Assembly (NCBI GenBank): GCA_903918315.1
Contig: CAIXEA010000040.1
Span: 1 to 64,000, forward strand
Length of the DNA: 64,000 nucleotides
DNA from: an uncultured Acetobacteraceae bacterium
GTDB taxonomy: Bacteria; Pseudomonadota; Alphaproteobacteria; Acetobacterales; Acetobacteraceae
Direction: 5' to 3'
Below are positions 1 to 64,000 of this stretch, piece by piece. The notes under the pieces are model-generated. The model was not told where the DNA came from. It did not search any database and worked only from the letters and a program-made list of their open reading frames with translations. A program made the position numbers and the translations under genes. Every line of letters starts with the position of its first letter. Positions within the stretch are counted from its first letter, which is position 1.

Positions 1-110
1 CCGCTCGCGGCACAATGCGGGCGGCGTTGGCCCGGACAAGCCGGGCCATGACGGTGGGAGCCGGGCCGTGACAGTGGGAGCCGGGCCATGACGGTGGGAG
101 CAAGGTGTGA
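1..110. repeat. GC-rich interspersed repeat with 20-bp tandem units
   Basis: The left edge holds part of the same repeat family seen near 33.7, 53.6 and 56.2 kb. It contains the palindromic core of CCGGGCC/GGCCCGG arms around a 5-base centre (30-47). A 20-bp unit ending in GTGGGAG is repeated three times in tandem (41-60, 61-80, 81-100), with two differences in the middle unit. The first 16 bases recur at 53761-53776. No coding function is apparent. Confidence 0.75.
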
Positions 111-161
111 TCGGTCAAAGGGTGGGGCCGTTGTGATAAGGCGCCCCATCGCCACCATGGC

Positions 162-1169
162 TTACCGCGCGGGGTCGATCAGCACCTTCGCGTGGGGGCC
201 CGGGCGGCGCAGGGCTTCGAACATCGCCGGGACCGCGTCCAGCCCGATCACGCCGGTGATCAGCGGGGCGGCGTCGATCTGCCCATTCGCCAGCATATCA
301 AGGACCAGGGCGAATTCGTCCCTGGTGTAGCCCAGCACGAACTGGATGGTCAGTTCCTTGCGGATGGCGACGCGAGGCCGGATCATGTCCTCCACCCTGC
401 AGACGCCGACAACGATGATGCGGCCATGCAGGGGCGCGCGCTCCATGCATAGCTGCAGCAGGCCGGGCACGCCGACACATTCGAAGATCAGATCCGGGGC
501 GGGGCCGGTCAGCGCATCGACGGCGGTAACCGTCTCCGCGCCGAGTCGGGCCGCCAGCGCCCGCCGGCTGTCACCGGGTTCGCTGACAATCACCTGCCGG
601 GCCCCGGCGGCGCGCGCGAACAGCGTCACCGCGAGGCCGATGGGACCGGCGCCCAGGATCAGCACGCGGGCACCGAGCAGTGAGCCGGCGGCCCGCACCG
701 CATGGGCGCCGACAGCCAGGGGTTCGGTCAGGGCGGCGAGCTTCAGATCGAGCCCATCGGGCACCTTGATCGCGTGATGCGCGGGCATCGCCAGATACTC
801 CGCGTAGCCGCCGGGCACCGCGGCGGCCAGCCCGATGATGCGGTTGCGCGGGCAGTGAATGCCAAGCCGATCACGGCAGCCGGTGCCGGAGGGGCGGCAA
901 TCGTCGCATTCCCGCAATGGCAGACCGATGACCCGGTCGCCGGGGGCAAAATCTGGGGATGCCGATTGCGTCACCACACCCGCATACTCGTGGCCCAGAA
1001 TGGTGCCGGGTTCCAGCGGCGTCGGACTGGGCTCGGTCGCGTGCAGGTCCGAGCCGCAGATGCCGCAATAAGCGACCTGCAACACGATATCACCGGGCTG
1101 GGCGATGGGTGTCTGGCGATCTTCGATGCGGAGGGGTTGGCCCTCCTGCTGGAACACGGCGGCGCGCAT
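162..1169 (-). CDS. Zinc-dependent alcohol dehydrogenase family protein (MDR superfamily)
   Basis: A 335-residue medium-chain dehydrogenase/reductase. It probably oxidises a secondary alcohol or polyol with NAD(P) in the cytoplasm. Catalytic-zinc ligands fit Cys38 in the CGICGSD motif and His60-Glu61 in GHE. Cys88, Cys91, Cys98 and Cys106 form the structural-zinc lobe. The Rossmann glycine motif GAGPIG lies near residue 173. Length matches the threonine/sorbitol dehydrogenase-like branch. It follows an SDR gene on the same strand by 12 bases, suggesting one catabolic transcript. The substrate cannot be named from sequence. Confidence 0.9.
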   Translation of the reverse strand: MRAAVFQQEGQPLRIEDRQTPIAQPGDIVLQVAYCGICGSDLHATEPSPTPLEPGTILGHEYAGVVTQSASPDFAPGDRVIGLPLRECDDCRPSGTGCRDRLGIHCPRNRIIGLAAAVPGGYAEYLAMPAHHAIKVPDGLDLKLAALTEPLAVGAHAVRAAGSLLGARVLILGAGPIGLAVTLFARAAGARQVIVSEPGDSRRALAARLGAETVTAVDALTGPAPDLIFECVGVPGLLQLCMERAPLHGRIIVVGVCRVEDMIRPRVAIRKELTIQFVLGYTRDEFALVLDMLANGQIDAAPLITGVIGLDAVPAMFEALRRPGPHAKVLIDPAR

Positions 1170-1181
1170 GGTCGTCTGGCC

Positions 1182-1967
1182 TTACATCGTGTTCTGCATG
1201 TCCCCGTCGACGCACATCGTCTGACCGCTGATCGTGGTGCCGAAGGGGCTGGCCAGATAGAGCGCCATATTGGCGATGTCCTGCTGGGTCACGAAGCACT
1301 TCAGGCTGGTCACCGCGACCGTGCGCTCGGTCATCTCGTTCTCGGAAATGCCCGCTGCCTCCGCCTTCGCCTTGATCACGGCGCGGATGCGGGGGCCATC
1401 GACCGGGCCGGGCAGGATGGCGTTGACCCGGATGCCATCGGCGCCAAGCTCGATCGACAGCGATTTGGTGAAGCCGATGACGCCCCATTTCGCCGCCGCG
1501 TAGGGCGCGCGCAAGGCGAAGCCGAAGCGGCCGGCGGCCGAACTCAGATTGATGATCGCCCCGCCGCCATTGGCGCGCAGCGCCGGGATGGCGCGGCGCG
1601 CGGTGTGGAACATGCTGGCCAGATCGATCTGCAATGTGGCGTCGAGTTCCTCGGGCGTCACGTCCTCCACCGTCTTGGTGGGGCCGGCGATGCCGGCGTT
1701 GTTGACCAGCACATCGAGCCCGCCCAGATGCTTCACCGCGGCATCGACGAAGGCCTCACACTCGGCCGGAACGCCGGCATTGGCGCGCATGCCGGGATAA
1801 CCGCAGCGGTCGAGCGCGGCCTGGTCCACGTCGGACACAAACACGCTCGCCCCGCAGGCGGCGAAGCTGTCGGCCATGACCTTGCCGATACCATTGGCAC
1901 CCGCGGTGATCGCGACACGAAAGCCGCCGAGGTCCACGGTCAAAGGGGTGTTGGCGCCAGTAATCAT
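1182..1967 (-). CDS. SDR family NAD(P)-dependent oxidoreductase
   Basis: A 261-residue classical short-chain dehydrogenase. The cofactor motif TAGANGIGK spans residues 21-29 and NNAG is at 89-92. Catalytic residues are a Ser around 142-143 and Tyr156-x3-Lys160 in YAAAK. Such enzymes interconvert hydroxyl and keto groups on small substrates in the cytosol. It sits between a GYD-domain gene and a zinc alcohol dehydrogenase on the same strand, so the three are probably co-transcribed from the divergent region near 2300. Substrate unknown. Confidence 0.92.
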   Translation of the reverse strand: MITGANTPLTVDLGGFRVAITAGANGIGKVMADSFAACGASVFVSDVDQAALDRCGYPGMRANAGVPAECEAFVDAAVKHLGGLDVLVNNAGIAGPTKTVEDVTPEELDATLQIDLASMFHTARRAIPALRANGGGAIINLSSAAGRFGFALRAPYAAAKWGVIGFTKSLSIELGADGIRVNAILPGPVDGPRIRAVIKAKAEAAGISENEMTERTVAVTSLKCFVTQQDIANMALYLASPFGTTISGQTMCVDGDMQNTM

Positions 1968-1984
1968 CGGGGACGGGTCCTTGG

Positions 1985-2278
1985 TTAACGCAGTGAGTTG
2001 ACGATCTGCCGGTAGGCTTCCTCCGGGAAGGCCTTCAGCGAGGTGGTTCGGACATAGCCCATCTGTCCCAGCATGAGCGAGAATCGGGCCGCCACCGCGT
2101 CGTCGGGCGCGTCGTAAATGCCGATCATGTCGTATTGACCCATGGTCATGTGCATGGAGCGGAAATGGCCGCCCATCTCGACCAGCATCTTCTTGGCGGC
2201 GTCGACCCGTTTCGGCCCCTCATTAATTGCCTTCAATCCCTGGTCCGTCCAACTCGCCAGCATGACATAGGTCGGCAT
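1985..2278 (-). CDS. GYD domain-containing protein
   Basis: A 97-residue protein that begins MPTYVMLASWTDQG and carries the GQYDMIGIYDAPDD segment typical of the small alpha/beta GYD family (ferredoxin-like fold, function unestablished). No signal peptide or membrane segment is visible. It is the first gene of the minus-strand group with the SDR and alcohol dehydrogenase, and is divergent from the LVIVD-repeat gene with about 60 bases between starts. It is probably an accessory of the same catabolic route. Confidence 0.85.
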   Translation of the reverse strand: MPTYVMLASWTDQGLKAINEGPKRVDAAKKMLVEMGGHFRSMHMTMGQYDMIGIYDAPDDAVAARFSLMLGQMGYVRTTSLKAFPEEAYRQIVNSLR

Positions 2279-2340
2279 GGCACGTATCCTCCGGTGGGTT
2301 GGGTCGCATGTGACGACCGAACGGGCAGGGACGCAAGCAA

Positions 2341-3570
2341 ATGATCACCCCCGATGGCGCGCGCGCGATCAGCTTCGTTGGACATACCGATCAGGGCGGC
2401 CGCGGCGACGGCGTGCAGGTGATGGTCGATCGCGGGTACGCCTATATCGGCACCCGCGTCAGCCGCGGCGTGATGGTCACCGATGTGCGCGATCCCCGCC
2501 GGCCAAAGCCGGTGAACTTCATGCCGATCCATCCGAATTCCTGGTGCATGCATGTGCAGACGGCGGAAAATCTGCTGCTTTGCATTGAGGAATTGGACCT
2601 CAAGGCGCTGCTGTCCCAGAAGGATTATTACAGCGGCTCCAACCAGGTGGACTCCGCCCTGTACGGCACGCGCGGGGTGGATTTCTCCGCCGGGATGCGG
2701 GTCTACGATATCGCCGAACCGGCCAATCCCCGTGCCATCGGGTTCATGGAGGTCCAGGGGCTCGGGCTGCATCGCATCTGGTGGGTCGGCGGGCGCTACG
2801 CCTACGCCTCGGCGCTGCTGGATGGCTTCACCGACCATATTCTGATCGTCATCGATATGGCTGATCCCACGAAGCCGGTGGAATGCGGACGGTGGTGGAT
2901 TCCCGGCATGTGGGCCGCGGGCGGGGAGACACCGTATTGGAAAGGCCGCTGGGCGCTGCATCACGCGGTGGTCGAAGACGATATCGCCTATGCGTCCTGG
3001 CGCGACGGCGGGCTGACCATCCTGGATGTGTCGGACAAGACCGCGCCAAAGCTGCTGGCGCACAAGGTCTGGTCGCCGCCCTTTGGCGGGGGCACCCACA
3101 GCGCGCTGCCGCTGCATGACCGCGGTCTGCTGGTGGTGGCCGATGAGGCCACGCTGAACATCGATCAGGAACAGATGAAGCGCACCTGGGTCTTCGATAT
3201 CCGCGATCGCACCAATCCGATTTCGATCGCCACCCTCCCGATCCCGGCGGACCAGGATTATGTCGCGCTCGGCGGGCAGTTTGGGCCGCATAACCTGCAT
3301 GAGAACCGGCCGGGATCGTTCCGGTCCTCCACCACGGTGTTCGCGACCTGGCAGAGCGCGGGGGTGCGGGTGTTCGATATCGCCGATCCCTATCGGCCGA
3401 ACGAGATTGGCTATTTCGTGCCGCCACAACCGACGAAATGGATGGAACCGATGCGTGGGCGGGCCAAAATACGGCACACGGCGGATCTGTTCGTGGCCGC
3501 GGATGGGTTGATGTATGTGACGGATTACGATGCGGGCCTGTATATTCTGCAATGGGAGGGACAGGGTTGA
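2341..3570 (+). CDS. LVIVD repeat-containing protein
   Basis: A 409-residue beta-propeller-like protein with recurring segments of the type 'G..V.DI.DP..P..IG' (for example around residues 120-140, 245-260 and 340-355), characteristic of LVIVD-repeat proteins. No clear signal peptide is present at the chosen ATG. Its role is unknown. Homologues are often found among degradative gene sets. The stop codon overlaps the TTG start of the downstream EthD-like gene, indicating translational coupling. Confidence 0.8.
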   Translation: MITPDGARAISFVGHTDQGGRGDGVQVMVDRGYAYIGTRVSRGVMVTDVRDPRRPKPVNFMPIHPNSWCMHVQTAENLLLCIEELDLKALLSQKDYYSGSNQVDSALYGTRGVDFSAGMRVYDIAEPANPRAIGFMEVQGLGLHRIWWVGGRYAYASALLDGFTDHILIVIDMADPTKPVECGRWWIPGMWAAGGETPYWKGRWALHHAVVEDDIAYASWRDGGLTILDVSDKTAPKLLAHKVWSPPFGGGTHSALPLHDRGLLVVADEATLNIDQEQMKRTWVFDIRDRTNPISIATLPIPADQDYVALGGQFGPHNLHENRPGSFRSSTTVFATWQSAGVRVFDIADPYRPNEIGYFVPPQPTKWMEPMRGRAKIRHTADLFVAADGLMYVTDYDAGLYILQWEGQG

Positions 3571-4178
3571 CGATCGCCGCCATCAGCATGATGCGATGCC
3601 TGGACGGTGTCGGCATCGCGGCCTTTCGCCGTCACTGGCTCGACGTGCACGGACCGCTGGTTTGCTCATTCGCCGGGCTGCGCCGCTATGCACAGTGCCA
3701 CGTGATCGATACCGCCGCGACCAACCAGGCGGCGCGGGCGTTGGGCATCGATGGGTTCCCGATCCTCTATTTCGATCACGACGCGGACCGCGGTCTGGCC
3801 CATGGTTCAGCGGCGATGGCAGCGTGCAACATCGACTCCCGGCTGTTCATCGGGGCCGTGTCGCGGGTCATCACCGAACCGGTGGAGCTGATCCCGCCGG
3901 CTTCATCCCGGGGCCGCCTGTCCGCGATTGTCCTGTGTCCGGGCGGGCGCGACGCCGCCGCCATGGACGATGGGCTGCGCGCTGTCCCGCGGTTGCGGGG
4001 CCTGACCCGCTATGACGTGCGAGAGCAAGGCCCCGCCCCGGCCAGCACCGTCCCGTATCTGCCGGTGACGGTCGCGGGGGTGTTTCAGCTATGGTTCGAC
4101 AGTCTGATCGACCTGGAAGCGGCGATGGCGGGCTGCGAGGCGCCGGTCTTCGCGGTGGAGGAACATTGGCTGGTCTGA
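3567..4178 (+). CDS. EthD-like/dimeric alpha-beta barrel domain protein
   Basis: A 203-residue protein. The start is set at TTG 3567, overlapping the preceding stop (TTGA), with a GGGAGG ribosome site about 6 bases upstream. The longer frame starting at 3438 would lie inside the preceding gene. The N-terminal half has the EthD signature pattern F..HW...HGPLV and a later R.Y.Q.H-like segment, as in dimeric ferredoxin-fold proteins of degradation pathways. The second half is a weaker repeat of the same fold. It is coupled to the LVIVD gene and precedes a FAD-linked oxidase. No enzymatic role can be assigned. Confidence 0.72.
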   Translation: MTIAAISMMRCLDGVGIAAFRRHWLDVHGPLVCSFAGLRRYAQCHVIDTAATNQAARALGIDGFPILYFDHDADRGLAHGSAAMAACNIDSRLFIGAVSRVITEPVELIPPASSRGRLSAIVLCPGGRDAAAMDDGLRAVPRLRGLTRYDVREQGPAPASTVPYLPVTVAGVFQLWFDSLIDLEAAMAGCEAPVFAVEEHWLV

Positions 4179-4259
4179 GGGCGGATGCGATCACGGCCAG
4201 CCGGACTGGCCCCCAACCCCGTCTGACGATACGGTGCGCCCCGAAAGGACGCCCCGACC

Positions 4260-5687
4260 ATGCCCGATACCGCCCTCACGCTCCCCCTTCTGGACCAGAT
4301 CCGCGCCGTCGTCGGTGATCGGGGCCTGCTGACCGAGGCTTCGGACACCGCGCCTTACGCCCAGGACTGGCGCAAATTGTTCCAGGGCAGCACCCGCGCC
4401 GTGATTCGCCCGGGCACGACGCGGGAACTGGCCGAGGTCGTGCGCCTCTGCGCCGCCGCCGGTGCGCCCATCGTTCCGCAAGGCGGCAACACATCGATGG
4501 TCGGTGGCGCGGTGCCGAACGAAGATGGGTCGGAGCTGGTGCTCAGCACGGCCCGCCTGAACCGGATCCGCGACCTCGATCCTGTCGACATGACCCTGAC
4601 GATTGAGGCCGGAGTCACCCTGAAGGCCGCCCAGCTCGCCGCGGCGGAGCGGAACTGCCTGCTGCCGCTGTCCATCTCGTCCGAAGGCACCGCGCAAATC
4701 GGCGGTGTGCTGGCGGTCAATGCCGGCGGCAACAACACCGTCCGCTACGGCAACGCCCGCGATCTCGTGCTGGGGCTGGAAGTGGTGCTGCCCGACGGCA
4801 CGATCTGGAACGGGCTGCGCCGGCTGCGCAAGGACAACACCGGCTATTGCCTGCGCCAGCTCTTCGTTGGCTCGGAAGGCACGCTCGGCATCATCACCGC
4901 CGCCGTGCTGAAACTCGCCCCGGCGCCGAAAGACATCGCGGTTGCCTTCTGCGGGGTCGATAGTGTCGACAACGCCTTGCAGCTTTTCGCCCGGTTCCAA
5001 AGCCATGACGCCTCCGCCCTCAGTGCCTTTGAGCTGATGTCCGGCCTGGGCACGGATTTTGTGTTGAAGAACATCCCCAACGCGGTGCTGCCGTTGGCTG
5101 AGAAGGCGCCGTTCTACTGCCTCGTGGAACTCGCCACGCCGCGCCCGAACGGCGGCATGCGGCCCGCGATCGAAGAAGTGCTGGAGAAAGCGCTGGAGGA
5201 CGGAGTCGTCCTCGATGCCGCAATCGCCGAATCGGATGCCCAGCGCGCCGCCATCTGGCGCCTGCGGGAGGAGCATTCCGAAGCCCAGAAACGGGAGGGC
5301 GCGAGTGTCAAGAACGACGTCTCCGTCCCGGTCTCGAAGGTCCCGGCCTTCATCCGCAAGGCGACCATCGCCTGTGAGGCGCTGATTCCCGGTGTGCGAT
5401 GCGTGCCGTTCGGCCACATGGGCGACGGCAATATCCACTTCAATCTGGAACAGCCGGTTGGCGCGGACCCCGCGTGGTTCCTCGATCAGGACCACGCCAT
5501 CATGGAGGTGGTGAACGAGGTCGTGCGCGAATACGACGGCAGTTTCTCGGCCGAACACGGGATCGGCAAGTTGAAGCCTTACCTGATGCCGGACTGGCGG
5601 GGCGGGACGGAGCTGGCGATCATGCAACGGATCAAGGCCGCGCTGGACCCGGCCGGGATCATGAACCCGGGCAAGGTTTTGCCTTAG
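4260..5687 (+). CDS. FAD-binding oxidoreductase of the GlcD / D-2-hydroxyacid dehydrogenase type
   Basis: A 475-residue PCMH-fold flavoenzyme. The FAD-binding region includes VPQGGNTSMVGGAVP (residues about 77-91) and a GGVLAVNAGGNNTVRYGNARD stretch. The C-terminal cap contains the HMGDGNIHFN metal/substrate loop and EHGIGKLK, both hallmarks of the D-lactate, glycolate and D-2-hydroxyglutarate dehydrogenase family. It probably oxidises a D-2-hydroxy acid and passes electrons onward. No GlcE/GlcF partner genes are adjacent, so a stand-alone D-2-hydroxyglutarate/D-lactate dehydrogenase is more likely than glycolate oxidase. Confidence 0.9.
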   Translation: MPDTALTLPLLDQIRAVVGDRGLLTEASDTAPYAQDWRKLFQGSTRAVIRPGTTRELAEVVRLCAAAGAPIVPQGGNTSMVGGAVPNEDGSELVLSTARLNRIRDLDPVDMTLTIEAGVTLKAAQLAAAERNCLLPLSISSEGTAQIGGVLAVNAGGNNTVRYGNARDLVLGLEVVLPDGTIWNGLRRLRKDNTGYCLRQLFVGSEGTLGIITAAVLKLAPAPKDIAVAFCGVDSVDNALQLFARFQSHDASALSAFELMSGLGTDFVLKNIPNAVLPLAEKAPFYCLVELATPRPNGGMRPAIEEVLEKALEDGVVLDAAIAESDAQRAAIWRLREEHSEAQKREGASVKNDVSVPVSKVPAFIRKATIACEALIPGVRCVPFGHMGDGNIHFNLEQPVGADPAWFLDQDHAIMEVVNEVVREYDGSFSAEHGIGKLKPYLMPDWRGGTELAIMQRIKAALDPAGIMNPGKVLP

Positions 5688-5708
5688 TATAAAGGTCGGC
5701 TTGCGCCG

Positions 5709-6866
5709 ATGGTCCGTGTGCCGCAAAACCGCGCCATGCGCTCCGGCAAACTCGTCACCTGGCTCGACCGGTATATCTTCCGTCAGCTCCTGCTGGCGTT
5801 GCTTGCCGTGACCGGCGGGCTGACGGCGCTGATCTGGTTGACCCAGTCGCTGCGCTTCGTGGAGCTGGTGGTGAATCGCGGCCTGTCACTGGCGGTCTTC
5901 GTGCAACTCACCTCGCTGCTGATTCCCAGCTTCATCGCGGTCATCCTGCCGATCACGACCTATGTGGTGGTGCAATTCGTGTATCAGCGGCTGTCGGGCG
6001 ATCGGGAACTGACGGTGATGCGCGCCGCCGGCGTGTCGCCTTTCGCGATGGCGCGCCCGGCTTTGACGCTTGCCTTGGCGGTCACGGTGTTCGGCTATGT
6101 CCTGAATTTGTGGGCCGTGCCGGCCACGCTGACCGCGTTCCGGCAATTCCAGTGGGAGATCCGCAATCACGTCGTGGCCTTCCTGCTGCAGGAAGGCGTG
6201 TTCACCGCGGTGTCGGAAAATCTCACCGTTTATGCGCGAACCCGTGACCCCGACGGCACGCTGCACGGCATCCTGGTGGAAGATGGCCGCGACCGGAATG
6301 CCCATGCCACCATTTTCGCGGAAAGCGGCCGTTTGCTGGAAGGGCCGCGCGGGCCGCGGGCCCTGCTGCTGGATGGCAGCCGGCAGGAGATCGACCACGC
6401 GACCAGCCGCCTGAACACGCTGACATTTGAGCAGAACGAGCTGGATCTGGCGGAACGCGCCACCGAGGAGGGCGTGCGCCCGCCCGATATGGCGGATGTC
6501 AGCCTGGCCCAATTGCTGAACCCCACGCTGGCGACCCCGCGCGACAAGGCCAAATGGGTGGCGGAGGGGCATAAGCGCATGGCGGGTCCCCTGTCCTCCC
6601 TGTCGTTCTGCTCGGTCGCCTTGCTGGCGGTGCTGCGCGGCACATTCCGGCGTCACGGCGGCTTTATCCGCCCGCTGGTCGCCGTCGGCTCCGTGGTGGC
6701 GCTGTTGGCCTTCGGGCTGGCGATCAACAATCTCGCGGCCCGCAACAATGCGCTGATTCCGATGATCTGGGTGCAGGCGGTGTTGCCTGGCGTGATTTGC
6801 CTCTGGTGCCTGTTCGTGCCGGACTGGTACTCCCTCCGGCGCGATCCCGCGCGTCTGGCGGCATGA
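5709..6866 (+). CDS. lptF: LPS export ABC transporter permease LptF
   Basis: A 385-residue YjgP/YjgQ-family permease. It begins with an N-terminal membrane segment after LDRYIFRQLLLALLAV, has two more in the first 110 residues, a periplasmic beta-jellyroll part (about 140-260) and C-terminal membrane helices. It forms the LptB2FG complex that lifts lipopolysaccharide to the LptCADE bridge. ATG 5736 is an alternative start. The gene is followed after 4 bases by lptG and then lptD-surA, a clear outer-membrane biogenesis block. Confidence 0.93.
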   Translation: MVRVPQNRAMRSGKLVTWLDRYIFRQLLLALLAVTGGLTALIWLTQSLRFVELVVNRGLSLAVFVQLTSLLIPSFIAVILPITTYVVVQFVYQRLSGDRELTVMRAAGVSPFAMARPALTLALAVTVFGYVLNLWAVPATLTAFRQFQWEIRNHVVAFLLQEGVFTAVSENLTVYARTRDPDGTLHGILVEDGRDRNAHATIFAESGRLLEGPRGPRALLLDGSRQEIDHATSRLNTLTFEQNELDLAERATEEGVRPPDMADVSLAQLLNPTLATPRDKAKWVAEGHKRMAGPLSSLSFCSVALLAVLRGTFRRHGGFIRPLVAVGSVVALLAFGLAINNLAARNNALIPMIWVQAVLPGVICLWCLFVPDWYSLRRDPARLAA

Positions 6867-6870
6867 GCGC

Positions 6871-7983
6871 ATGAACGTCTCCGTCACCTTGTCCGCCTAT
6901 ATTTCGCGCCAGTTCATGCTCGCGGTCACGGGCATGCTGCTGGGCCTCGCCGGTCTCGTGTCGATGTTCGACTTCATCGAACTGTTGCGCCGTTCCGCGA
7001 GCAAACCCGACGCGACCTTTGGCATCGTCAGTCAGATCGCGGGGCTGCGGCTGCCCTTCATCGCCATCCAGATCCTGCCCTTCGCGGTGCTGTTGGGGGG
7101 CATTCTGTGTTTCTGGCGGCTGACCCGCTCGTCCGAGCTGATCGTCGCCCGGGCCGCCGGCATTTCCGCCTGGGAGTTCCTGGCCGCACCGACATTTTGC
7201 GCGGCCCTGTTCGGCTTGCTCGCCACGGCGGCCGTCAGCCCGGTCGCGTCCATCATGCTGGGCCGGGCGGAAGCGATCGATAACGCGGTCCTGCGCACCG
7301 GCGGCGGGCCTTTGGCGCTCAATGGCGGGCAACTCTGGTTGCGCCAGTCTGACCATGCCCTGGTGCCGCAGGGCGTGGCGATCATCCACGCCCAGAGTGT
7401 CGGTTTGCGCGGCCAGGTCCTGGCTGCCCAGCAGGTGAGTGTCTTTCGGCTCGATGGCAATGACCACCTGCTGGCCCGAATCGAGGCCGCCGAGGCCACG
7501 CTTGGCGACGGTGCCTGGCAGTTGGAAAGTGCCCGCACCGTGCGCTCGGACCAGCTTCCCGAGCCCTTGCATGCCATCGCCCTGCCGACGGACCTGACTG
7601 TCTCGCGGGTGCAGGACAGTTTTGCGTCTCCGGACACGCTGTCGGTCTGGGCGCTGCCTGATTTCATCGGTTTGCTGGAACGCTCGGGCTTTTCATCCAT
7701 TCGCCATCGCCTGCATTTTCAGACCCTGCTGGCGTTGCCGCTGCTTTCCGGCACAATGGCGCTCGTATCCGCTGGCTTCTCGATGCGTCCGGCGCGGCGG
7801 GGCGGGGTGGCGCGGATGATCGGGGGCGGGGTTGCGACCGGGTTCGCGTTGTTCATGGTATCGAAGATCGCGGCTGAATTCGGCCAGTCCGGCGCGCTGC
7901 CGGTCGCACTGGCCGCATGGGCGCCGGCCTTGGCGGGGTTGATGCTGGCGCTGGCGTTGTTGCTGCATACGGAAGACGGTTGA
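6871..7983 (+). CDS. lptG: LPS export ABC transporter permease LptG
   Basis: A 370-residue paralogue of LptF. It starts LSAYISRQFMLAVTGMLLG, has three N-terminal membrane segments, a periplasmic beta domain around residues 140-260, and three C-terminal membrane segments ending near 368. It acts with LptF and the LptB ATPase, which is not in this window. It is spaced 4 bases from lptF and 2 bases from the lptD start, so the three are translated from one message. Confidence 0.93.
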   Translation: MNVSVTLSAYISRQFMLAVTGMLLGLAGLVSMFDFIELLRRSASKPDATFGIVSQIAGLRLPFIAIQILPFAVLLGGILCFWRLTRSSELIVARAAGISAWEFLAAPTFCAALFGLLATAAVSPVASIMLGRAEAIDNAVLRTGGGPLALNGGQLWLRQSDHALVPQGVAIIHAQSVGLRGQVLAAQQVSVFRLDGNDHLLARIEAAEATLGDGAWQLESARTVRSDQLPEPLHAIALPTDLTVSRVQDSFASPDTLSVWALPDFIGLLERSGFSSIRHRLHFQTLLALPLLSGTMALVSAGFSMRPARRGGVARMIGGGVATGFALFMVSKIAAEFGQSGALPVALAAWAPALAGLMLALALLLHTEDG

Positions 7984-7985
7984 TC

Positions 7986-10244
7986 ATGATGGGCTGCCAC
8001 CTGCACCGCCCCCGCGCGGCATTGTTCAAGCGGACGGTGCGACCGAAGCTGGTCGTGTTGGCCCTGCTGCTGTCCATGCCGGCACCGGCATGGGCCCAGA
8101 TCCGGCTGCCCTCCGCGGCCCAAAACCCCCGCTCGGCGCAATCCAACGACCCCGTGACCTTCACTGCCGATCGCGTGGAATATGACCGCGATCAATCGCT
8201 GGTCACCGTGAGCGGCAACGTGGAGGCCTGGCAGAACGGCCATATCCTGCGAGCCGACCAGATCACCTTCAACCGCGATACGGGCGTCGCGGCGGCGCGT
8301 GGCCATGTCGCGCTGCTGGAACCCGATGGGGAGACGCTGTTCGCCGGCTATGCCGAAATGTCGAACGACATGCAGTCCGGCATCTTCAAGGATATGGGGG
8401 CGCTGCTGCCGGAGAATGGTCGGCTGATCGCCAATGGCGCGCGCCGCACCGGCGGCGTGATCAATGCGTTGTCCAAGGTCGTGTATTCGACCTGTGATCT
8501 GTGCGCCACCGATCCCACCAAGGCGCCGCTCTGGCAGATCCGCGCGGCATCGGCCGTGCAGGACAACGAGCACAAGATGATCGAGTACCAGGACGCGGTC
8601 ATGGAGTTGTATGGCGTCCCGGTCGCTTATTTTCCTTATCTGACACATCCCGATCCCTCGGTGCCGCGCCAGTCCGGGCTGCTGACGCCCTTGATCGGGA
8701 ATTCATCGGCGCTCGGCGCCTATTATACGCAGCCCTATTACTGGGTGCTGAACGCCCAGTCCGACGCGACGATCACCCCCAGCTTCACCACCAAGCAGGC
8801 CGTGCAGCTTGACGTGCAATATCGTCAGCGGTTCAACAGCGGCACCTTGTTGCTGAATGCCTCGGGCGGTTACGTGGCCAACGACCCGCAGGGCACCATC
8901 GTGGCGCGCGGGCAATTTTCCTACGACGACACCTGGCGCTGGGGCTTCGACATCAACCGCGCGACCTCGGTCGCCTATCTGCGGTCATTCCATGTCGGGA
9001 TGGACCTCGGCGGCAATCTGTCCCTGCTGCCCAGCACCCTGTATCTGGAGGGCTTCGGCCAGGGCGCCTACACGCGTCTGGACACGATCTCATTTCAAAG
9101 CCTGTCGCAGACGGTTTCCCCCGCGCGGCTGCCGATCGTCGCGCCCCGCTATCTATATAGTTTCGTGGGACAACCGGATGCGCTGGGCGGGCGGCTGAGC
9201 CTGGACCTGGGCGCGTTCAACGTGATGCGGGGCGACGGCACCGATACACGCCGCGCCAGCCTGACCGCCAACTGGGTGCGGCCTTTCACCGGCGTGCTGG
9301 GTGATCTGTGGAAGGTGACCTTGCATGGCGATGTCGCCGGCTACGAAGCCTGCCAGTTGAACGACCAGCCCAATTTTGGCCAGGCCGGGGAGCCGTCGGC
9401 CCTGCGCGCCTTGCCACAAATGGCGATCGATGTCCGCTGGCCGTTCGTCCGCGATGCCGGGGCATGGGGCGCACAACTGATCGAGCCGATGGCGCAGGTC
9501 GTCCTCGCGCCACGCGCGGGCGACAGTCAACGGTTCCGTATCCCGAATGAAGACAGCCTCGACTTCGAATTCTCCGACGCCAACCTGTTCGGCTTCAATC
9601 GCTTCTCCGGCATTGATCGGCAGGAGGGCGGGACCCGGTTGAATGCCGCGCTGCATGGCGCCTGGTATCTGGGCGGCACCACCTTCGACGGGTTGGTCGG
9701 GCAGTCCTATCGCACCTATGACGACCGCCTGTTCACGCCGCAGACCGGGTTGCGCAATCGGGTGTCCGACGTCGTCGCGCGCGGCACGCTCGCCCCGACG
9801 AAATGGCTGGACCTGACTTACCGCACGCGCCTGGATGCCAAGACGATGGCGACGCGGATGATCGACGCCGTGGCGTCCGTTGGCACCGATCGCCTGCGGG
9901 TCAGCGGCGGTTACCTCTATTCCAACGTCAACCCCTACACATACTACGATCAGGCGTCCCCGCCGCCCACCGGGTCTGCCTATTTCACCGCTCGGCATGA
10001 GGCGAGCTTCGCCGTGGCGGGGGGATGGGACAAATACCGGGTCGCCGGATTCGCCCGGCGTGACCTGACGACCAACAAGATGGTCGCCTATGGCGGGGAC
10101 CTGATTTACGACGATGAATGTTTCATCTTGGATTTGCGTTTCAGCCGCCGCTATACGAGCTACCTCAATGATAACGGCGCGACCGCGGTCTTGCTGCAGT
10201 TCGTGTTCAAGACCGTCGGCCAGGTTGGCTATCGTGCCCTGTAA
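7986..10244 (+). CDS. lptD: LPS assembly outer-membrane protein LptD (OstA)
   Basis: A 752-residue outer-membrane protein that inserts LPS into the outer leaflet. The start is placed at ATG 7986, just after the lptG stop. A frame extending upstream to 7917 would run inside lptG. A hydrophobic leader ends at the AWA-QIR cleavage site near residue 38. An OstA-like N-terminal jellyroll follows (DRVEYDRDQSLVTVSGNVEAW, about 60-80), then a long beta-barrel region rich in alternating aromatic residues. The genetic link to lptF, lptG and the chaperone surA supports the call. Confidence 0.95.
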   Translation: MMGCHLHRPRAALFKRTVRPKLVVLALLLSMPAPAWAQIRLPSAAQNPRSAQSNDPVTFTADRVEYDRDQSLVTVSGNVEAWQNGHILRADQITFNRDTGVAAARGHVALLEPDGETLFAGYAEMSNDMQSGIFKDMGALLPENGRLIANGARRTGGVINALSKVVYSTCDLCATDPTKAPLWQIRAASAVQDNEHKMIEYQDAVMELYGVPVAYFPYLTHPDPSVPRQSGLLTPLIGNSSALGAYYTQPYYWVLNAQSDATITPSFTTKQAVQLDVQYRQRFNSGTLLLNASGGYVANDPQGTIVARGQFSYDDTWRWGFDINRATSVAYLRSFHVGMDLGGNLSLLPSTLYLEGFGQGAYTRLDTISFQSLSQTVSPARLPIVAPRYLYSFVGQPDALGGRLSLDLGAFNVMRGDGTDTRRASLTANWVRPFTGVLGDLWKVTLHGDVAGYEACQLNDQPNFGQAGEPSALRALPQMAIDVRWPFVRDAGAWGAQLIEPMAQVVLAPRAGDSQRFRIPNEDSLDFEFSDANLFGFNRFSGIDRQEGGTRLNAALHGAWYLGGTTFDGLVGQSYRTYDDRLFTPQTGLRNRVSDVVARGTLAPTKWLDLTYRTRLDAKTMATRMIDAVASVGTDRLRVSGGYLYSNVNPYTYYDQASPPPTGSAYFTARHEASFAVAGGWDKYRVAGFARRDLTTNKMVAYGGDLIYDDECFILDLRFSRRYTSYLNDNGATAVLLQFVFKTVGQVGYRAL

Positions 10245-10254
10245 ATGGGGCCGC

Positions 10255-11601
10255 ATGAGATCGGAAATGTCTGACATGTCGTCTGTTTTGGTTCGCCCTG
10301 TCCGCCGCGCCGCCGCGCTGGCGCTTACCCTTCTGATCGCCGGGCTCGGGACCGCGTCCGCCGCCCCGGCGGACACCCGGGCGGCATTGCCCGGCGCCGG
10401 CATCGTCGCGGTCGTCAATCGCGATATCATCAGCAAGGATGACGTGGACAGCCGCGCGCGGCTGTTCGCGATGTCCACCGGTTTGCCCCTGTCGGAAGAC
10501 GTGGTGACCCGCCTGCGCCCGCAAATCCTGCGCCAGCTGGTCGATGAACGGCTGCGCATCCAGGAAATTCAGGCCCGCAAGATCGTGGTCTCGGACAAGG
10601 ACATCGCCAGCACCATCCGGGATATCGAAACCCGCAACCACATGCCAGCCGGCATGCTGCGCCAGAAGCTCGTCGCCGGCGGTGCCAGCCAGCGCACCCT
10701 GATCGATCAGATCCGCTCCCAGCTCGGCTGGGCGCAGGTCCTGCGGGAGGCGCTGGGCACCAAGCTCAATATCACCGAATCCGACATCGATGAGCAGGTG
10801 CGGCTGCGCGCCCAGGCCACCGGCCAGGAAGAGTTCCGCATCGGTGAGATCTTCATCCCCATCCACGATCCCGCCAATACCGCGGACTCCCAGCGGTTCG
10901 CCGAAACGGTGATCCATGAGCTGCGCGCCGGCGCCCCATTCCCCATGGTCGCCGCCCAGTTCAGCCAGACCCAGACCGCGTTGGAAGGCGGGGAGGTCGG
11001 CTGGGTGCAGGCCAGCCAGGTCGATCCGGAAGTCGGCCGCCTGCTGGCGACCATGCCGGTCGGCGCGGTCAGCAACCCCGTCAAGGTGGCCGGCGGCTTC
11101 TCGATCGTGATGCTGCAAGGCAAGCGGGCGATGGGGCAGAACATGGCCACGGCCCTGCGGTTGCGCCAGGCCTTCCTCGCGTTCACGACGCCGCTCAATC
11201 CCGCCAATCCGACCGACGAACAGAAGCGCCAGCTCGACAAGGCCCGTACCATCAGCGCCACCGTCCATAGCTGTGACGAGATGGAGGCGGTGGCAAAGAC
11301 CGTCAACACCACCGGCCGTCCGATCGACCCCGGTGAATTGCGGCTCGAAGGCGTCGCGCCGCCGCCATTCCGGGAACTCCTGTCCAAACTGCCGATCGGC
11401 AAGGCCACCCAGCCGCTGGTGGCGTCGGATGGGATCGCCATTCTGACGGTCTGCTCGCGTGAGCAGAAAGTGATGACCAGCCTGTCCCGCCAGGACATCC
11501 AACGGCAGATGATCAATGAGCGGGTCGAGCTGCTGTCCCGCCAGTTGCTGCGCGACATGCGCCGGCAAGCCCATATCGACATCCGCGGCCAGAGCAGCTG
11601 A
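10255..11601 (+). CDS. surA: Peptidyl-prolyl isomerase / periplasmic chaperone SurA
   Basis: A 448-residue periplasmic chaperone for outer-membrane proteins, including LptD. ATG 10255 lies 10 bases after the lptD stop. A Sec leader runs to about residue 38 (ASA-AP). A SurA N-terminal helical domain starts at IVAVVNRDIISKDDV. One well-conserved parvulin domain (about residues 195-290) contains the GG-VGW and AGGFSIVML segments. A second parvulin-like region (about 300-400) is degenerate. It is followed directly by rsmA. The pdxA gene often found between them in Proteobacteria is absent. Confidence 0.93.
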   Translation: MRSEMSDMSSVLVRPVRRAAALALTLLIAGLGTASAAPADTRAALPGAGIVAVVNRDIISKDDVDSRARLFAMSTGLPLSEDVVTRLRPQILRQLVDERLRIQEIQARKIVVSDKDIASTIRDIETRNHMPAGMLRQKLVAGGASQRTLIDQIRSQLGWAQVLREALGTKLNITESDIDEQVRLRAQATGQEEFRIGEIFIPIHDPANTADSQRFAETVIHELRAGAPFPMVAAQFSQTQTALEGGEVGWVQASQVDPEVGRLLATMPVGAVSNPVKVAGGFSIVMLQGKRAMGQNMATALRLRQAFLAFTTPLNPANPTDEQKRQLDKARTISATVHSCDEMEAVAKTVNTTGRPIDPGELRLEGVAPPPFRELLSKLPIGKATQPLVASDGIAILTVCSREQKVMTSLSRQDIQRQMINERVELLSRQLLRDMRRQAHIDIRGQSS

Positions 11602-11626
11602 TCGCGCATCCATCGCGGACCCGGCT

Positions 11627-12436
11627 ATGACCGATCTGCCGCCGCTGCGCGATGTCATTGGCCGGCATGGGCTCGACCCCCGCAAGTCGCTTGGCCAGCA
11701 TTTTCTGCTGGACATCAACCTGACCGCCCGGATCGCCCGCGCCGCGGGTGATCTGACGGGTCGGCACGTGCTCGAAGTCGGGCCGGGACCCGGGGGGCTG
11801 ACCCGGGCGCTGCTGGCCTCCCCCGCGGAAACGGTCACCGTGATCGAGGTCGATCCCCGCGCGGTCGCGATCATGGAGGAGCTGGCTTCCCAAACAGGGC
11901 CCCGCCTGCGGGTGATCGCGGGTGACGCGCTGGGCATGGATCTGACGGCGCTGGTACCCGCGCCGCGCCAGATCATCGCCAATCTGCCGTATAACGTCGC
12001 CTCGCCCCTGCTGATCGGATGGCTGCGCCAGGCCGCTTTGTTTGAGCGCATGACGCTCATGTTCCAGCAGGAAGTGGCCGAACGGATCTGCGCCGTGCCC
12101 GCCACCAGCGCTTATGGCCGGCTGGCCGTGCTGTCCCAATGGCTGTGCCGGGCGGAGATCATGCTGCGCCTGCCGCCCGATGCCTTCGTGCCGCCGCCCA
12201 AGGTCTGGTCCGCCGTCGTCGGCTTCACCCCGCACGCCACCCAGCCCGAGCCGGACCTTTTCGCCCGGATGGAGCGTCTGACCGCGGCCGCCTTCGGGCA
12301 GCGCCGCAAGATGCTGCGCGGTGCCTTGAAACCCTTGGGCGGGGAGGCGCTGCTGGCCAAGGCCGGCATCGCGCCGGAGCGGCGGGCGGAAACCCTCAGT
12401 GTCGAAGAATTCGATCGGCTGGCCCGCCTGCTCTGA
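11627..12436 (+). CDS. rsmA: 16S rRNA (adenine1518/1519-N6) dimethyltransferase RsmA (KsgA)
   Basis: A 269-residue SAM-dependent methyltransferase that dimethylates two adjacent adenines near the 3' end of 16S rRNA. The start ATG 11627 follows the surA stop by 25 bases. A frame reaching 11516 would overlap surA. SLGQHFLLD (residues 21-29) is the family N-terminal signature. SAM motif I LEVGPGPGG is at 49-57, and motif IV NLPYNV is at 119-124. A normal C-terminal helical domain is present. It ends the lptF-to-rsmA run and is convergent with the next gene. Confidence 0.96.
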   Translation: MTDLPPLRDVIGRHGLDPRKSLGQHFLLDINLTARIARAAGDLTGRHVLEVGPGPGGLTRALLASPAETVTVIEVDPRAVAIMEELASQTGPRLRVIAGDALGMDLTALVPAPRQIIANLPYNVASPLLIGWLRQAALFERMTLMFQQEVAERICAVPATSAYGRLAVLSQWLCRAEIMLRLPPDAFVPPPKVWSAVVGFTPHATQPEPDLFARMERLTAAAFGQRRKMLRGALKPLGGEALLAKAGIAPERRAETLSVEEFDRLARLL

Positions 12437-12455
12437 GGGACCTGCTCTGACCGGG

Positions 12456-13442
12456 TTACTGTTTCGGTTTCAGATCGTCAGGCAGGAAGCTCGTATCGAC
12501 GATCTTCGCCCAATCGACCTCACCCGAAAACGCGCCGACGACCGTTTGCGCCCGAATCATCCGGTTCATGCCATCGAAGTCGAAATTCCCCGGCCCCCAA
12601 TAGCGCACCCCCGATTTCGTGTGGCTGGTCAGCAGGTTGGTGAGCGCGGCCTGCGCCACCGGCAGATCCAGTTTATAGGCTTTGGCGATGATCACGGCGG
12701 CCTCGTCCGGGTGCGCATACATGAAATCCACCGCCCGCCGCCGGCCCCGCAGAACCGCGCGGATGAAGCCCCCCTTCTGCGCCACCGCGGCGCCGGACGC
12801 GACGCCGATGACATCGCACAGCGGCGGCAGCACATCCGCCGCATGCACGATCGGCTGGATCTCCGCGGCATTCTTCGACCAGACCGGGTCCACCAGGGTC
12901 GCCACATCAATGGCGCCGGCCCCGAGGGCGACCATCTGCTCCCCATAGCCGCCGACGCGGGTCAGTTCGGCGTCGCCCGGCTGCATGCCGAGTGTTTCCA
13001 GCAGCAGCACGCCCAGCGCCTGGCTGGTGGACCGGGGGTTGGTGAAGCCGATCTTCTTGCCTTTGAGATCGGCCACCGTCCGAATGGCGGAGCCTTTTTT
13101 GCTGGCCCAGATGAATTCGGCGACCGTCAGGACATTGTCGCTGACGATTTTCAAATCGGCGCCCTGCTGGATCGCGGCGACGGTGCCGGCGAGGTCGATC
13201 TCCCCATAAGGGAGGTTGCCGCCCAGCATGATGCGCACCGTCGTGCCGCCGCCGGCGGATGACAGGACGTCGGCGATCTCAGCGCCTTCCTGTTGAAAGA
13301 AGCCTTTCTCCATGCCGATGGCATAGGGCATTCCGTTGGCGCCGATGGTGTATTGCGTGACGACGATCTGCTCCGCCGCGCGGGGGGCGGGGCCGAGCGT
13401 GAGTGAGGCGAACAGCAACACAGCGGCAAAACACAGGCGCAT
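12456..13442 (-). CDS. ABC transporter substrate-binding protein (NMT1/SsuA-like)
   Basis: A 328-residue periplasmic binding protein. The start is placed at ATG 13442 because a Sec leader begins there and ends at PRAAEQ near residue 22; an upstream extension of the frame would run through the divergent amidohydrolase. The mature part has the NMT1/THI5/SsuA pattern: Y..G..GMPYAIGMEKGFFQQEG, a GG-T--I-LGGNLPYGE segment, and ADLKGKKIGF near residue 125. No permease or ATPase lies next to it. The gene is divergent from a dihydroorotase-like gene, hinting at uptake of a related cyclic amide, which is inference. Confidence 0.85.
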   Translation of the reverse strand: MRLCFAAVLLFASLTLGPAPRAAEQIVVTQYTIGANGMPYAIGMEKGFFQQEGAEIADVLSSAGGGTTVRIMLGGNLPYGEIDLAGTVAAIQQGADLKIVSDNVLTVAEFIWASKKGSAIRTVADLKGKKIGFTNPRSTSQALGVLLLETLGMQPGDAELTRVGGYGEQMVALGAGAIDVATLVDPVWSKNAAEIQPIVHAADVLPPLCDVIGVASGAAVAQKGGFIRAVLRGRRRAVDFMYAHPDEAAVIIAKAYKLDLPVAQAALTNLLTSHTKSGVRYWGPGNFDFDGMNRMIRAQTVVGAFSGEVDWAKIVDTSFLPDDLKPKQ

Positions 13443-13595
13443 CCTCGGTATTCCCCCGCGCCCGCCATGGCCATCCAGGGGCTGCGCGCGGCCATACTGT
13501 CGCGCGGCCATCCAGGAGGGAAGGGGCGGGGATGACGCGGGGCCGGGGCCAGTGCTACCTCGTGTTCCAGTTCGGCCGGAAACGGGAGTCGCGCC

Positions 13596-14921
13596 ATGTC
13601 CAACCATTACGACCTGATCCTTCGCAACGGCCACTGCGTCCTGCCCTGGGGCATCGAGGCGACCGATGTCGGGGTGCGCAATGGGCGCATCATCAGCCTG
13701 GGGCTGAACGGGGACGCGACGGCGGACACGGTGTTCGACGCCAAGGGGCTGCACGTCCTGCCCGGCCTGATCGATCCGCATGTGCATTTCCGCGATCCCG
13801 GCGACGCGACGGTGGAGTCGATCCCGACGGGATCCAAGGGCGCCATTCTGGGCGGGCTGACGACGGTGTTCGACATGCCCAACACCACGCCGTCGATGGT
13901 CGATGCCGCCGGTCTGGCCTGGAAGCGGGACTATGTCGAGCGCGTGTCCTGGTGCGACATGGGCATCTATGTCGGCGGCACGCGCGCCAATACGCCGTCG
14001 CTGGGCGACCTCGAACTCACCTGCGGCTGCTGCGGCATCAAGATTTTCGCCGGCAGCTCGACCGGTGACCTGATGATCGAGGATGACGAAAGCCTCGAAA
14101 AAGTCATGCGCTCCGGCCGGCGCCGCATCGCTTTTCACAGTGAGGATGAATACCGCCTGCAGGCGCGCAAGGGCCTGTATAATGTTGGTGATCCGTACTC
14201 GTCCCACATGGAATGGCGGGATGAGGAATGCGCCTTCCTCGGCACCCGCCGCCTGCTGGCCTTGGCACGCAAGACCGGTCGGCCGGCGCATATCCTGCAC
14301 GTCTCGACAGCGCAGGAATTCCAGTATCTGAAGGAGTACCGCGACCTCGTGACCTGCGAGGTGCTGGTCAATCACCTGACCCAGTTCGCCCCCGATTGTT
14401 ATGAGCGGCTGGGTGGCTTCGCGGTGATGAACCCGCCGATCCGCGGCAGGCAGCATATGGAGGCCGCGTGGAAGGCGCTGAATGATGGCACGGTCGATAC
14501 CATCGGCTCCGACCATGCGCCGCATGCGCGGGAGAAGAAGATGCTGCCATGGCCGAACTGCGCGTCGGGCCTGACGGGTGTGCAGACGTTGGTGCCGATC
14601 ATGCTGGACCATGTGAATGCGGGGCGGACGTCGCTGATGCGGATGGCGGATGTGATGTCGGCCGGGCCGGCACGGGTCTATGGCGCGGTCGGCAAGGGGC
14701 GGCTGGCGGCGGGGTATGATGCCGACTTCACCGTGGTGGATATGAAGAAGCAGCGCACGATCGAGGAGAGCTGGATCGTATCCCCCTCTGGCTGGACACC
14801 GTTCGCGGGGACATCCTGCACGGGCTGGCCGGTCGCGACGATCGTGCGTGGCAAAGTGGTGATGCGCGACGATGAGGTGCAGGGCGAGCCAACCGGCAAG
14901 CTGGTGCAATTCAGGGGGTAA
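13596..14921 (+). CDS. Dihydroorotase-like cyclic amidohydrolase
   Basis: A 441-residue metal-dependent amidohydrolase of the class I dihydroorotase/allantoinase group. Metal ligands are HVH at residues 62-64 in DPHVHFRDPG, the likely carboxylated Lys149 in GIKIF, His181, His235 in HVST and Asp306 in SDHAPH. It hydrolyses cyclic amide rings. It could be pyrC but is not near other pyr genes and lies divergent to an orphan binding protein, so allantoinase- or hydantoinase-like catabolism is possible. Length is normal and no motif is missing. Confidence 0.85.
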   Translation: MSNHYDLILRNGHCVLPWGIEATDVGVRNGRIISLGLNGDATADTVFDAKGLHVLPGLIDPHVHFRDPGDATVESIPTGSKGAILGGLTTVFDMPNTTPSMVDAAGLAWKRDYVERVSWCDMGIYVGGTRANTPSLGDLELTCGCCGIKIFAGSSTGDLMIEDDESLEKVMRSGRRRIAFHSEDEYRLQARKGLYNVGDPYSSHMEWRDEECAFLGTRRLLALARKTGRPAHILHVSTAQEFQYLKEYRDLVTCEVLVNHLTQFAPDCYERLGGFAVMNPPIRGRQHMEAAWKALNDGTVDTIGSDHAPHAREKKMLPWPNCASGLTGVQTLVPIMLDHVNAGRTSLMRMADVMSAGPARVYGAVGKGRLAAGYDADFTVVDMKKQRTIEESWIVSPSGWTPFAGTSCTGWPVATIVRGKVVMRDDEVQGEPTGKLVQFRG

Positions 14922-15004
14922 GGCAGCCGATCGTTAACACGGTTTGCCCCGGCGTGCCCCGGCCGCTATGGTCCGCCCGCTTCGCCCCTGGTTCCGGCGG
15001 CGGT

Positions 15005-15034
15005 CCCACGCCGTTAAGCCCCACGCCGTCAAGC
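15005..15034. repeat. 15-bp tandem duplication
   Basis: Two adjacent copies of CCCACGCCGT-AAGC (15005-15019 and 15020-15034), differing at one base, lie just upstream of the TTG start of the next gene. The leader otherwise shows no clear terminator or operator. Confidence 0.7.
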
Positions 15035-15049
15035 TAGTGAGAACAGACG

Positions 15050-15712
15050 TTGGTCGATATTTTCGACGAGATTGATGAGGAACTCCGGGCCGAGAAAGCC
15101 CAGAAGCTGCTGCTGCGGTATAGCGGGCTCATCGGCGGCATCGCCTTCGCGATCGTCGCCGTGGCGGGTGCCTGGCAGGGCTGGAACTGGTGGCAGGCCC
15201 GCCAGGACGCCGCCGCCGCGACCAGCTTCATCGCCGCGATCACCCCGATCGACGCCACACCGACGCTGGAACCGGCGACCCGCGTGAGCCTCGGTGCCGC
15301 CCTGGACGCGCTGACCGTCACCGCGCCGGACGGCTATCGCACGCTGGCCCGGCTGCGATCCGCGACCCTGAAAGCGGATGCGGGTGATTTGCAGGGCGCG
15401 GCGGCTTTGTGGGATCAGGTGGCCGGGGATGGGGCGGTCGATCCGTTGATCCGCGACCTCGCGACCCTGGTCTGGGCGCAGCATTTGATGGATCAGGCGG
15501 ATCCGGCGCGGCTGGAATCCCGGCTGCGGCCGCTGACCGAGCCGGGCAACGCCTGGCGCGCCCTGGCACAGGAACAACTGGCCTTGCTGGACCTGCGGCA
15601 GGGCCGCGCGGACGCGGCCAAGGCCGCGTTCCGCCGGTTGTCGGAAGACGTGACGGCCCCATCCGGCGTGCGCAATCGCGCGATCGCGCTGCTGACCCGG
15701 CTGGATGCATAG
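15050..15712 (+). CDS. YfgM-like tetratricopeptide protein (SecYEG ancillary subunit type)
   Basis: A 220-residue inner-membrane-anchored protein. An acidic N-terminus (VDIFDEIDEELRAEKAQKLL) is followed by one membrane helix (about residues 24-44). A periplasmic helical part holds TPR-like repeats. YfgM-family proteins interact with the Sec translocon and periplasmic chaperones. The start is TTG 15050, since no ATG or GTG fits before the conserved acidic segment. The order with bamB and der downstream is the usual proteobacterial one and supports the call. Confidence 0.82.
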   Translation: MVDIFDEIDEELRAEKAQKLLLRYSGLIGGIAFAIVAVAGAWQGWNWWQARQDAAAATSFIAAITPIDATPTLEPATRVSLGAALDALTVTAPDGYRTLARLRSATLKADAGDLQGAAALWDQVAGDGAVDPLIRDLATLVWAQHLMDQADPARLESRLRPLTEPGNAWRALAQEQLALLDLRQGRADAAKAAFRRLSEDVTAPSGVRNRAIALLTRLDA

Positions 15713-15748
15713 ACGGTGTCGATTTTGAACATAGGAAGGATTGCCCGC

Positions 15749-17104
15749 ATGGCGGTGACCACCAAGCCGAACGCCGGCACAGGGGCCTTATCGCGCCGGG
15801 CGGCGTTGCTGGCGCCGCTGGCCCTGGCGGGTTGCGAAACAATCGATGGCTGGTTGGGCTCCAAGAAGGCGCCGCTGACTGGCAAGCGGGAGGCCGTGCG
15901 CGGCGATCAGCGCGCCCTGACGGCCGATACCGGCATGCGCAAAATCATCCTGCCGGCGCCGGTGCGCAATGCCGGCTGGCCGCAGGCGGGCGGCAACCCC
16001 GCCCATATGATGGGCCACCTCGCCGTCGCGGATGGCCTGTCCCGCGCCTGGGCGTCCAGCATCGGGGAGGGCGGCGGTTACCGCCGTAAAATCCTCGCGC
16101 AGCCAGTGGTTGAGAATGGAGTCGTCTTCGCGATGGACTCCGCCGGTGATGTCTCCGCCTTTACGCTGTCGGACGGCAATCGCCTCTGGCGGTTCGAGAC
16201 CGCCAATGAAGACGCCGATGCCCGCAATATCGGCGGCGGTCTGGGGGTGGATCAGGGCACGGTCTACGCGGCCAACGGGCTTGGCGATATCGTCGCGCTC
16301 GATGCCGCCAAGGGCACGCTGCGCTGGCGTCAATCGCTGGGCGCCCCCGCCCGCTCCGCCCCGACGATCGCCGAAGGGCGCCTGTTCATCACCACCATCG
16401 AAGACCGGCTCGTGGCGCTCGCCACCGATGACGGGCGCTCGCTCTGGAGCTACCGTGGCGAAGGCGCCGGCACCGCGTTGCTCGGGCAGCCGGCACCGGC
16501 CTTCTCCCGCGGGCTCGTGGTCACGGGCTTTGGCTCGGGCGTGATCGCGGCCGTGCGCGCCGAAACCGGCAGCGTTGCCTGGACCGATGGATTGGGCGGT
16601 ACCGCGAGCCTGCGTTCCGGCGTCGTCGATTTCACCGCCATTCGTGGCGCGCCGGTCATCGTCGGCGGCATCGTCTATGCCACCGGCATGGGCGGCCTGA
16701 CCGCCGCCATCGACCTTCCGACCGGCCGCCGCATCTGGGAACGCCAGGTGGGCGGGCAGGACACGCTCTGCCTCGCCGGGGACTGGGTGTTCATGGTGTC
16801 GCTGGACCAGGAAATGCTGGCCATCGACGCCAATGACGGCCGCATCGCCTGGATTTCCCCGCTGCCGCGCTGGGCCACGCCCGAAAAGCGAAAGGATCCG
16901 CTGACCTGGTACGGTCCCATTCTGGCCGCCGATCGGCTGGTCGTGACCGGCAACAGTGAGGAGGCCTTGTCCATCAGCCCCTATACCGGCGCCATTCTCG
17001 GGCGCCAGCCATTGTCGGCCGCCGCCTCGCCCGTGTCGCCAGTTGTCGCGGACGGCACCTTGCTTGTGGTATCGGACGATGCGCGGCTCTTGGCGCTGCG
17101 CTGA
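15749..17104 (+). CDS. bamB: Outer-membrane protein assembly factor BamB
   Basis: A 451-residue lipoprotein of the BAM complex folding an eight-bladed beta-propeller. ATG 15749 is preferred over an upstream GTG (15716) because AGGAAGGA sits at the right distance and a lipoprotein leader follows, with lipobox LAGC around residues 27-30. PQQ-like repeats recur, such as GVVFAMDSAGDVSAFTLSDGNRLW and later LVALATDDGRSLW. It lies between the YfgM-like gene and der, the standard arrangement. Confidence 0.94.
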   Translation: MAVTTKPNAGTGALSRRAALLAPLALAGCETIDGWLGSKKAPLTGKREAVRGDQRALTADTGMRKIILPAPVRNAGWPQAGGNPAHMMGHLAVADGLSRAWASSIGEGGGYRRKILAQPVVENGVVFAMDSAGDVSAFTLSDGNRLWRFETANEDADARNIGGGLGVDQGTVYAANGLGDIVALDAAKGTLRWRQSLGAPARSAPTIAEGRLFITTIEDRLVALATDDGRSLWSYRGEGAGTALLGQPAPAFSRGLVVTGFGSGVIAAVRAETGSVAWTDGLGGTASLRSGVVDFTAIRGAPVIVGGIVYATGMGGLTAAIDLPTGRRIWERQVGGQDTLCLAGDWVFMVSLDQEMLAIDANDGRIAWISPLPRWATPEKRKDPLTWYGPILAADRLVVTGNSEEALSISPYTGAILGRQPLSAAASPVSPVVADGTLLVVSDDARLLALR

Positions 17105-17118
17105 ATCGGTCAAAAATC

Positions 17119-18477
17119 ATGCGTTTACCCGTGGTCGTCATCGCGGGACGGCCCAATGTGGGCAAGTCCACGCTGTTTAATCGCCTCACCGGCCGCCGGG
17201 TGGCGCTGGTCGCCGATACGCCGGGCGTCACCCGCGACCGCAAGGAAGCGCAGGCGCAGATGCGCGGCCGGATGGTGCAGCTGATCGACACCGCTGGCCT
17301 GGAAGAAGCCGCACCCGAAACCCTCGCCGGGCGGATGCGCGAAAGCTCCGCCGCGGCGGTGCATCTGGCTGATCTGGTGTTGTTCGTGGTGGATGCGCGG
17401 GCCGGGGTCACCCCGGCGGATGAGCATTTCGCGCAATGGCTGCGCCGCCAGGGTCGGCCGGTGATGCTGGTCGCCAACAAGGCCGAAGGGCGCAGCGCCA
17501 GTTCCTCGGTGCTGGATGCCTGGTCGCTGGGCCTGGGTGAGCCCATGGCGGTGTCGGCCGAACATGGCGAAGGCATCTCCGATCTGATGTCCGAAATCGT
17601 TGCCGCGCTGCCGCCGGAACTGGTGGAGGACGATGACGACGACGCCGAACCCGGCTCCCCCGAACGGCCGCTGAAGCTGGCGATCGTCGGGCGCCCGAAC
17701 GCCGGCAAATCAACGCTGCTGAACCGCCTGCTGGGCCAGGAACGGCAGTTGACCGGACCGGAGCCGGGCCTGACCCGCGATGCCATCGCCGTGATCATCA
17801 CCGACAGCGATGGCTATAAAATCGAGCTGGTCGATACCGCCGGCCTGCGCAAGCGCGCCCGGATCGAAGCCGAGCTGGAGAAAATGTCCGTCAACGCGGC
17901 CATCCAGGCGCTGAAGATGGCCGAAGTGGTCGTGCTGACCCTCGACGCGGTGGAGGGCGTGAACGACCAGGATCTGCAGATCGCCCGCCTGGTCGAACGC
18001 GAAGGCCGCGCCTGCGTGATCGTGCTGAACAAATGGGACGCGGTGCCCGACCGCAATGAGGCGCGCAAGGCCGCGACCGAGCGGCTGGAGGAAAGCCTAG
18101 CCCAGATGAAGGGCATCCCCATGGTCACCCTCTCGGCGCTGACCGGCGCGGGGATCGATCGGCTGCTGCCCGCGGTGCGCGCGGCGCACGCGGTGTGGAA
18201 TACCCGCATCCCGACCGGGGAGCTGAACCGCTGGTTCGAACGGGCCCTCGCGCGCCATCCCCCGCCGATGGTCAGCGGTCGGCGGCTGAAGCTGCGCTAC
18301 GTGACCCAGGCCAAGGCCCGGCCACCGACCTTCATCACCTTCGGGACGCGGGCCGAGAAGATCCCCGATGATTACCAGCGCTATCTGGTCAACAGCCTGC
18401 GGGAAAGCTTCGACCTGCCGGGGACGCCGATACGGCTGGAACTGCGGGGGACGAAGAACCCCTATGCGGAGACGTGA
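17119..18477 (+). CDS. der: Ribosome-associated GTPase Der (EngA)
   Basis: A 452-residue tandem-GTPase needed for 50S ribosome maturation. The first G domain has GRPNVGKST (10-18), DTAG and NKAE. The second, after an acidic linker rich in Asp/Glu (about 172-180), has GRPNAGKST (near 192), DTAG and NKWD. A C-terminal KH-like domain follows. The first-domain NKAE variant of NKxD is common in alphaproteobacteria. It follows bamB by 14 bases. Confidence 0.97.
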   Translation: MRLPVVVIAGRPNVGKSTLFNRLTGRRVALVADTPGVTRDRKEAQAQMRGRMVQLIDTAGLEEAAPETLAGRMRESSAAAVHLADLVLFVVDARAGVTPADEHFAQWLRRQGRPVMLVANKAEGRSASSSVLDAWSLGLGEPMAVSAEHGEGISDLMSEIVAALPPELVEDDDDDAEPGSPERPLKLAIVGRPNAGKSTLLNRLLGQERQLTGPEPGLTRDAIAVIITDSDGYKIELVDTAGLRKRARIEAELEKMSVNAAIQALKMAEVVVLTLDAVEGVNDQDLQIARLVEREGRACVIVLNKWDAVPDRNEARKAATERLEESLAQMKGIPMVTLSALTGAGIDRLLPAVRAAHAVWNTRIPTGELNRWFERALARHPPPMVSGRRLKLRYVTQAKARPPTFITFGTRAEKIPDDYQRYLVNSLRESFDLPGTPIRLELRGTKNPYAET

Positions 18478-18483
18478 CGGCGG

Positions 18484-18930
18484 CTACATCTGCTCACTCT
18501 GCAGGAACTCGATCACCTCACCATCCGGCCCCGTGACGAAGGCGATGCGGACCTCGACCAGCGGATCCTGACTCAGGACGCTGGTGCGGGGGGCGACGCG
18601 CGACTCGGCGCCGGCAGCCAGGGCGCGGGCATAGGCGGCCTCGGTATCCGCGACCCGCAAGCAGAAATGCAGCAGCGCGCCCTCCGTCCGTTCCTCATGG
18701 GGCTGACGGCGGCGGCCTTCCGACTGGACGGTGGAGCCAGTGCCAAAAATCTCAATATAGCGGCCGTCACCGGCATCGAGGAACGCGGCCCGGTCGATCC
18801 GGCCGGGGACCGCGAATGCGAAGTGAACCCGGAAGCCCAGGCCTTCAGTGTAGAATTTCACCGTACGGTCGAAGTCGGTGGCACGGAGCGCGACATGGTG
18901 GAACGCCGGCGGTGTGCTGGATGCTTGCAT
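18484..18930 (-). CDS. VOC family protein (glyoxalase/dioxygenase fold)
   Basis: A 148-residue vicinal-oxygen-chelate protein. ATG 18930 is chosen because an AAGGA site precedes it and the fold starts at FHHVALRATDFDRTVKFYTEGLGF. Metal-ligand candidates are the His pair at the N-terminus, and a Glu in the terminal DGEVIEFLQ segment. The two beta-alpha-beta modules give the expected length. The substrate is unknown. It is convergent with der and 32 bases downstream of the epimerase gene. Confidence 0.85.
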   Translation of the reverse strand: MQASSTPPAFHHVALRATDFDRTVKFYTEGLGFRVHFAFAVPGRIDRAAFLDAGDGRYIEIFGTGSTVQSEGRRRQPHEERTEGALLHFCLRVADTEAAYARALAAGAESRVAPRTSVLSQDPLVEVRIAFVTGPDGEVIEFLQSEQM

Positions 18931-18962
18931 GAGGGGCCGATCCTTTTGGTGATGGCGGCGGT

Positions 18963-19934
18963 TCAGGCCGCCTGATCCCACCGCAGCCAATCGGCGGCGG
19001 CGGCGTCGAAATCGAACCGGGGGGCGTGCCCGGCCTCGGCGGCGATCTTGGCGATATCCATCGCGCCGCGGTCAAAGCCGGTATGGCTTTCGATCGTCCA
19101 GGCCTCCCCCGGTTGGGCCAGGCGCCAGAGGAAACCCGGCTTCTGGCGCGCCAGGGCGGCGCACCACTGCGCGGCGGTGCCGGGCTGGCCGCTGCCGAGA
19201 TTGTAGACCGTGCGTGACAAGGATGGCGCATCCGCGACCCGCACCAGACCGGCCGCCACATCGCGCCCATAGATATAGTCGCCCCGCCAGGCCGGACCGA
19301 GGACCGCTTCCTCCCCGCGCCGGGCGCATTCGAAGGCTTGCAGCATCGGTGACAGCGTGTCGCGCACGCCCGTTGCGTATTCCCAGGGACCATAGACCGA
19401 GCCCAGCCGCGCGGCGGTGAAGCGCATGGACTGCGTTTCGGCGATACGCGCCAGGATGGTCTCGGCCGCGCGCTTGGTCAGGCCGTAGAGGTTGACCGGG
19501 GCCGGGCGGGGGGCGTCTTCGTCGATCACGTCGAGCCCCGCGGCGGCGGCGCCGTAGATCGCACCGGAGCTGGGGTAGACGAAGCGCCCGACGCCATGCC
19601 GGGCGGCGGCCATGAGCGTCGCTACCGCGCCTTGCACATTGACCGCGACAATGGTTTCCGGCGCCGCGATTTCCCGCGCGCCGCCGGCGGTGATGACGGC
19701 GCAATGGATCACCGCCTCGATCGGCGCGGCGGTCAGGGCGGCTTGCAGGGCATCCGCCGACAGGATCGAGCCATCGATCATGGTCAAGCGGCCGGGCAGG
19801 GCGGCGAAGCCGCGTTGCGCCCGCGGCGGCAGCGGGATCTGGTCGAGACCGACAACGTCCCGCCCCGCGGTGAGCAGGTGTTCGACAACGTTCAAAGCGA
19901 CGAACCCCGCCGCGCCGGTGATGAGAATGGCCAT
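18963..19934 (-). CDS. NAD-dependent epimerase/dehydratase family protein
   Basis: A 323-residue extended SDR. The N-terminal ILITGAAGFVALNVVEHLL gives the Rossmann motif. The catalytic Ser is in YPSSGAIYG (about residue 124), and Tyr-x3-Lys is in YGLTKRAAE (about 150). Such proteins epimerise or dehydrate nucleotide sugars or related sugar derivatives. No glycosyltransferase or sugar-nucleotide genes are adjacent, so the substrate is open. It is probably co-transcribed with the downstream VOC gene. Confidence 0.87.
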   Translation of the reverse strand: MAILITGAAGFVALNVVEHLLTAGRDVVGLDQIPLPPRAQRGFAALPGRLTMIDGSILSADALQAALTAAPIEAVIHCAVITAGGAREIAAPETIVAVNVQGAVATLMAAARHGVGRFVYPSSGAIYGAAAAGLDVIDEDAPRPAPVNLYGLTKRAAETILARIAETQSMRFTAARLGSVYGPWEYATGVRDTLSPMLQAFECARRGEEAVLGPAWRGDYIYGRDVAAGLVRVADAPSLSRTVYNLGSGQPGTAAQWCAALARQKPGFLWRLAQPGEAWTIESHTGFDRGAMDIAKIAAEAGHAPRFDFDAAAADWLRWDQAA

Positions 19935-20028
19935 GCCCGATTACAGGCCTTAGCCGCACCGGAGCGCAAGGGGCCTTGGCGCCGGTCCTGCTTGACGGTT
20001 TGGGTTTTGCAGTTGACCGATTATAAAG

Positions 20029-20069
20029 AATTTAGGGATTTTATGATCAAGAGATAAAATCCCTAAATT
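20029..20069. promoter_or_regulatory. 16-bp perfect inverted repeat in the leader of the AAA+ ATPase gene
   Basis: Arms at 20029-20044 and 20054-20069 are perfectly complementary (AATTTAGGGATTTTAT and its reverse complement) with a 9-base spacer, ending 10 bases before the ATG. It is strikingly AT-rich against the GC-rich background. A four-codon frame (MIKR, 20043-20057) lies across the spacer. It could be an operator, an RNA hairpin controlling translation, or the end of an inserted element. Confidence 0.75.
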
Positions 20070-20079
20070 AGGTAGCGTT

Positions 20080-21267
20080 ATGGATCCCGTTCATAATCCT
20101 TTCAACCCTGGGGCGGGCAGCCCTCCGCCCGAATTGGCCGGTCGCGGCACTGTGCGGGATAAGATACGTTTGTGCCTGGCGCGATTGAAGATTGGGCGTC
20201 CGGCCAGGAGTCTGATTTTGGTAGGGTTACGCGGCGTTGGGAAGACTGTACTCCTGGATCGGATGATCAAGGACGCGGAAGCGGGCGGAGTTATCAACGT
20301 TCGCATCGAGGCACCGGAAGGCCGGTCTTTGCCCGCCATGCTCGCGCCGCAACTGCGTTTGGCGCTCTTAAAACTGGATCGCATCGCGAATGCGAAGGAG
20401 CACACGGTGCGTGGTCTGCGTGCCCTCGCTGGTTTTGCGAAGAAACTCAAACTTACATACAACGATATTGAGGTTGGGTTTGACTACGATCCGGAAGCCG
20501 GTCTTGCCGACAACGGCGATCTCGAGGGGGATCTGACCGTGTTGCTGGAGCAGGTCGGACTGGCCGCAAAGGCGGCCTCGAACGTTGTCGCGATCTATAT
20601 TGACGAGTTGCAATACGTGCCAGAGCCGCAGCTAGCCGCCCTGATTTCCGCGCTTCACCGCTGTTCCCAACAGGAATTGCCGATTGTGGTCATCGGCGCT
20701 GGATCACCGCAGTTGCGGGGAAAAATGGGGGCCGCGAAATCCTACGCGGAGCGTTTGTTCGACTTCCCTGAAATTGGACCTCTGAGCCGCGAGGATGCGA
20801 CAGACGCCATCGTCAAGCCCATCGAGGAACAAGGGGCTGGAATTCACGCGGAGGCGATCGCCCTCATCGTCGATGAAACCAGAGGCTACCCTTATTTCCT
20901 TCAGGAATGGGGCAAACATGCCTGGGACGTCGCGCTTCATAGCCCGATTACATCCCGCGATGTCGAACAGGCATCCCGTGAAGCCGTCGCCGCGTTGGAT
21001 GAAAGTTTTTTCCGTGTACGTTTCGATCGCCTCACGCCAAAGGAAAAAGAGTACCTGCGGGCCATGGCGGAACTTGGACCGGGGCCGCACCGTTCCGGCG
21101 ATATTGCGGCGGCGTTAAAGCGGCCGCCATCGTCTTTTGGGCCGGTCCGGAAAAGTCTCATCGATAAAGGCATGATCTGGAGCCCGTCGCACGGCGATAC
21201 CGCCTTCACAGTGCCGTTGTTCGACGAATTCATGAAGAGAATCATGCCGGACAAAGGCGTGGCCTGA
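20080..21267 (+). CDS. AAA+ ATPase (archaeal-type ATPase/ORC-like family), orphan
   Basis: A 395-residue P-loop ATPase. Walker A is GLRGVGKT (49-56), Walker B is IYIDE (172-176), and a sensor-like GAGS lies around 206-209. The C-terminal part (about 320-385, starting LTPKEKEYLRAM) looks like a winged helix-turn-helix. This is the layout of the ATPase_2/COG1672-type families, often scattered and horizontally mobile. The body looks less GC-rich than its neighbours, and the leader holds a 16-bp inverted repeat. No partner gene is evident: upstream is an unrelated epimerase on the other strand and downstream a luciferase-like gene. Function unknown; defence, plasmid-type maintenance or regulation are all possible. 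Confidence 0.8.
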   Translation: MDPVHNPFNPGAGSPPPELAGRGTVRDKIRLCLARLKIGRPARSLILVGLRGVGKTVLLDRMIKDAEAGGVINVRIEAPEGRSLPAMLAPQLRLALLKLDRIANAKEHTVRGLRALAGFAKKLKLTYNDIEVGFDYDPEAGLADNGDLEGDLTVLLEQVGLAAKAASNVVAIYIDELQYVPEPQLAALISALHRCSQQELPIVVIGAGSPQLRGKMGAAKSYAERLFDFPEIGPLSREDATDAIVKPIEEQGAGIHAEAIALIVDETRGYPYFLQEWGKHAWDVALHSPITSRDVEQASREAVAALDESFFRVRFDRLTPKEKEYLRAMAELGPGPHRSGDIAAALKRPPSSFGPVRKSLIDKGMIWSPSHGDTAFTVPLFDEFMKRIMPDKGVA

Positions 21268-21372
21268 GCGGCAATCCGCGAGGCGTCGAGAGACGGCCGC
21301 CCCGCCCCTCGACCCTGGCCCCGCTTCGTGGTGGGATCGCGGCAAGGGATACGCTCAGGGAGGGATGAGATC

Positions 21373-22395
21373 GTGAAGCTCGGCGTCTTCGACCACATGG
21401 ATCGCGGCCTGGCGCCGCTCGACCAGTTCTTTGAAGAGCGCCTGAAGCTGGTCGAGGCTTATGACCGGGCAGGCTTTTACGGCTACCATGTGGCGGAGCA
21501 CCACGCGACGCCGCTGGGCGTGGCCCCCTCGCCGGGGGTCTGGATGGCCGCGGTGGCACAGCGCACGAAACGGCTGCGGTTCGGGCCGCTGGTGTATCTG
21601 CTGCCCTTGTATCACCCGATCAAACTACTCGAAGAAATCTGCATGCTCGATCAACTCAGCGGCGGCCGCCTGCTGCTGGGCGTCGGGCGCGGCATCTCCC
21701 CGATCGAACTGCGCTATTACGGGCTGGACCCCGAGCAGACCCCGGGCATGTATGCCGAGGCGCTGGAAATCCTGCTGCGCGGCATGACTCAGAAGACCCT
21801 GACTTTTGAAGGCAAATACTACCAATACCGCGACGTGCCGATGGAGTTGGCCCCGTTCCAGACGCCGTACCCGCCGCTCTGGTACGGCCTTGGCCGGGCG
21901 GAGGCCGTGCCCTGGGCGGCGCGCCATAAGGTCAATATCGTGGGCAATCTGGGCGGTGCCGGCATGCGGGTGCTGACCGATCGCTATCGCGCGGAATGGG
22001 CGGCGTTGGGCAACGACCCGGCTGATCTTCCGCTGATGGGCGTGGGCCGCCATGTCGTGGTGGCCGAAACGGACAAAGAGGCGCTGGAGATCGCCCAACG
22101 GGGCTATGTCAAATGGCGGGCGAGTTTCCTGAAAGTCTGGATCCAGCACGATATGATGCCGGTCGCCCATGCCATCTTCCCGGAACGCTTCGAAGAGGCG
22201 GAGGCCCAGGGCCGCGCCGTCGCCGGCACGCCTGACAAGGTCCGCGATTTCCTGCAACGGACCGTCGACGAAGCCGGTCTGAATTATCTGCTCTGCCGCT
22301 TCGCCTTTGGCGACATCACGGGGGCGGAGGCCTTGGCCTCCGTCGATCTGTTCACCCGCAAGGTGATGCCGCACCTCGTCTCTTATCAGGAGTAA
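21373..22395 (+). CDS. LLM class flavin-dependent oxidoreductase (luciferase-like)
   Basis: A 340-residue bacterial-luciferase-fold TIM barrel using reduced FMN. GTG 21373 is chosen because GGGAGGGA lies 7-8 bases before it and the fold starts at VKLGVFDHMDRG. A frame starting at 21328 adds an implausible tail. Family signatures are the YHVAEHHATPLG segment near residue 50 and the LSGGRLLLGVGRG segment near 105. The substrate is unknown. The MBL hydrolase gene begins 8 bases after its stop, so the two probably act in one pathway. Confidence 0.88.
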   Translation: MKLGVFDHMDRGLAPLDQFFEERLKLVEAYDRAGFYGYHVAEHHATPLGVAPSPGVWMAAVAQRTKRLRFGPLVYLLPLYHPIKLLEEICMLDQLSGGRLLLGVGRGISPIELRYYGLDPEQTPGMYAEALEILLRGMTQKTLTFEGKYYQYRDVPMELAPFQTPYPPLWYGLGRAEAVPWAARHKVNIVGNLGGAGMRVLTDRYRAEWAALGNDPADLPLMGVGRHVVVAETDKEALEIAQRGYVKWRASFLKVWIQHDMMPVAHAIFPERFEEAEAQGRAVAGTPDKVRDFLQRTVDEAGLNYLLCRFAFGDITGAEALASVDLFTRKVMPHLVSYQE

Positions 22396-22403
22396 GACCG
22401 ACC

Positions 22404-23198
22404 ATGACCGATACCTACGAACTGTTCGCCATTCGCTATGCGTCGCGCAAGGCCAACCGGCATGAGCATTTCATTGGCGGCGATCCGCATGATGGGCCGA
22501 TGCCGATGGATTATTTCGTCTGGGTGGCGAAAAACGCCGAACGCGCGGTGGTGATCGATATCGGCTTCACGGCGGAGAGCGGCGGCAAGCGCGGTCGCAC
22601 CCTCGATCGCTGCCCCATCGACTCCCTGGCGCTGGTCGGCGTTGACCCGGCCAGCGTGAAAGACGTGGTGCTGACCCACATGCACTACGACCACGTCGGC
22701 AATTTCGACAAATTCCCGGTCGCCCGGTTCCATCTGCAGGAGCCCGAGATGCACTACGCCGTGGGCCGCCATATGCGTCACCGGCAACTGGCCAAAAGCT
22801 TTGAGCCCGATGATGTCTGCGGCATGGTGCGGCTGAATTTCGATGGCCGCGTGGTGTACCACAACGGCCCCGCCGACATTCTGCCGGGCATCCGGATCGT
22901 GCCGACGGGCGGGCACTCCGCCGGTTTGCAGTTCGTGACGGTGAAGACCGCGCGCGGCGTGGTGGTTCTGGCATCCGACGTGACCCATTTCTATGAGAAC
23001 ATGGAATCGTACCGCCCCTTCACGACGGCCTTCCACGTCGGGGACATGCTGGAAGCCTTCGACACCCTGCGCGCCCATGCGGCGGTGCCGGCGCTGATCG
23101 TTCCGGGCCATGACCCCTTGGTGATGCAGCGCTACCCGGCCCCATCACCGGCGTTGGAGGGTATTGTGGTGCGCCTGGATGTGCCGCCGATCGGCTGA
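22404..23198 (+). CDS. MBL-fold N-acyl homoserine lactonase-like hydrolase
   Basis: A 264-residue metallo-beta-lactamase-fold hydrolase. The dinuclear site motif is HMHYDH (residues 92-97). Further ligands are the His in TGGHSAG (about 171), Asp in ASDVTH (about 193) and His in PGHDP (about 236). This matches the AttM/AiiA lactonase branch, which opens lactone rings. With luciferase-like monooxygenases on both sides, hydrolysis of a pathway lactone or ester is as likely as quorum-signal quenching. Confidence 0.85.
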   Translation: MTDTYELFAIRYASRKANRHEHFIGGDPHDGPMPMDYFVWVAKNAERAVVIDIGFTAESGGKRGRTLDRCPIDSLALVGVDPASVKDVVLTHMHYDHVGNFDKFPVARFHLQEPEMHYAVGRHMRHRQLAKSFEPDDVCGMVRLNFDGRVVYHNGPADILPGIRIVPTGGHSAGLQFVTVKTARGVVVLASDVTHFYENMESYRPFTTAFHVGDMLEAFDTLRAHAAVPALIVPGHDPLVMQRYPAPSPALEGIVVRLDVPPIG

Positions 23199-23229
23199 TT
23201 GGCATGACTGATGGGTGCTGGAGCGGAAA

Positions 23230-23312
23230 TACCCTTATATGTAATATTTTTTGCCCTTAATGCAACCATATCGTGTATAATACCCTTGATAGGAGATTTT
23301 AGGTAGTTACCA
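23230..23312 (+). promoter_or_regulatory. AT-rich leader with candidate promoter
   Basis: An abrupt AT-rich stretch precedes the next gene. TTGCCC (23251-23256) and TATAAT (23276-23281) form a sigma-70-like pair with a long 19-base spacer. TACCCTT occurs at 23230-23236 and 23281-23287. AGGAG at 23291-23295 is rather far from GTG 23313. The candidate promoter is by pattern only. Confidence 0.45.
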
Positions 23313-23978
23313 GTGTATGCGACGGCAACCTTTTTTGTGGCGGCATTCATGGGCGTGGCAGGTGCGACCTGCCTCGTTCTGGCGCTGTCGCTGCGCCGTG
23401 CCGCATCGGGTCCCATCGACTGTCCCGCCCGCCCCGCTTTCCCGCCGCTGCCCCGGTTTGAACCGGACGATCTGAAGGGGCCGCTGGATGTGGGCGCGGA
23501 ACTGCGCGACGTCGTGGCCGAACTGGCGGAGGAATTTGCCGCGCATGGCACGCGGGTGCAGGTGGCGGTGCAACCTGGGCTGCGTTTGCGCTCCGATCCC
23601 GGCACGCTGCGCGCGATCGTCACCGCGTTGATAATGAGCGCGGCGGACGATGAATCCTGCGGTTGGATTTTGGTCTCCGCGATCCGCCAATCCGGGCGGA
23701 TCCGCGTCGCGGTCACCGATGATGGCCACCACCGGGCCTCGTCCGGGCGAGAGGCGGAGTTCCGCCGGGCTGAGCAGCTTATAGCCTTACAGGGCGGTTC
23801 GATGCACATTGACATGCACCCCGATGGCGGTACGACGGTCGCGCTGCGCCTGCCGATCCCGCACGGACGGGCGCGTGCGCAGTGCAGTCCGGAGCCGCTT
23901 TATGTCCAAGCCACCATCCGTGAACCCGTTGTTCGGCCCGAACCGGTTCAAGCTCGGGATTTTCAGCGCCAATTGTGA
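23313..23978 (+). CDS. Membrane-anchored protein with a degenerate histidine-kinase-type ATPase domain
   Basis: A 221-residue protein starting at GTG 23313. One N-terminal membrane helix (about residues 6-28) is followed by a linker and a GHKL-like fold. An N-box-like stretch (100-113) lacks the usual Asn, a G1-like VTDDGHH is at 134-140, and a G2-like GGSMHIDMHPDGG is at 161-173 before a final TTVALRLP strand. No phospho-acceptor His domain is visible. It may be a sensor-kinase remnant or a pseudo-ATPase. The last ~26 codons overlap the start of the next gene by 77 bases in another frame. Confidence 0.55.
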   Translation: MYATATFFVAAFMGVAGATCLVLALSLRRAASGPIDCPARPAFPPLPRFEPDDLKGPLDVGAELRDVVAELAEEFAAHGTRVQVAVQPGLRLRSDPGTLRAIVTALIMSAADDESCGWILVSAIRQSGRIRVAVTDDGHHRASSGREAEFRRAEQLIALQGGSMHIDMHPDGGTTVALRLPIPHGRARAQCSPEPLYVQATIREPVVRPEPVQARDFQRQL

Positions 23979-25041
23979 CGGCGGCCTGACCATGAGCCTG
24001 GCGCCGGAACGGTGGCGGGCGGATTGGGACGACATCGCCGCCATGACGCGCATCGCCGACGATGCGGGGATTGAGTTCATCCTCCCGGTCGCGAAGTGGC
24101 GGGGCTATCAGGGCGAGGCCAATATTTATGGCAAATCCTATGAAACCTTGACCCATGGCGCGGCGCTGGGCGCGATCACCCGGCGGATCGCCATTTTCTC
24201 CACCGTGCACGTGCCTTTGGTCACCCCCGCATTCGGCGCCAAGGCCATTGCCACCATCGATCATGTCACCCATGGCCGCGCCGGGCTCAACATCGTCTGT
24301 GGCTGGAACCAGGCGGAGTTTGATCTGCACGGCGTGACCATCGATCCCGACACGCGCTATGACCATGGTCAGGAATGGTTCGATATCTGGGCCCGCTTGC
24401 TGGAGGGCGGGCCAGAGTTCGACTTCGATGGCCGGTTCTTCCACCTCAAGCGGTTGAAGACCGACCCGGTTTCGGTGCAGCGGCCGCGCCCGCCGGTAAT
24501 GTCGGCCGGATTCTCGCCCCGCGGGCGCGATTTCGCGGCCCGCTCCGCCGATGTGCTGTTTCTGAATGTGACGGATCTGGACCAGGTGCCGGCTTTGCTG
24601 GCCGATGTCGCAGCGCATATGGCGCGCTATCAGCGCACCATCTCGGTCTATACCATGGGCCATGTGGTCTGCCGGCCCACCCGGCAGGACGCGATTGCCT
24701 ATTACCATTACTTCGCCGAGGAAATGGCCGACACCAGCGGGCAGGCCTATTACCGGTCGCAGCGCGGGGAAACGGTGAAATCCGGCGATACGGTCGTTGC
24801 CCGGCCGTTTGAAAACCGCCTGAACCGGGAATTTGGCCATCGGTTCGACGGCGCCTATCCCGGCGTGTATCCCTTCGTTGGCACCCCGGACGACATCGCG
24901 GCCGAGATGGGCCGCATGAGCGCCTCTGGCCTGGCGGGCTGCACGGTCGCGTTCCTCGATTATCTGCGAGAAATTCCGTATTTCGTGCAAGAAGTCCTGC
25001 CGCGGTTGGAACGGGTCGGCCTGCGCCAGCCCGCCACCTGA
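23902..25041 (+). CDS. RutA/SsuD-type flavin-dependent monooxygenase (LLM class)
   Basis: A 379-residue luciferase-like monooxygenase. ATG 23902, with GGAG upstream, is chosen because the segment right after it (NPLFGPNRFKLGIFSANC) matches the usual beginning of these proteins. Conserved blocks include FILPVAKWRGYQGE (near 60) and GRAGLNIVCGWNQAEF (near 130), typical of the pyrimidine monooxygenase/alkanesulfonate monooxygenase group. It is followed by a RutD-like hydrolase 12 bases downstream, which favours ring cleavage of a nitrogenous or related heterocycle. RutB, RutC and RutF homologues are not nearby. Confidence 0.85.
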   Translation: MSKPPSVNPLFGPNRFKLGIFSANCDGGLTMSLAPERWRADWDDIAAMTRIADDAGIEFILPVAKWRGYQGEANIYGKSYETLTHGAALGAITRRIAIFSTVHVPLVTPAFGAKAIATIDHVTHGRAGLNIVCGWNQAEFDLHGVTIDPDTRYDHGQEWFDIWARLLEGGPEFDFDGRFFHLKRLKTDPVSVQRPRPPVMSAGFSPRGRDFAARSADVLFLNVTDLDQVPALLADVAAHMARYQRTISVYTMGHVVCRPTRQDAIAYYHYFAEEMADTSGQAYYRSQRGETVKSGDTVVARPFENRLNREFGHRFDGAYPGVYPFVGTPDDIAAEMGRMSASGLAGCTVAFLDYLREIPYFVQEVLPRLERVGLRQPAT

Positions 25042-25053
25042 CAGGAGCGTCGC

Positions 25054-25830
25054 ATGCCCTACGTCGATACCGGCCATCTCAGCATTTATTATGAAGATTG
25101 CGGGGCGGGCGGACCGCCGATCCTGCTGCTGCATGAATTGGGTGGCAGCAGTGAGAGCTGGTCGCGGGTCATACCCTTGCTGGCGGCGCGGCGGCGGGTC
25201 ATCGCCGTGGACATGCGCTGCGCCGGCCGGACCGAGAAGCCGGCGGGCGCCTTCACCATGGCGGAGGTTGCGGTTGATCTGGCGGCGTTCCTGCGGACTT
25301 TGGCCTTGCCGCCGGTGGATGTCATCGGCGCGGCCCTGGGCTCCCTGGCCGGCGCGCTGCTGGCGATCCATCATCCCGGCTGCGTCCGGCGCCTGATGAT
25401 GTGCGCCGTTGCCCCGGACATGGCGGGTCCGACGCGCCAGTACCTGTCCGAGCGCGCCGGCGTCGTCCGCACGGCCGGCATGCGGGCTGTGGTTGAGTCG
25501 AGTCTGGCGAATTCATTTCCGGCCTCCCACGCTGCCGCGCGGGCCTCCTACCGCGCCATCTATCTCGCCAATGATCCTGTCGGCTATGCCGAATTGTCGC
25601 TGGCTCTGGCGCGTCTGGTGCTGTCGGCGGCCGACTGGGGCCGTATCGCGGTGCCCAGTCTGGTGACCTCCGGGGCGCATGATTTTCTCTGGCCGCCCCC
25701 GGTGGGTCGTCAGGTTACCGATTTGATATCGGGCGCGGGCTTCGAAATACTGACGGATGCGGGCCATTTCCCCCATCTACAGGCGCCGGAGGCACTGGCC
25801 CGACTCGCGCTCGGCTTCGTTGCCGGTTAA
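25054..25830 (+). CDS. Alpha/beta hydrolase, RutD-like, lacking the nucleophile serine
   Basis: A 258-residue alpha/beta hydrolase. The nucleophile elbow reads GAALGSLAG (from residue 92), with Ala94 where the usual G-x-S-x-G serine would be. As I recall, E. coli RutD likewise has Ala there (GHALGALVG). The oxyanion region is LLLHELGG (25-31), and the general base is His238 in DAGHFPH. Its place right after a RutA-like monooxygenase supports a role in disposing of an aminoacrylate-like or peroxy product. Whether it is a true hydrolase is uncertain. Confidence 0.8.
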   Translation: MPYVDTGHLSIYYEDCGAGGPPILLLHELGGSSESWSRVIPLLAARRRVIAVDMRCAGRTEKPAGAFTMAEVAVDLAAFLRTLALPPVDVIGAALGSLAGALLAIHHPGCVRRLMMCAVAPDMAGPTRQYLSERAGVVRTAGMRAVVESSLANSFPASHAAARASYRAIYLANDPVGYAELSLALARLVLSAADWGRIAVPSLVTSGAHDFLWPPPVGRQVTDLISGAGFEILTDAGHFPHLQAPEALARLALGFVAG

Positions 25831-25872
25831 ACCCCACGACAGCGGCCTGGCCGCATGAACAGGAGACATCGT

Positions 25873-26778
25873 ATGCGTCGTACTATGCCGCGCCTCGCAG
25901 CGCTTTTGATTGGGGGCCTGATTGTGGGCGCTGCCGATGCCGCGCCACCCAGCGGGGACGTGGTGGCCCGTCGTGGCGACATCCAACTGACCCCGAACGA
26001 TCTGCGGGAAGCGCTGCGCTACGCCGATCCGGTCGCGCGCGATCAACTGCTGGCCAATCCCGCGGCGCTCGCGGAGTTCGTGCGCGAACGGCTGGTGCGC
26101 CAGGCGCTGATCAATGAGGCCAAGGCCGCGAATTGGGAACAGAAGCCAGAGGTGCAGGCCCGTGTGAACGATGCCCGCGACACCATTCTGATGCAGGCAT
26201 GGCTCGCATCTCGTGTCCAGATTGATCCGAATTTCCCGAGCGAGTCCGATATTGCCGCCGCCTATGAGGCGAACAAGGCCAAATTCGCGGTTCCCAAGCA
26301 GTATCACGTCGCCCAGATCGCGATCCTGGTGCCGCCGAATGCCCCCAAGGAGGCTGACGACGACGCGCGCCGTAAAGTCGCGGACCTGAAGTCCCAGCTG
26401 AGTAAGCCGAAGGCTGACTTCGCGGAGATCGCGAAGAAGAACTCGCAAGACAAGAATTCGGCCGATAAGGGCGGAGATCTGGGTTGGGTGCGGGAAGATC
26501 AGATTGTTCAGGCGGTGCGCGACACGGTTCGCGGCATGCCGGACAATGCGATCAGCGACCCCGTCCGCAGCGCGGAAGCCTGGCATGTGATCAAGCTGCT
26601 GGGCACCAAGCCGCCGTCCTTCCTGCCGATCGAGCAGGTGCGGGAGCCGCTGATCAATGCGTTGCGCCAGGCACGGGCGCAGCAGGCCACGAAAGCGTAT
26701 CTGGACGATATGATGAAGAAAGAACCGGCGCAGATCAATGAGGTTGGTTTGGCGGCCCGGATCGCCGCGCCGAAATAA
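25873..26778 (+). CDS. Parvulin-type peptidyl-prolyl cis-trans isomerase, exported
   Basis: A 301-residue PpiC/SurA-family protein. ATG 25873 is preferred to ATG 25855 since AGGAG lies at 25861. The signal peptide ends at ADA-AP near residue 23. A SurA_N-like helical part follows (VVARRGDIQLTPNDLREAL). A single parvulin domain spans about 145-245, with YHVAQIAILVP, SADKGGDLGWV and AWHVIKLL. The C-terminus is a helical, Lys-rich tail. It folds or escorts exported proteins. The gene is probably monocistronic, followed by a 600-base gap. Confidence 0.88.
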   Translation: MRRTMPRLAALLIGGLIVGAADAAPPSGDVVARRGDIQLTPNDLREALRYADPVARDQLLANPAALAEFVRERLVRQALINEAKAANWEQKPEVQARVNDARDTILMQAWLASRVQIDPNFPSESDIAAAYEANKAKFAVPKQYHVAQIAILVPPNAPKEADDDARRKVADLKSQLSKPKADFAEIAKKNSQDKNSADKGGDLGWVREDQIVQAVRDTVRGMPDNAISDPVRSAEAWHVIKLLGTKPPSFLPIEQVREPLINALRQARAQQATKAYLDDMMKKEPAQINEVGLAARIAAPK

Positions 26779-27384
26779 ACAACGTCTGATGACTTTCTGA
26801 TGACGGCGCGTCTCATCAGGCGCGCCGTTATGGGCCGCCGTTTTGGGCGTGCCGGACGGTGACCCCGCACCGTGCCGGCCATGATTTTGGCCGCGATCCT
26901 GGCTGTGACCAAGAGTAAGCCTGGATATCTTGAACCTTTTTCGCGTCTGTCTGTGGTTCGCCTATGGACTCTGAGGCGGTTTTCCCAAATATGAACTCAC
27001 TCAGGGGTTGTGTGTCCTCGTTCATTGTTCGCCCATTGAGGGCGCTGCCGTCGGTGGTGCGTCAAAATAGGAGTCTGTGATCACAATCACATGAGGTGTT
27101 GCATTTTCGGTGGGGCGGACGAATAATTCGGCTCCGGAGTGATTTTTAGTGATGCGAAGGGGTGAGTATCTGGTGGACCATCCATGTTTGGAGAATTCCC
27201 AAGGCGCGCGTCAATCGCGGCCGGATACGAACACACCAGATGTAGCGGAAAAGCCACGCCATGCGTCGCGTCAGGTTCGCGGCGCGCCTCAGCGTATGGG
27301 ATGGGTAAAATGACCAGGTTGGCGACTGTCAGGCAGGATTTCACGTCCCCGCGCTCCGCGGGCCGGGTCAATACAGGAGAGACC
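26779..27384. other. 606-base intergenic region
   Basis: No convincing gene. A GC-rich hairpin with 8-bp arms (26803-26810 and 26821-26828) just after the parvulin gene may end its transcript, although no T-run follows. The centre is noticeably less GC-rich than its surroundings and holds a CRP-like palindrome at 27076-27091. AGGAGA at 27375-27380 serves the next gene. Short open frames here show no coding character. Confidence 0.6.
27076..27091. promoter_or_regulatory. CRP/FNR-like palindromic site
   Basis: TGTGATCACAATCACA matches the TGTGA-N6-TCACA pattern of CRP-type regulators exactly at both half sites. It lies about 290 bases before the exported-protein gene at 27385. Site function is inferred from pattern only. 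Confidence 0.4.
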
Positions 27385-28194
27385 ATGTCCAGGGATTGTC
27401 TTAGAAGCGCCCTCAAGGCTCATGTTTCCAGTTGGATCGTGGCAGCGGGTTTGATGGTGTTCAGTGGCGCCGCGATGGCACAAAATGCCGTGTCTTGCGA
27501 CAATCAGTCCGCGCTTGGCGCCGATACGCAGATGCGGGTCACGCAGCAGAAAGGGCGGGCTCTGATTGAAATCAGCCGGCCCAACAGCGCCGGGCGCAAG
27601 ATCGATGTGGAATATGGCGATGAGCTGTATACCCAGAAATTCGGCGCCGACGGCCGCGTGCGGGCCGGCTTCGCTTTGACGGCGCAGGACAACACCTTCG
27701 TCATCAACATGAGCGAAATGCAGCCCGTGACCTGCAAAGTGACGGTCCCGGATTTTTCCAAGTTTTATCGGGTGATCCTGCGTTGGCGCGACCCGGTGCA
27801 GCTTGACCTGAACGTCATTGAGCCCGGCGGTCGCCTCAGCGAGACCGGTCATATCAATGCCAGCCGTCCGAACAATGCGCTCAATCAGGGCATGGGTCAG
27901 ATGGATGTCGTGAGCGGCGTTCCCGCTGAAGGCGCCACGGCGGAGATGTCTTATGTCGTGGCGGACGCGACCGCGATCCCGGCGGACAGCGCGTTTGGGT
28001 TCAAGCTCGATTTCGTCACGCGCGGGGCGCAGGCGGAAGCGCCGTATTGTGACGATGCCCCGCTGGCGACACCTCAGTTCGAATTCATCACAATTCAGGC
28101 TGGGGTGGTCAATGCCCGGAAAATGAGCCTTAATCGTGTGCGGTGTCATGATAAGATCCCGGATGCACGGCGTTTGGTTCCCATCCGCCAGTAG
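27385..28194 (+). CDS. Exported protein of unknown function
   Basis: A 269-residue protein with a clear Sec leader (hydrophobic about 18-30, cleavage after AMA near 32). ATG 27385 is set by AGGAGA 5 bases upstream. Cys residues occur singly in the mature part (SCDNQ, VTCKV, PYCDD, VRCHD), allowing two disulfides. Predicted beta-rich. I do not recognise a family. It precedes a PstS-OmpA fusion gene by 84 bases on the same strand, so a shared envelope function is likely. Confidence 0.7.
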   Translation: MSRDCLRSALKAHVSSWIVAAGLMVFSGAAMAQNAVSCDNQSALGADTQMRVTQQKGRALIEISRPNSAGRKIDVEYGDELYTQKFGADGRVRAGFALTAQDNTFVINMSEMQPVTCKVTVPDFSKFYRVILRWRDPVQLDLNVIEPGGRLSETGHINASRPNNALNQGMGQMDVVSGVPAEGATAEMSYVVADATAIPADSAFGFKLDFVTRGAQAEAPYCDDAPLATPQFEFITIQAGVVNARKMSLNRVRCHDKIPDARRLVPIRQ

Positions 28195-28278
28195 GCGTGC
28201 GACCCTGTTTTGCCATTCGATGCAGCGGCCCGGCGGCTGATAGCCGATGAAGCCGACGAGCCAAGGAGAGAGGTTCTC

Positions 28279-29796
28279 GTGACACACAATTCTTACGTCC
28301 GGTCTGCCGAGTCGCCGCGCGGCCGCTCCACTGTCAGCAAAATCGCCCTTGGTGCCGCCGTCGCGGCGGGGATCGCGCTGACGGGCGCGCCCGCCTCGGC
28401 GCAGCCAAAGAATACGACGCAGGAAGTTGCGGTGCGGCTGAACGGGTCAAGCACAATCGGCAGTAAAATGGCGCTCAATCTGGCGCAGGCCTGGGCCAAG
28501 CAGTTGAAACTGTCGGGCATCCGCGTCGATGCCGGCTCCGACCCCGACGAATATGAAGTCGTCGCCGAAGGGGCGGAGAGCACCCACCGCATGCGGGTCA
28601 AGGTGCAGTCGAAAGGAACCGGCTACGGGCTGGAGCCGATGCTGCGCGGCCAGACCGATTTCTGGGTCGCGTCGCGCCCGGTGCAGGAAGCCGACCTGGA
28701 GGCCATGCGCAAGAAGGGCGTGCCGAACGTCCCGACCTATGCCCAGATGACGGCGCCTGGCATCGAAAACGTCATCGCGCTGAGCGCCATGGCAGTGATC
28801 GTGAACAGCAAGAACCCCGTCCCGGCCCTGTCCTATCAACAATTGCGTGACATGTATTCCGGCCGCGCGACAAGCTGGGCGCAGGTTGGCGGTCCCTCGA
28901 ACCTGCCGATCGGGCTCTACAGCCCGGAACCCACGCTGGCGACAGCCGACTTCTTCTGCTCCACCATCATGGGCAACAAGGACACGGCGAAGTGCCTGGA
29001 CGGGTTTGCCCGTTTGGCGGCCCCGCGCATCCTGATGATGGAAGACGTTTCGGATGCGGTGGCCGGTAATCCCGCCGGCGTGAGCTTCATCGACTTCTCG
29101 GCCAAGCGCAGCGCCCGTCCGGTGCCGCTGGCGACCGATTGCGGCACGGGCATCGAACCGAGCCTCTTCCGGATCAAGACCGACGAATACCCGCTCACCC
29201 GCAAGCACTACTTCTACATCAACCCGGCCCGACCGCTCTCGCCGGCCGCACGTGACTTCCTGCAACTGACGCTCAGCCCGACCGGGCAGGCTGCCGCCAC
29301 CGCGGCCGGCCTGGCCGACCTGCAGCCGAGCGTGTCCGACCCGAATTATGCGTCGGATCGTCTGGACACCGTCCGCGACGCCATGGATGGCGGGCGGACC
29401 CGGGTGCGCGCTTCCGACGTGCGTGCGTTCGAAAATGCGATCGTGGGCGCGGATCGTCTGACGGTGACCTTCCACTTCCAGGCCGGCACAAACAACCTCG
29501 ACGCCCGCGCCGAGGCCGACTTGGCGCGCCTTGTCGCGCAGATGCAGCAGCCGCCCTACAGCCAGTCCGACCTCGTACTCATTGGCTATAGCGGCGTGAC
29601 CGGCGACTATACCGAGAACCGTAATCTGTCTCGGGAACGCGCGGACGCGGTGAAGGAACGACTCGTCGCATCCGGCATCAAGCCCGCGGCCACGCTCGGC
29701 GTTGGACCCGCCGCCGCGGTGGCCTGCAATCTCGATGCGACAACCGGACCGTTGAACCAGCGCGTCGAAGTTTGGATGCGCAAGCCGCGCGGCTGA
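28279..29796 (+). CDS. PstS-like substrate-binding domain fused to an OmpA-like domain
   Basis: A 505-residue exported protein. GTG 28279 follows AAGGAGAG by 7 bases. The leader ends at ASA-QP near residue 39. The N-terminal two thirds (about 50-350) is a phosphate-binding-like type II periplasmic fold, with VRLNGSSTIGSKMA at the anion-binding end. The C-terminal ~120 residues form an OmpA/MotB peptidoglycan-binding domain (VTFHFQAGTNNLD, then NRNLSRERADAVKERL). The fusion suggests a cell-wall-tethered solute receptor rather than a soluble transporter subunit. No pst permease is nearby. A strong terminator follows. Confidence 0.85.
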   Translation: MTHNSYVRSAESPRGRSTVSKIALGAAVAAGIALTGAPASAQPKNTTQEVAVRLNGSSTIGSKMALNLAQAWAKQLKLSGIRVDAGSDPDEYEVVAEGAESTHRMRVKVQSKGTGYGLEPMLRGQTDFWVASRPVQEADLEAMRKKGVPNVPTYAQMTAPGIENVIALSAMAVIVNSKNPVPALSYQQLRDMYSGRATSWAQVGGPSNLPIGLYSPEPTLATADFFCSTIMGNKDTAKCLDGFARLAAPRILMMEDVSDAVAGNPAGVSFIDFSAKRSARPVPLATDCGTGIEPSLFRIKTDEYPLTRKHYFYINPARPLSPAARDFLQLTLSPTGQAAATAAGLADLQPSVSDPNYASDRLDTVRDAMDGGRTRVRASDVRAFENAIVGADRLTVTFHFQAGTNNLDARAEADLARLVAQMQQPPYSQSDLVLIGYSGVTGDYTENRNLSRERADAVKERLVASGIKPAATLGVGPAAAVACNLDATTGPLNQRVEVWMRKPRG

Positions 29797-29801
29797 TCAT
29801 G

Positions 29802-29846
29802 GACACCTCCCCACAGGCGCCTGACGGCGATCCGTGGGGAGGTGTC
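29802..29846 (+). terminator. Rho-independent terminator
   Basis: A perfect 13-bp stem (29802-29814 with 29834-29846, GACACCTCCCCAC and its complement), a 19-base loop and a following TTATTTTT run. It lies 6 bases after the PstS-OmpA gene, so that transcript ends here. Confidence 0.92.
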
Positions 29847-30037
29847 TTATTTTTGTCACGCAAATACAAAAATCTTTCTGTGAGGTGATATCTCGCTACA
29901 TTGTTCCTTCTGGGGGCTTGTAAGAGTATCAAAAAACGTGGCATCTGATGATCGGCTGAAAGCGCTCGGGTTGCCGATAATGCGATCGGGGTCAGGTCAC
30001 CGGAAGACAAAGGCGCAGTACTATGGGGATCCAGTAG

Positions 30038-31378
30038 ATGCCAAGCGTACATGCCGGGGCACGGCTAGACCGGCTTCCCATTTCCCGTTTCCACCGCCGC
30101 GTCTTCGCGCTCGTCGGCATCGGGATGTTTCTCGATGGCTTCGACATCTATCTCGCGAGCGCCGTGCTCGGTGCGACGCTGCAATCCGGTTTCGCGACCA
30201 TGCAGCAAAATGCGCTGTTCGTGTCATCCACCTTCATCGGGATGATGATCGGAAGCGTGACCGCCGGCTTCGTCGGTGACCGCTACGGGCGCTGCTTCAC
30301 CTATCAGGTCAATCTGGCGCTGTTCGGCTTCGCCTCCCTCGCGGCGGGCTTTTCCTGGAACATGGAAACGCTGATCGTCATGCGCTTCTTCATGGGCCTG
30401 GGCCTCGGTGCGGAAAACGTCGTCGGCTACGCGACCTTGACCGAGTTCATCCCCGCTCGCGCCCGCGGCCGCTGGCTGGGCATCATGGCAATGATCGTCG
30501 CCCTTGGCCTGCCGGTATCGATCCTTCTCAGCACCTATCTGATCCCCACCCATGGCTGGCGGATCATGTTCTTCATCGGTGGGATCGGCGGTCTGGCGGT
30601 TTGGTGGATCCGTAAGTCCCTGCCGGAAAGCCCGCGCTGGCTGGAAGCCGTCGGCCGCGATCTGGAGGCAGAGACCATGCTCCAGCAGGTCGAAGCCGAG
30701 TGCACGGAAGATCTGCCCGAAATCGTGCTGCCGCCCGCGGGCCCGCCGGCGACATTCGGTGCGCTGTTCCGCCCGCCGCTCTTGCGCCACATGATCGTGG
30801 GCAGCCTGGCGCTGATGATCATCAACACGATCATCCATGGCTATGTCACCTGGCTGCCGTCCTTCTTCATTCGGCAGGGCATGTCGATGACCAGCTCCTT
30901 CAAGCTGGCGCTGGTGATGGCCATTGGGGCGCCCATTGGCGGGGCCTGCGCCGCCTTCGCCGCTGACCGCATCGGCCGCAAGCCGACCGTTGGGCTGGCG
31001 TGCGTGCTCGCCATCGGGGTGGCCTGGTTCTATCCGGGCATCAAAGACCCGGCGCTGCTGCCATTCGGCGGCCTCGCGCTGACCGCGCCCATCTTCATCC
31101 TGTATTCCATGCTGTTCGGCATCTACGTTCCGGAACTGTTCCCAACCGAGGTGCGCCTGCGGGCCGCCGGTATCTGCAACATGTTCGGCCGCGGCGGCAC
31201 CATCATCACCCCGTTCATCGTGGTGTCCCTCTTCGACACCGGCGGTGTGCAAGCCGTGACGACCATGATGATCGGCCTGCTCGCCGCGCTCGCCGTGGTG
31301 GTGGTGGTGCTGGGGATCGAGCCACGGCGGGTCAGCCTGGAACAGATGAACGCAGCCAACCCGCTACCGGCGGAATAG
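30038..31378 (+). CDS. MFS transporter (AAHS / sugar-porter-like)
   Basis: A 446-residue major-facilitator permease with about 12 membrane helices. The motif GDRYGRC follows helix 2 (near residue 87) and its second-half counterpart ADRIGRK is near 309. FLDGFDIYLASAVLG in helix 1 is typical of aromatic-acid/H+ symporters and related carriers. It likely imports an organic acid or sugar by proton symport. An AT-rich 190-base leader after the terminator may hold its promoter. The molybdoenzyme gene follows 15 bases later. Confidence 0.88.
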   Translation: MPSVHAGARLDRLPISRFHRRVFALVGIGMFLDGFDIYLASAVLGATLQSGFATMQQNALFVSSTFIGMMIGSVTAGFVGDRYGRCFTYQVNLALFGFASLAAGFSWNMETLIVMRFFMGLGLGAENVVGYATLTEFIPARARGRWLGIMAMIVALGLPVSILLSTYLIPTHGWRIMFFIGGIGGLAVWWIRKSLPESPRWLEAVGRDLEAETMLQQVEAECTEDLPEIVLPPAGPPATFGALFRPPLLRHMIVGSLALMIINTIIHGYVTWLPSFFIRQGMSMTSSFKLALVMAIGAPIGGACAAFAADRIGRKPTVGLACVLAIGVAWFYPGIKDPALLPFGGLALTAPIFILYSMLFGIYVPELFPTEVRLRAAGICNMFGRGGTIITPFIVVSLFDTGGVQAVTTMMIGLLAALAVVVVVLGIEPRRVSLEQMNAANPLPAE

Positions 31379-31393
31379 GCACCGCCCATTGCG

Positions 31394-33661
31394 ATGACGC
31401 CGCCCATGACCCAAATGCGGGCGGAACGCGCCCGCAAGGTCACCGGGCGCGGGCAGTATACAGCCGATGAATCCACCATGGGCGGTCGCTTTCACGGCGC
31501 CGCCCATGCTGCGTTTCTGCGCTCCCCGCATGCGGCGGCGCGGATACAAGCCGTCGATACCAGCGCAGCGGCGGCCATGCCGGGCATCCTGCGGATTCTG
31601 ACCGCGGCGGATTGCGCGCAGGCCGGCTTCGGCCGCTTCCCGGTGCTCAGCCGCTGGGGCGCGGTGCCGGCCCCGCATCGCCCCTCCCTGGCGCGCGACC
31701 GCGTCCACCATGTTGGGGAGGCGGTCGCTCTGGTCATCGCCGAAACCTCGGCCCAGGCCCAGGACGCGGTGGAAGCGATCGCGATCATCTATGAACCGAT
31801 GGAGCCGGTCATCGGCCTGACCGCCGCGCTGGAACCGGGGAGCCGTGCGGTCCACCCGGATATCGCGGACAATGTCGTCTTCGCGCATCAGGCGGGCCAG
31901 GCCGACGCGGTCGCCACCGCGATGCAGGCGGCGGCCATGATCGTGGAAACGGAGATCGAGCTGCCCCGCCTCGCCCCCGCGATCATGGAACCCCGGGGCG
32001 CCGTCACCGATTATGACGCGGCGACGGGCGAGTACATCCTTCGGACGCCGCATCAGGGCGTGAATGAAATTCGCCGCGACCTGGTCGCGTTCATGGGCCT
32101 GCCGGCAGAGCGGTTTCGCATCCTGACCGGCGATGTCGGTGGCGGTTTTGGCCCCCGGACCGTGGTCTATCCGGAAATTCCCGCTTTGTTGCTGGCGGCC
32201 CGGCTGACCGGGCGGGCGATCGCCTGGGCCGGCACGCGATCGGAAAGCTTCCTGACCGACCTGCAAGGGCGCGGGGTGCGGCTGCGCGGGCGGCTGGCCC
32301 TGGATGCGGCCGGGCGCATGACCGCGCTGGCGGTCGCGTATGACGCGGACCTCGGTGCCTATGTGTCGCCGGTGTCGGTGATCGCGAATATCCACAACCC
32401 GCTCGCTTCCATCACCGGTTGCTACGCGATCCCGCATTTGCAGGCATCCTTTCGCCTGGTGCTGACCAACGCGGTGCCGACCGGCCCCTATCGCGGCGCG
32501 GGCCGGCCCGAGGTCGCCTTGTTGATGGAGCGGCTGGCCGATATCGCGGCGCTGCGGCGGGGGGAGGATCCGTTCACCCTGCGGGCGCGCAATGCGATCC
32601 CCGTGACGGCCTTTCCCTATACGCTGCCCTCGGGCATCCAATATGACAGCGCGAACTTCCCCGCGTTGATGCAACGCGCGGCCGATGGGGCGGACTGGTC
32701 CGGGTTTGATCAGCGCGCGGCGGACTCGACCCGGCGCGGTCAGATCCGCGGCCGGGGCATGGCGCTGTTTATCGAGGTATCCGGCGGCGGTGCCGGCCCT
32801 GATGAAGCGCGCCTGACCTTGCATGCCGCGGATGGCGCCGCGGCCTTGCGGATTGAGACCGTGTCCGGATCAACCGGACAGTCGCATCCCACCACCTTCG
32901 CGCGCATCGCCGGTGGTCGGCTGGGGCTTGATGAATCCGCCATGACCTTGGTGGCCAGCGAGCCCAGGACCCAACTGGGCGGCGCGGGGAGCTATGCATC
33001 CCGCACCACCATCGCCGCCGGCAGCGCGGTCGCCGCCGCGGCGGATGAGATCGCGGGCCGCGTGCGGGCCCTCGCGGCGCTGCGGGCCAATTGCGCGGCC
33101 GAGGAACTGACCCTCGCGGATGGTGCCGTGCGCCGGGCGGACGGGACCCTTGTCTGCGCCATTGTCGCCCTGCTGGCCGAACCGCTGGCAGCGACGGGGC
33201 GGGTGCAGCCGTCGAACGCCTTCGCCTCCGGCTGTCATGTGGCGGAAGTCGAGGTCGATCCGGACACCGGTGTCGTGACCCTGGCGCGGTATCTCGCGGT
33301 TGATGACGCTGGCGTGACGATCGATCCGATCGCGACCGCGGCGCAGATTCAGGGCGGCATCGCCCAAGGCGTCGGGGAGGCGCTGTGCGAAGAAGCGGTG
33401 CTCGCCTCCGACGGTCAGCCGATCGCGGCGAGCCTGATGGATTATGCGCTGCCGCGGGCGGATATGCTGCCCGATTACGCGGTCGTCGCCTGCGACACCC
33501 CCTCGCCCTTTAACCCGCTGGGCGTGAAGGGCATTGGGGAGGCTGGCACGACCGGCGCCCTGTGCGCGGTCACCGCCGCGGTCGCCCATGCCCTGGGCGG
33601 CCGCCCGTTACCCCCGATGCCCTTCACCGCGCAACGGATCTGGGGCGTGCTGAAAGCGTGA
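31394..33661 (+). CDS. Xanthine dehydrogenase/CoxL family molybdopterin-binding subunit
   Basis: A 755-residue large subunit of a molybdenum hydroxylase. The N-terminal a/b hammerhead (RKVTGRGQYTAD) is followed by Mo-pterin blocks: GDVGGGFGPR (near 250), PYRGAGRPE (near 363, the form II CoxL pattern AYRGAGR rather than form I AYRCSFR), and GIGEAGTTGA with the catalytic Glu near 716. Length is normal. The small [2Fe-2S] and medium FAD subunit genes that normally accompany it are not adjacent. It probably hydroxylates an aldehyde or N-heterocycle taken up by the preceding MFS carrier. Confidence 0.9.
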   Translation: MTPPMTQMRAERARKVTGRGQYTADESTMGGRFHGAAHAAFLRSPHAAARIQAVDTSAAAAMPGILRILTAADCAQAGFGRFPVLSRWGAVPAPHRPSLARDRVHHVGEAVALVIAETSAQAQDAVEAIAIIYEPMEPVIGLTAALEPGSRAVHPDIADNVVFAHQAGQADAVATAMQAAAMIVETEIELPRLAPAIMEPRGAVTDYDAATGEYILRTPHQGVNEIRRDLVAFMGLPAERFRILTGDVGGGFGPRTVVYPEIPALLLAARLTGRAIAWAGTRSESFLTDLQGRGVRLRGRLALDAAGRMTALAVAYDADLGAYVSPVSVIANIHNPLASITGCYAIPHLQASFRLVLTNAVPTGPYRGAGRPEVALLMERLADIAALRRGEDPFTLRARNAIPVTAFPYTLPSGIQYDSANFPALMQRAADGADWSGFDQRAADSTRRGQIRGRGMALFIEVSGGGAGPDEARLTLHAADGAAALRIETVSGSTGQSHPTTFARIAGGRLGLDESAMTLVASEPRTQLGGAGSYASRTTIAAGSAVAAAADEIAGRVRALAALRANCAAEELTLADGAVRRADGTLVCAIVALLAEPLAATGRVQPSNAFASGCHVAEVEVDPDTGVVTLARYLAVDDAGVTIDPIATAAQIQGGIAQGVGEALCEEAVLASDGQPIAASLMDYALPRADMLPDYAVVACDTPSPFNPLGVKGIGEAGTTGALCAVTAAVAHALGGRPLPPMPFTAQRIWGVLKA

Positions 33662-34026
33662 TCGCGGGATACAGACCTTTGGCGGTTCGGCCTCTGGTCA
33701 TTCCGTCCGTTGTCATGGCCCGGACAAGCCCTACCGTGTTCACACATAGTGGAAACGAAACTTCGTAAGCCACACAAAGGGACTTCTAACACGTCATGGC
33801 CCGGCTTGTCCGGGCCATCGCCGCCAGCACCATGCCGCGATAGGTAGCCCGGACAAGCCGGGCTATGACGGTGTAGAGCAGCGTTAGCTAAAATCGTTCC
33901 CGCGATGTGTGAATCCCGTAGGGACGAGCCGGGCCATGACGAACGGAGCACAAATCAACGGTTTCGCCGGTTGGCATGGGACCCTGATCGTTCGATGTTG
34001 GATCATCATACGCCTCCGCCCCCGCT
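33662..34026. other. 365-base intergenic region occupied by a repeat
   Basis: Between two convergent genes. Most of the gap is the 229-bp interspersed repeat at 33713-33941. The flanks hold no gene, tRNA or clear terminator that I can see. Confidence 0.7.
33713..33941. repeat. 229-bp interspersed repeat, copy 1
   Basis: Almost identical and co-linear with 56186-56414, with the same length and no gaps. It contains palindromic cores of GGCCCGG-CTTGT-CCGGGCC type (33800-33818) and inverted versions of the same arms. No open frame is conserved between copies. It resembles a composite of REP-like palindromes or a non-autonomous element. Confidence 0.85.
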
Positions 34027-34875
34027 TTAACGGCCCTTGAACACCCCTTTACGCTTTTCAATGAAGGCACGGCGCGCTTCGACCGCGTCTTCCGACTGCT
34101 GTAGGATGCCGCCGGCGTTGGAGGTCAGGACCATCGTCTGTTCCAGCGTGCTGTCCTGCGCGGCGCGCATCACGCGCTTGCTGATCCACTGCACCAGCGG
34201 CGGGATGGTCAGCATCCGGGCGCAGAGCGCGCGGGTGGTGGCTTCCAGCTCCTCCGACGGTACCAGGTGGTTCAGCATGCCCCAGCGGTAGGCGGTTTCG
34301 GCATTGACCTCCCCGGTATAGGCCAGCTCCAGCGCGCGGCCGAGGCCGATCATCTTGGGGAGGTAATAGCAGCCGCCGTTTTCGATGATCTGACCGGCGT
34401 TGTGGTAAGCGATGAAGCGGGTTTTGTCGCAGCCGATACGGATATCGCAATGCAGCGCCATATCCATGCCGGAGCCGACGGCGGCGCCGTTGATCATGGC
34501 GATGGTGGGTTTGCGGATCAGCGAGATATCGCGATGCAGATCGGTGAAGCCATGGAAGAAGTGCTGCCGCGCCGCATCCGGCCCGTCATGCGCGCCGCGA
34601 TTGCCGGGGAAATTCTCTCCCTTGTCTTCGCCCCCATTGCGGGAGCCGAGATTGGCGCCGGAGCAGAAGCCACGCCCGACGCCGGTCAGCACGATCACCC
34701 GCACATCCGGATCGTCATCGCCGGCGCGCATATATTCGCCGACTTTGGCGACGGTGCTGTTTTCCTCGGCGGTGCCGACGAGGGCGTTCATCCGCTCCGG
34801 CCGGTTGAACTTGATCCAGAGGATGCCGTTATCCTCTTTCTCATAGAGCAGGTAATCGACGAGCCTGGGGCCCAT
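34027..34875 (-). CDS. Enoyl-CoA hydratase/isomerase family protein
   Basis: A 282-residue crotonase-fold protein. The oxyanion-hole segments are SGANLG (about residue 72) and AVGSGMDMA (about 130). Where hydratases carry catalytic Glu pairs the second position is less clear, so substrate and reaction are open. The terminal RKGVFKGR is typical of the family. It is on the minus strand together with a NIPSNAP gene just upstream. A second crotonase gene occurs at 44384-45154. Confidence 0.88.
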   Translation of the reverse strand: MGPRLVDYLLYEKEDNGILWIKFNRPERMNALVGTAEENSTVAKVGEYMRAGDDDPDVRVIVLTGVGRGFCSGANLGSRNGGEDKGENFPGNRGAHDGPDAARQHFFHGFTDLHRDISLIRKPTIAMINGAAVGSGMDMALHCDIRIGCDKTRFIAYHNAGQIIENGGCYYLPKMIGLGRALELAYTGEVNAETAYRWGMLNHLVPSEELEATTRALCARMLTIPPLVQWISKRVMRAAQDSTLEQTMVLTSNAGGILQQSEDAVEARRAFIEKRKGVFKGR

Positions 34876-34901
34876 GGTTGTTTCCTCCTGTTATTGTTCG
34901 C

Positions 34902-35228
34902 TTACGGGTGCGGGCCCCAGGGCGCGGCGGTCAGAAGTTTGACTTCCTGGGTGGCGACCAGCGGGCGGAATTTCGCGGCGAAGCCATCGATGAAGTCGCT
35001 GCTTGCGAACACCGCTGCCCAATGCGCCCGCCGATCGGCGTCATCGTCGAATTTCCAGATGTGGACGAGCTGGTTGATCATGCCGGTATCGGCCTGGAAA
35101 TAGCCCACGAGCTTGGCGTCGTGGCCGCCCTTCTGCAGGGCGGGGAAGCCGAATTGCTGATAGAGTTTGACCGCTTCCCCCATCTTGCCGACATGCAGGG
35201 TGTAGGTGCGCATTTCATACAACGCCAT
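34902..35228 (-). CDS. NIPSNAP family protein
   Basis: A 108-residue dimeric alpha/beta-barrel protein, starting MALYEMRTYTLHVGKMGEAVKLY and containing NQLVHIWKFDDDADRRAHW, both NIPSNAP family signatures. Function is not established; it is often linked to degradation of small molecules. It lies 26 bases before the enoyl-CoA hydratase gene and is divergent from the SMP-30 gene across about 90 bases. Confidence 0.85.
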   Translation of the reverse strand: MALYEMRTYTLHVGKMGEAVKLYQQFGFPALQKGGHDAKLVGYFQADTGMINQLVHIWKFDDDADRRAHWAAVFASSDFIDGFAAKFRPLVATQEVKLLTAAPWGPHP

Positions 35229-35320
35229 GGACCGGAACCTCCGTGAAGTGAGGTCCTCAGTTTGCCGTCGGGCGCGGATCGGTGTCCACTGCCGGCCATC
35301 CGCTCAGGAGGAGATGAGAC

Positions 35321-36268
35321 ATGAGCCAAAGCCGTTGGGACCGTTCCAGCCCCATCCGTTACCCCGATCCGGACATCATCGTCCTGGATCCACGCTTCCA
35401 GCACATGGTGCTGGGCCACGCCGCGATCGAGCGTATCGCGACCGGTTTCCGCTTCACCGAAGGCCCCGCTTATTACGGGGATGGGCAGTATCTGCTGTTC
35501 TCCGACATTCCCAACAACGCGCTGCTGCGCTGGGATGAGATCACGGGCCAGGTCGCCACGCTGCGCAATCCCGCCGGTTACCCCGATGGCAATACCCGCG
35601 ATCGCCAGGGTCGCCTGATCACCTGTGAGCTCGGCAGCCGCACGCTGACCCGGACCGAACATGATGGGACGGTGACGGTGCTGGCCTCGCATTTTGAGGG
35701 CGTGCAGCTGACGGGCCCGAATGATGTGGTGGTGAAATCGGACGGGTCGATCTGGTTCAGCGACAACGGCGCGGGCATCCGCGGCAATTACCTGGGCGAC
35801 AAGGCGGAACCCGGGCTGCCGTATCGGGTCTACCGGCTTGATCCCGATAGCGGCGCGCTGACCATCGCGGTGGGGGATATGCTGCGCCCGAACGGGCTGG
35901 CGTTCTCCCCGGACGAGTCGCGGCTTTATGTGGTGGATACGCCCTCTGGCCCCAAAACCACGCATGTCTATGACATCGTGGATGGCAAGGCGGTGAACGG
36001 GCGCGTGTTCTTCGACGCGACTCCGGGCTACGCGGATGGGATCCGTGTGGATACCGAGGGCAATGTCTGGGCCGGCTTCTCGGGCGGGGAGGGCCAGGAT
36101 GGCGTCGCCATCTTCGCCCCCGACGGCACCCTGATCGGCCGCATCCTGCTGCCGGAGCGCTGCGCCAATCTATGCTTTGGCGGCCGCAAGCGGAACCGGC
36201 TGTTCATGACGGCGAGTCAGTCGGTTTACGCGCTGTATGTGGAAGCGCAGGGCTGCAAGGGCGGTTAG
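35321..36268 (+). CDS. SMP-30/gluconolactonase family lactonase
   Basis: A 315-residue six-bladed beta-propeller lactonase. GFRFTEGPAYY near residue 45 gives the N-terminal metal-ligand Glu. GPNDVVVKSDGSIWFSD (about 130-146) and the RPNGLAFSPDESRLYVVDT segment (about 190-208) supply Asn and Asp ligands. AGGAGGAG at 35305-35312 precedes the ATG. It hydrolyses sugar or other lactones in the presence of Ca or Zn. Confidence 0.9.
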   Translation: MSQSRWDRSSPIRYPDPDIIVLDPRFQHMVLGHAAIERIATGFRFTEGPAYYGDGQYLLFSDIPNNALLRWDEITGQVATLRNPAGYPDGNTRDRQGRLITCELGSRTLTRTEHDGTVTVLASHFEGVQLTGPNDVVVKSDGSIWFSDNGAGIRGNYLGDKAEPGLPYRVYRLDPDSGALTIAVGDMLRPNGLAFSPDESRLYVVDTPSGPKTTHVYDIVDGKAVNGRVFFDATPGYADGIRVDTEGNVWAGFSGGEGQDGVAIFAPDGTLIGRILLPERCANLCFGGRKRNRLFMTASQSVYALYVEAQGCKGG

Positions 36269-36356
36269 ACCAAGGCCGGTTTCGGCTGCACCGGGAGCGA
36301 TCAACTTTTGGGGTTTGCGAGCGGCGCGGGGGCTGCTATCCACTGCCCCCGTCGCT

Positions 36357-36446
36357 GGAGAGATGGCCGAGTGGCTTAAGGCGCACGCTTGGAAAGCGTG
36401 TGTACGTGCAAACGTACCCAGGGTTCGAATCCCTGTCTCTCCGCCA
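36357..36446 (+). tRNA. tRNA-Ser (anticodon GGA)
   Basis: A 90-nt type II tRNA. The acceptor stem GGAGAGA (36357-36363) pairs with TCTCTCC (36436-36442), with discriminator G and an encoded CCA (36444-36446). The anticodon loop CTTGGAAAG has GGA at 36391-36393. A long variable arm and the T loop GGTTCGAATCC are present. It stands directly upstream of an unusual five-gene operon, a common insertion position for genomic islands. Confidence 0.97.
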
Positions 36447-36583
36447 CCCGACCAATCCAGGGTTGGGTCGGCGTCCCGGGGCCAGCGCTCCGGTCGATGT
36501 TGCAAAATGGACCAGCCAGCGCTTATCCTTTGCCATATGCCATCTTCGTCATGGCGCGGCTTGCGGCGTTCGGAGTGGGAACG

Positions 36584-36868
36584 ATGCTGAGGATCACATC
36601 CGCGCAGTTGGAAGCGTTGAGCGCTGTTCTCCCAAACCAGCCCGTCATTGCCGGCTGTTCGGAGTCCCGAACCTGGATCAGCATCGAGTTGCGCGACGAC
36701 GATGACCAACCGGTCGCTGGCGCGCGGTACCGGCTGAGATTGCCCGATTTCACCGAGACCGAGAGCGTTCTGGACGACGCCGGCCGGGCGCGTGTCGATG
36801 GCATCATGGCCGGAACCTGTCAGGTCTCCTTTCCCGACATCGATGCGCGAGAATGGTTCCCGGTCTGA
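36584..36868 (+). CDS. Small transthyretin-like/carboxypeptidase-regulatory-type beta-sandwich protein
   Basis: A 94-residue protein, no signal peptide. ATG 36584 is preceded by GGAGTGGGA. Residues 31-90 (WISIELRDDDDQPVAG ... DDAGRARVDGI ... CQVSFPDID) form the compact beta repeat that I know from small proteins and domain extensions encoded next to VgrG/PAAR spike genes of type VI secretion loci. This comparison is from memory of the family, not from a search. It is the first gene of a tightly packed operon: its stop overlaps the next start as TGATG. Confidence 0.68.
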   Translation: MLRITSAQLEALSAVLPNQPVIAGCSESRTWISIELRDDDDQPVAGARYRLRLPDFTETESVLDDAGRARVDGIMAGTCQVSFPDIDAREWFPV

Positions 36869-37506
36869 TGCCATCCCATGTGATCGCACCCGGTGAGTAT
36901 CTGTCCCTGATCGCGGATCAAGCCGGTTTCCGCGACGCGATGACCGTCTGGAATGCCACGGAAAATGCCGATTTGCGCCAACAGCGCGACAATCCGGGGG
37001 TGATGCTGCCGGGTGACACATTGTTCGTGCCCGACAAGCAGGACAAGAAGATCGGCAAGCCGACCGGCGCGCATCACGTGTTCCGGGTCGTAACGGATAA
37101 ATTATGGTTACGCCTTGTGCTTGTTGATTTCGATAACCAGCCGATCGCGAATACGGCCGTGGTTCTGGAGGTGGAGGGGGCTTCGTTCGCCCTCACCACC
37201 GACGCTGACGGAAAGATCGAGCATGCGGTGCCCCGGCATGCCCGCAAGGGCGTGCTGAAGGTCGCCTCCCTGGAACTGGAGCTGCCGCTCGACATCGGCA
37301 TGCTCGATCCGATCGAAGCGGAGGCCGGGTGGAAAGCGCGGCTGGCGACGCTCGGCTATTACCATGGCGATCCCGATGATCCCGACCACGACAACGAACG
37401 ATGGGGCTGGGCGCTTGAAGAGTTTCAATGTGACCACGCCTTGACCATCACCGGGCAGGCTGACGACGCCACCCGCGCCAGACTACTCGATCTGTTCGGC
37501 AGCTGA
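36868..37506 (+). CDS. LysM-like and peptidoglycan-binding domain protein
   Basis: A 212-residue protein without a leader. ATG 36868 overlaps the preceding stop (TGATG). Residues 3-56 are LysM-like (HVIAPGEYLSLIADQAGF, then NPGVMLPGDTLFVPD). Residues 73-145 form a beta domain (FRVVTDKLWLRLVLVDFDNQPIANT ... TDADGKIEHAVP). Residues 150-210 are a PG_binding_1-like helical unit (RLATLGYYHGD ... LEEFQCDHALTITGQADDATRARLLDLFG). I recall this three-part design from T6SS/contractile-system cargo loci. It probably binds cell wall or joins a spike complex. Confidence 0.72.
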   Translation: MPSHVIAPGEYLSLIADQAGFRDAMTVWNATENADLRQQRDNPGVMLPGDTLFVPDKQDKKIGKPTGAHHVFRVVTDKLWLRLVLVDFDNQPIANTAVVLEVEGASFALTTDADGKIEHAVPRHARKGVLKVASLELELPLDIGMLDPIEAEAGWKARLATLGYYHGDPDDPDHDNERWGWALEEFQCDHALTITGQADDATRARLLDLFGS

Positions 37507-37524
37507 TGAGGGGACCGTCCGGCC

Positions 37525-38988
37525 ATGCCCAGTGACAACGCGGTCGATGCGGATGGCGCCGAGTTCGTTTTGGCATCCGGCCTGGAGGGACAGGTCAGCA
37601 GCCATCCCGATACCCCGAGCCAGACCAAGGCGTTCGTTGCCCCCACCCTGGCGGACCGCACGAATACCATCGGCCTCGACATCGTTCCCGTCGCGTGTCT
37701 GAGCCTCAATGATATTCTGTTCGAATTCGACTCTTCCTTTATCATCCCCGACGCAGTGAAGATTTTCCGGCATTTGCCGGCGTTGCGGTCCCGCCATGCC
37801 AGCCTGACCGGCGGACCGCCGTTGCTGAGCGTCTTTGGCCATGCCGATCCGGTGGGGGAGGACGCGTATAACAAGACCCTCAGCGGCCGCCGCGCCAAGG
37901 CGGTTTATGGGGTGCTGACCGGCGATGCGTCGGTCTGGCTGGAGCTGGAGAAAACGCCGTTTGGCGGCGACAACTGGGCGGCCAAAGGCGTCGCGGCGCG
38001 CATGGCCCGCGCGCTTGGGCGCCCATCGGGGCCGTCGGCGGCGGCTTTGACCCCGGACTACCTGCGCCTGCTCAATCCCACGCCGGTCACCAAGGCCGAT
38101 TTTCTGGGGCGTGGCGCCGATCCGGGTGGCAAGGCCGATTACCAGGGGTGCGGCGAATTTAATCCGCTGATTATCCTGTCGAAGCAGGACGGCACCAAAC
38201 TCACCAAGGCGCAGCGCGATGCCGCGAACGCACCCGATCGGCGGGTGGTGGTGTTTTTGTTCAGCGCGCTCCGCACGATCAATCCTGATCTCTGGCCTTG
38301 CCCACGCGCGTCGGAGGGGCCGGGCCAATGCCGCAAGCGATTCTTCGCCAACGCAGCGACCCGGCTGGCGGCGGGCGCCGTGCGGCGGGAGCACAAAGAG
38401 CCGCAGCCCGGTGTCAGCGATCCGACGGTGGCCGATGATACCTTCGCCTGCCGCTTTTATCAGCGCATCGCCGGGCCCTCCCCCTGCGAAAAGATCCTGC
38501 GGATGTATCAACTCCGCCTGTTCGACGAAGTCGCGGCGCCGTTGCCCTTCGCGCCCTATACGATCACCAGCGGCCGGCGTGTCATCCCCGGACGCGCCGA
38601 CGCCGGTGCGATCGTGACGGTCCATGATCTGAAGGTCCCCGCGACCGCCACGGTGAAATGGAGCCGCCCGAAGGCCAGCGACGACGCAAGCGCGCCCGAT
38701 CCGGCGCCCGGCGCCACGTTTGATTTTGAGCTCGATGTGTTCGTCGATCTGCCGGACGATGATGACAGCGACGCGGTGGCGCTGCAGCGGCTGAGCAACC
38801 TCGGATACGTGCTGGGCCTGAAACAGGCCGATGATATCGCGGCGTTCCAGCGCGATTACGCATCCAAACTGCCGCCGAGCACCCTGGATCGGCCGGGCGT
38901 GCTGGATGGGCCGACCAAAAAGGCGATCAGCGACGCGCATAAGGACGCCGAACCGCTGGTCAAGACCAACGACCGGTTCAAGGCCTGA
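37525..38988 (+). CDS. OmpA-fold and peptidoglycan-binding multidomain protein
   Basis: A 487-residue protein without a leader. Residues 62-131 are OmpA/MotB-like (ILFEFDSSFIIPDA, then FGHADPVGEDAYNKTLSGRRAKAVYGVL). A Cys-rich middle follows (WPCPRASEGPGQCRKRFF and TFACRFYQRIAGPSPCEK, about 255-330). A beta domain around 335-385 repeats the style of the two preceding proteins. The C-terminus (about 425-480) is a PG_binding_1-like unit. Shared domain vocabulary with its neighbours argues for one complex. The related proteins I recall lie beside type VI spike genes. Confidence 0.72.
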   Translation: MPSDNAVDADGAEFVLASGLEGQVSSHPDTPSQTKAFVAPTLADRTNTIGLDIVPVACLSLNDILFEFDSSFIIPDAVKIFRHLPALRSRHASLTGGPPLLSVFGHADPVGEDAYNKTLSGRRAKAVYGVLTGDASVWLELEKTPFGGDNWAAKGVAARMARALGRPSGPSAAALTPDYLRLLNPTPVTKADFLGRGADPGGKADYQGCGEFNPLIILSKQDGTKLTKAQRDAANAPDRRVVVFLFSALRTINPDLWPCPRASEGPGQCRKRFFANAATRLAAGAVRREHKEPQPGVSDPTVADDTFACRFYQRIAGPSPCEKILRMYQLRLFDEVAAPLPFAPYTITSGRRVIPGRADAGAIVTVHDLKVPATATVKWSRPKASDDASAPDPAPGATFDFELDVFVDLPDDDDSDAVALQRLSNLGYVLGLKQADDIAAFQRDYASKLPPSTLDRPGVLDGPTKKAISDAHKDAEPLVKTNDRFKA

Positions 38989-38992
38989 CGCC

Positions 38993-41875
38993 GTGGTCAC
39001 GCCCGTCGTCGCAACCCCCAGGCCGCCGAAGATCCCGCTGCTGATTGAGGTTGTGGACGGCTTCAAGAACCCCCTGGCCGGGGTGGAGATTGAGGTCACG
39101 AATTTCCGGACCGATCCCGATGACCCGCGCACCCATGTCACCCGCCCGGGCGGTAATGCCGGGCGCGCCAATTTTGGGATGGTCGATCCGCGGATCGATT
39201 TCGATATCAAGGTCCGCAGGGATGGGTTCGGCCCGCCCGGAAACCCCTTCTCGCCGGGCGATGCCGGCGTCGTCGAAACCGCCCACGCCGATGGGTCCGC
39301 GATCCGGCTGGTGCTGACCCGGAACATCGCCTTGCTGACGGTGCAGGTGATGGACCTGACCACCAACGCCCCGCTGCCGCTGGCCAGCGTGGGAATCGAC
39401 GGCCGAACCGGAAACCCGATGCCGTTGTCGAACGGCCGCGGCCTGGTGTGGCCGGTCGATGTGCCGGTTGAAACCCCGATCCGCTATCACGCTGAAAAGG
39501 CCAACTACGGCCCCCTGCCGGGTGGCACGCCGTTCAACCAATTGGTCGAGGCAACCCGCAGCCTGCACGATGGCGAGTCGGTGGTCGTCACCCTGGGCCT
39601 GCATCAGGCGCCGCTGGTTTCACCGAAAATCGACCAGGCAAAATTATTGCTGGTCGCGAAGAAGCCGCACACCAAACCGGCGCGAAAACCGCTTGTATTC
39701 CGTATCGATGCGCCCTTCGACGGCAAGGGCACGGTTGCCTTGACCGGGACCGGCAGCGTGCGGTTCTTCGACGCGCTCACGGCGGGGAATGAAATTCCCA
39801 CCAACCGCGATTTCACGGCGGCGGAGCTTACGAACGGCTTCACCGTTTTCGTCGAAGGCGTCAGCGGCACCGATAAGGAAGACGACCTGACGCTGACGCT
39901 GACCCTCAGCGGTGGCACCAAGACCAAGCTGGGGCCGGCCAAGACCACCATCACGGTGGTTGAGGCCACGCTGGATATCTTCCAAAGCCGCACGGCGCGT
40001 GGCGTCGACCCGGCGCCCCTGTCCGCCGCGGCCAAGCTCAACCCCGGCCGGTTCGTGCATGTTCAGGTCGGCGGCTTTCATGGCCGGGCGAAGTTGATGG
40101 TCAAGCTGATCAAGCCGGACAATTTCAGCGGAACCTTCGTGCTGACACCGCGGCCCCCCGCGGGCGGTGCTGTCGCATTGTTCGCGGGCAATCTGGAAGT
40201 CGCCGGTGGGGCGGAGACCGCCCTGGGCAATCCGCATGAATTCGCCGCCTCCACGGCCAAGGCCGGGCTCGCCTTCTTCGCTGAAGGGCGCGGGGTGAGT
40301 GGCGCGCTGTCCGACACCGGATATCGTCTGGGCATCAAAGGCCTCGATGACGACATCGACCATGTGGTCATGACGGTCGTGCAGTTCAGCAAGCTTGTTG
40401 CGCAGGTGCCGACGACCCCGCCGATGACCAGCCGGGCCAACAACGCGGTGACCCCGGACCATGATGCCGTGACCATCGGGGACCCCGGGACGGACCCCAA
40501 CGCCTTCAACGAAGAACTCGGGTTCAATCAGCCCCTGGTCCTGATCGAGAACTCGGTTTTGGCGGCGCGGCCGGTCAAACTGTCGGTCCAGGTCGCGCCA
40601 GCGGGCGTGCCGGTCCTCTGGAGCGCGCGCCGCGACACGCGGCCGGCCGGCGCGGGCGATGCGCCGGCGATCCTGACCCTCAATCCCGCGCCGGCGGCGC
40701 AGCCGACGCTCACGGGCAGCGGGTTGACGGCAACCCTTCTGGCGAATTCCGTGGGTACTTTCAATGTCTGCGCCTATGTCGATTGCAACGGCGACGCAGC
40801 GCATGATTTTAACGATAAGACGTCCGGATTGCGGATTGATCGTGAGCCGTTCATCATGCTCAATCTCGTGCTCGTGCGCGTTCAGGGGTTTTCGAACGCC
40901 AGCCGCGCGCATCCCGAAAATGCCCGGGTCATCGAAAGCGTGACGGCCGCGGGACCGCCGCCGCGAAAATCCATCAGGGCCATAACCGGTGAGCAGTCGG
41001 TCGCGCTCGCGAACCCGGCGAATTCCGGCGTTCACAACGACGCGGTCATCACCCTGATCGGGGGCGGGCGAAACGGGCGCGCGGGTCTCGATCAGGTCTT
41101 CGCCGGCTGGGTGAACAATGTGACGGGAATGAACTCGGTCGCCACATACGTGCAGGCCAATCCGCCCGTTGTGCACACCGCGACGGCGATCATGGCGCTG
41201 AACACGATCGCGATGCTGTCGCCACCGGTCACGCAGGCGAACATGGTGACGCGCTTCATTGGTGCGATGCCGGTTGGACTGCCCGCGGCCTTCAACGCGT
41301 CCACGCTGGCACCGTCGATCATTGCGACGCCGCTTCGGGTGCTCGATGTCAGCCCGTTTGCCGACGCGGGCACGGGCGGCCATACAGCCGTTGGGACGGA
41401 AGGGGCGGTGCCGCCTCGTCCGAAAATTCCGGTCGTGCGGACCGATCTGCCGGCCGCGGGGCACGCTTTGGCGATCGGTCAGGACTGGCGGGTGCAAATG
41501 TTCGACAGCCCCAGCTTCGCGGCGACGTCCCATCATCCGGCAGATCCGCTGGTGCCCTTGTCCACGTTTACGTTCAATGTCGATTTCACCTGCGATCTCT
41601 GCGTTTGGACCAACCGGTTCGGGGTTCCGGGTCCGACCACCGATGCGGCCTGCCACCTCTATTCGACCGTTCAGACCAACACCTGGCATGTCGGATTTGA
41701 CACGTCCTTTGGCCCGCCGCCCGCGGTCGCACTGACGGTGAACACCAAGACCATCACACTCCAACCCGACGGATTGCCGCAACGGGCATCGGCCGCTGTC
41801 GATTCGACCACGGTTCCGGTCGAGGTGCGGTTTCCGACCGGTCTCTCCATGTGGGCTCTGGATTGCCGCACATGA
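38993..41875 (+). CDS. 960-residue beta-rich protein of unknown function
   Basis: The start is set at GTG 38993, 4 bases after the preceding stop. A longer frame to 38831 overlaps the upstream gene. No leader or membrane segment is seen. The N-terminus (about 10-110) is Ig/transthyretin-like: PLLIEVVDGFKNPLAGVEIEVTNF. A second such unit begins at LLTVQVMDLTTNAPLPLASV. Later parts are beta-rich with no catalytic motif that I can identify. The C-terminal 300 residues (AVITLIGGGRNGRAGLDQVFAGWVNN) could be an effector-like domain, unassigned. Its stop overlaps the next start as ATGA. Confidence 0.65.
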   Translation: MVTPVVATPRPPKIPLLIEVVDGFKNPLAGVEIEVTNFRTDPDDPRTHVTRPGGNAGRANFGMVDPRIDFDIKVRRDGFGPPGNPFSPGDAGVVETAHADGSAIRLVLTRNIALLTVQVMDLTTNAPLPLASVGIDGRTGNPMPLSNGRGLVWPVDVPVETPIRYHAEKANYGPLPGGTPFNQLVEATRSLHDGESVVVTLGLHQAPLVSPKIDQAKLLLVAKKPHTKPARKPLVFRIDAPFDGKGTVALTGTGSVRFFDALTAGNEIPTNRDFTAAELTNGFTVFVEGVSGTDKEDDLTLTLTLSGGTKTKLGPAKTTITVVEATLDIFQSRTARGVDPAPLSAAAKLNPGRFVHVQVGGFHGRAKLMVKLIKPDNFSGTFVLTPRPPAGGAVALFAGNLEVAGGAETALGNPHEFAASTAKAGLAFFAEGRGVSGALSDTGYRLGIKGLDDDIDHVVMTVVQFSKLVAQVPTTPPMTSRANNAVTPDHDAVTIGDPGTDPNAFNEELGFNQPLVLIENSVLAARPVKLSVQVAPAGVPVLWSARRDTRPAGAGDAPAILTLNPAPAAQPTLTGSGLTATLLANSVGTFNVCAYVDCNGDAAHDFNDKTSGLRIDREPFIMLNLVLVRVQGFSNASRAHPENARVIESVTAAGPPPRKSIRAITGEQSVALANPANSGVHNDAVITLIGGGRNGRAGLDQVFAGWVNNVTGMNSVATYVQANPPVVHTATAIMALNTIAMLSPPVTQANMVTRFIGAMPVGLPAAFNASTLAPSIIATPLRVLDVSPFADAGTGGHTAVGTEGAVPPRPKIPVVRTDLPAAGHALAIGQDWRVQMFDSPSFAATSHHPADPLVPLSTFTFNVDFTCDLCVWTNRFGVPGPTTDAACHLYSTVQTNTWHVGFDTSFGPPPAVALTVNTKTITLQPDGLPQRASAAVDSTTVPVEVRFPTGLSMWALDCRT

Positions 41876-42873
41876 TCATGGGGGAGCGGCTGAGGCGCCG
41901 GCGATTGCTCGGCTGCCTGGCTCTCCCGCTCGTTCGTCCCCGCAATGCGGCTGCGCAGCCGCGAGGAGCCATTCGTATGGACCCGACGCCCAGCCCATCG
42001 CCATCCGTTATCCTGCATGCGACGCATATCGTATCAATCCGCCTGACCGCCTTGCATGCGGACGCCTGGCACCCCGGCCCCGGCGGCTTTGAGGCGCGCG
42101 CGGTGCACCTGGATGGTGTCATCGATGCCGTTCTGAAAGGGGCGATCGCGGCCGGGCCGGGCGCGGGATTCGCGGCCCAGATCACGCAATTCGACAACCC
42201 GTCGGCCGCCGGCGTGCCGATCCCGGGCCTCTGGACGCCCGTGGCGCTGGAGGTCGGGACGACGGTCATCGTGTTCGCCGCCGTGACCGGTGTCACGCCC
42301 GCCCCTGCGGCCCTGCTGGCGGAGCCACCGGCGATCGCCGTCCGGGACGGCTGGGAGCGGCCCTCGATCTGCCTGGCACTGCGCCATGCCGCCGGTGACG
42401 TCAGCGCGCTGGACCTGCTGCATGCGGCCGCGTCCTCACCCTTTGGCTTTACATTCGTGGACTATCTGGCAGCGGTGACCCCGAACCCCGCCTTCGCGCG
42501 GGGGGTGGCCTTCGGCGCGCTGCTCGATCTGATGTCGGCGCCCGGCGTGACCGCGCCGGTCCGTGGCGCCTTGGTGTCCGTCGTGATCAGCACGGTGCGC
42601 GGGGGCGGCGGCTTCAGCGACCGCCATTTGAACCGGCTGATCATCGCCCTGCTGCGCCTGGCCGTCCTGGGCCCGGCGGGCGAACTGCGAGGGACCCTGC
42701 TGACCGTGGACATCCCCATCCTCACGGGGGTGCGGGGAGGGGAACTGCGCAGCGCCGCCGCCGTGTTTTCCGGTGATCCAGCCGATCGGCTTGTGCTGTT
42801 GTCGGCGCTGCGAAAGCAACCGGATTGGCCTGGGGCCGCGCGGCTGATCCAGTGGCTGGGCGGCGCGTTTTGA
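41872..42873 (+). CDS. 333-residue protein of unknown function, last gene of the operon
   Basis: ATG 41872 overlaps the previous stop (ATGA), so it is translationally coupled. The N-terminus MIMGERLRRRRLLGCLALPLV is Arg-rich and then hydrophobic and could be a leader. If so, this is the only exported member; a later ATG (MDPTPSPSPSV) is an alternative. The body has a VEGTTV-like beta part (about 130-165) followed by a helical, Leu/Ala-rich C-terminal half. No family is recognised. By position it could be an immunity or adaptor protein for the large upstream gene. Confidence 0.6.
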   Translation: MIMGERLRRRRLLGCLALPLVRPRNAAAQPRGAIRMDPTPSPSPSVILHATHIVSIRLTALHADAWHPGPGGFEARAVHLDGVIDAVLKGAIAAGPGAGFAAQITQFDNPSAAGVPIPGLWTPVALEVGTTVIVFAAVTGVTPAPAALLAEPPAIAVRDGWERPSICLALRHAAGDVSALDLLHAAASSPFGFTFVDYLAAVTPNPAFARGVAFGALLDLMSAPGVTAPVRGALVSVVISTVRGGGGFSDRHLNRLIIALLRLAVLGPAGELRGTLLTVDIPILTGVRGGELRSAAAVFSGDPADRLVLLSALRKQPDWPGAARLIQWLGGAF

Positions 42874-42963
42874 CCGCGTCACGCAATCAGCCTTGCGGCA
42901 CTGAGGCGGTCAGGCCATCAAGCGGCGTGATGGCGCCCGGTCCGCGCCGATAGGAGTTTTGCG

Positions 42964-43401
42964 ATGACACGTCAGGTCGACCAGGGCAAAGCCCTGGCCG
43001 CGTTCCAACGCGCCTGTGCCGGCACCAAGGAAGAGTTCGGCGATTTCTTCCTGACGCGCCTGCTCGGGCTGGAGATCACCTATCCCGGCGACGCCTGTGA
43101 GGTCGCGTTCGAGGTGGAGGATTTCATGCTCAACCCCCGTGCGACCCTGCATGGCGGCGTGCTGGCGACGGCCCTGGATATCTGCATGGGGCACCTGATC
43201 AATCACCAGGCCAGCCCCGGCGCGACGCTGGAGTTGAAGATCCAGTATCTCGACGCCGCCACACGCGGCCGCGTGGTTTGCCGCGGCGAAGCCTTGCGCC
43301 GCGGCGGCACCTGGTTCCTGCGTGCCGACGCCCGGGATTCGGCGGGCACGTTGATCGCCTATGCCACTTCGACCTGGAAATTGTTGCGTAAACCAAAATA
43401 A
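42964..43401 (+). CDS. PaaI family (hotdog-fold) thioesterase
   Basis: A 145-residue hotdog thioesterase. Residues about 58-75 (NPRATLHGGVLATALDICMG) carry the HGG motif with the Asp on the long helix that activates water in PaaI-type acyl-CoA thioesterases. Length is normal for a single-domain member. It is separated from the preceding operon by 90 bases and is likely independent. Confidence 0.88.
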   Translation: MTRQVDQGKALAAFQRACAGTKEEFGDFFLTRLLGLEITYPGDACEVAFEVEDFMLNPRATLHGGVLATALDICMGHLINHQASPGATLELKIQYLDAATRGRVVCRGEALRRGGTWFLRADARDSAGTLIAYATSTWKLLRKPK

Positions 43402-43511
43402 CATCGACCGGATTCCGATTTCCAACGTTACCGCGTTCCGCGCGGTCTCTTGACTCCATCAGCCGCAACAGCTCGAAATGATCCCGGCGCAGGTGGTGCC
43501 GTGAGAGGGTT

Positions 43512-44336
43512 ATGATGCGTCCGATTCATTTTCTGGTGCCGCTCCTGATGCTCGCGGGGGCCGGTTCGGCCCGGGCTTCGACCGTCGGGACGCTGCCGGC
43601 GTTCGGCGCGCTGGTCGAGGGCGGCGTGGGTGGCCAATGCTGCACGCCCGGGCCGACATCATTCTACGTCGGGACCAACCCAGGGCAGGCCGGTTCGGTG
43701 CCGGTTCTGAGCGCCGCTGGCACTGCGTCGCTGGATCCCGGCACGCAGGCGACCGCGGTGGCCAATCTTTTTACCGGTGACCTGACGGTGACGGCGTCAC
43801 AGGATAGCGCCGGCTTCGGCTCATCCCTGGCGATCGCGGAGATCTTTTCGACCCTCACCTTCCATGGCAACGGGTCCGGCACGGTCGCGATGGGGGGGCT
43901 CCTGAGCGCCAGCGGGTCTGTCTATGCCACGTCCTACATCGCCATCGGGGCCGGTTCGGCGAACATGGTCGCGGGCTATTCGCTGGTGCCGGGTGTTTTC
44001 AACGCCCCGGTCAACAATGTCCCGTGGTCATCGACCCAAACCGCCGAGGGGACGGTCAATTTCAATTTCACCGATGGTCTGACCCTGAATTTTGTCGCGC
44101 AGCTCTACGCTGGCACCAACGGCATCGGGTCCATCACCGTGTCCGATCCGATCAATATCCAGACATCGTCCGGTACCACCTTCTCCGCCTCGGCGCCGAC
44201 ATTCCTGCAAGGGGAAACAACGTCCGTCCCGGAACCCGCGACGCTGGCTTTGCTCGCGCTGGGGTTCGGCGGTGTCGGGCTGGTCCGCCTTGTCCCGGGC
44301 CGGACGATCGCGCGGGCGTGGCTGGCGCGGGTGTGA
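43512..44336 (+). CDS. PEP-CTERM sorting domain-containing protein
   Basis: A 274-residue exported protein. The leader ends near ARA-ST (residue 22). The body is Gly/Ser/Ala/Thr-rich and beta-like. The C-terminus has VPEPATLALLALGFGGVGLVR followed by basic residues: the PEP motif, membrane stretch and Arg cluster of exosortase substrates. Exosortase itself is not in the window. It is likely an extracellular or biofilm matrix protein. Confidence 0.88.
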   Translation: MMRPIHFLVPLLMLAGAGSARASTVGTLPAFGALVEGGVGGQCCTPGPTSFYVGTNPGQAGSVPVLSAAGTASLDPGTQATAVANLFTGDLTVTASQDSAGFGSSLAIAEIFSTLTFHGNGSGTVAMGGLLSASGSVYATSYIAIGAGSANMVAGYSLVPGVFNAPVNNVPWSSTQTAEGTVNFNFTDGLTLNFVAQLYAGTNGIGSITVSDPINIQTSSGTTFSASAPTFLQGETTSVPEPATLALLALGFGGVGLVRLVPGRTIARAWLARV

Positions 44337-44383
44337 AACCAGCCGCCCGGCTCATTGATCGGCCGGCCTGAGCGGCCCCCCGT

Positions 44384-45154
44384 TTACCGTCCTTTGAACA
44401 CCGGCTTGCGTTTCTCCAGCTGCGCCGTCCGCGCCTCTTTCGCGTCCTCGGTCTTGGACAGTTCATAGGTAAAGTTCTGCTCGAACCGGTAGCCATCCTT
44501 CGGCGGCATCAGCTCCACCAGGGTGCAGCTCGTCTTGGCCAGCTTGATCCCCATCGGGCTTTTCGACGCGATCCGCCCCGCCATGGCCAGCGCCGCCGGC
44601 AGCAGGGCGTCCGGGGCCCAGACGGAGTCGATGATGCCCAGCCGGTACAACTCGCTCGCCGGCAGCCGATCGCCGGTGAACATCAGGCGGCGGGTGAAGG
44701 AGCGGCTGAAGAACTGGTTCAGCATCGCCGCCCCGCCGGCCAGGCCGACATCGATCTCGGGCATGCCGAACACGGCCGTCTCCGAGGCCATCATGATGTC
44801 GCAGGATGCCATCAGCCCGAACCCGGCGCCGAGCGCCGCGCCGTTCACGGCCGCGATCACCGGCTTGGCACATTCCTTGATGGCATTGCCCGTCTCCCGC
44901 GTGATGCGGTTGTGGTGCCAATAGGTGCCCGCCTTGCCCGCGTCCGGGCGCTGCTTCAGATCGGCCCCGGCGGAGAAGATCTTGCCTTGCCCGGTCAGCA
45001 CCACCACGCGGATGTCGGGGCGGTCGGTGGCCTCATCGAAGATCTCGATCAGGCGGTGGCGCATTTCGGCGTTGATCGCGTTCACCGGCGGGCGGTTGAG
45101 CGTCGCGACCGCGACGTAATCGGAAACCTCAAGCGTGACGACGTCGTCGGACAT
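44384..45154 (-). CDS. Enoyl-CoA hydratase-related protein
   Basis: A 256-residue crotonase-fold protein. ATG 45154 is preceded by GGGAG, and the family start (VTLEVSDYVAVATLNRPPVNAI) follows at once; the longer frame to 45355 would overlap the divergent gene. The oxyanion region is FSAGADLK (about 60), and the second is GAALGAGFGLMASCD (about 108-122), with EIDVGLAGG holding the usual catalytic Glu position (about 139). Divergent from the peptide-binding-protein gene with 94 bases between. Confidence 0.88.
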   Translation of the reverse strand: MSDDVVTLEVSDYVAVATLNRPPVNAINAEMRHRLIEIFDEATDRPDIRVVVLTGQGKIFSAGADLKQRPDAGKAGTYWHHNRITRETGNAIKECAKPVIAAVNGAALGAGFGLMASCDIMMASETAVFGMPEIDVGLAGGAAMLNQFFSRSFTRRLMFTGDRLPASELYRLGIIDSVWAPDALLPAALAMAGRIASKSPMGIKLAKTSCTLVELMPPKDGYRFEQNFTYELSKTEDAKEARTAQLEKRKPVFKGR

Positions 45155-45248
45155 GGTGTTTTCTCCCGTTGATACAGCCTTGCAACCTAGCCCATTGCCA
45201 GCGCCGCGCAAAAAACCGACATCTTCGCGATCAGGAGGAACTGACGCC

Positions 45249-46838
45249 ATGCCAGCCATCGGACGCCGCCGTTTCGTGCAGGGGGCCAGCGCCCTCGCTG
45301 CCTTGCCCGCCCCCGCTTTGGCCGTGAATACGAAAGACCGCGAACTGCGCTTCATGCCGCAGATCGACCTCGTGTTCCTCGATCCGCATTACAGCATGAC
45401 CAACATCACCCGGAATCATGCCGGCCTGGTGTTCGATCAGCTGTACGGCACCAATGCCGCCTTCCAGCCCAAGCCGCAGATGGCGGCGGGCCACACGATC
45501 GAGGACGACGGCAAGCGCTGGCGCATCACGCTGCGTGACGGCCTGGCGTGGCACGATGGGGAGAAAGTGCTCGCCCGCGATTGCGTGGCCAGCATCACCC
45601 GCTGGGGCAAGCGTGACGTGCTGGGGGCGGAGGTTCTGGCCCTGAGTGATGAGATCAGTGCGGTGGACGACCGCACCATCCAATTCCGCCTGAAGCAGCC
45701 CTTCCCGGTGCTCGATGCCGCTTTGGGCAAGCCGGGCGCCTATATGCCGGCGATGATGCCGGAACGGTTCGCTGCCCTCGACCCGTTCAAACCGATCCCG
45801 GAGATCATTGGCAGCGGCCCGTTCCGCTATGTCGCCAATGAGCGCATGCAGGGCGTGCGCAACGTCTATGCCAAATTCGAGGGCTATGTGCCCCGGCCCG
45901 ACGGCACCCCCGATCGTGGCACCGGCCCGAAGATCGTGCATTTCGACCGCGTGATCTGGTCCACCATGCCGGACCAGGGCACGGCCCTGACCGCCTTGCA
46001 GAAGGGGGAGCAGGATTGGTGGGAATATGCCTCCCAGGACATGATTCCGCTGATCCGGCGCGACCCCAACCTGCGCTATGGCGTGCTGGAGACGGAGGGC
46101 AACTACATGATGGTGCGCTTCAACCATCTGCAGCCCCCGTTCAACCGCCCGGAGATGCGCCGGGTGATCCTGCGCGCCCTCGATCAGACCGATTTCGTCG
46201 CCGCCGTCGCGGGCGGGGAGGCCGAGTTCCAGCGCCCCGGTGTCGGCTTCTACCCGCCCGGCCTGCCCGACGCGACCGAGGCCGGCCTGGCCGAACTCAA
46301 GACTCCCTTGGCCCCGGAACAGGCGAAGAAGGCGTTGGAAGCCGCCGGCTACAAGGGGGAGAAGATCGTCCAGATCTCCCCCGGCGATTACCCCAATGTC
46401 AAAGCCGCCAGTGAGGTTCTGGCGGACCTGCTGAAGCGGATCGGGATCAATCTGGAATATGTGAGCACGGACTGGGCGACCATGACCCAGCGGGTGCTCA
46501 AGAAGGACAATCCGGAAAACGGCGGCTTTCACATCCATATGTTGAACGTGCCGGGCCTGTCGGTGGCGTCCCCGCTGGTGAACTCGCGCATACGCGGCGT
46601 GGCGGCCTCGGAGTCCGGCTGGTACGACTCCAAACGCTATGAAGACCTGCGCATGCAATCGCTGCTGGCCACCGACCCGGCGGAGCGGCGGCGGTTCGCG
46701 GAGCTGTTGCAGCTGGAATGTTTGGCGACGGTGCCGCTGGTGCCGGGCGGCGTGACTTTGCAGCCGGCGGCCTGGCGGTCGGATCTGACCGGTGTTTTGA
46801 GCGGGGTGCCGAAGTTCTGGAACGTGCGCCGGGGTTGA
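45249..46838 (+). CDS. ABC transporter substrate-binding protein, family 5 (oligopeptide type)
   Basis: A 529-residue periplasmic binding protein. ATG 45249 follows a near-perfect AGGAGGAA. A twin-arginine-like leader GRRRFVQGASALAALPAPALA is present. The SBP_bac_5 signatures are RITLRDGLAWHDGEKVLARDCVASI (about 94-118) and the VRFNHLQPPFNRPEMRRVIL helix (about 298). It would feed a Dpp/Opp-type importer, but permease and ATPase genes are not adjacent, so it is an orphan binding protein. Confidence 0.9.
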   Translation: MPAIGRRRFVQGASALAALPAPALAVNTKDRELRFMPQIDLVFLDPHYSMTNITRNHAGLVFDQLYGTNAAFQPKPQMAAGHTIEDDGKRWRITLRDGLAWHDGEKVLARDCVASITRWGKRDVLGAEVLALSDEISAVDDRTIQFRLKQPFPVLDAALGKPGAYMPAMMPERFAALDPFKPIPEIIGSGPFRYVANERMQGVRNVYAKFEGYVPRPDGTPDRGTGPKIVHFDRVIWSTMPDQGTALTALQKGEQDWWEYASQDMIPLIRRDPNLRYGVLETEGNYMMVRFNHLQPPFNRPEMRRVILRALDQTDFVAAVAGGEAEFQRPGVGFYPPGLPDATEAGLAELKTPLAPEQAKKALEAAGYKGEKIVQISPGDYPNVKAASEVLADLLKRIGINLEYVSTDWATMTQRVLKKDNPENGGFHIHMLNVPGLSVASPLVNSRIRGVAASESGWYDSKRYEDLRMQSLLATDPAERRRFAELLQLECLATVPLVPGGVTLQPAAWRSDLTGVLSGVPKFWNVRRG

Positions 46839-46912
46839 GGCCGCCAGTGGCATCATTCTTGCCAGACAGTGGCCCAAGGCGCGCATCACGCGCATCGGCC
46901 ATGAGGATCAAG

Positions 46913-47254
46913 ATGCCTATCGATGTTCAGGAACTTGCAACAGGTGTGACAAGGGTCGTGCTATCCGGCCGGATCGACATCTCCGCCGTGCAGGCGATCG
47001 ACACCGCCATGATGGCGGTCGCAGCCAAGGCGCAATGCATGGTCATCGACCTGACCGGCGTCGAATTCATTGCGTCGATGGGTTTACGAAGCCTCGTGAA
47101 ATGCGCGAAAATGATTCGTGGCAAGCGCGGCCACGTCGCGCTCCTGACCGCGCCCAATGTGGTGGCTGACGTGATCCGCTCCAGCGGGATAGACGATTTG
47201 ATACCGCTGTTTGATTCCGATGCCGAGGCCTTGGCCGCGGTGTCGCTGGTTTGA
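46913..47254 (+). CDS. STAS-domain anti-sigma factor antagonist (RsbV-like)
   Basis: A 113-residue STAS protein. ATG 46913 has AGGA 6 bases upstream; ATG 46901 has no ribosome site. VIDLTGVEFIASMGLRSLV carries the phospho-acceptor Ser55. It would bind and release an anti-sigma kinase in a partner switch. The next gene is exactly such a kinase-like protein. No PP2C phosphatase is adjacent. Confidence 0.9.
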   Translation: MPIDVQELATGVTRVVLSGRIDISAVQAIDTAMMAVAAKAQCMVIDLTGVEFIASMGLRSLVKCAKMIRGKRGHVALLTAPNVVADVIRSSGIDDLIPLFDSDAEALAAVSLV

Positions 47255-47273
47255 CGGGCCGCCGGCGCGATTC

Positions 47274-47708
47274 ATGGGCGGCCCTGACTCACAACCCAGC
47301 ACAACGCTGTGCCTGACCTCCGCGTTCGACGACCTCCGCCTGGTCTATCCCTGGCTCGATGCGGTCGCCACCACCGTGGTGACGCCCGAGATCCTGTCCG
47401 CGATGCATGTCGTGTTGGAAGAGGCGGTGGCCAATGTCGTGATGCACGGCTTCTCACCGGGCCAGGACGGCACGATCGCGCTGCGCTTTGCCGCCGAACC
47501 CGGCGGGGTCACCCTGATGATCGAGGATGACGGCAAAGCATTCGATCCCAGCGCCGCCGCCTTGCCGCGCCTGGCCGGTAGTCTGGCGGAGGCCACCGTC
47601 GGCGGGCGCGGCCTGACCCTGATCCGGCGCTTCTGCCCCGCCATCGCCTATGAACGCCGGGATGGCCGCAACCATTTGCGGCTGCGCTTTACCCTGCCCA
47701 TCGGATGA
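47274..47708 (+). CDS. Anti-sigma regulatory factor, serine kinase type (RsbW-like)
   Basis: A 144-residue GHKL ATPase. ATG 47274 is chosen since the frame upstream overlaps the STAS gene. The N-box is EEAVANVVMHGF (Glu50, Asn54), G1 is IEDDGKAFDP (83-92) and G2 is GGRGL (110-114). It would phosphorylate the STAS partner and sequester a sigma factor or related target. No sigma factor gene lies in the window, so its output is unknown. Confidence 0.88.
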   Translation: MGGPDSQPSTTLCLTSAFDDLRLVYPWLDAVATTVVTPEILSAMHVVLEEAVANVVMHGFSPGQDGTIALRFAAEPGGVTLMIEDDGKAFDPSAAALPRLAGSLAEATVGGRGLTLIRRFCPAIAYERRDGRNHLRLRFTLPIG

Positions 47709-47773
47709 CGGCACGGGTCTTGCGTGCGCGACGCTGATCGCGGAACACGATAAAAGGGAACGCATTCCAAACC

Positions 47774-48796
47774 ATGACACACGCCCCGGAACACCCCATC
47801 GCTGTCCCCACCCCGTCGACATCCCAGTCCTTGCAGGAGATCGAGAGCCTATTGCTGGAGCATTATGCTCAGTATCAGGGCAATCAGGACGGTGCGCTCG
47901 CCAATTACATCCCCGAACTGGCCAAGGTCCCACCCGATCAGTTCGGCCTCGCCGTCGCCACCCATGCCGGGGATGTCGTGGCCGTCGGCGATGCGGATGT
48001 CCCCTTCACCATCCAGTCCATCTCCAAAGCCTATAATTTCGCCATGCTGCTCGACGAAGTCGGCCGGGACGAAACCTACGCCGCCGTCGGCGTGCAGCCG
48101 AGCGGGGATCCGTTCAACGCCATCACCCTCGATGCGAGGACCAATCGGCCGTTCAACCCCATGGTCAATGCCGGCGCCATCGCCGTCGCCGGCCGCCTGC
48201 GCCAGATCCTCGGCGCCGGCGCCTTCGACCGGGTGCTGGAGGTGTTCAGCCTCGCCGCCGGCCGCACGCTGGATGTGGATGAGCGGGTGTTCGAATCCGA
48301 ACGCGAAACCGGGCATCGCAATCGCGCCATCGGGCACCTGCTGCGCGCGGCGGAAGTGTTCGACGTGCCGGTGGATGAGGTGCTCGACGTCTATTTCCGC
48401 CAGTGCTCGATCCGCGTGACCGCGCGCGACCTCGCGGTCATGGGCGCGACGCTCGCCAATCTCGGCATCAATCCCTGCACCAGACAGGACGTGTTCGGCA
48501 TGGACGCGGTGCGCGACACGCTGTCGGTGATGTTTACCTGCGGCATGTACGACGGCGCCGGTGACTGGGCGACGCGGGTCGGTCTGCCCGCCAAAAGCGG
48601 CGTCGGCGGCGGCATCATCGCCGTCGTCAACCGTCAGATCGGCATCGGCGTCTTCTCCCCCCGGCTGGATGAGGCTGGCAATTCCGTGCGCGGCAAGCTC
48701 AGTTGCATCGGGTTGGCGGACGGGCTGGGGCTGCATGCCTTCGATGCCACCAACCCCGGGTCGAGCTTCCTGCGCGGGATGGCCAAGTGGGATTGA
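47774..48796 (+). CDS. glsA: Glutaminase (GlsA family)
   Basis: A 340-residue serine-dependent glutaminase converting glutamine to glutamate and ammonia. The beta-lactamase-like Ser-x-x-Lys motif is in FTIQSISKAYNF (about residues 76-87). Other family blocks are NPMVNAGAIAV (near 129), the RNRAIGHLL helix and a terminal GNSVRG segment. Slightly longer than the usual ~310 residues because of an N-terminal extension. It starts 65 bases after the RsbW-like gene, and whether they are co-transcribed is unclear. Confidence 0.93.
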   Translation: MTHAPEHPIAVPTPSTSQSLQEIESLLLEHYAQYQGNQDGALANYIPELAKVPPDQFGLAVATHAGDVVAVGDADVPFTIQSISKAYNFAMLLDEVGRDETYAAVGVQPSGDPFNAITLDARTNRPFNPMVNAGAIAVAGRLRQILGAGAFDRVLEVFSLAAGRTLDVDERVFESERETGHRNRAIGHLLRAAEVFDVPVDEVLDVYFRQCSIRVTARDLAVMGATLANLGINPCTRQDVFGMDAVRDTLSVMFTCGMYDGAGDWATRVGLPAKSGVGGGIIAVVNRQIGIGVFSPRLDEAGNSVRGKLSCIGLADGLGLHAFDATNPGSSFLRGMAKWD

Positions 48797-48840
48797 CCCA
48801 GGCTTCAATCGCGCGGCCCTGACTCCGCGGCCACCGCGCT

Positions 48841-48888
48841 CCCCGCTGTAATCGGGGCTACCGCATTGCCACGAACTGTGGCAATGCG
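48841..48888. promoter_or_regulatory. Two inverted repeats upstream of the TRAP operon
   Basis: A 5-bp-arm CCCCG/CGGGG hairpin (48841-48857) is followed by a perfect 11-bp inverted repeat (48862-48872 with 48878-48888, CGCATTGCCAC and complement, 5-base centre). There is no T-run, so an operator for the TRAP genes starting at 48921 is as likely as a terminator for the glutaminase gene. Confidence 0.5.
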
Positions 48889-48920
48889 CCCTCAATACTT
48901 GGTTTGCAGGAGGGATATCC

Positions 48921-49949
48921 ATGCTCACGACCCGTCGCGTGATGCTGACCGGCGCGCTCGCCGCACCCGCGGTGTTTGGTGCCAGCCGCGCCCGTGCCGC
49001 CAAGACGGTACTGAAAATCAGCCATCAATTCCCCGGTGGCAGCGCCACGGACGGTGATTTTCGCGATCGGCTGGTGCGCAAACTGGCCGTCGCCGTCGGT
49101 CAGGAAACCGCCGGTGAGCTGGAGTTTGAAATCTACCCGAACTCGTCCCTCATGAAGACCGTGGCGCAGTTCTCCGCCCTCCGGCGGGGCGCGCTCGACC
49201 TGTCCTTGTATCCGCTCGCTTATGCCGGCGGAGAAATCGCCGAGGTCAATATCGGCCTGATGCCCTCCCTCGTGACCAACTATGCGCAGGGCATGGCCTG
49301 GAAGAACGCCGACATCGGCAAGGCGCTGACGGAATTGCTGGAAAAGCGCGGGGTGAAAATCCTGACCTGGATCTGGCAATCGGGGGGCGTCGCCTCCCGC
49401 GCCGCGCCAATCGTGTCGCCCGATGACGTCAAGGGCCTGAAGGTCCGCGGTGGCTCGCGGGAGATGGACCTGATGCTCAAGCAGGCCGGCGGCATCATCT
49501 CCTCCGTCCCATCCAACGAAATCTACGCCGCGATGCAGACCGGCTCGCTCGATGCGGCCGTGACGTCGTCCACCAGCCTGATCAGTTTCCGCCTGCAGGA
49601 AATCAGCAAGGCGGTGACCTCCGGCATCCAGGGCAGTTTCTGGTTCATGCTCGAACCCCTGCTGATGTCGAAGGCCATCTTCGACGCCTTACCCTCCGCC
49701 CAGCAGCAAGCCATCACCAAAGCGGCTGCCAATCTCGAAAGCTTCGCGCTGGAGGCGGCCAAAGCCGATGATATCGAGCTGAGCGCCGTATATGGCAAAG
49801 CCGGCGCCACCACGAAGCAGTTCGATGCCGCGGCCCTGCAGAAATGGCAGGATGTGGCGCGGGAGACGGCGTGGAAGGATTTCGCCGGACGCAATGGCGC
49901 CTGCGCTGATTTGCTGGCCTTGGCGCAGAAGGTCCCGGTCCCGGCATGA
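48921..49949 (+). CDS. dctP: TRAP transporter substrate-binding protein DctP
   Basis: A 342-residue periplasmic receptor. The leader TTRRVMLTGALAAPAVFGASRARA is twin-arginine-like. DctP family blocks include LKISHQFPGGSATD, the LKVRGGSREMD segment with the carboxylate-binding Arg (about 173-183) and SNEIYAAMQTGSLDAAVTSS. GGAGGGA precedes the ATG. It delivers an organic acid-type solute to the DctQM permease. Its stop overlaps the dctQ start (ATGA). Confidence 0.93.
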   Translation: MLTTRRVMLTGALAAPAVFGASRARAAKTVLKISHQFPGGSATDGDFRDRLVRKLAVAVGQETAGELEFEIYPNSSLMKTVAQFSALRRGALDLSLYPLAYAGGEIAEVNIGLMPSLVTNYAQGMAWKNADIGKALTELLEKRGVKILTWIWQSGGVASRAAPIVSPDDVKGLKVRGGSREMDLMLKQAGGIISSVPSNEIYAAMQTGSLDAAVTSSTSLISFRLQEISKAVTSGIQGSFWFMLEPLLMSKAIFDALPSAQQQAITKAAANLESFALEAAKADDIELSAVYGKAGATTKQFDAAALQKWQDVARETAWKDFAGRNGACADLLALAQKVPVPA

Positions 49950-50488
49950 CCGATGCGGTCCTGAGTGATGGCGCCGCGCCAACGGATGTCCCCCGGTCAG
50001 GCGGGTTGGGCGCGGTGCAGCGCATCGTGACCGGGCTGAACGCGGCGATGGCCGTCGTCTCCAGCATCGCCATCGGGCTGGCCGGCCTGGTTCTGACCTG
50101 GGAGGTTATCGGCCGCTATTTCCTCAAAATCGCCAGCGACTGGCAGGATGAGTTTTCCGCGCTGCTGCTGATCGGCGCCACGTTCTCCTCCGCCGCCTGG
50201 ACCCAGGCGCGGCGCGGGCATGTGGGGATTGAGGCTTTGGCGCATCTGCTGCCCCCCGGCGCCGATGCGGTGCGGCGCTGGCTGGCGGATGCCTGTGCTT
50301 TCGCCTTCTGTGCCTATTTCGCATGGAAATGCGGGCAGTTGCTGTTCGAGGCGCTGGATGAGGGGCAGACCTCCCCCTCCGCCTGGGGGCCGCCGCTCTG
50401 GATCCCCTATGGCAGCATGACCGCCGGCATGGCGCTGCTTTCGGCGCAGCTTTTGTTACAGGTGCTGATGGGGCCGCAACGGCGATGA
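49946..50488 (+). CDS. dctQ: TRAP transporter small permease DctQ
   Basis: A 180-residue membrane protein with four predicted helices (about 32-55, 70-86, 110-130 and 147-170) and the family segment LTWEVIGRYFLKIASDWQDEFSALLL. It links the receptor to the large permease. Start and stop overlap both neighbours (ATGA type), showing an intact operon layout except for the frameshift downstream. Confidence 0.9.
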   Translation: MTDAVLSDGAAPTDVPRSGGLGAVQRIVTGLNAAMAVVSSIAIGLAGLVLTWEVIGRYFLKIASDWQDEFSALLLIGATFSSAAWTQARRGHVGIEALAHLLPPGADAVRRWLADACAFAFCAYFAWKCGQLLFEALDEGQTSPSAWGPPLWIPYGSMTAGMALLSAQLLLQVLMGPQRR

Positions 50489-51827
50489 ACGCACTTCAGC
50501 TCGGCCTGCTCTATGGCGGCGCGACCCTCGTGGCACTGTTTTCCGGCATCCCCATCGCCTTCGCCCTGGGCGGTGTCGCGACGCTGTTCATGGTGCTGTT
50601 CATGCCGGCGGCCAGCGTCGATACCATCGCGCAGAACGTTTATGAGGAACTGGCCAGCATCACGCTGCTGACCATTCCGCTGTTCATCCTCAAAGGCGCC
50701 GCCATCGGAAGAGCCGGGCCGGCAAGGACCTCTACGACGCCCTGCACACCTGGCTGCACCGGATCCCCGGCGGCCTGGGCGTGGCGGTCGTGCTGGCCTG
50801 CGGCCTGTTCGCGGCCATGGCGGGATCGAGCCCGGCTACCTGCTCGGCCATCGGGTCGTCGGGCATCCCCGAGATGCGCCGTCGCGGCTACTCCCCCGGC
50901 TTCGCCGCCGGCCTGGTGGCCGCGGGCGGCACGCTGGGCATTCTGCTGCCGCCGTCGATCGTGCTGATCCTGTATGCCGTCGCCGCCGAACAGTCGCTGG
51001 GGCGCTTGTTTCTGGCCGGCATCGGCCCCGGCGTGCTGCTGGTCGTGCTGTTCGCCGCCTATGCGATGCTGCACTGGACCAAGGAGCATACGCGGGCGCT
51101 GGCCGTCCGGCGTGACACCGGGCGTGAAAGCGAGCTGCTGCGGGTCGAGCACTTCACCTTCAGCCAGAAACTGGCGGCCCTGCCGCGCGTGTTGCCGTTC
51201 CTGGTTCTGCTCGGCGGCGTGATGATCGCGCTCTATGGCGGGATCGCCACCCCGTCGGAAACCGCCGGCCTCGGGGCCGTCCTCGCGCTGCTGCTGATCG
51301 CGGTCGTCTATGGCGCCTGGGGCCTGTCGGACCTGAAGCCGATCTTCCTGGGCACCCTGGGGGAGAGCGGGATGCTGCTGATGATTATCGGCATGAGCCT
51401 GCTCTACAGCTATGTCATGAGCTATCTGCACATTTCGCAATCCGCCGCCGGCTGGATCGTCGGGCTGCAACTGTCCAAATGGCTGCTGCTGACGGCGATG
51501 TTGCTGCTCGTGGTCGTGCTGGGCTTCTTTCTGCCGCCGGTCTCGATCATTCTGATGACCGCCCCCATCCTGCTGCCGCCGCTGAAGGCCGCCGGGTTCG
51601 ACCTGATCTGGTTCGGGGTCGTGATGGCGGTGGTCATGGAAATGGGGCTGATCCACCCGCCGGTGGGGCTCAATATCTTCGTCATCAACCGCATCGCGCC
51701 CGATATCGGGCTGGGGGCGATCATCTGGGGCACGCTGCCATTCGTCGCGCTGATGGCGGTGGCCGTGGTGATCCTGTCCGTCTTCCCCGGCATCGCCATG
51801 TGGTTACCGAATCTGGTCTACGGATAA
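50485..51827 (+). pseudogene. dctM: TRAP transporter large permease DctM, frameshifted
   Basis: The DctM frame starts at ATG 50485 (MNALQLGLLYGGATLVALFSGIPIAFALGG) and is normal to ATCGGA at 50704-50709. The homologous sequence then continues in the frame one base back: from 50712 it reads SRAGKDLYDALHTWLHRIPGGLG, on to a normal C-terminus at 51827. One base is missing around 50707-50711. Joined, the product would be about 446 residues with about 11-12 helices. As sequenced, the transporter lacks its channel subunit. A sequencing error cannot be excluded, since both halves look otherwise intact. Confidence 0.88.
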
Positions 51828-51958
51828 TGTGCCAGTATTTGCCTAAAGAAAACGCACACTGATCGTTTCCGCGCCGCCCACACTGTCAAATCGGCCGCTC
51901 TTGCTGGCACATCGTTTGCACCTTCGCACGCATCCTATCTCGTGGAGGGGTGCAGATC

Positions 51959-52156
51959 ATGCCAGCGGCTTTGACGGACGATGCGCTCGATTACCTCATG
52001 CAAAACGCCGGTCTGGTGCTGACCGACGCGCAAAAAGCCGATCTGAAAACGATTCATGAGGGTCTGACGGCAATGAAAGCGCGGGTGCGCCAGCCCCGCG
52101 GGCACATGGCCGAACCCGCGCATGGCTTCGCTTTCACCGGGGAGGACGCGCCATGA
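51959..52156 (+). CDS. AtzG-like small amidase partner protein
   Basis: A 65-residue protein. ATG 51959 has GGAGGGG 8 bases upstream (a GTG at 51950 is inside that site). Predicted helical (LTDDALDYLMQNAGLVLTDAQKADLKTIHEGLTAMKARV), then an extended tail ending AEPAHGFAFTGEDAP. Size, helix-plus-tail layout and ATGA overlap with an amidase gene resemble AtzG, the GatC-like subunit that binds the AtzE amidase. The identity is inferred from layout, not from a strong motif. Confidence 0.65.
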   Translation: MPAALTDDALDYLMQNAGLVLTDAQKADLKTIHEGLTAMKARVRQPRGHMAEPAHGFAFTGEDAP

Positions 52157-53547
52157 CCATCCCCACCATCGCCGAAGCCGCGTCGCTGATCGCGGCCCGC
52201 AAACTATCGCCGGTCGAATTGACCCAGGCCTGCCTGGATCGCATGCAGCGGATGGACGGCGCGCTGCATGCCTTCATCCTGCCGACGCAGGAGCGGGCGC
52301 TGGCCGATGCCCGCGCGGCGGAGGCCGCGATCATGAAGGACGGGCCGCGCGGCAAGCTGCACGGCATCCCCATGGGGCTCAAGGATATCGTCGATACCGC
52401 GGGGATCCCGACGACCTGCCAGTCGCGCCTGCTCGCGGGCAATGTGCCCACCACGGACGCGGCCTGCGCGCGCAGCCTCGCCGCCGCCGGCACGGTGCTG
52501 ATGGGCAAGCTCACCACCCATGAATTCGCCGATGGCGGGCCGAGTTTCGATCTGCCCGCGCCGCCGGCCCGCAATCCCTGGAACCCCGATCATTTCACCG
52601 CCGGTTCATCCTCCGGCACCGGCGCTGCCGTCGCCTCCGGCATGATCCTCTGCGGGATCGGCACCGATACCGGCGGTTCGATCCGCGGTCCGGCGGCTTT
52701 GTGCGGCATTGCCGGGATCAAGCCGACCTATGGGCTGGTGTCGCGGGCGGGGGTGGCGCCGGCGGCATACAGCCTCGACACGATCGGGCCGATGGCCTGG
52801 ACGGCGGAGGACTGCGCCATCATGCTGCAAGCCCTCGCTGGTTATGATCCAGCCGATCCCGCGAGCGCCGATCGGCTGGTACCGGATTTTTCGGCGTTGC
52901 TGGGAACGGGTTTGAAGGGCGTGCGGATCGGCGTCCTGCGGCATTTTCACGAAACGGATTCTCCCGTTTCGCCAGCGGTCCAAGCGGGCATCGACAACGC
53001 GGTCGCGGTGTTTCAGGCGATGGGCGCGGTGATCAGCGATGTCACCGTCTCCCCGATGCAGGACTGGCACGCCTGCGGCAGTTTGATCTCCATGACCGAG
53101 CGCGCCGCCGCCTATGAGGAATGGGCCCGCACCCGGCTGGGCGAATTCAGTGAGCGCGTGCAACGGCGGCTGATGCTGGGCGCGATGGTGTCGGGGGTGG
53201 ATTATGTTCAGGCGGTGCGCCGGCGCCGCGAATTGCGCGCGGAACTGCGGGTGGCGATGGCGGAGCTTGATGTGGTGCTGACGGCGGCGGCCTTCGGTGA
53301 GGCCCCCAAAATGGACGCCATCCCCCGCTGGGACGTCTTCGATCGGCCCAGCATCACGATCCCCTTCAACGTGGCGGGCTATCCGGCGATGTCTGTCTGT
53401 TCCGGATTTGGTCCGAATGGCCTGCCGGTCTCGTTGCAGATCGTGGGCAAGCCGTTCCAGGAGGCGACGGTCTTCCAGGTGGCGGACGCGTTCGAAAAAG
53501 AAACCGGCTTCCGCGCGCGCCGGCCGGCGATGGTGGGGGAGGCCTGA
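52153..53547 (+). CDS. Amidase (amidase signature family, AtzE/GatA-like)
   Basis: A 464-residue amidase with the Ser-cisSer-Lys triad: Lys77 in GLKDIVDT, the cis-Ser in GSSSGTGAAVASG (151-163) and nucleophile Ser176 in TDTGGSIRGPAALCGI. It hydrolyses a carboxylic amide. Its start overlaps the stop of the small AtzG-like gene, implying a two-protein complex. A tRNA amidotransferase role is unlikely because gatB is absent here and the locus is catabolic. Confidence 0.92.
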   Translation: MTIPTIAEAASLIAARKLSPVELTQACLDRMQRMDGALHAFILPTQERALADARAAEAAIMKDGPRGKLHGIPMGLKDIVDTAGIPTTCQSRLLAGNVPTTDAACARSLAAAGTVLMGKLTTHEFADGGPSFDLPAPPARNPWNPDHFTAGSSSGTGAAVASGMILCGIGTDTGGSIRGPAALCGIAGIKPTYGLVSRAGVAPAAYSLDTIGPMAWTAEDCAIMLQALAGYDPADPASADRLVPDFSALLGTGLKGVRIGVLRHFHETDSPVSPAVQAGIDNAVAVFQAMGAVISDVTVSPMQDWHACGSLISMTERAAAYEEWARTRLGEFSERVQRRLMLGAMVSGVDYVQAVRRRRELRAELRVAMAELDVVLTAAAFGEAPKMDAIPRWDVFDRPSITIPFNVAGYPAMSVCSGFGPNGLPVSLQIVGKPFQEATVFQVADAFEKETGFRARRPAMVGEA

Positions 53548-53851
53548 TCGGCCTTCGCTACGCGTCATACCCCGGCATGTGCCGCGAGAGTTGGCCCGGA
53601 CGAGCCGGGCCATGACGAATAACGAAGGTCGATCAGGCAACGTTTAAGGCATTTGGTTTTAATCGGGAGAGATGACGTTCATGCCATGACGAACAGAGAA
53701 GGCCGATTGGGAAATGTGACGTTCATCCCATACTCGTCATGGCCCGGCTTGTCCGGGCCACCGCTCGCGGCACAATCCGGGCCATGGCGCATAGAGAAGG
53801 CCGTTCGGGCAACGTTTATGGCATTTGGTTTTAATCGGAAAGGTGACGATC
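53548..53851. repeat. 304-base intergenic region with interspersed and direct repeats
   Basis: It holds two GGCCCGG-N5-CCGGGCC palindromes (53593-53611 and 53741-53759) of the window-wide family, and sequence shared with bases 1-16. A ~60-bp direct repeat (53624-53683 and 53796-53854, about one indel) includes TTTGGTTTTAATCGG, the ribosome-site region and the ATG of the acetamidase gene. The first copy is therefore a decoy leader followed by a very short frame. No gene otherwise. Confidence 0.8.
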
Positions 53852-54793
53852 ATGGCATTCCATACCCTGCGCGCGGCCCCGGATACCGTTCGCCTCGGCG
53901 TGTTCGACGCGGTGTTTCCGGCCGTCTACCATGTGGAGTCCGGCGACACCGTCGAAGTTCAATGCGTGTCCGGCCGTGATGAAGTGTTGCCGGCGGCGGA
54001 TTCAGGCCTCGAATCACCGCCGGAATTGCTGGCCATCCTGGCCGCCAATCCGGAATCGAAGGCCGGTCATATCGTCACCGGCCCGATCGCGGTGGCCGGC
54101 GCGATGCCCGGCGATACGCTGGAAATCCGCATCGACAAGATCGAGCCGGGGGCGAACTGGGGTTACAACCTGATCCGCCCGCTGGCCGGCACCCTGCCGG
54201 AGGATTTTCACGCATTCACCCTCATGCATATCCCGGTCGATCGCGAAAAGCGGACCTGCGCCTTGCCCTGGGGCACGGAATTGCCGCTGGCGCCGTTCTT
54301 CGGCGTGATGGGCGTCGCACCCCCGCCCGCCTTCGGCCGCATCGCCTCCAAAGAGCCGCGCATCCATGGCGGCAATCTCGACAACAAGGAACTCACCGCC
54401 GGTTCGACGCTGTTTCTGCCGGTCTGGGTGCCCGGCGCGAATTTCTCCGTCGGCGATGGCCACGGGGTGCAGGGCGATGGGGAGGTCTGCGTCACCGCGC
54501 TGGAAATGTGCCTGACCGGAACCTTCACCTTCGTGCTGCATAAGAATACCGGTCAGGTGCAGCCGCGGGCGGAAACCCCGACGCATTACATCACCATGGG
54601 GATGCATGAGGACCTGGACCAGGCCATGAAACAGGCACTGCGGGAGATGATCGCCTTCATCTGCCAGCGGTCCAATCTCTCCCGGGAACAGGCCTATTCC
54701 TTCTGCTCCCTGGCGGTAGACTTCCACGTCACGCAGACGGTGAACGGCGAAAAAGGCGTGCACGGCATGCTGAAGAAGGGCCTGCTGTTCTAA
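53852..54793 (+). CDS. Acetamidase/formamidase family protein
   Basis: A 313-residue FmdA/AmdA-fold amidase. ATG 53852 has GGAAAGGTGA upstream. Family blocks are the early HVESGDTVEVQC, KAGHIVTGPIAVAGAMPGDTLEIRI (about 68-92), GGNLDNKELTAGSTLFLPVWVPGANFSVGDGHGVQGDGEVC (about 170-210) and the Glu in that last motif. It releases ammonia from short aliphatic amides. It sits between two amidase-signature genes as part of an amide-utilisation locus. Confidence 0.92.
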   Translation: MAFHTLRAAPDTVRLGVFDAVFPAVYHVESGDTVEVQCVSGRDEVLPAADSGLESPPELLAILAANPESKAGHIVTGPIAVAGAMPGDTLEIRIDKIEPGANWGYNLIRPLAGTLPEDFHAFTLMHIPVDREKRTCALPWGTELPLAPFFGVMGVAPPPAFGRIASKEPRIHGGNLDNKELTAGSTLFLPVWVPGANFSVGDGHGVQGDGEVCVTALEMCLTGTFTFVLHKNTGQVQPRAETPTHYITMGMHEDLDQAMKQALREMIAFICQRSNLSREQAYSFCSLAVDFHVTQTVNGEKGVHGMLKKGLLF

Positions 54794-54810
54794 TCGAGAG
54801 GAAAACCCCG

Positions 54811-56145
54811 ATGTCGTACGCAACCGAACCCGCGGCCATGACGGCGTCCGAGGCCGCCGGGCTGATCGCCTCGAAGCAGTTGTCGTGTGAGGAACTGGCG
54901 CGGTCCTGCCTCGCGCGTGTCGCCGCCCGGGACGCGGCGGTGAAGGCCTGGCTCTGGCTCGACCCGGATCACGTGGTCCGCCGGGCGCGGGAATTGGACA
55001 AGCTGGGACCCAAGGGGCCGCTGCACGGCCTGCCGATCGGGGTGAAGGACGTCATTGATACGGTGGATTATCCGACGACGCAGAATTCGCCGATTTATGA
55101 TGGGATGCGGGTGGGGCGGGACGCGGCCTGCGTGGGCGTCGTACGCGGCAACGGGGCGCTGATTTTCGGCAAGACCGATACGGTGGAGTTCGCCTCCGGC
55201 GGGCGCAAGGCGGTGACCCGCAACCCCTACAACCCCGCCCATACGCCCGGCGGATCCTCATCCGGCTCCGGCGCCGCGGTCGGCGATTACCAGGTGCCGC
55301 TGGCCTTTGGGACGCAGACCGGCGGGTCGCAAATCCGGCCGGCATCGTTCAACGGGATCTATGGCCTGAAGCCGAGCTGGGGGCTGGTCAGCCGGGAAGG
55401 GGCGCGGATGTCGTCGATGACGCTCGATACCGTCGGCTGGTATGGGCGGTGCGTCGACGACCTTATTCTGATGGGCCGCGCCTTCCGGATCGAACAGGAC
55501 ACGGCCCCGGTCGCGGTCAAGGGGCTGCGGGTGGGCCTGTGCCGCAGCCCGGCCTGGCCTGCGATCGAGCCGGGTGGCGAAACGGCGTTGATGGCGGCCG
55601 CGCGGCGCCTGGCCGCCGCGGGCGCGATCGTGGACGAGCTGGTGCTGCCCGATCCCTTCAACCGCCTGATCGAAGCCCAGAACATCATCGTCAATGCCGA
55701 GGGCGCGGTGTCCTTCCTGCCCGAATATGTCAACGCCCACGCCATCCTGGCCCCCGACTTGCGCGCCAAGGTGGACAACGTCATCGGCACCACGCCGGAG
55801 GCGCTGCTGGCGGCCTATGCCCTGGCGGATTCATGCCGACCGGTGTTCGACGGCTTATTCGGGGCGGATCTGGATGTGGTGCTGACCCCCTCCTCCCCCG
55901 GGGAGGCGCCGATGGGCCTGCACACCACGGGGAATGCGATCTTCAACCGCATGTGGACCCTGCTGCATGTGCCCAATGTCGGCATTCCCAGCGGCTTCGG
56001 CCCGCATGATCTGCCGGTGGGTGTGACCCTCGTCGGCAAGCGCCTCTCGGATGCGCGGCTGATGGCGATCGCGAAGGCGCTGGCACCGATTATCGACACG
56101 GACGCGAGTCTGCGCATGCGGCGGCTATGGGGCGGGGACGCATAG
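54811..56145 (+). CDS. Amidase (amidase signature family)
   Basis: A 444-residue second amidase. Triad positions: Lys in GVKDVIDTVDYPT (about 79), Ser in GGSSSGSGAAVGDY (about 149-162) and nucleophile Ser in GTQTGGSQIRPAS (about 175). Only moderately similar to the amidase at 52153, so it is not a recent duplicate. It starts 17 bases after the acetamidase stop and is probably co-transcribed. Substrate unknown. Confidence 0.92.
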   Translation: MSYATEPAAMTASEAAGLIASKQLSCEELARSCLARVAARDAAVKAWLWLDPDHVVRRARELDKLGPKGPLHGLPIGVKDVIDTVDYPTTQNSPIYDGMRVGRDAACVGVVRGNGALIFGKTDTVEFASGGRKAVTRNPYNPAHTPGGSSSGSGAAVGDYQVPLAFGTQTGGSQIRPASFNGIYGLKPSWGLVSREGARMSSMTLDTVGWYGRCVDDLILMGRAFRIEQDTAPVAVKGLRVGLCRSPAWPAIEPGGETALMAAARRLAAAGAIVDELVLPDPFNRLIEAQNIIVNAEGAVSFLPEYVNAHAILAPDLRAKVDNVIGTTPEALLAAYALADSCRPVFDGLFGADLDVVLTPSSPGEAPMGLHTTGNAIFNRMWTLLHVPNVGIPSGFGPHDLPVGVTLVGKRLSDARLMAIAKALAPIIDTDASLRMRRLWGGDA

Positions 56146-56543
56146 CGGGGCTTTCCGCCAAAACGATACACGCCGGCCCTATTCGTCATGGCCCGGACAA
56201 GCCCTACCGTGTTCACACATCATGGCAACGAAAATTCATAAGCCAAACAAAGGGACTTCTAATACGTCATGGCCCGGCTTGTCCGGGCCACCGCCGCCCG
56301 CACCATGCCGCGATAGGTAGCCCGGACAAGCCGGGCCATGACGGTGTAGAGCGGCGCTGGCAAAAATCGTTCCCGCGATGTGTGAATCCAGTAGCGACAA
56401 GCCGGGCCATGACGGTTTGAGCCACGGTGTGATCGGCAGGCGGCTGGCATCAGATCAAGGGCGATGCCGAAGCAGGCCTGCCCCACATAGACCCAGGGCG
56501 CACTCCGGCTTAGGGTCGGTCCGCGCCACAACGCGGGAATCCG
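56146..56543. other. 398-base intergenic region with repeat copy 2
   Basis: The left two thirds are the 229-bp repeat and its tail. The tail GTGTGATCGG after 56414 also matches the tail of the repeat at bases 105-114. The last 100 bases lead into otsA and show no clear promoter match. Confidence 0.7.
56186..56414. repeat. 229-bp interspersed repeat, copy 2
   Basis: Co-linear with 33713-33941 in the same orientation, same length, roughly nine in ten bases identical by eye. It includes the GGCCCGG-CTTGT-CCGGGCC palindrome (56273-56291) and its inverse (56320-56338). No flanking target duplication is evident to me. Confidence 0.85.
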
Positions 56544-57905
56544 ATGTCACGTCTGGTCGTTGTTTCCAATCGGGTCGCCCCCATTCAAGAGGGTGAAGCC
56601 ACCGCCGGCGGCCTCGCCGCGGGGGTGCTGGATGCTTTGAAGGGCCATGGCGGCATCTGGTTCGGCTGGAGCGGCAACGTCACCACCGAATCCGAACCCA
56701 ATCCCGCCCGGCAGGTCGGTCCCATCACCCTGTTCACGATCGATCTGTCGCGGCAGGATTACGACCAGTTCTACCGCGGCTTCGCCAACGGCACCCTCTG
56801 GCCAACATTGCATTATCAGATCGGGCTCGGCACCTACGACCGGGCGGAATTCGCCGGCTATAAGCGCGTGAACGAACTGTTCGCCCGCTCGGTCGAGAAG
56901 CTGATCAAGCCCGACGACCTGATCTGGGCGCATGATTACCACCTGCTGTGCTTCGCGGATTCGTTGCGGGCCCTGGGGGTGAAAAACCGCATCGGCCTTT
57001 TCCTCCATATTCCCTTCCCCGGGCCGGGCGTGTTCATGACCATCCCCTGCCATGCGGAGGTCATTCGTTCCATGTGCCAATACGATCTGCTGGGGTTCCA
57101 GACCGAGCAGGATCAGGCAGCGTTCCTCGATTATGTGATCCGCCATGCCGGCGGCACGCCGCTGGGCGATGGCGCGGTGTCGGTGTTCGACCGCGTGGTC
57201 AAGACCGGGGTCTATCCCATCGGCGTGCATGTCGAGGAGGTGCGGGCGCAGGCCGAACTCGCCGCCAACCGCCGCGTCGCCACAAGGCTGCGGGCGACGC
57301 TGCTGGATTGGCTGATTCTGAGCGTCGATCGCCTGGACTACTCCAAAGGCCTGCGTCAGCGCTTCGCCGCCTACGAGCGGTTTCTGCAGGATTACCCGAC
57401 CTGGCATAACAACGTGACCTTCATGCAGATCGCCCCGCCATCGCGATCAGACATCGAGACCTATCAGGCCATCCGGCGGGAGCTGGAGGGCGAGGCCGGC
57501 CGCATCAACGGCCGCTTCGCTGAAGTCGATTGGGTGCCGCTGCGCTATCTGAACAAAAGCTTCCCGCGCAATGTGCTCATGCCGCTCTATGCCGAGGCGC
57601 AGGCCTGCCTGGTGACCCCGCTGCGCGACGGGATGAACCTCGTGGCCAAGGAATACGTGGCCGCGCAGGACCCGGCCGAACCCGGGGTGCTGATCCTGTC
57701 CCAATTCGCCGGCGCCGCGAACGAATTGCAGGCGGCCTTGGTGGTGAACCCCTACGACCAGGAAGGCCTCGCCGCCGCGATGGACCAAGCCTTCGCGATG
57801 CGGTTGGAGGAACGCCAGGAACGCCACGCGGCGATGATCAAGGTGATGCGGGAAAACAGCCTGGAACGCTGGCGCGACCGGTTCCAGGCGGATCTGTTGG
57901 GGTGA
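56544..57905 (+). CDS. otsA: Alpha,alpha-trehalose-phosphate synthase (UDP-forming) OtsA
   Basis: A 453-residue GT20 glycosyltransferase making trehalose 6-phosphate from UDP-glucose and glucose 6-phosphate. Hallmarks are SNRVAPIQ and [12 protein letters not shown] at the N-terminus, IWAHDYHLL (about 127-135), LHIPFPGPG (about 153), [10 protein letters not shown] with the phosphate-binding Arg and Lys (about 259-268), and [16 protein letters not shown] (about 355-370). No otsB phosphatase gene is adjacent, so the second step must be encoded elsewhere. Role in osmotic or desiccation stress is expected. Confidence 0.96.
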
Positions 57906-57956
57906 AGCCGGAGCGGGTTTCGGACCTTCGGTGAGTCTGCCCGCGGTTATCCCGCT

Positions 57957-58460
57957 CTACAGCCGGCCCAGCAGCCGCAGCCACAGCACCAGAGCCGCGT
58001 CATACGGGATCGCCGGAACCTCCCGCAGGCGCCAGTACCAACGGCGGCGCCACCGCGCGGCGGCGGGTTCGGGCGGCGGCGGGCAGGGCCGCGCCGCGAT
58101 GCCGGCCAGCCAGAACAGCAGTAGGCAGCGGGGCAGGTGGTAGGCGCTGGTGGCGGCGTAGACCGGCGCGCCGGGCCGCAGCATGCGGCGCACCGCGCGG
58201 ATCGATGACAGCGTGTCGGTCGCGGTGTCCTCCAGGCGGATCGACCACCCCGATAGGACCGCCTGCCGCAACTGGTCCGCCATGACCGAGGCCTCCGACG
58301 GTCCGAACCGGCCGACGCCGCCGGTTGGGATGAACTGGCCGGCCGGAAACCGCCGGGCGAACCGCGTGGCGGCCGCCACCCGGCGGCGCAAGGTCGCGCT
58401 GGGTTGCCCGTCCGGACGCACCGCGGCGCCGAAGATGACGATGGTGGGTGGCTGGTTCAC
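57957..58460 (-). CDS. YdcF/DUF218 family protein
   Basis: A 167-residue DUF218-fold protein. GTG 58460 is selected because GGAGAG lies 4-6 bases upstream and the fold starts at PTIVIFGAAVRPDG; the longer frame to 58595 overlaps the divergent globin gene. Family signatures are SATLRRRVAAA, FIPTGGVGRFGPSEASVMADQL and ATSAYHLPRCLLLF. The C-terminus has a Pro/Arg-rich and aromatic tail that may touch the membrane. Function is not firmly known; envelope-related roles are reported for relatives. Confidence 0.83.
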   Translation of the reverse strand: MNQPPTIVIFGAAVRPDGQPSATLRRRVAAATRFARRFPAGQFIPTGGVGRFGPSEASVMADQLRQAVLSGWSIRLEDTATDTLSSIRAVRRMLRPGAPVYAATSAYHLPRCLLLFWLAGIAARPCPPPPEPAAARWRRRWYWRLREVPAIPYDAALVLWLRLLGRL

Positions 58461-58574
58461 GCGACTCTCCGATGCTCCTATAAACCGCCGCCCCGACTCG
58501 CTTATTGGGCCGACTAATCCGGCCCGGCTGCCCCCGTGAGACAGTTTGTAGACCCGCCGATACGAGGAAGTCCC

Positions 58575-59243
58575 ATGCGCATTGCCATTCGTCACTGGCC
58601 GCTGGCCGCCGCATCCGCCGTTCTTCTGGGATTGGCGGGGTGCACGGGGTTTGGCGACGCCAGCAAGTCCGGCGCGCCGGCCACGCCGCCACCGCTGTTT
58701 GACCGCATCGGCGGCAAGCCGGTGCTAACGGCGGTGGTGGACGATTTCCCCCAGATCGTGGCGGGCGATGCGCGCATCAACCGGCGGTTCGTGGTGGGCG
58801 ACATGGCGCGGTTCAAAGCCGCGATGGTCGAGCAGCTCTGCGCCGCCACGGGTGGCCCGTGCCATCCGGCCGCCAGCGCGCTGCATGACTCCCATGCCGG
58901 GATGGGGATTTCCGACGCGGAGTTCAACGCCACGGTGCAGGACCTGCGCCGCGCCATGACGCGGCATGATGTGCCGATCGAATTGCAGGTGGAGTTCTCG
59001 GCGGCGATGGAGCCGTTGCGTGATCAGGTTGTGTCGCCGATGCGTCCGACGCAGTCGGTGGTGACCCAGGTGATCGCCCAGAAGAAGGGGGGCAAGGCGG
59101 TTGCCGCCGCCACGTCGTCCGCGCACAAGCACAGCGTGGTGGCCAGCAAGGCGGCCTCGGTCAAAAAGGCGCCGGTGGCCAAAAAGGCGGCAACGACCAG
59201 CAAGGCCACCCCCAGGAAAGCCTCCACGACCAAGGATAACTGA
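58575..59243 (+). CDS. Lipoprotein with a group 1 truncated-hemoglobin domain
   Basis: A 222-residue protein. ATG 58575 starts a lipoprotein leader with lipobox LAGC (Cys23). Residues 40-150 have the truncated-globin pattern: LFDRIGGKPVLTAVVDDF, then HDSHAGMGISDAEFN with His107 at the proximal heme-ligand position. The last ~60 residues are a low-complexity Ala/Lys/Thr/Ser tail, strongly basic. Envelope location implied by the leader is unusual for globins. Divergent from the YdcF gene by about 115 bases. Confidence 0.82.
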   Translation: MRIAIRHWPLAAASAVLLGLAGCTGFGDASKSGAPATPPPLFDRIGGKPVLTAVVDDFPQIVAGDARINRRFVVGDMARFKAAMVEQLCAATGGPCHPAASALHDSHAGMGISDAEFNATVQDLRRAMTRHDVPIELQVEFSAAMEPLRDQVVSPMRPTQSVVTQVIAQKKGGKAVAAATSSAHKHSVVASKAASVKKAPVAKKAATTSKATPRKASTTKDN

Positions 59244-59316
59244 CGGGGAACGATCCCCGCCCTTGACAGGGGCGTGGCCGGTTGCTGCCCTCCGTCCCAA
59301 TCAGGAGGGAAGCGCC

Positions 59317-60147
59317 ATGACCAGGGTTCTCAGCGAAGCGGCTGTCCGGCAGTACAACGAGCAAGGCTACTACGCACCGATCCGGGTGATGTCGACGGCG
59401 GAGGCCTTGGGTCTGCGCACGAAGCTGGAAAGCTTCGAGGCCGGGGCGGGGCCTCTGGCCGGGCGGCTGCGGCAGAAATCGCATCTGCTGTTCACCTGGC
59501 TGAACGACCTGATCCGCCATCCCGCCATTCTCGACGCGGTCGAAGACGTGCTCGGCCCGGACCTGCTGTGCTGGGGCAGCAGCTTCTTCATCAAGGAAAC
59601 CCGCGACCCCGGCTTCGTGTCCTGGCATCAGGATTCGACCTATTGGGGCCTCGACCCCGCCGACGTGATGACGGCCTGGATCGCATTCTCCGACAGCACG
59701 TCCGAAAACGGCGCCATGCGGGTCATGCCCGGCACGCATAGGCTGGACCAGATCCCGCACCGCGACACCTTCCGCAAGGACAATCTGCTGAGCCGCGGGC
59801 AGGAGATCATGGTGGATGTGAATGAGGCCGACGCGGTGACCCTGGAACTGATGGCCGGGGAAATGTCGCTGCATCACGTGCGGCTCATCCACGGCTCGGA
59901 CCCCAATCCGTCCGGCAAGCGCCGCATCGGCTTCGCCATCCGCTACATCCCGACCTCGGTCCGTCAGATCGCCGGCGCGCATGACAGCGCCACCCTGGTG
60001 CGCGGCACCGACCGTTACGGCCATTTCGCGCTGGAACAGCGCCCGGACGCGGATATGTCGCCCAGCGCGGTTGCCTATCATCAAGCCGTGACCGGCGCCC
60101 ACACCGCGATCCTGATGCGTCAGACCGGGCGGGAGATGCGGGCTTAA
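59317..60147 (+). CDS. Phytanoyl-CoA dioxygenase family protein
   Basis: A 276-residue Fe(II)/2-oxoglutarate oxygenase. ATG 59317 follows AGGAGGGA by 6-7 bases; the frame to 59101 would overlap the globin gene. The iron triad is His104 and Asp106 in WHQDSTYWG and a distal His192 in LIHGSDPN. Arg in GKRRIGFAIRY binds 2-oxoglutarate. It hydroxylates an unknown substrate. Located between the globin and the Liv transporter genes with no obvious partner. Confidence 0.88.
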   Translation: MTRVLSEAAVRQYNEQGYYAPIRVMSTAEALGLRTKLESFEAGAGPLAGRLRQKSHLLFTWLNDLIRHPAILDAVEDVLGPDLLCWGSSFFIKETRDPGFVSWHQDSTYWGLDPADVMTAWIAFSDSTSENGAMRVMPGTHRLDQIPHRDTFRKDNLLSRGQEIMVDVNEADAVTLELMAGEMSLHHVRLIHGSDPNPSGKRRIGFAIRYIPTSVRQIAGAHDSATLVRGTDRYGHFALEQRPDADMSPSAVAYHQAVTGAHTAILMRQTGREMRA

Positions 60148-60254
60148 CGAACACCTCGAATCCCCATTGCGCGAACCCCCGCGCTTGCGCACTCTATCCC
60201 CCAGGCAAACAGAAGGGCCGGTTAACGGCCCTGTGACTGCCAACAGGGAGCGCA

Positions 60255-61034
60255 ATGCACAAGGACGCGACACCGCTGCTCAGCGTGCGGGGCGTTTCGG
60301 TTCGGTTTGGGGGCGTAGTGGCACTCGACGACGTCAGCTTCGACGTCGCCCAAGGTCAGATCGCCGGCCTGATCGGCCCGAACGGCGCCGGGAAAACCAC
60401 GCTGTTCAACTGCCTCAGCCGGCTGTACCAGCCGAGCGCCGGGGAAATCCTGTTTGAGGGCGCATCCGTCCTCGCCACCCCGCGCCACCGCATTCCCAAT
60501 ATCGGAATCGGCCGCACATTCCAGAACGTCGCGCTGTTCGACCGGCTGACCGTGCTGGAAAACGTCATGGTCGGCCGCCACAGCCCAACCCATTCCAGCT
60601 TCCTCGCCAATGCCCTGCGCCTGCCCTCCGTGGTGGCGGAACAGAAGGCCGCGCGCGAACGCGCCATGGAGCTGATCGCCTTCATGGAACTGGGCGCCTT
60701 CACCCATTGGCCAGCCGGCGGCCTGCCGTTCCCCATCCGCAAGCGGGTGGAACTCGCGCGCGGCCTGGCCGCCGAACCGAAGCTGCTGCTGCTCGATGAG
60801 CCAGCCGCCGGGCTGAACCACGAAGAGGTCAGCACCCTGGAAACCCAGATCCGCCGGGTGCGCGATACGCTCGGCGTGACCGTGCTGCTGGTGGAGCATC
60901 ATATGAGCCTGGTGATGTCGGTGTCCGACAAGGTCGTGACCATCAATTTCGGCAAGAAGATCGCCGAAGGCACGCCCGATGAAGTCAAACGCCACCCGGA
61001 GGTCATCCGCGCCTATCTCGGGACCGGCGCCTGA
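60255..61034 (+). CDS. livG: Branched-chain amino acid-type ABC transporter ATP-binding protein LivG
   Basis: A 259-residue ABC ATPase. Walker A is GPNGAGKTT (41-49), and Walker B is LLLLDEPAAGLN (about 177-188). The signature region reads LPFPIRKRVELARGL instead of the usual LP-GQQRRLEIARAL, a divergence at the LSGGQ position. H-loop His is in LLVEHHMSL. It acts at the inner membrane with LivF and LivHM. The stop overlaps the livF start. Confidence 0.92.
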   Translation: MHKDATPLLSVRGVSVRFGGVVALDDVSFDVAQGQIAGLIGPNGAGKTTLFNCLSRLYQPSAGEILFEGASVLATPRHRIPNIGIGRTFQNVALFDRLTVLENVMVGRHSPTHSSFLANALRLPSVVAEQKAARERAMELIAFMELGAFTHWPAGGLPFPIRKRVELARGLAAEPKLLLLDEPAAGLNHEEVSTLETQIRRVRDTLGVTVLLVEHHMSLVMSVSDKVVTINFGKKIAEGTPDEVKRHPEVIRAYLGTGA

Positions 61035-61747
61035 TGGCCGCGCTGCTGGAAATCAAAGGTCTGAGCGCCTGGTACGGTCAGATCCGAGCCCTGTTCGATC
61101 TTGACCTGACCATCGAACAAGGCGGCGTCACCGCTTTGCTGGGCGCCAATGGCGCCGGCAAGACCACCAGCCTGCGCGGGATCTGCAACATGATCCGCCG
61201 CGCCGGCACCACCATCATGGACGGCACCGACATCAGCCGCCGCACCACCGAAGACATCGTCCGCATGGGCGTCGCCCATGTGCCGGAAGGCCGCGGCACC
61301 TTCGTGGCCCTGACGGTCGAAGAAAACCTCCGTCTCGCCTTCCACATCCGCCGCGATCGCAAGGCCGCCGAACGCGATATGGAGAAGGTGTTCACCTACT
61401 TCCCCCGGCTGAAGGAACGCATCCACCAGCAGGCCGGCACGCTCTCGGGCGGGGAGCAGCAGATGCTCGCCGTCGCCCGCGCGCTGATGCTGGCGCCACG
61501 GCTGATGCTGCTCGATGAGCCGTCCTTCGGCCTCGCGCCGCTGATCGTGCAGGAGATCTTCCGCATCCTGCGCCGCATCAACGAGGAGGAAAAAGTGTCC
61601 ATGCTGATCGTCGAGCAGAATGCCGCCCTGGCACTGGAACTGGCCGATCACGTCTATCTGCTGGAAACCGGGCGGGTGGTGATGTCGGGCCCGTCGGAGA
61701 TGGTCAAAAACGACGAAACGCTGCGCAAAGCGTATCTTGGGTATTAG
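61034..61747 (+). CDS. livF: Branched-chain amino acid-type ABC transporter ATP-binding protein LivF
   Basis: A 237-residue ABC ATPase. Walker A is GANGAGKTT (about 37-45), and the canonical signature is LSGGEQQMLAVARALM (about 136-151). Walker B is LMLLDEPSFGL, and the H-loop is LIVEQN (Gln/His variation normal for LivF). It pairs with LivG. Start overlaps livG by one base (TGATGG). Confidence 0.94.
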   Translation: MAALLEIKGLSAWYGQIRALFDLDLTIEQGGVTALLGANGAGKTTSLRGICNMIRRAGTTIMDGTDISRRTTEDIVRMGVAHVPEGRGTFVALTVEENLRLAFHIRRDRKAAERDMEKVFTYFPRLKERIHQQAGTLSGGEQQMLAVARALMLAPRLMLLDEPSFGLAPLIVQEIFRILRRINEEEKVSMLIVEQNAALALELADHVYLLETGRVVMSGPSEMVKNDETLRKAYLGY

Positions 61748-61755
61748 GGGGCCGC

Positions 61756-62628
61756 ATGGACTTTTTCATCCAGCAGATCGCCGCCGGCCTGACGAACGGG
61801 GCGATCTATGCCTGCGTCGCGCTCGGCCTGGTGATGATCTACGTGTCCACCGATCACATCAATTTCGCGCAGGGGGAAATGGCGATGTTCGCCACCTACC
61901 TGGCCTGGGCAATGATCGATGCGGGCGTGTCGTATTGGGTGGCCTTCGGGGCCACCATCCTGATCGCCTTCGCCAGCGGGTTGTTCATTCAGCGGGTCAT
62001 CCTCAAACCCCTTGAGACCGCCCCCGTCCTGGCGCTGGTGGTCTGCTTCATCGCGCTGCTATCGATCTTCAACGCCCTGGCCGGCATGATCTGGAGTTTC
62101 ACGATCAAGCAATTCCCCTCGCCCTTTCCGCAGCGGGACGTGTTCGGCAACGGCCTGGTGAGCGTGCAACAGATCGGTGTCGTGACGGTGACGTTGCTGA
62201 TGCTGTGCCTGCTGACGGTGTTCTTCCGCTTCACCACGCTGGGCCTGGCCATGCGGGCGGCGGCGCAGAACGCAACCTCCGCCCGGCTGATGGGCGTGCG
62301 GGTGTCGTGGATGCTGGCGCTCGGTTGGGGCCTCGCCTCCGCCATCGGGGCGATCGCGGGCATGCTGGTGGCGCCGATCGTGTTCCTGGACCCGAATATG
62401 ATGACGGGGATCCTGGTCTACGGCTTCGCCGGCGCCCTCGTCGGCGGCATCGCCAACCCGCTGGGCGCGGTGGCCGGGGGGTTCATCGTCGGTGTGCTGG
62501 AAAACCTTGTCGGCAGCTACATCATCGGCAACGAGCTGAAGCTCAGCTTCGCGCTGATCATGGTGGTGGGCGTGCTGCTGTTGAAACCGGCCGGCATCTT
62601 CGGCCGCGTCATCGTGAAGCGGGTGTAG
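61756..62628 (+). CDS. livH: Branched-chain amino acid-type ABC transporter permease LivH
   Basis: A 290-residue inner-membrane permease with about eight helices. FFIQQIAAGLTNGAIYACVALGLVMIY is the typical LivH opening. The DHINFAQGEMAMFATYLAW segment and the RAAAQNATSARLMGV cytoplasmic loop (the ATPase contact) are present. It forms the channel with LivM. Separated by 8 bases from livF and 3 from livM. Confidence 0.94.
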   Translation: MDFFIQQIAAGLTNGAIYACVALGLVMIYVSTDHINFAQGEMAMFATYLAWAMIDAGVSYWVAFGATILIAFASGLFIQRVILKPLETAPVLALVVCFIALLSIFNALAGMIWSFTIKQFPSPFPQRDVFGNGLVSVQQIGVVTVTLLMLCLLTVFFRFTTLGLAMRAAAQNATSARLMGVRVSWMLALGWGLASAIGAIAGMLVAPIVFLDPNMMTGILVYGFAGALVGGIANPLGAVAGGFIVGVLENLVGSYIIGNELKLSFALIMVVGVLLLKPAGIFGRVIVKRV

Positions 62629-62631
62629 ACC

Positions 62632-63672
62632 ATGGCGGCGATGGCACAAAGCTGGGCGACCAAGGCCGGGATCGGCAAGGTTGCCATGTTCTTCTGGGTG
62701 CTGCTGGCGGCGTTGCCGCTGGCGGGCTTCGTGACCGACAGTCCGAGCTTCGATTATTACATGTTCATGGGTCAGTCGATGCTGATCTATGCGATCGCCG
62801 TGCTTGGCCTGAATCTGCTGATCGGGTTCAACGGCCAGATCTCCCTCGGGCACAGCGCCTTCTTCGCCGTCGGCGCCTATACCGCCGCCATCCTGATGAA
62901 TTTCGGTGGCGTGCCCTATTGGCTGACGCTGCCGATCGCGGCCGGGGTGTGTTTTGGGGCCGGATTCCTGTTCGGGTTTCCGGCCTTGAAGCTGGAGGGT
63001 CATTACCTCGCGCTCGCCACCTTCACCCTGGCGATCGCGGTGCCGCAACTGCTGAAATACAAGGCCATCGCCGGCTGGACCGGCGGGGTCGGGGGCTTGC
63101 TGCTGGACAAGCCGGACCCGCCCTTTGGTATCCCGCTCAGCGCAGACCAGTATCTGTATTACCTGTGTCTGGTTGTGGCGATGGTGGTGTTCTGGGGGGT
63201 CTTCAACCTGCTGCGGGGGCGCAGCGGGCGGGCGATCATGGCTATCCGGGACCATGGCATGGCCGCGGGCACCATGGGGATCGACACCGGGCTTTATAAA
63301 ACGGTCACGTTCGGCATCAGCGCCGGCATCACCGGGGTCGCGGGCGCGTTGTCGGCGATCACCATCGCCTATGTCGCGCCGGACAGTTTCACCTTGCAGC
63401 TCTCGATCTCTTTCCTGGTCGGGCTGGTCGTCGGTGGCATCGCATCCCTGCCGGGCTGCGTCATCGGCGGGGCCTTCATCGTGGTGGTGCAGAACTCGTC
63501 ACAGTCGATTTCCGACTGGATGAAGGACACGTTCTCGCTGCGCTACGACGTGCCGGCCTGGGCGATCTACGGGACGCTGCTGCTGCTGCTGATGTTCTTC
63601 CTGCCCAACGGCATCGCCGGCGGCCTGGCCGTCCTGCGCGCCCGGCTGGGGCGGGGTTCGCGCCAATCATAA
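62632..63672 (+). CDS. livM: Branched-chain amino acid-type ABC transporter permease LivM
   Basis: A 346-residue permease. GLNLLIGFNGQISLGHSAFFAVGAYTAAIL (about 62-91) is the LivM family block, and RAIMAIRDHGMAAGTMGID is the ATPase-contacting loop. About ten helices are predicted, with a short basic tail. It completes the membrane channel. The binding-protein gene follows 14 bases later. Confidence 0.94.
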   Translation: MAAMAQSWATKAGIGKVAMFFWVLLAALPLAGFVTDSPSFDYYMFMGQSMLIYAIAVLGLNLLIGFNGQISLGHSAFFAVGAYTAAILMNFGGVPYWLTLPIAAGVCFGAGFLFGFPALKLEGHYLALATFTLAIAVPQLLKYKAIAGWTGGVGGLLLDKPDPPFGIPLSADQYLYYLCLVVAMVVFWGVFNLLRGRSGRAIMAIRDHGMAAGTMGIDTGLYKTVTFGISAGITGVAGALSAITIAYVAPDSFTLQLSISFLVGLVVGGIASLPGCVIGGAFIVVVQNSSQSISDWMKDTFSLRYDVPAWAIYGTLLLLLMFFLPNGIAGGLAVLRARLGRGSRQS

Positions 63673-63686
63673 TGAGAGGAAATGCC

Positions 63687-64000
63687 ATGATCACGAGAAG
63701 AACAGCACTGGCGTCCGCGGCCTCGGTGGCTTTGGCCGGTTCCGCGCGGGCCGAAAAGAAATACGGCCCCGGTGTCACCGATACCGAAATCAAGATCGGC
63801 CAGACCATGCCCTATAGCGGTAATGCCTCGGCCTATGGCGTGGCCGGGCGGCTGCATGCGGCCTATTTCCGGATGCTTAATGAAACCCAGGGCGGCATCA
63901 ATGGCCGCAAGATCAACTTCATCTCGCTGGACGACGGCTACAGCCCGCCCAAGACCATGGAACTGGCGCGCCAGCTGGTCGAACGCGATCAGGTGCTGCT
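63687..64000 (+). CDS. ABC transporter substrate-binding protein (LivK-like), partial
   Basis: The first 104 codons of a periplasmic binding protein, cut by the window end. ATG 63687 has GAGAGGAAA upstream. The leader ITRRTALASAASVALAGSARA is twin-arginine-like. The mature start GVTDTEIKIGQTMPYSGNASAYG is the type I periplasmic-binding (LivJ/LivK) pattern. It is the receptor of the LivGFHM importer. The specificity, amino acid, amide or other acyl compound, cannot be read from sequence. Confidence 0.9.
   Translation, partial: MITRRTALASAASVALAGSARAEKKYGPGVTDTEIKIGQTMPYSGNASAYGVAGRLHAAYFRMLNETQGGINGRKINFISLDDGYSPPKTMELARQLVERDQVL

Follow-up and report, generated by a model that had tools for sequence, protein, structure and literature searches.

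A VgrG-free operon beside a tRNA-Ser gene in an uncultured Acetobacteraceae bacterium: a likely cargo module for a type VI secretion system

VgrG tails, LysM proteins and the operon compared

Effector discovery often begins at spike genes. The C-terminal transthyretin-like (TTR) tails of VgrG spike proteins recruit effectors directly or via an adaptor, as set out in the available sections of two reports (PMC7043769, PMC6560169); VgrG1-Tle1 of EAEC and VgrG2b of P. aeruginosa, with its adaptor Tla3, are examples. LysM proteins encoded at vgrG loci link VgrG to effectors, and in one published example a LysM protein is required for effector-VgrG binding; the scan in the same report reached no further than the third gene downstream of any vgrG (PMC10673891, in the sections available).

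The first product of the operon described here, g1, is a homologue of these VgrG tails, and its role would be to bring cargo to the spike. The tail is fused in the TTR-tailed VgrGs, whereas here it has 94 residues and stands alone, and the genome's single VgrG is tail-less. The second product, g2, has both LysM and PG_binding_1 domains, and is likened to the Ketobacter LysM protein and to Burkholderia BRPE67_05220 by their description, not by sequence (PMC10673891, same sections). The LysM proteins of that report are at vgrG loci, whereas the g2 operon has no vgrG; g2 relatives do occur with vgrG, and a further likeness is the g2 relative that stands directly before an amidase gene at locus L044. 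The vgrG2-tsxE-tsxI locus of Myxococcus xanthus, as the available sections of the report describe it (PMC5801462), likewise encodes an effector and its immunity protein away from the main T6SS cluster and involves LysM, but it keeps its own vgrG and its LysM is part of the effector, unlike here. A Zixibacteria T6SS cluster (locus L037) has a tail-less VgrG and the same g1, g2, g3 order, within the arrangement ClpV, VgrG, g1, one gene (606 aa), g2, g3. It differs in that the kit lies within the machine cluster, g1 is separated from g2 by a gene, and the places of g4 and g5 are taken by others. We consider it likely that the operon serves the T6SS of the organism as a VgrG-free cargo module, loaded in trans.

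The operon, its flanks and the secretion machine

The window, i.e. the whole stretch of 64,000 nucleotides that was analysed, contains at 36584-42873 a module of five intact, tightly packed plus-strand open reading frames located 3′ of a tRNA-Ser(GGA) gene (Table 1). The initial annotation had described this tRNA followed by five packed genes, and the coordinates and intact frames confirm it. The TGATG, 4-base and ATGA junctions it listed are also correct, and belong to g1/g2, g3/g4 and g4/g5, respectively; it did not include the g2/g3 junction, which has 18 bases. An in-frame ATG at 36551 is a second possible start of g1.

Table 1. Coordinates of the module genes and of the features that bound them
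Feature	Position	Strand	Size	Description
tRNA-Ser(GGA)	36357-36446	+		left boundary of module
g1	36584-36868	+	94 aa	free-standing VgrG C-terminal tail, as predicted by homology
g2	36868-37506	+	212 aa	LysM and PG_binding_1 with a beta domain between them (predicted); probable T6SS cargo-loading protein
g3	37525-38988	+	487 aa	accessory protein, OmpA-like in its N-terminal part, with cysteine in the middle
g4	38993-41875	+	960 aa, GTG start	probable effector
g5	41872-42873	+	333 aa	candidate immunity protein
Thioesterase-superfamily gene	42964-43401	+		right boundary; 97% protein identity in G026

The GC content at third codon positions ranges from 0.74 to 0.83 in g1 to g5 and is 0.81 in each of the neighbouring SMP-30 and thioesterase genes. 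Four long antisense reading frames that were examined have 0.58-0.76, and one of these is not separated from g1/g2 by this measure. The first four products appear to have no leader, as annotated, and the sequence read by eye agrees. A promoter scan of positions 36250-43100 gives one promoter-like site, on the minus strand, which is no more than is found in shuffled sequences, and no such site 5′ of g1. Pfam detects no VgrG, Hcp or PAAR gene among the five genes of the operon, which counts against a cargo role.

DNA similarity to G026, the closest relative compared, stops at 36453, which is 7 bases past the tRNA, and resumes at 42953. The module occupies the gap between flanks that are conserved in G026, and its boundary coincides with the 3′ end of the tRNA. 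With up to 3 mismatches allowed, the 25-base tRNA end is not repeated anywhere in the window, and Pfam shows no integrase among the five module genes; integration at the tRNA gene is no more than a suggestion. That these are ordinary core genes of the genus is rejected for g3, which is absent from 32 genus-mates.

The machine genes are present on another contig of the same genome, C146, which encodes TssA, B, C (two genes), E, F, G, H, I, J, K, L and M together with Hcp; by Pfam, all 13 T6SS core components are there. The suggestion of an orphan cargo or effector island that uses a machine encoded elsewhere is supported by this complete core set. The contractile-cargo idea of the annotation is supported; it missed that the machine is specifically a T6SS. 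The whole genome has one PF05954 spike protein, which lies within the T6SS cluster and is tail-less. A search of the genome for PAAR tips of the PF05488 type gave no match. It should be pointed out that the operon and C146 are linked by genome content only.

Families of the first three products

By homology, g1 is a VgrG C-terminal tail domain encoded as a protein of its own. It matches a profile made of six VgrG tails alone with an E-value of 1.4e-21. Nine of 3427 sequences match this profile at E <= 1; 1044 of the 3427 come from the window and the T6SS contig of the same genome, and there the g1 frame is the sole match. None of 500 shuffled g1 sequences matches. Residues 692-776 of a Thiodictyon VgrG share 39% identity with g1 (E 3.8e-17). 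The g1 family profile gives weak matches to P. aeruginosa VgrG2b (6h56, E 0.016) and to residues 783-831 of 6sjl (E 0.045); ahead of these, the top PDB match is a biofilm surface protein (E 3.9e-6), and other adhesins are also among the PDB matches. The tail is a putative transthyretin-like adaptor domain. The initial annotation had termed g1 a small beta-sandwich protein, and its nature as a detached VgrG tail was missed.

Comparison of 10 VgrGs, nine by alignment and that of L042 by search, divides them into three without a tail, six with a fused tail and the L042 protein with a weak one. The tail-less proteins are the organism's own (677 aa) and those of L037 (687 aa) and L045 (690 aa), and all three are the ones accompanied by a free-standing g1. 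In the organism studied g1 is no covalent part of VgrG, as it has a separate gene and the tail-less VgrG is on another contig. Free-standing g1 frames are found elsewhere in L033, L037, L045 and L047. Only two of 72,556 plasmid records match g1, and these two are also the only ones that match g2.

PG_binding_1 is found in g2 by Pfam (E 8.1e-7); LysM is not found by Pfam and appears by family profile only, where a 16-sequence g2 profile matches solved LysM chains, among them the phage gp61 tail tube initiator (E 3.7e-4) and LytE (E 0.0058). The OmpA match in g3 has an E-value of 2.2e-4 in Pfam and fails that model's own cut-off; a match to the NCBIfam PA1041 anchor model (E 1.6e-8) lends it support, although this too fails the cut-off of its model.

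From its sequence relationships, g2 belongs to a LysM/PG_binding_1 family often encoded with VgrG. Where the g2 match is full-length, VgrG is present at 7 of 12 genome loci. Over all 22 loci surveyed (18 from genomes, 2 from plasmids and 2 from an additional genome search), VgrG is present at nine and other T6SS core genes at five; no VgrG is found at the other 13, a point against the cargo reading. The VgrG-free loci include long stretches (L033, 30.6 kb; L043, 20.6 kb; L157, 20 kb; L040, 17.3 kb; L047, 17.1 kb), as well as six loci with LysM-only or half-length g2 matches (L048, L050-L053 and L158). L049 has a half-length match that is cut by the contig end, and VgrG is present. VgrG is directly upstream of the g2 relative in L032, L038, L039, L041 and L049, and PAAR is nearby in L032, L041, L042 (weak) and L046; this agrees with the similar proteins near VgrG and PAAR genes that the annotation mentions. 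In L044 the peptidoglycan amidase follows the g2 relative directly (Amidase_2, E 2.4e-23). An alignment search of the class matches g2 in 200 of 385 genomes; among the matches listed, only those in G000 and G436 are full-length, and the others mostly cover the common PG_binding_1 part. It is probable that g2 is a T6SS cargo-loading protein.

Two genes in L037 have 40% and 36% identity with g3, and a gene in L036, cut by the contig end, has 46%. On this similarity, g3 belongs to an OmpA-like family whose members come next after g2 in a T6SS cluster. The sole phage-family matches of the module are to two families of unknown function, and both are on the OmpA-like stretch of g3. Searches of plasmids and viral contigs found no relatives of g3 or g4. 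The outcomes that the annotation named as refuting its reading were not seen: homologues do lie near secretion genes, with g1 relatives as VgrG's own tails and g3 relatives in a T6SS cluster, and g3 is no core gene of the genus.

Candidate effector and immunity genes, alternatives and a loading scheme

Pfam and NCBIfam searches give no significant family match for g4 or g5 and no known toxin domain in g4; the start of g4 has a weak CarboxypepD_reg-like match in Pfam (E 0.079). Residues ~206-468 of g4 are common to two myxobacterial proteins that bear HExxH, metallopeptidase-like motifs, and no relatives were found for residues ~469-960. A zinc-metallopeptidase activity of g4 is rejected, as it has no HExxH. 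Matches to g4 occur in 3 of 385 genomes of the class including its own, the other two over only ~60 residues, in 1 of the 19 genomes or records from which the surveyed loci come (G458), and in 1 of 235 genomes of the phylum of G458, namely G458 itself. Searches of plasmids and the PDB found no relative of g5. The g5 N-terminus, RRRRLLGCLALPLVRPRNAAAQ, is leader-like by eye but does not stand out in a 15-residue hydropathy scan. It is a candidate immunity protein because it is the last gene, overlaps g4 at ATGA and has this leader-like start. Both assignments, g4 as a probable effector and g5 as candidate immunity protein, are drawn from position, since g4 has no known toxin domain or HExxH and g5 has no relative and a doubtful leader.

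Might these genes instead encode a complex of the producer's own cell wall, in which LysM, OmpA and PG-binding folds anchor a beta-rich surface protein and nothing is secreted? This appears very unlikely. The g2 and g3 domain types do bind the wall in their best-known settings, g4 is beta-rich by eye and has the weak CarboxypepD_reg-like start, and a biofilm surface protein heads the PDB matches of the g1 profile. Yet by eye none of g1 to g4 has an export leader, g1 is homologous to the tails of VgrG, and relatives of g2 and g3 lie inside a T6SS cluster; the new wall-associated complex that the annotation offered as the other half of its guess is not supported. A decayed T6SS island, whose former vgrG has been lost and which is on its way out or non-functional, is unlikely. 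The five frames are intact and tightly coupled and have coding-type composition, which argues against decay. VgrG directly upstream of g2 in several relatives, with no vgrG in this operon, would fit such a loss, and g1 could be the remnant tail of a lost fused VgrG; free-standing g1 is however also present at the four other loci, with a tail-less VgrG alongside in L037 and L045.

LysM proteins are core parts of extracellular contractile injection systems (eCIS) and also occur in phage baseplates (PMC10673891, in the sections available), and the g2 profile matches the LysM of a phage tail tube initiator. That the module is cargo of an eCIS or a phage tail and not of a T6SS is nonetheless extremely improbable. 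It was rejected as the main reading because no g2 relatives turned up among 50,697 phage records or in a pattern scan of viral contigs. The one PF05954 protein of the genome is inside the T6SS cluster. The contractile neighbours found match T6SS proteins, which were the queries used.

If the operon is a cargo module of the T6SS, g1 would dock on the common VgrG or replace its tail, and g2, with g3, would bind the effector and bridge it to the spike. The g4 protein would be delivered into an adjacent cell, its active part being the C-terminal half for which no relatives were found, and g5 would keep the producer safe, probably from a place in the envelope. The folds by which g2 and g3 could bind the wall might tether the effector to the peptidoglycan of the attacked cell, or they may simply be protein-binding modules of the loading complex. 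A broader scheme is put forward tentatively: there might be one universal tail-less spike and interchangeable vgrG-free cartridges, each with a tail, a LysM bridge, an OmpA accessory, an effector and an immunity protein, that are loaded in trans. If so, arsenals could be exchanged without moving the spike gene, and effector searches anchored at vgrG would miss them. A module that has a detached tail and a bridge alone would escape scans of the genes downstream of vgrG; g1-g2 pairs provide a search handle for such hidden arsenals. A free tail also makes spike-cargo docking testable with small separate proteins.

The g2 neighbours and g4 relatives were searched with Pfam (20 entries, with the 390-aa gene of L032 entered twice) and NCBIfam (10 entries). 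Firm family matches are TPR repeats in one L037 gene and the L044 amidase. Marginal ones are Zn_dep_PLPC in L046 (E 0.0043) and metallopeptidase in L061 (E 0.042) and L042 (E 0.033); most of the other entries have no match in either collection. Some of these proteins look caspase-like or nuclease-like when read by eye, an impression that carries no weight here. Among 2161 frames that are 100 residues or longer, the motif HExxHx5H is seen 10 times, and the mean in shuffled sequences is 2.05; the count includes two in L061, one of which is a partial second copy, and L032 and L041, which are close relatives. The single frame in the window with this motif is on the minus strand, at 30227-31363.

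The operon and its position

An initial annotation reported five packed genes directly after tRNA-Ser(GGA), and the gene set is real: ARAGORN identifies the tRNA, the only one in the window, and five + strand genes (g1–g5) follow with tight junctions (TGATG between g1 and g2, 18 bases between g2 and g3, 4 bases between g3 and g4, and ATGA between g4 and g5). GC at third positions is 0.74–0.83 in these genes, close to the 0.81 of adjoining genes. The flanking genes that were examined have metabolic or surface roles: they encode two enoyl-CoA hydratases, a protein of the SMP-30 family, a thioesterase, a PEP-CTERM protein and part of a molybdopterin-binding dehydrogenase.

Features of the five-gene module and its tRNA
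Feature	Position	Strand	Product	Source
tRNA-Ser(GGA)	36357-36446	+		ARAGORN
g1	36584-36868	+	94 aa	
g2	36868-37506	+	212 aa, LysM/PG_binding_1	
g3	37525-38988	+	487 aa, OmpA-like	
g4	38993-41875	+	960 aa	
g5	41872-42873	+	333 aa	

In the genus-mate G026, the closest relative among the genomes compared, 91% DNA similarity extends over window positions 34027–36453, tRNA included, and ends 7 bases past the tRNA. The thioesterase side is conserved from 42953, but on a different contig and behind a different gene. Thus the module fills the gap between conserved flanks. Because these flanks are on separate contigs in G026, and no repeat of the tRNA end was found in the window, insertion of the module at tRNA-Ser(GGA) is only suggested by the comparison. 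What follows the tRNA in G026 is different DNA, containing two frames that show no Pfam or PHROGs match; insertions may thus have happened repeatedly at this tRNA. Among 98 genomes searched (32 of them other genus members), full-length g3 is found only in the genome of the window; partial matches in 20 other genomes all fall within residues 18–180, around the OmpA-like stretch. The unannotated stretch right after the same tRNA in G026 is at 2548–5503 of contig C599 (L159).

Relation of g1 to VgrG tails

A search of plasmids with g2 gave two records, from Candidatus Thiodictyon syntrophicum and Eleftheria terrae. In the former, vgrG is immediately upstream of the g2 relative, and comparison of neighbours shows 39% identity between VgrG residues 692–776 and g1 (E 3.8e-17). 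An Eleftheria protein of 173 residues is 43% identical to g1. A profile was made from six fused VgrG tails, with all free-standing copies left out. The 3427 sequences it was compared with were 500 shuffles of g1 and stop-to-stop frames, 50 residues or longer, taken from the T6SS contig of the same genome, ten loci and the window. There were 9 matches at E ≤ 1, and none of the 500 shuffles matched. The window g1 is matched at E 1.4e-21. Also matched are the free-standing copies in L037 (a Zixibacteria T6SS cluster), L045, L033 and L047, and the weak tail of the L042 VgrG (E 1.5e-5). Weak matches to one g2 relative and one g3 relative of L037 (0.0017 and 0.003), and to an L036 frame overlapping a second g2 relative (0.021), hint at related beta domains in g2 and g3 relatives.

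Against the PDB, the top match of a g1 profile is a biofilm surface protein (E 3.9e-6); next come the P. aeruginosa VgrG2b effector domain (0.016) and residues 783–831 of 6sjl, a putative T6SS protein (0.045). We take 6sjl to be EAEC VgrG1, and the VgrG2b and 6sjl stretches matched are presumably TTR regions. The sister entry, 6sk0, is identified as EAEC VgrG in PMC10673891. Judged by sequence, g1 is a VgrG tail.

Tail-bearing VgrGs are 779–873 residues long (L032, which is the Thiodictyon locus; L038, L039, L041, L046 and L049); it should be pointed out that L032 and L041 are close relatives (VgrG 97%), and therefore are not independent cases. VgrGs of 677 (own genome), 687 (L037) and 690 residues (L045) have no tail, and free-standing g1 is present in all three. 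A spike with no tail is accompanied by a detached one. At L033 and L047, free-standing g1 and g2 occur and VgrG is absent from the fetched stretch, as in the window. The stretches concerned (L033 14418–18440 and L047 8958–13031) also encode related large proteins of 924 and 794 residues (28–41% in pieces), neither of which has a Pfam match.

Neighbourhoods of g2 and g3, and the T6SS of the genome

A genome scan with a three-sequence g2 alignment gave 18 loci, 12 of them full-length (L036–L047); the survey reaches 22 with the two plasmid records and another two loci that came from a further genome search. VgrG is found at nine (L032, L037, L038, L039, L041, L042, L045, L046 and L049), including seven of the 12 full-length genome loci, and other T6SS core genes at five (L037, L038, L045, L046 and L049). 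As a yardstick, the window's own genome has a single VgrG in its 5.04 Mb. The 13 loci where VgrG was not found comprise short contigs (L036 of 6.3 kb, and L044 of 9.8 kb, which begins with g2), partial g2 matches (LysM-only L050–L053 and L158; half-length L048) and more extended sequences (L033, 30.6 kb; L040, 17.3 kb; L043, 20.6 kb; L047, 17.1 kb; L157, 20 kb).

The gene order in L037 is ClpV, VgrG, g1, a 606-residue gene, g2 and g3. Here the g3 relative immediately after g2 has 40% identity and an additional copy 36%; in L036 it is also immediately after g2 (46%), the gene being cut by the contig end. Proteins adjoining g2 at L037 16882–18015 and L036 3792–4973 resemble each other on visual inspection and have conserved stretches with His and Cys; the L036 protein has no Pfam match. 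At L157 7578–10409 (genome G436) a g2 relative precedes genes of 402 and 334 residues, both without Pfam match; neither VgrG nor g1 is present in the 20 kb fetched.

The genome's sole VgrG is on contig C146, together with TssA, TssB, TssC (two genes), TssE, TssF, TssG, TssJ, TssK, TssL, TssM and ClpV; Hcp, FHA, TagF, PP2C and ImpE are also encoded there. The T6SS core set is usually counted as 13, a figure that also appears in PMC6684961. By this count the predicted core set of C146 is complete. Despite this, no PAAR_motif (PF05488) protein was found in the genome. The VgrG is near the contig end, and its neighbouring genes may be elsewhere. The two TssC (VipB) sheath-domain genes are consecutive, at C146 18027–21134.

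A probable cargo module and its putative effector

PMC10673891 lists six domain families at vgrG loci that can be either stand-alone or fused; LysM and PG_binding_1 are among them and TTR is not. It also reports that a Ketobacter effector binds VgrG only with a LysM protein present. PMC7043769 and PMC6560169 describe VgrG TTR tails that bind effectors directly or via an adaptor. A vgrG–effector–immunity set outside the main cluster (PMC5801462) and other accessory proteins (PMC13373197) have also been described. The loading domains are already known; the arrangement, a vgrG-free operon with the spike tail as a separate protein, would be new. No report of a stand-alone VgrG TTR tail was found in an incomplete literature collection, which is weak evidence that it is unreported so far.

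The main idea of the initial annotation, a cargo module with its machine encoded elsewhere, is supported. The operon is likely to be such a module, serving the T6SS on C146. In it, g1 and g2 are probably loading factors, g4 may well be the effector, and g5 has about an even chance of being the immunity protein.

For g5, the searches turned up no relative. Residues 231–468 of g4 match two adjoining regions of a 1012-residue Myxococcales protein (E 1.5e-25 and 4e-21), and residues 239–464 match a portion of a second protein, 773 residues long (E 2e-8), from the same genome, G458, also the source of L052 and L053. The fetched stretches of 15.4 and 8.8 kb around these two genes showed no VgrG. The C-terminal half of g4 has no relative in what was searched beyond one match of ~60 residues in a genome of the class (E 8.9e-4, in a frame with a stop). 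Both G458 proteins have an HExxH motif near the end; one shows a marginal reprolysin-like Pfam match (E 0.042), the other none. The motif is absent from g4, which would therefore be a different effector with a carrier domain in common with the G458 proteins. In L061, HExxHx5H is present both in the 773-residue relative (3710–6031) and, 1 kb beyond it, in a short frame (7012–7344), as if part of the gene had been duplicated.
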